Source of the DNA: a bacterium
Lineage (GTDB): Bacteria > JAJVIF01 > JAGGVT01
Length of the DNA stretch: 30,584 nucleotides
Assembly (NCBI GenBank): GCA_021157815.1
Contig: JAGGVT010000124.1
Coordinates: 1 to 30,584, forward strand
Reading direction: 5' to 3'
Shown here: positions 1-30,584 of the stretch, piece after piece
Position numbering within the stretch: position 1 is the first letter of the stretch
Layout of the letters: each line of letters begins with the position of its first letter
Made by a program: the position numbers and the translations under genes
The notes under the pieces: generated by a model
Seen by the model: the letters and a program-made list of their open reading frames with translations, nothing else
Database searches by the model: none
Told to the model about the DNA's origin: nothing

Positions 1-22
1 AGGTTAGTAAGTTAGCAGGTTC
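1..22. repeat. Octanucleotide tandem array, left piece
   Basis: This short stretch holds units of the 8-bp repeat GTTAG-Y-A-N. It is the same repeat as at 314-380 and, in the opposite orientation, at 28787-29040 and 29705-29936. It is probably cut off by the window edge. The array is interrupted by the small element at 28-308 and resumes at about 314. Confidence 0.75.
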
Positions 23-27
23 ACTAC

Positions 28-308
28 TGTCCGGTTAAATATGAAGAAAAATAGAAAAAACTAAAGAATACTCCACGATGGTAGTAGAAAGGGGACTGTC
101 CAAAAAAAGTGAATAAGTGTAGTATAAATGAGGGTTTGCAGCATAGTATATTGATAACATCTGATTTGAAGCCTGTTGTGGACTGTCCCCTTTTTACGGA
201 TAGAACCATTCGATATTCACTTACAATTCATGTCTGATAGATACCTGTAAGCCGATATAATCTCTATTAATCAGCAATACGGTTGTTGGTCTCTAACTTA
301 ACCGGACA
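28..308. mobile_element. MITE-like element with 11-bp terminal inverted repeats
   Basis: An 11-bp perfect inverted repeat, TGTCCGGTTAA at 28-38 and its complement at 298-308, brackets about 280 bp without a convincing gene. The element sits inside the octanucleotide array, so it looks like an insertion into it. The bases CACTA occur at 22-26 and 307-311, but they overlap the right end, so I cannot settle a target duplication. A second, unrelated repeat (91-199) is nested inside. I cannot assign a parent IS family. Confidence 0.6.
91..199. repeat. ~110-bp dispersed repeat, copy 1
   Basis: This stretch starts GGGGACTGTCC, ends with GGACTGTCCCC plus a T run, and matches 20485-20614 along most of its length. 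Shared stretches include AAGTGAATAAGTG, AGTATAAATGAGGGTTTGCA and GATTTGAAGCCT. The ends are imperfect inverted repeats of one another, as in a small non-autonomous element. It lies nested within the element at 28-308. No protein-coding potential is seen. Confidence 0.7.
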
Positions 309-313
309 CTAAT

Positions 314-380
314 GTAGCAGGTTAGCAGGTTAGCAAGTTAGCAGGTTAGCAAGTTAGCAAGTTAGCAGGTTAGCAGGTTA
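314..380. repeat. Octanucleotide tandem array, right piece
   Basis: About eight head-to-tail units of GTTAGCAG or GTTAGCAA occur here in strict 8-bp phase. This continues the piece at 1-22 beyond the inserted element. The eno promoter begins about 15 bp after the last unit. Confidence 0.85.
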
Positions 381-395
381 AAACTGGGAAGGGAT

Positions 396-424
396 TTGAT
401 AATATTAATAAGTGGCGTTAGAAT
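396..424 (+). promoter_or_regulatory. Probable sigma70-type promoter of eno
   Basis: A TTGATA -35 box (396-401) and a TAGAAT -10 box (419-424) are separated by 17 bp, each one base from consensus. Transcription would start near 431 and give a ~35-base leader before the enolase ribosome binding site AAGAGGTG. The call is from pattern only. Confidence 0.55.
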
Positions 425-465
425 TGCCGTGATTTTTTAAACGAGAAAACATAAGAGGTGTAAAA

Positions 466-1770
466 ATGTATCTAACAGGATGCGCATATATTGACGGCAT
501 TATCGTGCGAGAGGTTCTGGACAGCCGGGGTAACCCGACGGTTGAGGTTGAGGTTCTTAGCGATACCGGTGCGATTGGCAGGGCAATTGTTCCATCGGGA
601 GCGTCAACGGGAAGCCATGAAGCGCTTGAGCTTCGAGATGGCGGCAAGCGATATGGTGGCAAGGGTGTTATCAAAGCCATTAATAACATTCTGAAAAAAA
701 TCGCGCCGGAGATTATCGGGCTTGAGGTTACAGAACAGCGCCTGATTGACGGCATAATGTGCGAGTTGGACGGCACTGATAACAAGACCAAACTCGGCGC
801 AAACGCGATTCTGGGAGTTTCAATGGCGGTCGCGCGCTGCGCTGCCGAATGCCTTGGAATCCCGCTGTACCGTTACCTTGGCGGACCAAACTGCAGCATA
901 TTGCCGGTTCCACAGATGAACATACTCAACGGCGGAGGGCATGCGGATAATAATGTCGATATCCAGGAATTCATGATTCTTCCAGTCGGCGCGAAAAGTT
1001 TCAGGGAAGCTGTCCGTATGAACGCCGAGATTTATCACGAGCTGAAGAAAGTGCTGAAAGCCAAAAAACTCTCAACCGGAGTTGGCGATGAGGGCGGATT
1101 CGCTCCCAATCTTAAATCAAACGAGGAAGCTCTCGATTTTATTATAAAAGCAATTAAGGACGCCGGCTACAAGCCCGGCAAGGATATTCTTCTTGCAATT
1201 GATTGCGCGGCGAACGATTTCTGGGTGAAGAGTAAAAAGAAATATTACTTCGCATCCACGAAAGAATATTTCACGGCAAAAGAGCTGATAAAAAGATACG
1301 CCAAATGGGTTAAAAAGTATCCGATTGTATCCATAGAAGATCCGCTTCATGAGGATGACTGGGAAAACTGGGCGCTTATGATGGATGAGCTTGGCGATAA
1401 GATTCAGATTGTCGGCGATGATATTTATGTGACAAATCCCGATCGACTGGCAAAGGGAATTGAAATGGGATGCTCCAATTCGATTCTTATAAAACTTAAC
1501 CAGATTGGCTCGGTTTCTGAAACTCTTGATGTTATCGAGGCTGCTCATCGCGCGGGAATGACCTGCGTTATATCGCATCGAAGCGGTGAAACCGAGGACA
1601 CGACAATCGCCGACCTTGTTGTCGCTGTAAACGCAGGGCAGATTAAATCCGGAGCGCCGTGCAGAAGCGAACGAGTGGCAAAATACAACCAGCTTATGAG
1701 AATTGAAGAGGAACTTGACGAGGTTGGCGAATACGCCGGCAAAGAGGTTTTCTCGCTGTTTGTAAAGTAA
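466..1770 (+). CDS. eno: Enolase (phosphopyruvate hydratase)
   Basis: This protein interconverts 2-phosphoglycerate and phosphoenolpyruvate in glycolysis and gluconeogenesis, in the cytosol. It has 434 residues, the usual bacterial length. The N-terminal capping domain shows [14 protein letters not shown] (17-30) and the loop PSGASTG. The barrel carries the expected active site: E209 in GDEGGFAPN, metal ligands D246, E291 (SIEDP) and D318 (GDD), K343 in LIKLNQIG, and the signature [11 protein letters not shown] from S370. The ATG is preceded by AAGAGGTG at five bases' spacing, which fixes the start. The gene stands alone, with its own promoter directly after the octamer array. GDDIYVTN replaces the commoner GDDLFVTN, a conservative change. 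The identification is secure. Confidence 0.98.
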
Positions 1771-1783
1771 ATATGCCTGATAT

Positions 1784-1825
1784 AAAGAACAGCAGAGGGT
1801 TTAAGAGCCTGCCGGAAAAGGCGCT
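1784..1825. repeat. Solo end of the 225-bp inverted element
   Basis: The segment beginning AGCAGAGGGTTTAAGAGCCT just after the eno stop matches the terminal inverted repeat of the elements at 12994-13223 and 15238-15458. Only the end is present. It looks like a relic or a shared terminal motif. Confidence 0.5.
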
Positions 1826-1889
1826 GCATTTTATTGGTAAAAGAAAAAGTTAAAATTGGTCACTGAAATCATTATTCGTCATTTAACCC

Positions 1890-2119
1890 GTCATTCTCGC
1901 GAAAGAGCCTGTCGGGAAAGGTTGTTTTTATATCTTATCCCCCCCTTTAATCCCCCCGCGAGCGGGGGGAAATATTTTTGCATTTGCAAACGATTTACCC
2001 GGTCTACACACTTGCGAAGGGAAAAGACAACATTCTCCCTCCCCGCTCGCGGGGAGGGCTGGGGTCGGGGGCATTTTGTTTGCGATGCCTTTCCCGACAG
2101 ACGCTTTCGCGGGAATGAC
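1890..2119. repeat. 230-bp palindromic dispersed element
   Basis: Arms of about 32 bp at 1890-1921 and 2088-2119 are inverted copies with only a few mismatches; both contain GCGAAAG and CTGTCGGGAAAGG. Inside lie two GC-rich hairpins. One is CCCCCCGC/GCGGGGGG at 1952-1969. The other is CCCTCCCCG/CGGGGAGGG at 2037-2058. The open frames crossing it on both strands are low-complexity by-products of the palindrome. The remainder of 1771-2308 holds no gene I can support. Confidence 0.7.
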
Positions 2120-2308
2120 AAGATTTTCGACCTGATGGGGTACTTCCCCCACTAAGTTATAACCAATTAGTAATGACTGACTTCATGATTGCTGATATTG
2201 CAGAATCAATCCAATTCCTCGACCGACATCGGATTAGGATGGTATTTGTATTTTTTCTTCTGGTTTTTCATTCAAATAAGTATTCGAATCAAAAATACTA
2301 CCGGTCTA

Positions 2309-2572
2309 TCACTCAATATTCACTCTTTTGACTCGATGCGCTTCCTTGCGTTTGGCTTTTTTTTCAAGTTTTTCAATGTTCCAGTCAATCACTTCACGGA
2401 AGCCGAGAAGAATTTCTTTGTGCGCATTGGAAAAATGCCCCATGAACTCCGGTAGTTCGGAATGAGACTTTTCCTCGAACATCTCAAAAAACTTTCCAAC
2501 CGGGCAAATATAGCATGGAGATTCTGTTTTCTTCGTTGCTTTTTTTGTGGTTTTCTCTTTCGTTTTTGCCAT
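2309..2572 (-). CDS. Small Lys-rich protein with CxxC motif
   Basis: I do not recognise a named family. The protein is 87 residues: a very basic N-terminus (1-17, alternating K, T and A), then C20-x2-C23 in SPCYICPVGKFFEMFEE, a helical middle with H46 and H51, and a basic tail. The CxxC could bind a metal or act in redox chemistry. The start is the ATG at 2572, which has GAGGT eight bases upstream; the longer TTG frame would overlap that site. The gene follows the ArsA-type ATPase on the same strand after about 35 bp, so the two are probably co-transcribed and may work together. This link is inferred from position only. Confidence 0.75.
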   Translation of the reverse strand: MAKTKEKTTKKATKKTESPCYICPVGKFFEMFEEKSHSELPEFMGHFSNAHKEILLGFREVIDWNIEKLEKKAKRKEAHRVKRVNIE

Positions 2573-2607
2573 GATATCGTACCTCAATACTTAATTATAC
2601 AATTTTT

Positions 2608-3843
2608 TTATTCATCGTTCGCTTTTTCCGCGGATTTCTTTTTGTATCTTGTGGATTCCATTTCACCATCAAATGAAGCAACAAGCCTGTCATCATCCCA
2701 TTTAGCCGATTTGAAATGCCGTTTCTGGAACGACCTTGGCAGATATATGTTCCTCTTGAAATTGCCAATCCGAATTATCAATTCCTCCTGCGATTGATAC
2801 AGTTCAACACCTTCCTTTTCAGCAAACGGCAGCCTTATGCTTAAATGCATATCGTCATCACTTCCGAACATCTGCAACGGTCTTTCCGAATAGAATATTT
2901 TCTCCGGATTATCATCACCGTACAGCAGCTCACTCAACTTGAGCAGGAAATCAATCCCGCAGATTTCCTCCTGCAGAAGCGGTATTTTTACAATGGGAAT
3001 AGGATGGAAAAATTTCTCAATCTCACCTATGTAATGCTTGTGAATATCATGCCATTTCGCAAAATATTTATCCTTGATTTCCTTTGGGAAAACCTTATTG
3101 ACAATCACCTGATCAACCACAAGGCCATACATGCAAAAATATGTATATGATCGTTTTGTCTCTCTCAATACCATTTTTTCAGGATTTGTAATGATCCTGA
3201 CCGTTGTTTTCTCCGGGTCAACAAGAATATCCTTGACACCATCGATTCTTTCATAGAATTCCCTGAAATTATTAAAAACCTCATCGGGTGGAAGAGGTAT
3301 GTTGGCCACACGATGAGCAATTGGCCGAACCACACTTGCAACGGAACGATGTATATTAAAAATCCGATTCATATACCATTCCAGAGCATCCGGCATACCC
3401 AGGAAACGCAGCGTCTCGCCAGTCGGAGCGCAATCAATAATGAGAATGTCATATTCCCCCTCCTTGTCAAACTGGTTGACATAAAGCAGCGCGGTGAGTT
3501 CCTCCATGCCTGGAATTATTGCCAGTTCCTCTGCGACAACCTCATCAAGCCCCTGTGTGGCAAATAAAAGAGCGATGTAATCGCTTATCTCGTGCCAGTA
3601 ACGATCGATTTCGTATGAGATATTCACCTGCAGGATATCGAGATTTTTCTCGATATTCACAACCAATCCCTGCGACAGGTCAAACAGATTGGGATCAAGA
3701 CTGAACGAGTCAGCGAGTGAATGTGCCGAATCAGTGGAAATAGCGATTGTTTTAAACCCGCGACGCGCAAGTGTCAACGCCGTGGCTGCAGACATCGATG
3801 TTTTCCCTGTACCACCTTTTCCTGTGAATAGAATTACTCTCAT
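2608..3843 (-). CDS. ArsA/Get3-family ATPase
   Basis: This is a deviant-Walker P-loop ATPase of the ArsA/TRC40 (Get3) family, 411 residues. Motifs are GKGGTGKT at 8-15 (with the signature lysine K9), the switch I-like STDSAHSLADSF at 36-47 and switch II DCAPTGETLRF at 137-147. The last ~85 residues (from about 320) are beta-rich, with LPFAEKEGVELYQSQEELII, and resemble the Hsp20-like C-terminal domain often fused to bacterial ArsA homologues. No ArsB pump, ArsR or ArsC lies nearby. A role in arsenite export is therefore not supported; a client-handling or membrane-protein role is equally possible. AAGGTG lies about nine bases before the ATG. The gene heads a two-gene unit with the CxxC protein and is divergent from the lipoprotein at 4009. 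Confidence 0.9.
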   Translation of the reverse strand: MRVILFTGKGGTGKTSMSAATALTLARRGFKTIAISTDSAHSLADSFSLDPNLFDLSQGLVVNIEKNLDILQVNISYEIDRYWHEISDYIALLFATQGLDEVVAEELAIIPGMEELTALLYVNQFDKEGEYDILIIDCAPTGETLRFLGMPDALEWYMNRIFNIHRSVASVVRPIAHRVANIPLPPDEVFNNFREFYERIDGVKDILVDPEKTTVRIITNPEKMVLRETKRSYTYFCMYGLVVDQVIVNKVFPKEIKDKYFAKWHDIHKHYIGEIEKFFHPIPIVKIPLLQEEICGIDFLLKLSELLYGDDNPEKIFYSERPLQMFGSDDDMHLSIRLPFAEKEGVELYQSQEELIIRIGNFKRNIYLPRSFQKRHFKSAKWDDDRLVASFDGEMESTRYKKKSAEKANDE

Positions 3844-3922
3844 TGAAAATTCACCTTTTATTAAATTCGATGCGCTTATTCCGGTTTCTTATCATTATCA
3901 TTGTATCATTTCATCTTGTATG

Positions 3923-3951
3923 TTGTTCAAAAAGCAATGATTAGATATAAT
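3923..3951 (+). promoter_or_regulatory. Possible promoter of the 4009 lipoprotein gene
   Basis: A perfect TATAAT (3946-3951) sits 17 bp after TTGTTC (3923-3928), within the divergent gap between the ArsA-type gene and the lipoprotein. It would give a ~50-base leader containing GAGGTG. The -35 match is weak. Confidence 0.4.
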
Positions 3952-4008
3952 AACCAAACTAATATCTGTACTTGCTTACTCATGCAGCAGCACTTTTGAG
4001 GTGTGAAA

Positions 4009-5565
4009 ATGAAATTCACAACAATTTCCCTGGCAATTGCGTTATCAATTATTTTACTTGCCTTTGCCGGATGCGGCTCAACATCTGAAAATCCAACCGC
4101 GCCGCAGATTCAGGACACAACATCATCCGCACATCAGTCCTGGGGCGCGTATGACATGATTATCGATTTGGAAAACGAATCGATTGAAATCGTGCCTAAT
4201 CGCGAGATGATGTATCACTTCAACATTAACGGTTATCTTGGGCTTTGCGACGGCGGATGTTTCAAGTTCTGGATTACGGATATCAACGGCACTGTTTTGA
4301 CCATTGATATGCAAATGGATAATCCGGTCGCGCTGGATGGCTATGATGTCCGAATCATATTCACTCACCTTAACGGCAAAACCGTTTTAAACCCGGACAG
4401 TTATACGAATCTCTGGGATCCGCCATCAACGCCGGAAAACGCAAATCCGTTTATCGCGTTCATGAAAAGCGATCCTCTACGGCATTTCAATGCCAGCCCG
4501 TCATCCGATAAGCAAGTTCTGATTCTTGATTTTCCCCCCGGAGCAAGCGCCGCGACAACGTGGATAATCGACGCGTCGCACCCATCGAACTGCCTTGATG
4601 TTTACGAAATCAACAGCATGGAATTCACAGGCGACCTGACACCGACAGGCGGCAGTGGCATCATTTCATGCAAGGTTCTGGATCATCAGGACGACATCGA
4701 ATATGTCGCGGCTGATACTTCCGTGTTAACCGGTGGAATAACAATGCTGGATTATGCCGGCTCTGAAATGTGGGAAGCGGAGATAACCAATTCCGAAGGC
4801 GCTCCCGAGGGTGAATACACCATTCTAATCGCGGCGATGAGTCCCAACCCGATGCAGATTTCAACTTTCAATTATGTAACAGCGAATGTCAACCAGGGCT
4901 CAACAGACCCATGCGGCGGCTCGGTAAACATGATAGTTTGCGGCGATGGCAACTGGGTTGTCGATAACACAATCGACGTTGACACGTACGACGGGCTGCA
5001 GTTTGTGCAGAACATCCTCGATTATGAGCCGAACGGCGCGGCTGCCAATTATAATACGGTTTATTACTGGGGCGGCCATGGCGGTAGTTTCAGAAACGGG
5101 GACACTGACAAACTCAAGGGGATAGCCGAAGATTTGGGATACACTTTCAGAAAGCAGGAACAGGGTGATTTGAATATCGATGATGTCCGAGTGCTTTTCT
5201 GGCCCGGACTTGGGCACGGTGATTGGCAAAATCCACCATCTGATGATGAAATCAACGCGATACGAAATCTTCTGTCTGAAGGCGGCAGAATGATAATTAA
5301 CTGCGAATATGATACATCATCAACTATCAACGTATGGATAAATGAGCAGCTGGAAAGGCTTGGGTCATGCATCCGCAAAAACGATGAAAAAACAACCTTG
5401 AATACGGGGTTAGCGCCGGAGGAATGCGCCGCTTTAACCAACGGCGTGAATTCAGTCCTCTTCAGGGCGTGGGGTTATCTATACACGACCGGCGATGCTT
5501 TCACGCTGTTTTACAATCCTGCAAACAACGAACCTGTTATGATGATAGAAACAATCCAGTATTAG
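4009..5565 (+). CDS. Secreted lipoprotein, N-terminal domain shared with the 8111-9203 gene
   Basis: This is a 518-residue predicted lipoprotein of unknown function. The signal peptide MKFTTISLAIALSIILLAFAG ends at C22. The next ~270 residues are beta-rich and match the split gene at 8111-9203 in layout: a WGAY/GAW start, a DNPVALDGYDVR-type strand, NPFIAFMKSD, a WIIDASHPSNC-type strand and a strand containing DHQDDIEYV. The C-terminal ~200 residues (from about 300) contain YYWGGHGG, GHGDWQNPPSDDEINAIRNLLSEGGRMI and NCEYD, resembling a glutamine-amidotransferase-like or ThuA-like fold. That resemblance is weak. GAGGTG lies five bases before this ATG, so I prefer it over the GTG six bases upstream, which overlaps the ribosome binding site. 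Confidence 0.8.
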   Translation: MKFTTISLAIALSIILLAFAGCGSTSENPTAPQIQDTTSSAHQSWGAYDMIIDLENESIEIVPNREMMYHFNINGYLGLCDGGCFKFWITDINGTVLTIDMQMDNPVALDGYDVRIIFTHLNGKTVLNPDSYTNLWDPPSTPENANPFIAFMKSDPLRHFNASPSSDKQVLILDFPPGASAATTWIIDASHPSNCLDVYEINSMEFTGDLTPTGGSGIISCKVLDHQDDIEYVAADTSVLTGGITMLDYAGSEMWEAEITNSEGAPEGEYTILIAAMSPNPMQISTFNYVTANVNQGSTDPCGGSVNMIVCGDGNWVVDNTIDVDTYDGLQFVQNILDYEPNGAAANYNTVYYWGGHGGSFRNGDTDKLKGIAEDLGYTFRKQEQGDLNIDDVRVLFWPGLGHGDWQNPPSDDEINAIRNLLSEGGRMIINCEYDTSSTINVWINEQLERLGSCIRKNDEKTTLNTGLAPEECAALTNGVNSVLFRAWGYLYTTGDAFTLFYNPANNEPVMMIETIQY

Positions 5566-5592
5566 CTACGTCGGGAGCGCTCCAGAAAATAT

Positions 5593-5616
5593 GTAGCCCG
5601 GGAATCCATTTCCCGG
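5593..5616. repeat. Palindromic repeat GTAGCCCGGGAATCCATTTCCCGG
   Basis: This is a GGGAAAT/ATTTCCC-type palindrome, with inverted-orientation copies at 28741-28767 and 29660-29687. Here it lies between convergent genes (5566-5697), where its RNA hairpin could help end transcription. A second small hairpin, GGCTCCC-TTGC-GGGAACC, follows at about 5641. Confidence 0.7.
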
Positions 5617-5697
5617 AAAAATAGCAAAAATGCAGAATGAGGCTCCCTTGCGGGAACCCCATCCACTGAAATTTATCTTCCAAAAGTATCTTGCTAA

Positions 5698-7092
5698 TTA
5701 ATCCACAAGCCTCAAAATCGCTGGAGCGCCCGGCAGAAATCCGTCGAAGTACATCTGCCACACCGACGTATCCTGGCTTCCCGCCTGATACTGCGCGTAA
5801 AGCGTACTGCCCGGATAGCCATCCGGCATTGTCAAAACGTCCAGTTTCCAAGTGCCGTTGCCGGACAGTTGTCCTGGCCAGCTGTTTCCAAGGTCATCGT
5901 AGTAGGAAACAGTTTTCGCGCCGACATCCGTATCGAACTTGTCCACATAGACATCAAATCCCGCAGCTTCCGGCGGAATCTCACCCAGATTAATATCAAC
6001 CGTACCTGATGTGTTGAAGTTCATTGGCAGGTTTCCAGTCGCTGTGATACTGGTTCCATTGCTGGAATCAAATTCATCTTCCTCTTCACGAGGCGGACCC
6101 GCTCGCAGGTTGAACCCGTTCTCCGAGGAACCGTCAATGGTTTTGACATTAATACGGTAATCCCCCGTTCCCCATGCTGCCAGATTGATTTCCCAATCTG
6201 AGCCTTTAACCCACTGCATGTCAGTCAATGTGGGGTCGTCACCGGGACCATAGGTCGCCTCTGCAATCATTACATCGTCATCAAGATCAGCAGGCGTATC
6301 ATCCGGAGCAAAGAGCTGGAACGTGGTTGTAGTGTACCTGCTATCAGGTTGTGGGTGTCCACCGCCCGGAGCAGATCGAATCTCATCGACTCTGCCATCC
6401 CCGGCATTTGCAGCGTTGCCGATATTCCACGTCTCAGGGTCGAAAACCTCGACCCACATCTCGTTCGTGCCGTTAATCGCGGCATAGTTACCCGGAACCA
6501 TAAGCTTGAAGTTATAACCTTCATCGTTGTATTCCGGATTGTCATCGCCATTATTCAGCCACTGTGTACTGAAACAGTCTCCATAGGTGTATGGCGCATA
6601 AGGTCCAAACACCGACAGGTTCTGAATTCCGTTAAAGCCGTAGTTACCGCCGCCGTTGATATCCAATGGAAGCGGGCTTACATAGCTTGCTGTCGCATGA
6701 ACGTTAATTACGCCATCATCGTACCCCAACAATGGCGCGAAGAAGTAATTGATAGGCTTCGATAATTGCACCTGGAACCAGCCGGAATGGCAGCCGTCCG
6801 GATTGCGTACACAATTAACCTGTACGCCCTCGACACCATCCTGATACCCATTCTTCTCCGACAAGTCGAGAGCAAAAGCGCCTGCCATGGACTCGTCCGG
6901 AAGCTGTTTTGCGCCCGCAAGCGCTGCCGCATCAGCGGTTTTTTGCATTTCTGCAACCTGATGGTTGATAAATCCAACATCAACCACGAGCGAAGTGAAT
7001 CCAAGCAGGACCATTGTGAGAACACAAGTCCATACTAACGTTGAACCGTCTTCGTCTCTAAATATCTGTGTAAAAAATCTTCTAGCAGTCAT
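5698..7092 (-). CDS. TadG-like Flp pilus-assembly protein
   Basis: 464 residues. The N-terminus (about 11-70) fits the putative TadE/TadG-like domain: RDEDGSTLVW, a single hydrophobic segment (TCVLTMVLLGFTSLVVDVGF), then QKTADAAALAGAKQLPD. The TADAAALAGA motif is typical of TadG-type proteins. The rest (about 150-464) is a long extracytoplasmic, Asp/Gly/Asn-rich beta region ending in FLPGAPAILRLVD, with no recognised enzyme domain. GGGAGGG precedes the ATG. It lies 170 bp downstream of the TadE-like gene on the same strand and so probably falls under the same c-di-GMP riboswitch. It is likely an envelope component or minor pilin-like protein. No TadA ATPase, RcpA/CpaC secretin or Flp pilin gene is in the window. 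Confidence 0.82.
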   Translation of the reverse strand: MTARRFFTQIFRDEDGSTLVWTCVLTMVLLGFTSLVVDVGFINHQVAEMQKTADAAALAGAKQLPDESMAGAFALDLSEKNGYQDGVEGVQVNCVRNPDGCHSGWFQVQLSKPINYFFAPLLGYDDGVINVHATASYVSPLPLDINGGGNYGFNGIQNLSVFGPYAPYTYGDCFSTQWLNNGDDNPEYNDEGYNFKLMVPGNYAAINGTNEMWVEVFDPETWNIGNAANAGDGRVDEIRSAPGGGHPQPDSRYTTTTFQLFAPDDTPADLDDDVMIAEATYGPGDDPTLTDMQWVKGSDWEINLAAWGTGDYRINVKTIDGSSENGFNLRAGPPREEEDEFDSSNGTSITATGNLPMNFNTSGTVDINLGEIPPEAAGFDVYVDKFDTDVGAKTVSYYDDLGNSWPGQLSGNGTWKLDVLTMPDGYPGSTLYAQYQAGSQDTSVWQMYFDGFLPGAPAILRLVD

Positions 7093-7210
7093 AATAATCC
7101 CTCCCTGACAGAAGGTTTCGTCTGTAATTTGGCTCCTAACCCTTTTAACAGACGAGTAATAATAACTAAAATATATCCAACCCCTAATCCCGCAAGATAG
7201 AGAGTTACTA

Positions 7211-7229
7211 TTTATCTCTTATAGATAAA
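7211..7229. other. Small hairpin between the TadE- and TadG-like genes
   Basis: TTTATCT and AGATAAA form a 7-bp inverted repeat in the 170-bp gap between the two pilus-type genes. No strong T run follows, so it is more likely an mRNA-processing or partial termination element than a strong terminator. Confidence 0.3.
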
Positions 7230-7262
7230 GAGCTACAACACCCAAATATCGATTCTCAATCA

Positions 7263-7712
7263 TTACTCAATTATGAAAACCGATTCCGAATGCAAATTAA
7301 CTACACCGATTGCATCCACCAACGCCTTAAGTGGAGTGATAAAGTCAACATCATTGATATCCACCGATATGGAGTAGTAGTAATCCGGTGTTCTGTCCTC
7401 GGGATCCGAAACCGGAACTCCATTTTCATCTTGAACTTCGATTGTTATCATATCTTCTGTAACCTCGAACGAGCATGTGTCATACACAATCTGCTTTGCC
7501 GCAGCATTGTCCGCGCCAACCACAGCGCGACGAGCAGCCTCGCGAGTCGCATGATCAAGCTGGATCTGCTTGTGAAGAAGCCAGCCGAAGTCGAATACTC
7601 CCATGAATAACACGAGAAGAATCGGTGTTATGAGGGCAAATTCAACAATATTCTGCCCTTTCTCATCCTTGAATATGTTTGTGAGTCCTGTACGTATTTT
7701 GCTAACGAACAT
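7263..7712 (-). CDS. TadE-like pilus-assembly protein
   Basis: 149 residues. The N-terminal TadE-like segment reads KGQNIVEFALITPILLVLF (18-36) followed by HATREAARRAVVG. The short basic leader, Gly19, the glutamate E24 and the hydrophobic stretch resemble a pseudopilin processing region (TadE proteins are cleaved by a prepilin peptidase). The C-terminal ~85 residues form a small extracytoplasmic beta domain. The ATG at 7712 has AGGAGG seven bases upstream, which decides it over a longer frame starting at 7775. It is the first gene after the c-di-GMP riboswitch and terminator, upstream of the TadG-like gene. Confidence 0.87.
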   Translation of the reverse strand: MFVSKIRTGLTNIFKDEKGQNIVEFALITPILLVLFMGVFDFGWLLHKQIQLDHATREAARRAVVGADNAAAKQIVYDTCSFEVTEDMITIEVQDENGVPVSDPEDRTPDYYYSISVDINDVDFITPLKALVDAIGVVNLHSESVFIIE

Positions 7713-7786
7713 GGAATCGCCTCCTTGTCCTGGATTTGTCGTGGTGTGGGGGGCGGGGGAATTCCTTTTTACCATAATCCGTCAAA

Positions 7787-7819
7787 AGAAAAATCCCCTT
7801 AGGCATTACCGTGAAGGGG
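7787..7819 (-). terminator. Rho-independent terminator in the riboswitch leader
   Basis: On the minus strand, CCCCTT and AAGGGG form a 6-bp stem around a 13-base loop, followed directly by ATTTTTCTTTT. It lies between the riboswitch aptamer and the TadE-like start, the position expected of an expression platform. The stem is short, consistent with a regulated terminator. Confidence 0.65.
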
Positions 7820-7845
7820 TCTGAATTGCTGTGGGTATATATTAA

Positions 7846-7932
7846 TGTCATCCCGGCAACCAGACTATCTGAAATACATCAGATTCACAGCTTTGTGCCC
7901 CCGCCTCACGACGGGTTTACCTTTATACAGAA
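7846..7932 (-). ncRNA. Cyclic-di-GMP-I (GEMM-I) riboswitch
   Basis: Read on the minus strand, this shows the GEMM-I landmarks in order. First is AAAGGTAAACC. Next is a P2 stem CCCGTC/GGCGGG closed by a GTGA (GNRA) tetraloop, followed by GGCACAAAGC, matching the conserved GACGCAAAGC region. Then comes a P3 stem ATCTGA/TCAGAT and the conserved 3' segment ATAGTCTGGTTGCCGG. The base that discriminates c-di-GMP from cGAMP aligns by eye to G, favouring c-di-GMP. A promoter lies just upstream and a terminator just downstream, ahead of TadE- and TadG-like genes, a known target type for this second messenger. The hairpin CTGACA-GAGA-TGTCAG (about 7951-7966) lies 5' of the aptamer. Confidence 0.88.
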
Positions 7933-7972
7933 TGAAGCCCAAAAAATAAGGCTGACATCTCTGTCAGGAATA

Positions 7973-8001
7973 ATTATACCATATAATATGAATACTCACA
8001 A
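7973..8001 (-). promoter_or_regulatory. Promoter of the riboswitch-tadE-tadG unit
   Basis: On the minus strand, TTGTGA (8001-7996) and a perfect TATAAT (7978-7973) are 17 bp apart. Transcription would start near 7966, about 35 bases before the aptamer. This placement makes the Tad-like unit independent of the lipoprotein gene upstream. Confidence 0.6.
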
Positions 8002-8002
8002 C

Positions 8003-8036
8003 CCCTAACCCCTCTATTCATTAGGGTTAAGGGTGA
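8003..8036 (-). terminator. Possible weak terminator after the split lipoprotein gene
   Basis: On the minus strand, AACCCTAA and TTAGGGGTT can pair around a ~12-base loop. No T run follows, so termination is uncertain. It overlaps the region just upstream of the riboswitch promoter. Confidence 0.3.
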
Positions 8037-8110
8037 TTAGAGCCTCTTAATTCCGGTGTTGTTAAAACAAACTAAATCAGATGCCATTAATCAGAATATA
8101 AACACCGCAC

Positions 8111-8810
8111 TCACTCAGCGCTGAATTTCAACAGATAAGCATCAGAAAAACCATTAGAACGAGTCGGATTGCCATCACCGAAATCAACCTCTTCTTTAAA
8201 ATAACCTGTAGCATATACATTCCCTGAATTATCAACTGCAACGGAATATCCTCTGTCCTCATTAATTCCTCCCCATGTTCTTACCCACTCGAATAAGGAT
8301 GGAGCGCCTGATGAAACTATAATCTCAATTCTGTCATACAACGCAAGTGAACCTGAGTTGGCTGATCTCACGACCATGCAGGCAGGATAAACACCATGGC
8401 TCGCACCAGCGTTATTGACTAGTTCCAATTCCCATTCTGTCGATGTAACAAGCTCAAAATGCGATTCCGGCTCGTTCGTTATCGCGGGACAATGCAGATA
8501 AACCTCACTTACATCATCCTGCCAGTCATAAACGTCAACAGTAACTTGTGTATGAGAACCAACGCTTTCAAATATTTCGCCCTGCGTGAAGTTCTCAATC
8601 GAATAAGGTTCCTCGCAGTTTCCGGGATAGGAGGCATCAACCGCAAACTGAACCGGTCGAAATGGAGGCGGATTGTAAACAAGCAGATTTTCAGTGTGAT
8701 TCGTCTCCCCTGCAAATTTGCGATATCCTACATCCTTCGCATAAGCCTTGAACGGATTTATCTCCTCACCGCCGGGGATATCATACAGTCCAGTCCAGTC
8801 CAGTCCAGTC
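8111..8810 (-). pseudogene. Lipoprotein gene, downstream half (out of frame), with one SBBP-type repeat
   Basis: The frame continues the protein begun at 9203 after the pentanucleotide repeat: WTGLYDIPGGEEINPFKAYAKD, then a strand containing FAVDASYPGNC, DWQDDVSEVYL and a C-terminal WVRTWGGINEDRGYSVAVD...SNGFSDAYLLKFSAE. The last ~50 residues match one beta-propeller (SBBP) repeat. Relatives usually carry many, so the 3' end also looks truncated. No start codon with a ribosome binding site exists for this half alone. The homologous lipoprotein at 4009 runs through the equivalent junction without interruption. It is either a decaying gene or the OFF state of a slipping one. Confidence 0.75.
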
Positions 8811-9203
8811 ATCAGCATTCTCAAGCATATGACCATCGTCATCAGTGTATATAATCAGGCGAACGTCATATACACCAAACAGATACGGATTCGTGAGAGT
8901 CACATCAGCATCAACAACATAATTCGGATAAATCGTATTTATCACAACATGCGGCGTTGGAATTAAATATTTTACCTGATAATGAGTAAGCAGCGAACGG
9001 TCCGGCATGACAGAGGCTGTCATCGATTCGGCATCAAAATCCATTGTCCATGCGCCCAGAAGAACTCTATTCGACGCATCGGCAACAATATCAGCAGGCG
9101 AATCCGATGGTGCCACAGGCGTTGACGCTCTGGATGAACATCCTGGCATCAGGAGTCCGACAATGGCAAGACAAATCACTATAGAGAAAGTATTTTTCAA
9201 CAT
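8781..9203 (-). CDS. Lipoprotein, N-terminal half, frameshifted at a 5-bp repeat
   Basis: 140 residues as read. The signal peptide (MLKNTFSIVICLAIVGLLMPG) ends at lipidation cysteine C22, followed by a Ser/Pro/Ala linker and a beta domain containing GAWTMDFDAESM, an HYQVKYLIPTPHVVI strand and VDADVTLTNPYLFGVYDVRL. GGGGAG lies about eight bases before the ATG. The reading frame enters five GACTG units, runs out of register (ADDWTGLDWTV) and stops. The matching sequence continues in another frame down to 8111. With three or six GACTG units the halves would join into a ~360-residue lipoprotein. Function is unknown; surface location is expected from the signal. Confidence 0.8.
   Translation of the reverse strand: MLKNTFSIVICLAIVGLLMPGCSSRASTPVAPSDSPADIVADASNRVLLGAWTMDFDAESMTASVMPDRSLLTHYQVKYLIPTPHVVINTIYPNYVVDADVTLTNPYLFGVYDVRLIIYTDDDGHMLENADDWTGLDWTV
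8786..8810. repeat. Pentanucleotide tandem repeat (CAGTC)5 in a coding region
   Basis: Five perfect CAGTC copies (GACTG on the coding strand) lie exactly where the lipoprotein frame breaks. The unit is not a multiple of three, so gain or loss of a copy changes the reading frame. Copy numbers 3 and 6 restore it. Confidence 0.93.
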
Positions 9204-9385
9204 GCCATCAACTCCCCGAAAAATAGAATTAGTGAATTGTTTGTTAGTAATCCCTATATGAATTTTACCATATCTTTCAATAATCCTGGGAAGGGATTGA
9301 GAAACAGTTCCATATCGTGTTCGATTTAAATCCGTTTTTACTGTAAATTTCGGTAAAATTCAGCGGTCTGTTTTTGAAGATAAAT

Positions 9386-9430
9386 CGGTGTCAGACACCT
9401 TGAGTGTCCTGATGTAGGGTGTCGGACTCC
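9386..9430. repeat. GGTGTCAGACACC-type hairpin repeat, copy 1
   Basis: Arms at about 9387-9401 and 9416-9430 pair with three mismatches. The left arm contains the self-complementary core GGTGTCAGACACC. A cleaner copy lies ~130 bp away. Confidence 0.65.
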
Positions 9431-9519
9431 TTCATATTATTCGCACAATTTTACTGCGAGGCATAAACAGGTTGGTAAACAAACCTTACTATATATGGCA
9501 TTTGAAATTAACTTGGGAT

Positions 9520-9570
9520 ACCGGTGTCAGACTCCTTGACAATACCATCATCAAGGTGTCTGACACCGGT
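9520..9570. repeat. GGTGTCAGACACC-type hairpin repeat, copy 2
   Basis: Arms at 9520-9539 and 9551-9570 form a 20-bp stem with one mismatch around an 11-base loop. REP-like palindromes of this sort are often mobilised by RAYT-type transposases elsewhere, but none is present here. Confidence 0.75.
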
Positions 9571-9664
9571 AAACGTATTCTAAAATACATAACTTTTTCT
9601 TGAATTCCTTGGAATGTCAAGCGGGAGGTATTTTATTTCATCAACTAAAACTTATACATTTAAA

Positions 9665-9720
9665 CAGTCCCCTTTTTTTACTCAATCGAAACTCAACCCA
9701 CACGATTTATTGAAGACCCA
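9665..9720. repeat. Dispersed A-type repeat, inverted relative to 20438-20493
   Basis: The stretch from CAGTCCCC through ACCCACACGATTTATTGAAG is the reverse complement of 20438-20493, with few differences. The core ACCCACAC-R-ATTTATTGAAG appears a third time at 20627-20645, in front of the IS630-type fragment. Confidence 0.75.
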
Positions 9721-9779
9721 CAAGTAATGCAGTGGATCAAAACGAATTATCCTCATTTGGTTGAAGGTATATAGTAATC

Positions 9780-10445
9780 CTACTTGGGCATCCGCTCCCA
9801 CAACTTCCTGAACGCCTTGCCTCTATGCGAAACACGGTTTTTCTCGCCAGTGGACATTTCAGCTGCTGACTTGCCTGTTGTTTCATCGTAAAATACCGGG
9901 TCGTATCCGAATCCGCTGTCGCCCTGAGGTTTGGCCAGGATTATGCCGTTCCAGTGTTCGTGGATTGTGATTATTTCAGAGGTTTCCCCGGCAAGGGGAT
10001 GCCGGGTTACATGTTTTTCCCCGGCGAAGGGACGCCGGGTTACATTTTTGGGAATAAATGCCGCGGCGACGCAGACAAATCGTGCGGCGCGATTGCCTTC
10101 CTCGACAGGTTCCATCATTTCAAGAAGCGTTTCATAACGGGATTTGTCGGAATCCTCTGGCGCTTTGACGCGAGCTGATTTGATTCCCGGAAAGCCATCC
10201 AGAGCGGTAACCTCAAGGCCTGAATCATCCGCGATTGATATTATTCCTGACTTTGCGCCATAGAATCGCGCTTTGATTATCGCGTTGGATTCATAATCGG
10301 CGCCTGTTTCATCCGGTGAATCGTAAATGCCGACATCGTCCGGCTGAAGGAATTCGATATCGGATGCTCCCGCGGATTCAAGAATAGCGGTGATTTCCCT
10401 CGCTTTTCCCTTGTTGTGTGTGGCTATGAGGATTTTGGTTTTCAA
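9780..10445 (-). CDS. rdgB: RdgB/HAM1 non-canonical purine NTP pyrophosphatase with in-frame repeat insertion
   Basis: This enzyme hydrolyses ITP, dITP and XTP to monophosphates, cleaning the nucleotide pool. Family motifs are ATHNKGKAREI (8-18), ADDSGLEV (72-79), FGYDPVF (179-185) and SHRGKAF (206-212). It has 221 residues, about 20 longer than usual. The excess is residues 134-155, two 11-residue copies (NVTRRPFAGEK, HVTRHPLAGET) encoded by two 33-bp palindromic repeat units. They lie between RFVCVAAAFIPK and SEIITIHEHW, a strand-loop-strand region away from the motifs, so activity may survive. The TTG start overlaps the TGA of the upstream Fe-S gene (TTGA), implying translational coupling. 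Confidence 0.95.
   Translation of the reverse strand: MKTKILIATHNKGKAREITAILESAGASDIEFLQPDDVGIYDSPDETGADYESNAIIKARFYGAKSGIISIADDSGLEVTALDGFPGIKSARVKAPEDSDKSRYETLLEMMEPVEEGNRAARFVCVAAAFIPKNVTRRPFAGEKHVTRHPLAGETSEIITIHEHWNGIILAKPQGDSGFGYDPVFYDETTGKSAAEMSTGEKNRVSHRGKAFRKLWERMPK
9983..10046. repeat. Two 33-bp palindromic repeat units inside rdgB
   Basis: Units at 9983-10013 and 10016-10046 each read TTTCCCCGGC...GCCGGGTTACAT with self-complementary CCCGGC/GCCGGG arms. The period is 33 bp, or 11 codons, so the frame is kept. They resemble the CCCGGG- and GTAACCCGG-type palindromes elsewhere in the window. Confidence 0.88.
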
Positions 10446-11389
10446 TAGTCCGGCTGGAGTGTGAAATAACAGTCTGTGAATTCATTCATAAGCTCGCTTA
10501 ATTCCTCTTGAAGATTCTTGCATCGCTTGGAATCAAGCAGCTTTCCGTCTTTGTGATAGATATTAAACCGTCCCGGATTAACAGTTACCTGATTAATTGT
10601 CTCCTTGTTCAGCGGCAGTTTTTTGGATGGCGGCGGTGTGGGTATGGCAAGCCGTCCGGCAGTGCCCATTGGGAAATAGCCCAGGAATCCGAAATCGGTT
10701 TCGAGAAGCGAAATCGCGCCAGTGGGGCAGGCATCGACACAATATCCGCAAAACGAGCAGTCGGTTTCGGTAAGCGGTTTAATTTTCGATGGGTCGAGCT
10801 TGCCATCGGGGAAATAATTACCATAAATGTTCAAGCCTTCGGAAATCATACACGCTTGAACGCATCTTGTGCAGGATATGCATAAATTGTAATCACGGAA
10901 AAACATTTCCTGTTCGGTGATTTTGGGAAGGTCGCGCGGTATGTATTCAGGCGTACCCTTGGGAACGCCCATGTAATCGGTTAGATGCCTTAATTCGCAC
11001 TCGTCAAAATGACCGCAGCATCTGTCATATTCGGGCTTGTCGTATTTGCATTGTGTACGGTCGCATTCGAAACGGATATCGCAATCGAGGCAGGCGTGGG
11101 GATGGTTCGCAAGAATTTCCCTCAGCGCGTTTTCACGAATTTCAATCAATTGGTCTGAGGATGTTCTTATAACCATGCCGTCATCAGGCATTACCATGCA
11201 GCTTAATTGAGGTTCATCGAAGCCGTCGATTTCAACAACGCAAAGCCCACACAAGCCGGATGGTTTTAATTCGGGATGGCTGCAGATTCCGGGTATATAG
11301 AATCCGGATTCCCGGGCGGCGTCGATTAGTGGAATGCCTTCAGGAATTGAGATTTCGTAACCATCGATATTAATGTTTATCTTTATCAT
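10442..11389 (-). CDS. Orphan NuoG/HoxU-like Fe-S protein
   Basis: 315 residues that should bind four clusters. A plant-type [2Fe-2S] domain uses C36, C47, C50 and C64. A NuoG-type His-Cys [4Fe-4S] site uses H96, C100, C103 and C109. Two further [4Fe-4S] motifs follow: C170-x2-C173-x2-C176-x3-C180 and C211-x2-C214-x2-C217-x3-C221. This is the layout of HoxU of bidirectional hydrogenases and of the N-termini of NuoG and NAD-dependent formate dehydrogenases. Here it stops before any catalytic domain and ends in an unfamiliar ~85-residue tail (PTPPPSKK, NPGRFNIYHKDGK). No flavoprotein, hydrogenase or Nuo gene is nearby. It overlaps the membrane-protein gene upstream by ATGA and rdgB downstream by TTGA. 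Its electron partners are unknown. Confidence 0.88.
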   Translation of the reverse strand: MIKININIDGYEISIPEGIPLIDAARESGFYIPGICSHPELKPSGLCGLCVVEIDGFDEPQLSCMVMPDDGMVIRTSSDQLIEIRENALREILANHPHACLDCDIRFECDRTQCKYDKPEYDRCCGHFDECELRHLTDYMGVPKGTPEYIPRDLPKITEQEMFFRDYNLCISCTRCVQACMISEGLNIYGNYFPDGKLDPSKIKPLTETDCSFCGYCVDACPTGAISLLETDFGFLGYFPMGTAGRLAIPTPPPSKKLPLNKETINQVTVNPGRFNIYHKDGKLLDSKRCKNLQEELSELMNEFTDCYFTLQPDY

Positions 11390-11586
11390 TGTTGATTGTC
11401 TTTATTATTATAAGTTTCCCTGTCCAAAGACAGCACATAATATGAATACAGGAACAAAGCGACAAACGCCGGCCAGAATGTCCGCACGCCCAGAGTCCAG
11501 CCAAAGGCGCTCTTTGCGACATAGAACAAACCAACCGCTACGATTACAACGACTATTGGAACAACCGCTCGAATCATCGATTCCAT
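11386..11586 (-). CDS. Small two-helix membrane protein
   Basis: 66 residues from the ATG at 11586 (MESMIRAVVPIV...). It has two hydrophobic segments, about 5-23 (AVVPIVVVIVAVGLFYVAK) and 32-50 (FWPAFVALFLYSYYVLS), and a polar tail. Its TGA overlaps the start of the Fe-S protein gene by four bases (ATGA), which argues that it is real and translated in the same operon. A longer TTG start at 11616 and an ATG at 11577 are possible; no strong ribosome binding site decides. It could anchor the Fe-S protein at the membrane, which is inferred from context. Confidence 0.6.
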   Translation of the reverse strand: MESMIRAVVPIVVVIVAVGLFYVAKSAFGWTLGVRTFWPAFVALFLYSYYVLSLDRETYNNKDNQQ

Positions 11587-11668
11587 TATAGCAGCTTGGC
11601 AAAGTGTGTGTGGCAATTGATGCAGGTATAATATCTAAAGCCCCGAGACATCAGCGCTGCGAGAATAC

Positions 11669-12961
11669 TCAACCCGACAAAAGCGACAGATAATCCATAA
11701 ACTCGCCAAATGAAATCCCCAGTGCTGACAGGTCATCGAAATTCAATTCAAGATTGTGTATCACCGACAAAACAATCAAACTCATTAAAATCCGATGGTC
11801 ACTAAAATGATTAATGGGAGCTGATACGGGTTTGGCTTGCCCGTCGAAAGTGAACCCGTCAGGATATTCAGTAATCTCAATTCCCATCCGCCTAAGATTT
11901 TCCACAATCGCTTTTAATCTGTCTGATTCCTTGAATCGCAATTCCCCCGCGCCTCGTATTTCAAATCCACCCTTCGCTTTAGTCGCGATAACCGAAAGAA
12001 GCGGAAGTTCATCGATAATAAGCGGAATATCCCGTTCGTTGATTTCGACATTTTTCAATTCCGATGATCGCACAACAACATCGCCAACAATTTCCCCCAT
12101 CTCTTTTCCAGTTGGCATAATTTCAATATCGCCGCCCATCCGTTTCAATATCTCCAGATACTTTATCCTTCGCGGATTTAAAAGCAGGTTATGAAACGTA
12201 ACTTCCGAATCCTGCTTTAAAAGGGCAATTGCGACGATATACGCCGCGGATGACGGGTCGGATGGAATCGATGTCTCAAATGCGTCCAGTTCAGAAGGCC
12301 CATTAATTATATGCCTGCACGAATTCCCTTCGAGTTTCCTATGGTAACCGGTCGAACAGATTTGCTCCAGCGCGATTTCAGTATGGTCGCGCGACAGCAT
12401 TGGCTCCGTGATAAGTGATTCGCCATCCGCATAAACAGCGGCGTAAATCAGCGATGATTTAACCTGTGATGACGCGACAGGCAGATTGTATTCAAGCGGT
12501 TTTAAATCCGCTCTTCCGATTATTTTCACAGGCGCATGGCCATCTGCTGTGATAACCTCGATGCCCATCATTCGCAAAGGTTCAGCGACACGCTCCATCG
12601 GCCGGCGCGATAACGATTCATCCCCGACAAGTTCGGATTCAAACTGGCATGATGCCAGAACGCCCATTAAAAGCCGCATCGTGGTTCCAGAATTCACGCA
12701 GTCTATTGGATTTGCCGGCGGCGCGAGATCTCCGCCGCCGCCCATAATGCTCAATTCACCGGGCGCTGTTTGCCGAATCGGAACGCCAAGCCGGATCAAC
12801 GCTTTAACAGTTGCATTGACATCTCTGGATGACGGCAGGTTTGAAATCACGCTGTCGCCCATCGCCAGTGATGCGTGAATCAACGCGCGGTGCGAAATCG
12901 ATTTATCTCCGGGAAGCAAAACCGAACCGTTAAGCGATTTTATTTCGTTGAGATTGAGCAT
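11669..12961 (-). CDS. aroA: 3-phosphoshikimate 1-carboxyvinyltransferase (EPSP synthase)
   Basis: This enzyme joins phosphoenolpyruvate to shikimate-3-phosphate in the shikimate pathway. With the start at 12961 it has 430 residues, the normal length. Motifs are LPGDKSISHRALIHASLA (16-33, K20 binding substrate), NSGTTMRL (90-97), GDESLSRRPM (113-122), SRDHTE, DPSSAAYIVAIALL, RFKESDRLKAIVENL and SDHRILM near the end. The frame stays open upstream to 13132, but that extension is translated repeat element and lacks homology, so it is excluded. No clear ribosome binding site precedes the chosen ATG. TATACT followed by ATTATG just upstream could be a -10 box giving a very short leader. The gene is monocistronic as far as can be seen. 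Confidence 0.96.
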   Translation of the reverse strand: MLNLNEIKSLNGSVLLPGDKSISHRALIHASLAMGDSVISNLPSSRDVNATVKALIRLGVPIRQTAPGELSIMGGGGDLAPPANPIDCVNSGTTMRLLMGVLASCQFESELVGDESLSRRPMERVAEPLRMMGIEVITADGHAPVKIIGRADLKPLEYNLPVASSQVKSSLIYAAVYADGESLITEPMLSRDHTEIALEQICSTGYHRKLEGNSCRHIINGPSELDAFETSIPSDPSSAAYIVAIALLKQDSEVTFHNLLLNPRRIKYLEILKRMGGDIEIMPTGKEMGEIVGDVVVRSSELKNVEINERDIPLIIDELPLLSVIATKAKGGFEIRGAGELRFKESDRLKAIVENLRRMGIEITEYPDGFTFDGQAKPVSAPINHFSDHRILMSLIVLSVIHNLELNFDDLSALGISFGEFMDYLSLLSG

Positions 12962-12993
12962 TTTGTACGGCAAACAAGTCAGCATAATTAGTA

Positions 12994-13223
12994 TAGCAAA
13001 GGGTTTAAGAGCGTGTCTGAAAAGCATGTTGATTTTCAAACATACTATTTTTCTGATAGCTCTCGGGTGCCGCCCACACATCACGTCTTTTTGTGATTTG
13101 TGGGTGCAATGCATAACTTCGCAACATGTCACCCATAAAGCCGAGACGGCTGTATGGGCGGCACCCAGCGTTTTGAATCAAATTGGGATCTTCCCCGACA
13201 GCCTCTTAAAACCCTCTGCTATT
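12994..13223. mobile_element. ~225-bp MITE-like element, copy 1
   Basis: The ends are imperfect inverted repeats of ~30 bp (ATAGCAAAGGGTTTAAGAG and ATAGCAGAGGGTTTTAAGAG). The middle holds GGGTGCCGCCCACACATCAC and a partly complementary GGGCGGCACCC arm, so the whole element can fold into a hairpin. It is the reverse complement of 15238-15458. No coding capacity is seen. It supplies the stop codon of the oppF-type gene at 13219-13221. Confidence 0.8.
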
Positions 13224-14202
13224 TAGTTATCCCTCTCGAATACAAATGACATGCAACTGTATGGTTATTTTCAATCAGAACCGGAACAGGCGGGATTTTA
13301 TCGCACGGCTCAAATCGTTTAGGGCATCGTGTGTGGAAACGGCAACCCGATGGCGGTGCGGCTGGCGACGGCGGATCGCCCTTCAAAGGAGCGTACTCGG
13401 CAGGAGCATCCGGATCAGGGATCGGAATTGACTTCAAGAGAACCTGCGTGTATGGATGGCTTGGATTTGCGAAAAACATTTCTGTCGGCGCGAGTTCAAC
13501 AATCTGGCCAAGGTACATAACCGCAATCCAGTCTGAAATATGCCTTACAACGCTCAAATCATGCGCGATGAACAGAAAAGTGAGATTCAGTTTTTCCTGA
13601 AGCTCCTGCATAAGATTGACAATCTGCGCCTGAATGCTGACATCAAGCGCGCTAACCGGTTCATCGCAGACAATGAATTTCGGATTAAGCGCCAGCGCGC
13701 GCGCTACGCCAATCCGTTGTTTTTGCCCACCGGAGAATTCATGCGGATATCGGGATGCCATCGCCGGGTCAAGACCGACCATCTCCATCAGTTCATTTAT
13801 CTTTTCATGCCTGCCTGATTTATCGCCCAGTTTAAAAACATCAAGCGGCTCTCCGATTATTTTCCCCGCTGCCATGCGCGGATTCAGCGATGCCTGCGGG
13901 TCCTGAAACACAATCTGCATGTCGCGCCGAAGGTCCCGCAACTCATGCGATTTCAGAGAAGTAATATCCCTTCCGTCGAAAATTATTTTTCCTTCTGTTG
14001 GTTCAATTAGCCTGAGAATACATCGCCCCAGCGTCGATTTACCGCATCCCGATTCACCGACAAGCCCGAGTGTGCTCGACTGCTGGATACTCAAATCAAC
14101 GCCGTCAACAGCGCGGACATCGCCGACATGACGCCTTAACAACACTCCGCGATATATCGGGAAATATTTCTTGAGCTGTTTTATTTCGATAAGATTGGTC
14201 AT
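13219..14202 (-). CDS. Oligopeptide/dipeptide ABC transporter ATPase, OppF/DppF type
   Basis: 327 residues. Walker A is GESGCGKST (49-57), the Q-loop lies in [12 protein letters not shown], the signature is FSGGQKQR (156-163), Walker B ends in D180-E181, and the switch histidine is H214. The C-terminal extension has the oligopeptide-transporter hallmarks [16 protein letters not shown] and a Cys motif, [16 protein letters not shown]. It would pair with the OppD-type subunit upstream (ATGA overlap) to power uptake of peptides or similar solutes. No permease or binding-protein genes are adjacent, so the partners must lie elsewhere or be lost. The stop codon falls within the inverted repeat element. 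Confidence 0.93.
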
Positions 14203-15215
14203 GGTTTGAACTCATCAAAAAGCCAGCACGCGACCCGTCTTTGATCTTTATAAAATTTCAATGCCGGACGATTTTCAAAACAGTGTTCCATTTTTACATT
14301 ACAGCGCTCCTCAAACGGGCATCCGGGATTCAGCTCTGCCAGTCCCGGTGGTGAACCCGGAATAGGGTCAAGCCTTTCGCGTTTTTCATCCGGTTTTGGA
14401 AGGCACGCTAGAAGCCCTTTTGTATATGGATGAAGCGGGTCGTGGAAAATTTCCTGAACGGAACCCTCCTCCATTATCTGGCCGCCGTACATCACAATCA
14501 CGCGGCTGCACGTTGACGCCACCACGCCAAGGTCATGTGTAATCATTATCACGGCGCTTCCGAATTCCTGTTTCATTTCACGAATCAATTCGAGTATCTG
14601 CGCCTGGATTGTTACATCAAGCGCGGTTGTCGGTTCATCAGCGATTAACAGTTTTGGCTTGAGCGAAAGCCCCATCGCTATCATCACTCTCTGGCGCATT
14701 CCGCCTGACAATTCAAACGGATACTGCCGCATTCGCTCCTCAGCAAGTGGCATTCCGACTTTCTTAAGCATGGCAACCGATTTATCATGCGCTTCCTTCG
14801 CGGATATCCTGCCGTGAATTCTGAATGTCTCCATCATCTGGTCACCGATAGTCAGTACCGGATTCAGTGATGTCATGGGGTCCTGGAAAATCATCGCGAT
14901 TTGATTCCCCCTGATATCGCGCATTTTCGCACCGCTTAGATTCAGAAGGTTTCGCCCCTCGAAAATAATCTCGCCGCCAACTATTTTACCTGGAGGATCC
15001 TGAATGATTCGCAAAATTGAAAGCGCGGTTACAGATTTCCCGCTGCCGGATTCACCCACGATTCCCAGCGTTTCGCCGTAGCCAAGATGAAACGTCACAT
15101 TGTCAACCGCCTTGACTATTCCCTCCTCCGCGGTGAAATACGTTGAGAGATTGCGAACTTCTAAAAGGTGTTCACCTGATGAATCGTGGGTTGTATTGTC
15201 GTTCGACTTGTTCAC
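14199..15215 (-). CDS. Oligopeptide/dipeptide ABC transporter ATPase, OppD/DppD type
   Basis: 338 residues. Walker A is GESGSGKS (54-61), the signature LSGGMRQR (169-176), Walker B LLIADEP (189-195), the switch histidine H227, and the C-terminal oligopeptide motif [12 protein letters not shown]...[10 protein letters not shown]. It forms the first half of a heterodimeric ATPase with the OppF-type gene, overlapping it by ATGA. It starts at GTG (15215) with only a weak ribosome binding site. The upstream copy of the inverted element begins about 25 bp before the start, so the promoter may lie in it. Confidence 0.93.
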
Positions 15216-15237
15216 GGTTTTCTATGTTCTTTTTGTT

Positions 15238-15458
15238 ATAGCAGAGGGTTTAAAACCTGTCGTGCAAGGTGTCAATTTGATTCAAAACGCAGGGTGCCAC
15301 CCATACAGCCCTCTCGGCTTTATGGGTAACCTGCTGCGAGGTTATCATTTCACCCACAAATCACAAAAAGACGTGATGTGTGGGCGGCACCCGAGAGTTA
15401 TCAGGAAAATGGTATTTTTAAGAATCAACATGCTTTCCCGACAAGCTCTTTAACCCTC
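15238..15458. mobile_element. ~220-bp MITE-like element, copy 2 (inverted)
   Basis: This is the reverse complement of 12994-13223, with small differences and matching landmarks (GGGTGCCACCCATACAGCC, AAAAAGACGTGATGTGTGGG, GCATGTTGATT). The two copies face each other across the 2-kb oppDF-type pair. ftsY ends about 30 bp beyond. Confidence 0.8.
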
Positions 15459-15487
15459 ATCTTCCTGAAAACCTCCCGCTATTTTCT

Positions 15488-16420
15488 TTATCCAAACAGA
15501 CCATCAACGTAAGCTTCAGTGTCAAAAGGAATCAAATCATCGATTTTTTCTCCAACTCCAGCCTCAAGAACCGGCAATCCCAGACGGTCTTTTATTGTCA
15601 CAACGATACCACCTTTGGCAGTGCCATCGAGTTTTGCCAGAACAATGCCATCGAGTTTAACAGCGTCATTGAAAATCAAAGCTTGCGAAACCGCATTCTG
15701 CCCGGTGGTGGCGTCGAGAACAAGAAGCGACAATATCTGATCCTCATCGACTTTTTTCAACGAGGTCCGTTTAATTTTTTCCAGCTCTTTCATCAGATGA
15801 GATTTGTTTTGCAACCGACCCGCCGTATCAGCAATAACAACATCATAATTTCGCGCGACCGCTTTTTGAAGGCCATCGAAAATAACCGCAGATGGATCAG
15901 AACCCTCTTTCTGCTTGACAATATCAACATCCGCGCGCTGTGCCCATATCTCAAGCTGTTCAATCGCCGCCGCGCGGAATGTGTCCGCGGCAATCATCAT
16001 CACTTTCAATCCGGCGTCCTTATATCGGCGCGCGAACTTTCCCGCCGTTGTTGTTTTACCCGACCCGTTCACGCCGGTTAGCATAATTACATACGGGCGT
16101 TTATCGGGAATCTCAGCGGTATAAACGATATCGCTTTTCAGGATATCCTGTATTCCCGCTTTTAGAAGATTTATTATCTCCTCCGCATCCCTGATTTTAT
16201 CCCGCTTTACAGTGCGCTTAAGCTGGTCGATTAGTTTTTCGCTTGTCTCAACCCCCATATCGCCGAGAATGAGAATATCCAGAAGCTCATCGAAAAACGC
16301 GCCATCAATTTTTTTATGAAGCGTCGTGAGTTCCTTTACCTGATCAACCAAACTCTTTCGCGTGCGAGTCAGCGATGATTTTATTTTTTCGAATATTTTT
16401 ACTTTTTTAAAAAACGCCAT
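15488..16420 (-). CDS. ftsY: Signal recognition particle receptor FtsY
   Basis: This GTPase docks SRP-ribosome complexes at the membrane for co-translational insertion. It has 310 residues: an N domain (about 10-100) and a G domain with G1 GVNGSGKT (116-123), DTFRAAAIEQL (146-156), DTAGR (198-202), LAKLDGTAKGG (261-271) and the closing GVGEKIDDLIPFD (288-300). It lacks the long acidic A domain of E. coli FtsY, as in many bacteria. AAAGGAAC lies about five bases before the ATG. It is divergent from the MBL-fold hydrolase gene. Confidence 0.97.
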   Translation of the reverse strand: MAFFKKVKIFEKIKSSLTRTRKSLVDQVKELTTLHKKIDGAFFDELLDILILGDMGVETSEKLIDQLKRTVKRDKIRDAEEIINLLKAGIQDILKSDIVYTAEIPDKRPYVIMLTGVNGSGKTTTAGKFARRYKDAGLKVMMIAADTFRAAAIEQLEIWAQRADVDIVKQKEGSDPSAVIFDGLQKAVARNYDVVIADTAGRLQNKSHLMKELEKIKRTSLKKVDEDQILSLLVLDATTGQNAVSQALIFNDAVKLDGIVLAKLDGTAKGGIVVTIKDRLGLPVLEAGVGEKIDDLIPFDTEAYVDGLFG

Positions 16421-16442
16421 ATTTGTTCCTTTCAGGGCACTA

Positions 16443-16521
16443 ATACTAAAGCAAATGGATAGTATGATTCAAGAGCCAGTTAATTTATACTATTTCAACA
16501 TTCATCGATACATACTATAAT
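16443..16521. promoter_or_regulatory. Divergent promoter region between ftsY and the MBL-fold gene
   Basis: On the plus strand a perfect TATAAT lies at 16516-16521, with only a poor -35 (TTTCAA, 17 bp upstream). On the minus strand TTGAAT (16472-16467) and TAGTAT (16448-16443) are 18 bp apart and could serve ftsY. Both calls are pattern-based and tentative. Confidence 0.35.
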
Positions 16522-16560
16522 TAAATGTGATAAATATCCATCAAACATCGGGTGATTACA

Positions 16561-17280
16561 ATGAGCGAACTAAAATTAATATGGTTTGGCCATGGCACTA
16601 CCAAAATCGAAACGCCCGGCGGGATAAAGATTCTCATTGACCCGTTTTTGTCAGGCAATCCTGCTTGCCGTCCGGAATCCAGAAACGACCGCGATTTCGA
16701 CCTTCTCCTTGTAACGCACGGCCACAGTGACCACTTCGGCGACACACTCACAGTACTGAAAGAAAGCGGCGCGTCGGTGGCCTGCATTTACGAAATGGCA
16801 AACTACATCATTTCAAAAGGCGCCCATGAAAAAAGAGTGTTTGGATTCAACATCGGAGGCACTATCGAATTTGCTGGACTCGAAATCACAATGACTCCCG
16901 CTCTCCATTCGAGTCTCTCATTCTCTGAAGGGACACCGGTCAACATGGGACCGCCGGTTGGATTCATACTGCGCCTTGAGGATGGCAGAAAAATCTATTT
17001 CGCCGGAGATACCGATATCTTCAGTGAAATGGAATTCATCGCGGAATTCCACAAACCGTTTCTTGCCGTTCTGCCAATCGATGGCTACTACAACATGAGT
17101 CCACGAGCCGCGGCGAGAGCAGTTCAGATTCTAAAATGCGAACATGTGCTGCCTGTCCATCATTCCACTTTCCCCGTTCTTTGGGGCAAGCCAAAAATGC
17201 TGCGCGAGGAAATGGACAAACTCGGTTTGGAAAATGTTACTATGCACAGGGTGAGCCCGGGTGATGTAATTACCCTGTAA
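16561..17280 (+). CDS. UPF0173-type MBL-fold metal-dependent hydrolase
   Basis: 239 residues of the metallo-beta-lactamase fold. The N-terminus IWFGHGTTKIETPGGIKILIDPF is typical of the UPF0173 family, which has little biochemical assignment. Metal ligands are H53, H55, D57 and H58 in THGHSDHFGD, with later LHSS, the aspartate of GDTDIF, and LPVHHSTF near the end. GGGTG lies six bases before the ATG at 16561, which I prefer to the GTG nine bases upstream. It heads a plus-strand series with archease 20 bp downstream and then RtcB. A link to RNA or nucleotide metabolism is possible but unproven. Confidence 0.9.
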   Translation: MSELKLIWFGHGTTKIETPGGIKILIDPFLSGNPACRPESRNDRDFDLLLVTHGHSDHFGDTLTVLKESGASVACIYEMANYIISKGAHEKRVFGFNIGGTIEFAGLEITMTPALHSSLSFSEGTPVNMGPPVGFILRLEDGRKIYFAGDTDIFSEMEFIAEFHKPFLAVLPIDGYYNMSPRAAARAVQILKCEHVLPVHHSTFPVLWGKPKMLREEMDKLGLENVTMHRVSPGDVITL

Positions 17281-17300
17281 AAAAATGATATCCTACGGCC

Positions 17301-17720
17301 ATGGGCAATTTTGAAATTCTCGATCATACAGCGGATATCGCGATGCGCATCTCCGGTACGGATGCAGCCGATTTTTTTCACGCCGCGTTTGATGGTTTTT
17401 GTGAAATCACCGAAATAAATTCAGCTGTGCTTTCTGATAACGAAATCACTCATAATATTGCGCTTGACGGAGCGGACAACGAGGAACTTCTTGTGCGATT
17501 CCTAAACGAATTAATCCGCATGATTCAGGAAAACATGACAGCGCCCGTGAAACTCCTGAACCTTGAGGTTGGCAACAAGACTCTGAAATGTGATGTCATC
17601 GCGAAAACCATTGAGAAATTACCCGATGGCTATGCTGAAATAAAAGCCGCGACTTATCACATGCTGAAAATTGAACATTCTGACGATAGACTTATCGCGA
17701 CTTGTATCCTTGATGTATAA
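17301..17720 (+). CDS. Archease (RtcB ligase activator)
   Basis: 139 residues of the archease family. The N-terminal FEILDHTADIAM (4-15) carries the conserved acidic residues D8 and D12. The middle EELLVRFLNELI and the C-terminal EIKAATYHMLKIE match the family. Archease speeds guanylylation of RtcB so that it turns over many times. The gene ends 14 bp before rtcB, the natural partner. There is no good ribosome binding site before the ATG; coupling to the gene upstream is possible. Confidence 0.95.
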   Translation: MGNFEILDHTADIAMRISGTDAADFFHAAFDGFCEITEINSAVLSDNEITHNIALDGADNEELLVRFLNELIRMIQENMTAPVKLLNLEVGNKTLKCDVIAKTIEKLPDGYAEIKAATYHMLKIEHSDDRLIATCILDV

Positions 17721-17734
17721 CGGAGAAACGCCAG

Positions 17735-19186
17735 ATGTGGCAAGGTGAAATAAAAAGAATCGACGATTACAGATACGAAATCGCCCTTGATAAATCAAAA
17801 GGGATGCGTGTCTGCGGTCGATTCTACACCGCGCCGGAGGGACTTGAACAAATCAAGTCGGAAGATGGCCTTCAGCAGATGGCTAATGTTGCGACATTGC
17901 CGGGAATCCAGAAATACTCTCTTGCGATGCCTGATATCCACTGGGGTTATGGTTTTCCCATTGGCGGCGTCGCAGCGTTTGATCCCAATGAAGGCGGAAT
18001 TATCTCCCCCGGCGGCGTCGGGTATGATATCAACTGCGGCGTAAGGCTTATCAGAACCAACATGATGTTCGATGATTTCAAGGACAAAATCGAGGCCATC
18101 ACGCACCAGATTTATCGCGACATTCCAACCGGACTTGGAACACGAGGCATTATCAAGGTTTCAACATCCGAATTAAAAGATGTCTGCCGGAAAGGCGCTG
18201 TGTGGGCGGTTGAGAACGACATGGGAACGCAATCCGATCTCGATTGCACGGAAGACAACGGATTCATCGACGGCGCAGACCCGTCACTTGCATCAAACAG
18301 GGCAATCGAACGCGGACGCCCCCAGCTTGGAAGTTTGGGCGCTGGTAATCATTTCATCGAGGTTCAGATTGTCGATGAGATTTTCAACACAAAAGCGGCA
18401 AACGCAATGGAACTGAAAAAAGGGCAGCTGGCGATTATGATTCACACCGGCAGCAGAGGATTCGGCTACCAGTGCTGCGATGATTCACTCGCCCAAATGC
18501 AGAAAGCTGTTAAAAAATATAAAATTGATCTCCCAGACCGCCAGTTAGCCTGCACGCCGCTTGATTCCAGGGAAGCGGATTATTATTTCGCGCTGATGCG
18601 TTCCGCCGCCAATTTCGCATGGTGCAATCGACAAATTATCACGCACGGAATCAGGCAGGGACTTTCCAGATTGCTTGGCAAATCATGGGAGGAACTTGGA
18701 TTATTTCTCGTATATGATTTAGCCCATAATATTGCTAAAATCGAAAAGCACAAGGTCGATGGCGTAATGAAAACGCTTTGCGTTCATCGCAAGGGCGCGA
18801 CTCGTGCATTCGCCCCCGGGGACAAGAGAATCCCGTTGAAATACCGCGATGTCGGCCAGCCTGTGATTATCCCCGGATCAATGGGAACAGCTAGCTATGT
18901 TCTCGTCGGAACACAAACCGCGATGGACGAAACGTTCGGTTCATGCGCTCATGGCGCAGGTCGGGTTCTTGGGCGGCGTGAAGCTCTTCGACGCCTTGAC
19001 CATGTGGAACTGCTCAACGAGATGAAAAGAAAACAAATCGTCATACGAGCTCACAGTAAAAAAACACTTCGTGAGGAAGCGCCTCAGGCATATAAAGATG
19101 TCGATATGGTAGTTGAGGCATCACACGAAAGCGGTATCGCTGATAAAGTCGCGAGATTAAAACCTCTCGGCGTTGTGAAAGGATAA
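17735..19186 (+). CDS. rtcB: RNA-splicing ligase RtcB
   Basis: This GTP- and Mn-dependent enzyme joins 2',3'-cyclic phosphate (or 3'-phosphate) ends to 5'-OH RNA ends, used in RNA repair or tRNA splicing. Its 483 residues match the long form. Motifs are MPDIHWGYGFPIGGVAAFD, GGVGYDINCGVRL with metal ligand C101, GSLGAGNHFIEVQ, IHTGSRGFG, YDLAHNIAKIEKH, HRKGATRAFAPGD, PGSMGTASYVLVG and SCAHGAGR. H406 in that last motif is the guanylylated histidine. GGAG lies about nine bases before the ATG. It directly follows archease, giving the classic ligase-activator pair; no rtcA cyclase is present. Confidence 0.97.
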   Translation: MWQGEIKRIDDYRYEIALDKSKGMRVCGRFYTAPEGLEQIKSEDGLQQMANVATLPGIQKYSLAMPDIHWGYGFPIGGVAAFDPNEGGIISPGGVGYDINCGVRLIRTNMMFDDFKDKIEAITHQIYRDIPTGLGTRGIIKVSTSELKDVCRKGAVWAVENDMGTQSDLDCTEDNGFIDGADPSLASNRAIERGRPQLGSLGAGNHFIEVQIVDEIFNTKAANAMELKKGQLAIMIHTGSRGFGYQCCDDSLAQMQKAVKKYKIDLPDRQLACTPLDSREADYYFALMRSAANFAWCNRQIITHGIRQGLSRLLGKSWEELGLFLVYDLAHNIAKIEKHKVDGVMKTLCVHRKGATRAFAPGDKRIPLKYRDVGQPVIIPGSMGTASYVLVGTQTAMDETFGSCAHGAGRVLGRREALRRLDHVELLNEMKRKQIVIRAHSKKTLREEAPQAYKDVDMVVEASHESGIADKVARLKPLGVVKG

Positions 19187-19201
19187 ATTAGATAAACGCA
19201 A

Positions 19202-20023
19202 ATGATATCTAAAAAAGAAAACACAAATGATAATCCCGGAACGAAAATTCGTGATGTCGATTATCTGTGGCAGCATCCTGAAATTGTCGTCATCATTCTG
19301 ATTCTCGCATTTCTTATAGGATTGATACTGTCGCTTCCGTTCAAAGTCCTGAAGGAAAAGGAGACCAAATCCTTCATACTTGGATCACGACAGGATTTGA
19401 TTAATCAGGTTCTCGCGCTTTCCAAAGAGAAGGATGAGCTAAAGGACGCTCTCATGAAAGAGAGGGAGCAGCTTGGCTCGCTTGAACAATCGCTTGGCAA
19501 GAAGGAAAAGGAGGGAAAACTCCTTCTGCAGCGATTCCGCGATGCCAGCCTTCTCGCGGGGGTACGAGCTGTCAGCGGCAAGGGTATCATTCTGCGCCTT
19601 GAGGAATCGGACGAAAACATCCCGGCTGGCGAGGAAATTGCGCCATACCTGATTCATCACGAGGACCTTCTGAATATTACAAATGAACTATGGGCTGCCG
19701 GAGCTGAGGCGATGGCGATTCGAAGCCATGAAACAATTGAGCGCATCGTTGTATCAACCGCAATCAGATGTGCCGGGCCTGTCGTGAATATCAATAACCA
19801 GCCTATGTCGCCGCCATTTGAAATTCTTGCGATTGGTGACCCGAAAGGGCTGCGCCAGGCGCTGGAGGGACCCGGACGAGTCCTGCAGCCGCTGGCGTTT
19901 TTCAGAATTTCATATTCGATTAAGGAAAGCGACAGCATCACCCTCCCGCCTTATTCCGGCGCGATAAGCACACAATTCATAACACCTGCCGAGGACAATC
20001 CGGATGGAGGTGATGGCCAGTGA
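19202..20023 (+). CDS. DUF881-family membrane protein (YlxW-like)
   Basis: 273 residues. A short cytoplasmic N-terminus is followed by one transmembrane segment (about 28-48), a Lys/Glu-rich coiled coil (about 60-112, with KEREQLGSLEQSLGKKEKEGK) and a DUF881 domain (VRAVSGKGIILRLEES, DLLNITNELWAAGAEAMAI, RCAGPVVNINNQPMSPPFEILAIGDP). Such proteins lie beside sbp in the division/cell-wall clusters of Gram-positive and some other bacteria, and a role at the division site is suspected. It overlaps the sbp gene by GTGA, so the pair is coupled. It follows rtcB after 15 bp. Confidence 0.88.
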   Translation: MISKKENTNDNPGTKIRDVDYLWQHPEIVVIILILAFLIGLILSLPFKVLKEKETKSFILGSRQDLINQVLALSKEKDELKDALMKEREQLGSLEQSLGKKEKEGKLLLQRFRDASLLAGVRAVSGKGIILRLEESDENIPAGEEIAPYLIHHEDLLNITNELWAAGAEAMAIRSHETIERIVVSTAIRCAGPVVNINNQPMSPPFEILAIGDPKGLRQALEGPGRVLQPLAFFRISYSIKESDSITLPPYSGAISTQFITPAEDNPDGGDGQ

Positions 20024-20370
20024 TTTTCGTTCTAATTCTGGCAATCGTCATTACCGCCATCGGATTCATTCTCGGCACACTGCTCACAATAAATATTCCA
20101 ACAGTGTATTATTCATTCATCTCCGTGGTGTTGCTGGCGTTAACAGATTCCCTGTTGTTCGGACTACACCAGCTGCGCGAGAAAAAACCCGACGCCTGGA
20201 AAATAATATTCAGGCTAATACTGGAACTGTTTTTCGGATGCTTCATCATCTTCTTCGGCGACCAGGGCGGTCTGGATTTATACCTCGTCGCAGCCATCCC
20301 GCTGGGTGTCAGTATCATGTTTAACATACATGTCCTTATAATGAATAACAATTCGCGTAAAAAGATATAA
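20020..20370 (+). CDS. sbp: Small basic protein Sbp (DUF1290)
   Basis: 116 residues with about four hydrophobic segments: near 2-24, 30-48, 62-82 (IIFRLILELFFGCFIIFFGDQ) and 88-108. The GDQGGLDLYLVAAIPLGVSIMFNIHVLI stretch matches the DUF1290/Sbp family. In Bacillus-type genomes sbp sits next to DUF881 genes upstream of ftsA and ftsZ; here the pair is detached from any fts cluster. The GTG start overlaps the stop of the DUF881 gene (GTGA). Molecular function is unknown. Confidence 0.85.
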   Translation: MIFVLILAIVITAIGFILGTLLTINIPTVYYSFISVVLLALTDSLLFGLHQLREKKPDAWKIIFRLILELFFGCFIIFFGDQGGLDLYLVAAIPLGVSIMFNIHVLIMNNNSRKKI

Positions 20371-20437
20371 ATTGGTACCAGATACCAATGGTTCTGCCAC
20401 TACGACGAAGTAGGCCACGACGCGACAAAAAAATAAT

Positions 20438-20493
20438 GGGTCTTCAATAAATCGTGTGGGTTGAATCTGGATTGAGTAAAAAAAGGGGCCTGT
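20438..20493. repeat. Dispersed A-type repeat
   Basis: This is the reverse complement of 9665-9720, running into the 110-bp repeat at 20485. Its start, TCTTCAATAAATCGTGTGGG, is repeated in inverted form at 20627-20651, so the 110-bp repeat is bracketed by a ~22-bp inverted repeat. Confidence 0.72.
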
Positions 20494-20614
20494 CCCAACC
20501 AAGTGAATAAGTGCAGTATAAATGAGGGTTTGCAGTATGGTATATAGATAACGTCAGATTTGAAGCCTCATGTGGACGTACCCCGTTATCGGGGAATGCC
20601 CCTTTTTTTACGGG
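20485..20614. repeat. ~110-bp dispersed repeat, copy 2
   Basis: This matches 91-199 over most of its length, with a small extra hairpin (ACCCCGTTATCGGGG) near the right end. It ends in CCCC plus a T run, so its transcript could also act as a terminator after sbp. Confidence 0.72.
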
Positions 20615-20650
20615 AGGGCAAATAACCCACACAATTTATTGAAGAGCCAA

Positions 20651-21049
20651 AAAAAACATACACATATAGAATGGTTGCGTTTTCTCAAGCAAATTAATCG
20701 TGAGCCCCCCAGTGGAATGGAAATTCATGTGATCGCTGATAACTACAGCACCCACAAACATGCAAAGGTAAAAAAATGGCTGAAAAAAACTCGATTCCGT
20801 ATGCACTTTACACCAACAAGTTGTTCGTGGATGAATATGGTTGAGAGATTTTTCGCTGATATCACCATGGAATGCATTCGCGACGGAAGTTTCTCAAGTG
20901 TTCCGGAATTAATCCGGTCAATCATGGCTTACCTGACAAGAAGGAACGAGGATCCAAAACCGTATAGATGGAGAGCAGATGGTCGGAAAATCCTGGAAAA
21001 AATCAACAGGGCACGACAAGTTATGAAAAAACAGGAGGCGTCCGGCTAA
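20651..21049 (+). pseudogene. IS630-family transposase, 3' fragment
   Basis: About 132 residues matching the C-terminal part of IS630-type DDE transposases: HTHIEWLRFLKQINRE, then VIADNYSTHKHAKVKKWL with the second catalytic Asp, and FTPTSCSWMNMVERFFADIT with the catalytic Glu, followed by the PKPYRWRADGRKIL tail. The first catalytic Asp and ~200 N-terminal residues are missing; the dispersed repeats at 20438-20650 stand in their place. The frame remains open back to 20570 only by reading through repeat sequence. It is inactive by itself and may be a relic of an element that moved the neighbouring repeats. Confidence 0.88.
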
Positions 21050-21068
21050 TTGAAATACAGGACACTAG

Positions 21069-24000
21069 TTATTTCAGATATGTGCCATCGACAATTTCAG
21101 AATCAACAATCACGCCATCCTTTATTCTAACAAAGAAATAATCGGAGTCGGTTGTTATGTCGCCTAGTTCGATTTCACAGGATGATTCAACGCCGGGTTT
21201 CTTTTCGCCGTAGATATCAACAAAGCCATCATGGATAATTCTGATTCCATACGCGTTGTTGTTTTTGTCAATCAGCTTTTCGCATTTTATTTCAGGGATG
21301 GTTTCAGAATCGTGCGGATATAGAAGCACGATATAATTAACCTCATCGGCATCCGTGCTTTTGTTCAGTCCGATATATGGAATATATCCCCAGCCGGGGT
21401 CGCCGGGAGTCCACCTGCCATCATCGCGCACCTTGGTTTTCCTGTCGCCTGTTGTGTCGATGCACAGTCCCTCTTTAAGGTCAACTGAACTGATTTCATC
21501 TGAGTCGGCGGGTATTACCAGAAGGCTTTTACCATCTTTTGTGAATGTAACAAGAGATTTATCCACCTTTCCGGGTTTGCCATATACATGAAGGAGCCAG
21601 GAATAATCGTGGTTTTGCGAGTCAGAAGATTTTAAATAATCGTTGATTATGAAATATTCACCACGCGGATGATAAATCGTTCGCGTGTGATTGATTCCCT
21701 CATAGCCGTCATGGTTGGCTGAAACCAAATCGAAATTCTCGCAACTGTCCCATTTACGCAAAGTTCCCGTTACCGCATCCTGGCTTTTGTTGTCAATCAT
21801 AACTGTGTTATGCGCGATTGTCTGTTTGTGCCATTCGTTGTGTTCCTTGATATATACACAATAATGCGGCGACGCTCCAGCATCTAGAACCCAGCCGATT
21901 CCATCCGCGTACATCACGAAATTCATTTTATCGTAATGCCCGTGCCACGCGCCGTGCTCGCCGTAATCGAATATCAGATATTTAGAATCCAAATCCCAGC
22001 TGTCGCGCATGACAGCCCAACCGGTGTCAGGTAGAAGCAGTGATTTAAAATTCGGAGTTTTGGGCTTTATAGTGTCCGACACAAGATGCTCAAGCGGCAG
22101 ATTTGATGTGTCTATTTTTCCCGCTTCAAGATATTTTCCTTTATCGAACTGGTTTATTATATCCAGCAGGAATAAATAAGTTGCCATTTGCGGACGCTTT
22201 GAATCGTTTATCGCAGGTGTTTCCCCAAGCGGAGTTACGATTTTCGCCATCCAGTCAAGAGTCGATTCAAGGCTTTTGCCATCGTATTCCTTAATGAATA
22301 AATTTTCGCCTGTTAGATGTTTCACCGCATTTGCGTACTTGCACAAAAACGAAAGCCCGTAGATATGATGTCCCGGACTGCGTTCAATCTGCCCGCCATC
22401 ATTCAGTATATCTGCATACAGCATCGGCATTCTGCTTTCGACATCATTCGCCCATCGCTCGTGTTCTGGGAATTCAGGGAAATACGCCACCATGCATCCG
22501 AAATTGCCCGTCCACATGAACTGGTGATTGCCGACCATCTCGGAATATTTCACACAGTAATCGACGCTGTGCCCTATTTGCCTGATGAATTCAATCAGCC
22601 TGATTTTATCATCCCTGGTCATCACGCCTGAATTGGCGAGCATGTCGTAGGCGTAAGTGGAGGAAAACATTTCATAAGATGAATCCCAGATTGAATACCA
22701 GTTTTCCGCTGACCTGAACACCTGGTATTTTTCGTAATGGTCAATTAATTTGGATTGCGCCTCCCATGCCTTTTTTGCATATTTTGTTTCCCCCGTTATC
22801 GCATACACAAGCGCGCATTTCATTCTGGTTGATCCGAGTGCGCCGTAACCCTCTGCCGCTCTTTTCGCCTGGTCTCGTGAGATACAGTTTCTGTCTTGCT
22901 GCATGTCATTTGAAACAAAATCAAGCAGCGGTTTAGTCAGCATTTCGTCCGCATCTTCTTTTATCTTCAACCATTGCTTTAATACATTTGGATTATTGCT
23001 AATCTTTTCTCTGAGTTCACCAAGTGATTTATCATCATAAACAAATCGCGGTGTTTGTTTTGCAATAATCTTATTAAGGGTATTAATATCAAGCTGCGGA
23101 TAGGCTTCATCCAGAACAATACGCCCCTGGCCATCGCGGCGGGCGTAATTGGGAATGCGGAGTTCTCCATCCGCTGTTTCATATCCCATGAACAGGCCTC
23201 TTTGGTATTTTGTCTCCCAATCGCAATTGCTTATTAAAGAGTTGATTTCATCTAATATTGGCAGTAATCGTTTTCGTTCAATTTGCCCCTTTGCATATAC
23301 AATCCCGGAATGTTCTTTTTTAACTTTTAAATACCTCTTATAACACTCCTCTCTTTTTGGATAACTATCATTCCTGTACTCTAATGTTTCAATAAACAAC
23401 AAGTGATCAAACTGGTATGGCATATAAAACTTGTCGCAAACAGCCGGAAAACTGCTCAGTTCCTTAGATTCAGTTTGTTTCCTTCTAGCAAAAAGAAAGT
23501 TCCATGCTGTGCCATTTTCGACAACAGGCGCAGTTAACAGAGAATACGCCGATTGCTCATGCTGCTTTCGCTCCTTGAATACACTCGGCCTTTCTATGCC
23601 CGTTTTCAGCGATTCAAACGGAATTGCCATCTCGACATACCAGTGTTTATCATCAACGGATGTTTTGACCTCGTACTCAGGCTCCCAGTCATAATAGATA
23701 TCGATGAAATCATCCACCAGTTCAACTGAGCCATCGCTTGTTACACCTTTTGAATTGACAATAAAGTGGAAATAGTTTTTGCAGTCACGATTTAGGTCAA
23801 GAAACAGTTCAATGCAGTCATCATCGACAACCTGCTGGTCATGTTCTGTTTCGTTGGCAACAAGCTGGCTTGTATCAGGCTCGTTGCATTTGAAAGCGAA
23901 ATAAACATTTTTATCATCGTAGGTTGCATATACTGTTGTTTGTTCCTCAGCGCGTCTGGCAGTATCCAGTAAAATGAAACTTGTCATGCCGAGTGGTTTT

Positions 24001-24170
24001 CTCCAGCAGTCCTCATTTAATACGCCATCAATAACTGGAGGCGTTTGGCACTTTAAGGCTAAAGGAGGTCTTTCAATATACCTAACCATGCCTGATACGC
24101 CTTGAGAAAGCATGACGACAAATATAATTAACAAGATTGTTATTTGTGAAATCGGTTTTATTTGTTTCAT
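21069..24170 (-). CDS. Secreted CBM9 / heparinase II/III-like polysaccharide lyase
   Basis: 1033 residues. The signal peptide is about residues 1-27 (ITILLIIFVVMLSQGVSG). A CBM9-type carbohydrate-binding domain (about 44-235) shows PPVIDGVLNEDCW, VYATYDDKNVYFAFKC and DDDCIELFLDLN. A helical toroid-like region (about 400-650) contains GNHQFMWTGNFG and DGGQIERSPGHHIYG. A heparinase II/III-like beta domain (from about 735) has GEHGAWHGHYDKMNFVMYADG, the likely catalytic His/Tyr stretch, and later HTRTIYHPRGEYFIINDYL. It probably cleaves an acidic polysaccharide by beta-elimination outside the cell. AGGAG eight bases upstream fixes the ATG at 24170. It follows the aminotransferase gene by ~80 bp in the symporter operon. 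Confidence 0.87.
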   Translation of the reverse strand: MKQIKPISQITILLIIFVVMLSQGVSGMVRYIERPPLALKCQTPPVIDGVLNEDCWRKPLGMTSFILLDTARRAEEQTTVYATYDDKNVYFAFKCNEPDTSQLVANETEHDQQVVDDDCIELFLDLNRDCKNYFHFIVNSKGVTSDGSVELVDDFIDIYYDWEPEYEVKTSVDDKHWYVEMAIPFESLKTGIERPSVFKERKQHEQSAYSLLTAPVVENGTAWNFLFARRKQTESKELSSFPAVCDKFYMPYQFDHLLFIETLEYRNDSYPKREECYKRYLKVKKEHSGIVYAKGQIERKRLLPILDEINSLISNCDWETKYQRGLFMGYETADGELRIPNYARRDGQGRIVLDEAYPQLDINTLNKIIAKQTPRFVYDDKSLGELREKISNNPNVLKQWLKIKEDADEMLTKPLLDFVSNDMQQDRNCISRDQAKRAAEGYGALGSTRMKCALVYAITGETKYAKKAWEAQSKLIDHYEKYQVFRSAENWYSIWDSSYEMFSSTYAYDMLANSGVMTRDDKIRLIEFIRQIGHSVDYCVKYSEMVGNHQFMWTGNFGCMVAYFPEFPEHERWANDVESRMPMLYADILNDGGQIERSPGHHIYGLSFLCKYANAVKHLTGENLFIKEYDGKSLESTLDWMAKIVTPLGETPAINDSKRPQMATYLFLLDIINQFDKGKYLEAGKIDTSNLPLEHLVSDTIKPKTPNFKSLLLPDTGWAVMRDSWDLDSKYLIFDYGEHGAWHGHYDKMNFVMYADGIGWVLDAGASPHYCVYIKEHNEWHKQTIAHNTVMIDNKSQDAVTGTLRKWDSCENFDLVSANHDGYEGINHTRTIYHPRGEYFIINDYLKSSDSQNHDYSWLLHVYGKPGKVDKSLVTFTKDGKSLLVIPADSDEISSVDLKEGLCIDTTGDRKTKVRDDGRWTPGDPGWGYIPYIGLNKSTDADEVNYIVLLYPHDSETIPEIKCEKLIDKNNNAYGIRIIHDGFVDIYGEKKPGVESSCEIELGDITTDSDYFFVRIKDGVIVDSEIVDGTYLK

Positions 24171-24251
24171 TGTTATTGCTCCTGATGTTTTATACAGCAC
24201 CCGAGATTGAATTGCATAGATTTTTATGCAACACCATGCTAAAGCATGGTG

Positions 24252-25463
24252 TTATTTCTTCAAATGATAATCGCAAACTTTCTTCAACGCATCTGCAATA
24301 TCCCGCGCGTCCTCATCTGCCATGAATTCGTTTGACGGCAGCACCATCATTCTGTCTAAAACATCCTCCGCGACAGGGCACAAGCCTTTTTGGAATGACA
24401 TTTTCGAATCGCATATTTGAATATCCCGAATTGAATCAAACAGGTAAACAGGTAAACCAAGATACGGATACATAACCGGAATCCCCTCCGCGGTTACCTC
24501 CCGTGCGAACATTGCAGCATCGACACCGAGTTTGTCCGAATCAATAGTAAACGCGTAAAACCAGCGTGAATGTTCTATCCCATCCGCCACATACGGAATA
24601 TTCACGCAATCAATACTCTCCAGAAGTTCATTCAGTTTATTGGTAAACGCGCGCCGGCGTTCAATAATCGATTCCAGTTTTTTCAGCTGCACGCTCGCGA
24701 CAGCCGCCTGCAGTTCAGTCATGCGGTAGTTCACACCGAACATAATTGAATTACGCACAGGGCCTGTCCGCGGATATCCCTTGTCAGCAAACAGTCTCGC
24801 GCGTGTGACAAAATCCTCATTATTTGAAATAACAAAACCGCCATCGCCGCATGTTATATGCTTGAAATCATTCATGCTGAAACATCCGATATCGCCGATT
24901 GTGCCTGTGATTTGGCCATCGCATGTCGAGAGATAACTCTGGGCGCAATCCTCGATTACAAAAATGCCACGCTCTTTCGCCAGTTTCAGGATTGGCTCCA
25001 TCACGCAGGATTGCCCCGCAAGGTGAACGACAATCACCGCTTTCGTGCGATCTGATATTACTTTTTCGATTGTCTCAGCAGTGATATTGAATGTTTGGGA
25101 ATCGACATCAGCGAAAACAGGAACGGCGTTTTGCGCGATAATCGGAATGACAGACCCCATATCCGTTATCGGGGAGGTTATTACCTCATCACCGCAACCG
25201 ATATCAAGCGCCGCGAGAGCGCAGTGAATCGCTGCTGTACCGCTTGTGGATGCCGCCGCGGCTTTTACATTGAAATACTCCGCGGCCTCTTTTTCAAACT
25301 CACCGGTTCTTCCTCCCATCACACGGCAAAGGTTGCCGGAATCTATAACATCAGCAAGCGCTTTTTTCTCCTCATCGCCAAACCTTGCTTTATGATGTTC
25401 CTGTGGAACCAGTGGTTTGTTCCGGATTTTCGCCCCGCCATTAATAGCCAGTTCCGATGTCAC
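24252..25463 (-). CDS. DegT/DnrJ/EryC1-family PLP-dependent aminotransferase
   Basis: 403 residues. The opening LAINGGAKIRNKPLVP is common in this family. STSGTAAIHCALAALDIGCGDEV marks the cofactor-phosphate region, D172 in EDCAQSY binds the pyridine nitrogen, and K201 in SMNDFKHITCGDGGF is the Schiff-base lysine. FGVNYRMTELQAAVASVQL follows. Relatives aminate keto-sugars, and some act as dehydratases or regulators. The GTG start overlaps the stop of the symporter gene (GTGA), so the two are translationally coupled. Beside a symporter and a lyase, a role in processing an imported sugar or amino sugar is plausible but not shown. Confidence 0.92.
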   Translation of the reverse strand: MTSELAINGGAKIRNKPLVPQEHHKARFGDEEKKALADVIDSGNLCRVMGGRTGEFEKEAAEYFNVKAAAASTSGTAAIHCALAALDIGCGDEVITSPITDMGSVIPIIAQNAVPVFADVDSQTFNITAETIEKVISDRTKAVIVVHLAGQSCVMEPILKLAKERGIFVIEDCAQSYLSTCDGQITGTIGDIGCFSMNDFKHITCGDGGFVISNNEDFVTRARLFADKGYPRTGPVRNSIMFGVNYRMTELQAAVASVQLKKLESIIERRRAFTNKLNELLESIDCVNIPYVADGIEHSRWFYAFTIDSDKLGVDAAMFAREVTAEGIPVMYPYLGLPVYLFDSIRDIQICDSKMSFQKGLCPVAEDVLDRMMVLPSNEFMADEDARDIADALKKVCDYHLKK

Positions 25464-27454
25464 TTTCCAGCCTCCTGGCTTCCGGTCGATTCCTTAATGC
25501 TCTGCGCCAGGCCTTTTCCGCCCTGCATGATTCCAAATCCGGTGGCAGACAACATTGCAGCCAGCACAACGTTAACCATGGGATTGGAACGTCCCTCAGG
25601 GAATAAAAGCATCAGAAGAGACATTGCAGCAAGCCCGATTACAATCATGCCAACGAATGGATAAACGGTCGCGGTCTGATGTGCCGGACCAACCTCCTTG
25701 TCAGCATCAACAGGGGTTTTAATCAGCCTGAAGAATTCATCTACCTCAGGTTCCGGTTTATCAAGATCACGATTGTAGATATTGCTGAATAGATAGAACA
25801 GATATCCGAAAGCGAGCGCGGCAATGTGCATCGCCCATAGATACGGTGTTGGTGAACCCAGTTCCGGGTCAGGTGCTACAGCGCCGGTCAGAATACCCCA
25901 TGAAATCAGGGGGTTGCCGTTTACGAATATGAAGAAGAACCACAAGCCAACGGAAATGGCAGCGGACAGTGTAATTGTCGCCAGTTTGTTGCGTGCGAAA
26001 CGTCCCATCGGAAGTGACAGGAGAAATATTGCCAGTGTTATAGCGGCGATAAAATACATCCTGTCGCCGAAAGTCAGTTTCAAAAATCCAAGCGTTTTAA
26101 GCGGGCCTAAAAGCGACAGGTCACTCGACACAATAGCTGCAAGCGACCCCATAACAACCGCGCCGACACCAGCCCATTTGGATACATTACGAACAACAAG
26201 CCCGAGAGTGAGAGGGATTGTTACAGCGAAACCAGTCAAAAGCCCGATTGTTATTCCTATTATATCGAGTTTGACTCCCCTGAGCACAATCGCCAGCGCT
26301 CCGGCAAGCGCAACAAAGAAGAAAACAATAATCGCGATTCGTCCGGCATTCATCACCTGCCTGTCAGTCGCATCGCGTTTAACCAGTCCCTTGTATAAAT
26401 CCACGGACACAATCGCAGATGCGGTATTCCAGCATGTATCAGTAGCGGACATGGTCGCGGCAAGCATCGATGCCACAAACATACCCAAAATTCCGGGAGG
26501 GAGATACTGAACCGCCATCGCGATAAAAACGCCCTCCTGCGGATTTTTAACGCCTGCGAATCCGGGAATCATTGAGGGGTCAGGCCAGATTACACTTGCA
26601 ATCAGCGGCACGAGCCCGAAAAGAATGGGGCCTGTGCAGAAAAGCGCTGTTGCGGTTATCCCGCATTTAATAACAGCTTTCTCATCACGTACGCTGTAAT
26701 ACCGCTGCGCGCGGTCGCCCATCGCCGCGCTGAAAACGCCTTGAAGAATGTAGGCGAACAGAAAACCTGGACCATACAACGGCTCGTTTTCAGGTGTTAT
26801 ATCAAATGCCGGTAACTGCCCTAAAATACCGGGATTTTTTATACAGGTTAAACCGACCAGGATAATCACTATTGCCAGAAGCAAAAACGACTGCACCGCG
26901 TCTGTAATTGAAACGGCCCACAATCCGCCGGAATATGTGTAAAAAAGAATCAGTACCGCGATTACGATTATCGTTCCCGTCATTGCGGTTCCGGAATCAA
27001 TCCCAGGGAAAAGAGTAGGCCCAATCATCTTTCCCAGCGATGCCATATGCTGGACTGGCCAGTAAAGAAGCGATACAGCGAATATTATGCTTAACGTTGT
27101 GTGAGTAGCGCGGTTGAATCGAGTTTCTATATATTCTATTGGAGAAATGACTCGGCTCCTCCGGCACCGTACCGCAGCCAAAGCGAATCCGATAATGAAT
27201 CCAATAGGCCAGGTGGCGAAATACATGATTCCGTACCAGCCTGTTCTGTACACCAGACTCGCGCCGCCGCTGAATGTCCAAGCTGAAAACAATCCCATGT
27301 AAAGAGATATTCCCGCTACCCACCAGGGGATTTGACGTCCGCCGGCGAAGAAATCCTTTGCGCCCACCATGAATCTCGAAAAGAAAACCGCTATCCCCAC
27401 CATGATTAACAGATAGACAATAATTGATGCCCAATCGAGCGAGGTGATGCCCAT
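25460..27454 (-). CDS. Sodium:solute symporter (SSS family)
   Basis: 664 residues, with 13 or more hydrophobic segments. The N-terminus MGITSLDWASIIVYLLIMVGIAVFFSRF and the motif DFFAGGRQIPWWVAGIS are typical of sodium:solute symporters, as are YSGGLWAVSITDAVQSF and GMFVASMLAATMSATDTCWN. It is longer than the usual ~500-550 residues, with a charged loop (DKPEPEVDEFFRLIKTPVDADKE) before two more membrane segments. It probably imports a sugar or sugar acid released by the lyase encoded downstream. AAGGAG lies about six bases before the ATG. It is the first gene of a three-gene minus-strand unit. Confidence 0.93.
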   Translation of the reverse strand: MGITSLDWASIIVYLLIMVGIAVFFSRFMVGAKDFFAGGRQIPWWVAGISLYMGLFSAWTFSGGASLVYRTGWYGIMYFATWPIGFIIGFALAAVRCRRSRVISPIEYIETRFNRATHTTLSIIFAVSLLYWPVQHMASLGKMIGPTLFPGIDSGTAMTGTIIVIAVLILFYTYSGGLWAVSITDAVQSFLLLAIVIILVGLTCIKNPGILGQLPAFDITPENEPLYGPGFLFAYILQGVFSAAMGDRAQRYYSVRDEKAVIKCGITATALFCTGPILFGLVPLIASVIWPDPSMIPGFAGVKNPQEGVFIAMAVQYLPPGILGMFVASMLAATMSATDTCWNTASAIVSVDLYKGLVKRDATDRQVMNAGRIAIIVFFFVALAGALAIVLRGVKLDIIGITIGLLTGFAVTIPLTLGLVVRNVSKWAGVGAVVMGSLAAIVSSDLSLLGPLKTLGFLKLTFGDRMYFIAAITLAIFLLSLPMGRFARNKLATITLSAAISVGLWFFFIFVNGNPLISWGILTGAVAPDPELGSPTPYLWAMHIAALAFGYLFYLFSNIYNRDLDKPEPEVDEFFRLIKTPVDADKEVGPAHQTATVYPFVGMIVIGLAAMSLLMLLFPEGRSNPMVNVVLAAMLSATGFGIMQGGKGLAQSIKESTGSQEAGK

Positions 27455-27536
27455 GATTTGCTCCTTGTGCTTGATTAGTATCAGTAAATGCTATAGAAAA
27501 GCAAAAACCGTATCCCTCCACCGCACTTAAACGGGA

Positions 27537-27548
27537 GTGATTATAACA
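27537..27548 (-). promoter_or_regulatory. Extended -10 promoter of the symporter operon
   Basis: On the minus strand TGTTATAAT, an extended -10 (TGn-TATAAT), lies about 85 bases before the symporter start. I see no good -35 box, as is common for extended -10 promoters. A transcript would start near 27533. Confidence 0.45.
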
Positions 27549-27600
27549 TATTTATTTGCATTAACGTTTAGATAATTTGGTATGGAACTGAAGTATCGCA

Positions 27601-27852
27601 GACTGGAGCGCCGCAGTAGCCTGGGCTATTGAAAAAGCCTATTTACACCGTAACCCGGTTATGCCGTCCCGAATCAAAGCAACAATTATCTATAAGGTAA
27701 ATCAGGCATGCCGGGGAAGCGGGTAGATATGCGCAACCCCGGAATGCCTACGAACGTTGTAAAATTGATTTATGCTTTTTTATAAAGGCATTCCAGGTTA
27801 CATTAAAATCTATCCCTTTTTCAACAGCCCCGTAGCCTCTGGCGCTCCAGTC
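27601..27852. mobile_element. ~250-bp MITE-like element
   Basis: Arms at 27601-27638 and 27815-27852 are inverted copies: GACTGGAGCGCC at both tips, then a TAGCC...GGCTATTGAAAAAG-type sequence, with several mismatches. The interior has further palindromes, such as GGCATGCCGGGG...CCCCGGAATGCC and GTAACCCGG, akin to those elsewhere in the window. No coding capacity is seen. It accounts for most of the gap 27549-27883. Confidence 0.7.
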
Positions 27853-27883
27853 AAAACCTGATTATTGATATTTCAAAATGGCG

Positions 27884-28693
27884 CTAGAATCGGATTTTTG
27901 CCAGATGTTCCCTTAATTCCTCTATTGAATCCGGGTCGATATCGAATACAATCTCAATTTTTTTCACTCCCCATGGCAGCATTTCCTGTGCCTCAGCGCG
28001 GCAGTTGGGAGCGTACACGACAATCTCGGCATTTGCGATAAGGTCATCCATTTTCTCCTTGTCACTCAAATGAACATTCAAAACCTTTGTGTTTCCTTTG
28101 CCCTTCTGCTTGAGATATGCCATGACCAAACTTGTCGCCGCTCTGAGAGTATCCTCATCACGGGCAAGAATACCGACAACCTTGTATTTATGCAGTTCCT
28201 TGAGCACCTTAAGGAATTTTTTATTGATTGTCAGGTCGATATTTAACGGGTCTTTGCCGAATTCTTTCAGGATGTCATGTATGTCTGAAAAGTGAAACGG
28301 AGTGGTTACAAATACTGTTCGTTCGCCGAGATACTTAACCAGCTTACTGCCCTCTTTGAGAAGAGTGTCCAGCACTACCGGAAAGAACTCGTAATCAAGT
28401 TTTTCTCTTAGCGATGTGCACATGTCCCATGACTGCTCAAGGCTGCATTCAATCACCGCCACTCCCGGCTTCGCATACTCTCGCTTGCTTTTGGGTTTTG
28501 ACTTGGACTTCGTTTTTGATTTCGAGGTTTTTTTTACCTTCGTCTTTTCAACAGGTTTGGTCTCAAGCCCCTGTTCAGTTATACGTTTAATCGACTCCGT
28601 TATATCGTCAGGAGTGTAACCAAGTTTCATCCCGCGAAGGATTTGACGTTGAACCAGACGGTCGAAATCATGTTGTTTAATTTTCTTTTCCAT
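27884..28693 (-). CDS. Lys-rich protein resembling a GntR-type effector domain without its DNA-binding domain
   Basis: 269 residues, cytosolic. Residues 10-45 form a helical segment (DRLVQRQILRGMKLGYTPDDITESIKRI) like the linker helix of some GntR-type regulators. Residues 48-72 are a lysine/serine tract. Residues 76-269 look like a periplasmic-binding-like ligand domain: VAVIECSLEQSWDM, REKLDYEFFPVVLDTL, ERTVFVTTPFHFSDI, KVVGILARDEDTL and IVVYAPNCRAEAQEMLP. The winged helix expected at the N-terminus is absent; the basic tract might contact nucleic acid instead. GAGGAG lies six bases before the ATG. It appears to be a single-gene unit. The resemblance is from memory of the family and is uncertain. 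Confidence 0.65.
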   Translation of the reverse strand: MEKKIKQHDFDRLVQRQILRGMKLGYTPDDITESIKRITEQGLETKPVEKTKVKKTSKSKTKSKSKPKSKREYAKPGVAVIECSLEQSWDMCTSLREKLDYEFFPVVLDTLLKEGSKLVKYLGERTVFVTTPFHFSDIHDILKEFGKDPLNIDLTINKKFLKVLKELHKYKVVGILARDEDTLRAATSLVMAYLKQKGKGNTKVLNVHLSDKEKMDDLIANAEIVVYAPNCRAEAQEMLPWGVKKIEIVFDIDPDSIEELREHLAKIRF

Positions 28694-28740
28694 GATTCAC
28701 TCCTCAATTTCGCGAATTGATAATCCAAATTGCCACGCAA

Positions 28741-28767
28741 TACCCCGGGAAATGGATTCCCGGGCTA
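28741..28767. repeat. Palindromic CCCGGGAAATGGATTCCCGGG repeat, module 1
   Basis: This is almost identical to 29660-29687 and the inverse of 5593-5616. It lies ~20 bp before an octamer array, as does the copy at 29660, so palindrome and array form a compound module. Confidence 0.8.
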
Positions 28768-28786
28768 CTTACAAATTTTCAACGTA

Positions 28787-29040
28787 CTAACCTGCTAACT
28801 TGCTAACTTACTAACATGCTAACTTGCTAACCTGCTAACTTACTAACCTGCTAACATGCTAACTTGCTAACATGCTAACTTGCTAACCTGCTAACATGCT
28901 AACTTGCTAACTTGCTAACCTGCTAACCTGCTAACTTGCTAACCTGCTAACTTGCTAACCTGCTAACCTGCTAACTTACTAACCTGCTAACCTGCTAACT
29001 TACTAACCTGCTAACTTGCTAACCTGCTAACTTACTAACC
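28787..29040. repeat. Octanucleotide array, ~32 units of CTAAC-[CTA]-T-[GA]
   Basis: The repeat is strict head-to-tail with an 8-bp period and no slippage over 254 bp. Only two positions vary: position 6 (C, T or A) and position 8 (G or A). CTAA recurs every eight bases, giving stop codons in all frames on both strands (TAA, or TAG on the other strand), so it cannot be coding. It lies downstream of the lipoprotein gene at 29082 and upstream of the GntR-like gene. Confidence 0.95.
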
Positions 29041-29081
29041 ATTATAATTATATCGCATCATAAGCCTATCCTGAAACGCTT

Positions 29082-29624
29082 TCAGATGATTTCGAGGTAA
29101 TCTGACGCCATATTCATGAAATCGTCGATTATTTTGATGAATCCACTCGGAACAGGCGGTGCGGTACAGTCCTGAGGGCAGGGATGATACTCCACCCTGA
29201 AATCGGTCGATTTGCCATACACCTCGATTACCTCAATCGGGATTGTCAAATTGCATGTCGTATAAAGCGCATCCATCGAAAAATAACCGTTTGTTATTAT
29301 CAAATTATAAAACGCAAGCATGTCGTTTTCTGAAACGGCCGCGTTCTCGAATGTTTTATCAACGCTTGTGCCGGTATCCTCATACAGCTCAAACCGAAGC
29401 GTGCCGGATTTGTCAACTGCCAACACTTGGCGATACGGCAGCGATGCGTTTTCATCGCGGATTTCATAAATCAGCGCGAAATCGGATGGTATGTTGTTAT
29501 AGGAATTTACCGTTTTAAATGTCGGAGCGGGGATAACACCATCACCACTCCCGCATGATGCCATTATCAACATCGCAAACATCGCAATAACAAACAAACC
29601 GGCAATCATAAAATATCTTTTCAT
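29082..29624 (-). CDS. Lipoprotein of unknown function
   Basis: 180 residues. The signal peptide (MKRYFMIAGLFVIAMFAMLIMAS) has a lipobox ending at C24, followed by GSGDGVIPAP. The mature part is a single small alpha/beta domain with FALIYEIRDENASLPYRQVLAVD, LRFELYED, a Cys-containing strand (LYTTCNLTIPIEVIEVYG) and a C-terminal YHPCPQDCTAPPVPSGF. The three cysteines C135, C166 and C170 could form a disulfide. No family is recognised. AAAGGAA lies about seven bases before the ATG. Octamer arrays bracket the gene on both sides, so it appears to be transcribed alone. Confidence 0.8.
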   Translation of the reverse strand: MKRYFMIAGLFVIAMFAMLIMASCGSGDGVIPAPTFKTVNSYNNIPSDFALIYEIRDENASLPYRQVLAVDKSGTLRFELYEDTGTSVDKTFENAAVSENDMLAFYNLIITNGYFSMDALYTTCNLTIPIEVIEVYGKSTDFRVEYHPCPQDCTAPPVPSGFIKIIDDFMNMASDYLEII

Positions 29625-29659
29625 GTTCTATTCCTTTCCTTTCTAACCTGCCAAGTCAT

Positions 29660-29687
29660 TACCCCGGGAAATGGATTCCCGGGCTAC
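29660..29687. repeat. Palindromic CCCGGGAAATGGATTCCCGGG repeat, module 2
   Basis: This is the second copy of the palindrome at 28741-28767, in the same orientation and about the same distance (~18 bp) before its octamer array. Confidence 0.8.
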
Positions 29688-29704
29688 AATTTATCATCTC
29701 TTTA

Positions 29705-29936
29705 CTAACCTGCTAACTTACTAACCTACTAACTTACTAACTTGCTAACCTGCTAACCTGCTAACTTACTAACTTGCTAACCTGCTAACCTGCTAACCTA
29801 CTAACTTACTAACCTGCTAACCTGCTAACTTACTAACCTACTAACTTACTAACTTGCTAACCTGCTAACTTACTAACTTGCTAACTTGCTAACTTGCTAA
29901 CCTGCTAACTTACTAACCTACTAACTTGCTAACTGT
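29705..29936. repeat. Octanucleotide array, 29 units of CTAAC-[CTA]-T-[GA]
   Basis: Exactly 29 units in perfect 8-bp phase, same consensus and orientation as 28787-29040. Its last unit supplies the TAG stop codon of the membrane-protein gene that ends at 29929. Confidence 0.95.
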
Positions 29937-30375
29937 CTTTTTTCTTATACGATTTACAGTAGATACAGTACGGATAGCTCATAATGCTTTTTTTGTAAAG
30001 ATTGCAATATCCAGAACGGTCGGAAAGGCCATCGGGTAAATCGCCATCAAGATACTGGCATCGCGATCTCATTCCCCGTTCCTGAATTGATTTACGGCGT
30101 TCTTTCAACATTACACTCGAACCTGAATTGACCCAGGAGATAACAATGTAAGCTACCACGCCGGCTCCGATCAGAACACAGCCGGAATTATAGATAATCA
30201 TTGTGTAGCTGACAAAGAAATGGATCATGATGAGCAGAAATCCAACGACAATCGCCACGACAGCCGCCGCGCGGATATGCGGCATGAATCCGATTCCGTA
30301 ATGGCTCTCAGCGGCAAAAACCCGTTTCTGGAGTTCACCCCAATCTTCGGGCGGTTTTTCAATCTCAGCGTTCAT
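29929..30375 (-). CDS. Two-helix membrane protein with a C-terminal Cys4 motif
   Basis: 148 residues of unknown family. Residues 1-30 are cytoplasmic-type, two hydrophobic helices follow (about 36-56 and 64-84), then a basic segment (KERRKSIQERGMRSR). The tail has C106, C124, C137 and C140 in RCQYLDGDLPD, GYCNLYKKS and YPYCIYCKSYK, a likely zinc-binding knuckle. I prefer the ATG at 30375 over a GTG six codons upstream; neither has a clear ribosome binding site. The stop codon TAG is contributed by the octamer array, so the original C-terminus may have been altered. Confidence 0.7.
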   Translation of the reverse strand: MNAEIEKPPEDWGELQKRVFAAESHYGIGFMPHIRAAAVVAIVVGFLLIMIHFFVSYTMIIYNSGCVLIGAGVVAYIVISWVNSGSSVMLKERRKSIQERGMRSRCQYLDGDLPDGLSDRSGYCNLYKKSIMSYPYCIYCKSYKKKDS

Positions 30376-30393
30376 AAATAGATATTGTATCAC

Positions 30394-30584
30394 TTAAAGT
30401 GGTGTTTTGCAGAAATTGTGAGTGATGTTGCGATTGCTTGCTGGTCATAGCATTTTGATATTGGAACGGAATCAGTATTAACGTGCGGGAGGACGGCATC
30501 TACCGTACACAGGTGCTGCTGCATCGCGAAATGCCCTCATTCCGCGCGCGGCAAACGCACCTACCCCTGGATAATCTCCAACCC
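30394..30584. other. Window end, no clear gene
   Basis: I see no supportable gene here. A plus-strand frame is open to the window edge from about 30480 (NVREDGIYRTQVLLHREMP) but has no ribosome binding site or recognised motif. It could be the start of a gene continuing beyond the window. Confidence 0.3.

Follow-up and report, generated by a model that had tools for sequence, protein, structure and literature searches.

A candidate class-I c-di-GMP riboswitch before Tad pilus subunit genes in an uncultured bacterial lineage

Introduction

The control of pili by GEMM-I riboswitches has long been known. To our knowledge, the described links between c-di-GMP and the Tad pilus, in contrast, run through proteins. 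Two described riboswitches come closest to the system presented here. The Cd1 riboswitch of Clostridioides difficile stands before flagellar genes and follows an OFF logic, with a terminator that coexists with the bound aptamer and a ligand-free antiterminator that competes with both aptamer and terminator (PMC9262584). The pilM riboswitch of Geobacter metallireducens, on the other hand, is a cGAMP-responsive ON switch before pilus genes, whose terminator uses a strand of the aptamer, the two structures being mutually exclusive (PMC9262584). Among GEMM-I aptamers, G20 is the selectivity position (PMC9262584), and a cGAMP complex of the G20A mutant has been reported (PMC6274999).

Here, we analyzed a stretch of 30,584 nucleotides of bacterial DNA (the window), in which a GEMM-I aptamer precedes a tadE-like gene. 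Like other members of the family RF01051, this aptamer covers all 87 model positions, has a GNRA-capped P2 and a c-di-GMP-type G, and lies upstream of a gene for a surface structure; what sets it apart is its target, the tadE and tadG genes of a Tad (type IVc) pilus, and the uncultured lineage in which it occurs. With Cd1, the leader shares, in its arrangement, the predicted coexistence of terminator and aptamer as well as the competing ligand-free antiterminator, while the target genes differ and the logic of the window leader is a prediction only. Common to pilM and the window are a GEMM-I aptamer, pilus genes and transcription termination, but the logic predicted here is the opposite one, the aptamer carries the c-di-GMP-type G instead of belonging to the cGAMP class, and the pilus system is a different one.

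Results

When the whole window was scanned with cmscan, RF01051 (c-di-GMP-I, GEMM-I) was the sole family matched (Table 1). The score exceeds the gathering score of 35, and the E-value was 1.2e-10 when the whole genome was searched. This covariance search, which the preliminary description had proposed, identifies the feature as a genuine full-length c-di-GMP-I aptamer, and the elements formerly recognized by eye, i.e., the GNRA-capped P2 (CCCGUC-GUGA-GGCGGG, loop GUGA), CAAAGC and GGUUGCCGG, are all present in sequence and alignment. In Vc2 numbering, as mapped in this analysis with model column 11 as G20, the aptamer has G at G20 (AAAGGU), A at A47 (CAAAGC) and the conserved CC toward the 3' end (UUGCCGG). 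Conserved junction positions are retained save A34, which is replaced by G, and one of them is kept via a paired change: in the junction stem, U-A (GGU...ACA) replaces the C-G pair of the family consensus (GGC...GCA), both bases having changed with pairing retained, and this pair adjoins the ligand pocket.

The source genome (3.2 Mb, 221 contigs, ~91% complete) contains exactly three RF01051 matches, and the column separating c-di-GMP from cGAMP aptamers is G in all of them; the A at Vc2-G20 that defines cGAMP riboswitches (GEMM-Ib) was found neither in the window nor in the other two copies. The preliminary description had tentatively read the discriminating base as G, and model column 11 of the covariance alignment agrees. 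Because this base is G, c-di-GMP is the likely ligand of the window aptamer, and a direct c-di-GMP switch before tadE can soundly be inferred. The two other copies, on contigs C137 and C142, and an aptamer in G001, a genome of the same class, also score above the cut-off of the c-di-GMP-I-GGC variant RF03167. However, the consensus of this variant is CGAAGC, whereas all copies here have CAAAGC, and the window copy was kept as RF01051. An assignment of the C137 and C142 copies as altered-ligand variants of this kind was rejected, since the base apparently defining the variant is A and not G.

On the protein level, the genome encodes one strong GGDEF protein with a GGEEF motif and Asp at the PleD-344 position, which is a clear diguanylate cyclase, besides one further degenerate copy (GEDDF), six HD_5 (HD-GYP-type) matches and one PilZ match, which together point to a small c-di-GMP system; the genome search gave no EAL domain. 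Ser at the position of this Asp marks the cGAMP-making Hypr enzymes. In G001, the only GEMM-I aptamer (L012:1117-1191) has A in the discriminating column (AAUAGCAAACC), a cGAMP-type signature; it is followed by a terminator, no long open reading frame lies on its strand, and the two full GGDEF proteins of that genome both have the ordinary Asp.

Table 1. Features of the window and of the Flp loci carrying GEMM-I aptamers.
Feature	Position	Strand	Basis or remark
Sigma70-type promoter, TTGTGA-17-TATAAT, TGG before -10	7973-8001	minus	consensus scan
Short hairpin CUGACA-GAGA-UGUCAG, then CCUUAUUUUUU	7952-7967	minus	terminator-like scan match, -6.9 kcal/mol
c-di-GMP-I (GEMM-I) aptamer	7852-7931	minus	RF01051, 57.9 bits, E 5e-9
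Antiterminator, predicted 5' strand within aptamer (GGCA 7899-7896, GCUGUGAA 7891-7884)	7884-7899	minus	ligand-free minimum-energy fold
Second predicted ligand-free helix, GUCUGGUUGC (aptamer 3' strand, 7865-7856) with GCAAUUCAGAC (7829-7819)	7819-7865	minus	ligand-free fold
Antiterminator, predicted 3' strand (UUCACGGU 7815-7808, UGCC 7805-7802)	7802-7815	minus	ligand-free fold, shuffle control
Intrinsic terminator CCCCUU-13 nt-AAGGGG-AUUUUUCUUUU	7784-7819	minus	sequence; hairpin 7819-7795, -10.9 kcal/mol; U-rich tail to 7784
CCCCCGCC, between terminator and ribosome site	7745-7760	minus	complementary to GGCGGGGG
Ribosome binding site AAGGAGG	7720-7726	minus	sequence
tadE-like gene, 149 aa	7263-7712	minus	PF07811 6.5e-17
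tadG-like gene, 464 aa	5698-7092	minus	PF13400 5.4e-9 (TadG-type N-terminal domain)
Heparinase II/III-like gene, 1043 aa, with CBM9-like domain	21069-24200	minus	
L057 (Bacillota)			aptamer directly before flp
L070 (Firmicutes UBA3570)			aptamer directly before flp; TadE-like and TadG-like frames follow (by eye)
L073 (unclassified, DeMMO6_30 contig)	1096-1892		two flp genes, each with an aptamer directly before it; aptamers ~0.6 kb apart
L091 (Bacillota)			aptamer directly before flp
L051 (Longimicrobiaceae)			aptamer ~0.8 kb upstream, with masked sequence in between, beside another Flp-like sequence

The leader runs in the order promoter, aptamer, intrinsic terminator, ribosome site, tadE and tadG. 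Both the order of promoter, aptamer and terminator before the TadE-like start and the identity of the TadE- and TadG-like proteins had been claimed before; the former was borne out by the scans, cmscan and the sequence, the latter by the domain matches given in Table 1. The promoter-like site has 10 of 12 consensus matches and an extended -10 (TG), with about one site of such a score expected by chance in the stretch, and an upstream TTG-N17-TATAAT with an extended -10 is common to the three riboswitches of the genome. Owing to a loop length above 8, the terminator escaped the consensus scan. The 6-bp hairpin with a U-run farther upstream coincides with the expected transcript 5' end; as a working terminator it was rejected, since transcription is expected to start there. 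The sequences CCCCCGCC, downstream of the terminator and ahead of the ribosome site, and GGCGGGGG, within P2, are perfect complements, and their pairing could provide a second fold in read-through transcripts and fits the sequence of the long leader.

At E <= 0.001, the window genes are the genome's only matches to PF07811 (tadE) and PF13400 (tadG). The terminator scan did not reveal a convincing minus-strand terminator between tadE and tadG; the two scan matches there, which overlap each other, extend over the ribosome site and start codon, and their GATTATT tails are weak. The two genes would be read as one operon. A TadE query returned no relatives among genome contigs or viral contigs, and no close relative carrying the same leader was found. 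Elsewhere in the window, genes for a DegT-type aminotransferase and a sodium:solute symporter adjoin the heparinase II/III-like gene.

Folding of the leader, which is thermodynamic and ignores transcription kinetics, gave a terminator pairing probability of 0.99 with the aptamer enforced vs. 0.22 in the free RNA. In the predicted ligand-free fold, the 3' strand of the antiterminator is drawn from the 5' arm and loop of the terminator. Aptamer and terminator can coexist in the predicted structures, whereas the ligand-free antiterminator destroys both; the terminator between aptamer and gene thus has a mutually exclusive predicted alternative fold. Just before the 3' arm of the terminator is made, the energetic cost of retaining the aptamer is 16.3 kcal/mol. 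When linker and loop were both shuffled (n = 400), no sequence reached this value (mean 7.8) and 1.8% equaled the observed free-to-bound contrast. Shuffling of the loop alone gave a free terminator probability as low as that observed in 38% and an equal contrast in 27% of cases, and the antiterminator consequently rests mainly on the linker helix and the truncated-transcript measure. Based on these models, our best guess is that the window leader acts as an OFF switch.

In the fold models, an antiterminator (6.8 kcal/mol) appeared transiently in the C137 leader at 150 nt, whereas a strong terminator formed at full length; no clear competition was seen in the C142 leader. Since the terminators of both form at equilibrium with or without the aptamer, the modelled OFF assignment is weaker for C137, and C142 gives no call.

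Of the genome's three riboswitches, two stand before Tad pilin loci, namely the window copy and the one on C137. The latter heads a series of four Flp pilin genes, the second to fourth being 69-94% identical to the first, with a weak TadE/G-like gene after them. The third, on C142, lies before the gene of a 693-aa protein that resembles a lipoprotein and has GH123-like and carboxypeptidase-regulatory domains; this aptamer and gene (L033:11608-13911) come just after a BatD-like gene, and the G001 riboswitch likewise adjoins a gene that is BatD-like by eye. A tadZ/tadA/tadB/tadC-like cluster, consisting of T2SSE, two T2SSF and a receiver/CbiA protein like TadZ, is found on C131, and a fifth and last Flp pilin gene on C183, and the genome search gave no riboswitch match at either locus. 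With Flp, TadE, TadG and TadA/B/C/Z-like proteins, the Tad components covered by the search, the genome has the hallmarks of a Tad (type IVc) pilus. The very reduced Tad content noted in the preliminary description therefore applies to the window but not to the genome, which has flp genes on C137 and C183 and the tadZ/tadA/tadB/tadC-like genes on C131. The Tad-linked riboswitches of this genome stand at the subunit genes and not at the assembly machine.

An alignment of four of the genome's own Flp pilins was used as query to collect 56 Flp loci from genome records (213.7 kb), which were scanned with cmscan. Six aptamers of the GEMM-I clan were found in five of these loci, all upstream of flp and on the same strand. 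In four loci, three from Bacillota and one unclassified, the aptamer lies directly before flp, and L051 is probably a fifth GEMM-I/flp locus. As background, the source genome and 58 others compared as relatives (three of the same class, the rest of the same domain only) contain 24 above-cut-off matches in ~179 Mb (59 genomes, summed from listed sizes). By this density, ~0.03 aptamers would be expected in 214 kb, an enrichment of ~200-fold, with different genome sets underlying the two figures; the link between GEMM-I and Tad pilins thus recurs. The nearest named Flp (81%; L043, an unclassified sediment MAG from Lac Pavin) had no riboswitch in the cmscan search. In the Flp tree, built on few columns, the riboswitch-bearing loci did not group with the source genome's own pilins, and folding of the L057, L070 and L091 leaders revealed no uniform logic.

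Discussion

Taken as a whole, the window leader is probably a class-I c-di-GMP riboswitch that controls transcription of the tadE-tadG operon as an OFF switch by termination. Transcription would start near position 7966 and the aptamer would fold first. Bound c-di-GMP would hold P3 and the junction stem, allowing the CCCCUU/AAGGGG hairpin to form and the polymerase to stop. Without ligand, the P3 5' strand GCUGUGAA and GGCA could pair with UUCACGGU and UGCC of the terminator and the aptamer 3' strand with GCAAUUCAGAC, and transcription would run on into tadE and tadG. The C137 copy would probably act likewise on the four tandem flp genes. The signal would therefore set the supply of Tad pilus subunits, not that of the assembly machine.

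The same riboswitch could also work in the opposite direction, with the ligand blocking termination and Tad pilins being induced at high c-di-GMP levels. Such an ON switch would agree with the usual role of c-di-GMP in favoring surface structures and has a precedent in the cGAMP riboswitch before Geobacter pilM (PMC9262584). Nevertheless, we regard it as unlikely, because in pilM terminator and aptamer share a strand (PMC9262584), while the window terminator begins only after the end of the aptamer and, in the fold models, is compatible with it, like that of the OFF switch Cd1. Loss of regulation, leaving a recognizable aptamer in a leader that no longer switches, would be in line with the low score of the window copy, the lowest of the three in the genome (57.9 vs. 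68.7 and 66.2 bits), and with the lack of a GEMM-I aptamer before flp in L043, the closest named relative to have a similar Flp. A relic of this kind is rather improbable given that the junction positions are retained save A34 and that promoter, terminator and antiterminator are in register.

Regarding the ligand, it appears very improbable that c-di-GMP is not the main one and that the aptamer senses 3',3'-cGAMP or both dinucleotides: the discriminating base is G instead of A, and the one strong GGDEF enzyme has Asp and not Ser at the Hypr-marking position. What speaks for this option is that GEMM-I aptamers include a cGAMP-selective branch and that changes low in P2 alter selectivity (PMC9262584), the window copy having G for A34 and the U-A pair by the pocket. 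Our preferred reading hence remains the c-di-GMP-responsive OFF switch.

Beyond this genome, the Flp loci suggest to us that GEMM-I has been recruited to Tad pilin genes repeatedly. We tentatively propose, as a possible though doubtful generalization, a recurrent convergent device, in which class-I c-di-GMP riboswitches directly before Tad pilin genes in several phyla would control the supply of Flp, TadE and TadG apart from the machine, with an OFF logic in the present lineage, i.e., less pilin at high c-di-GMP levels. In the literature found, no paper links a riboswitch to the Tad pilus or an Flp pilin in its title or abstract, a coverage that leaves out the 2007 GEMM discovery paper, which may list flp; as far as such absence of evidence goes, this use of GEMM-I appears to be undescribed.

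For a bacterium apparently known from sequence only, the proposed switch offers a clear prediction for short RNAs in vitro. Of the three riboswitches in this one genome, two point to the Tad pilus, as do those in four or five of the 56 outside Flp loci. Direct control by c-di-GMP at the RNA level would thereby extend to the Tad pilus.
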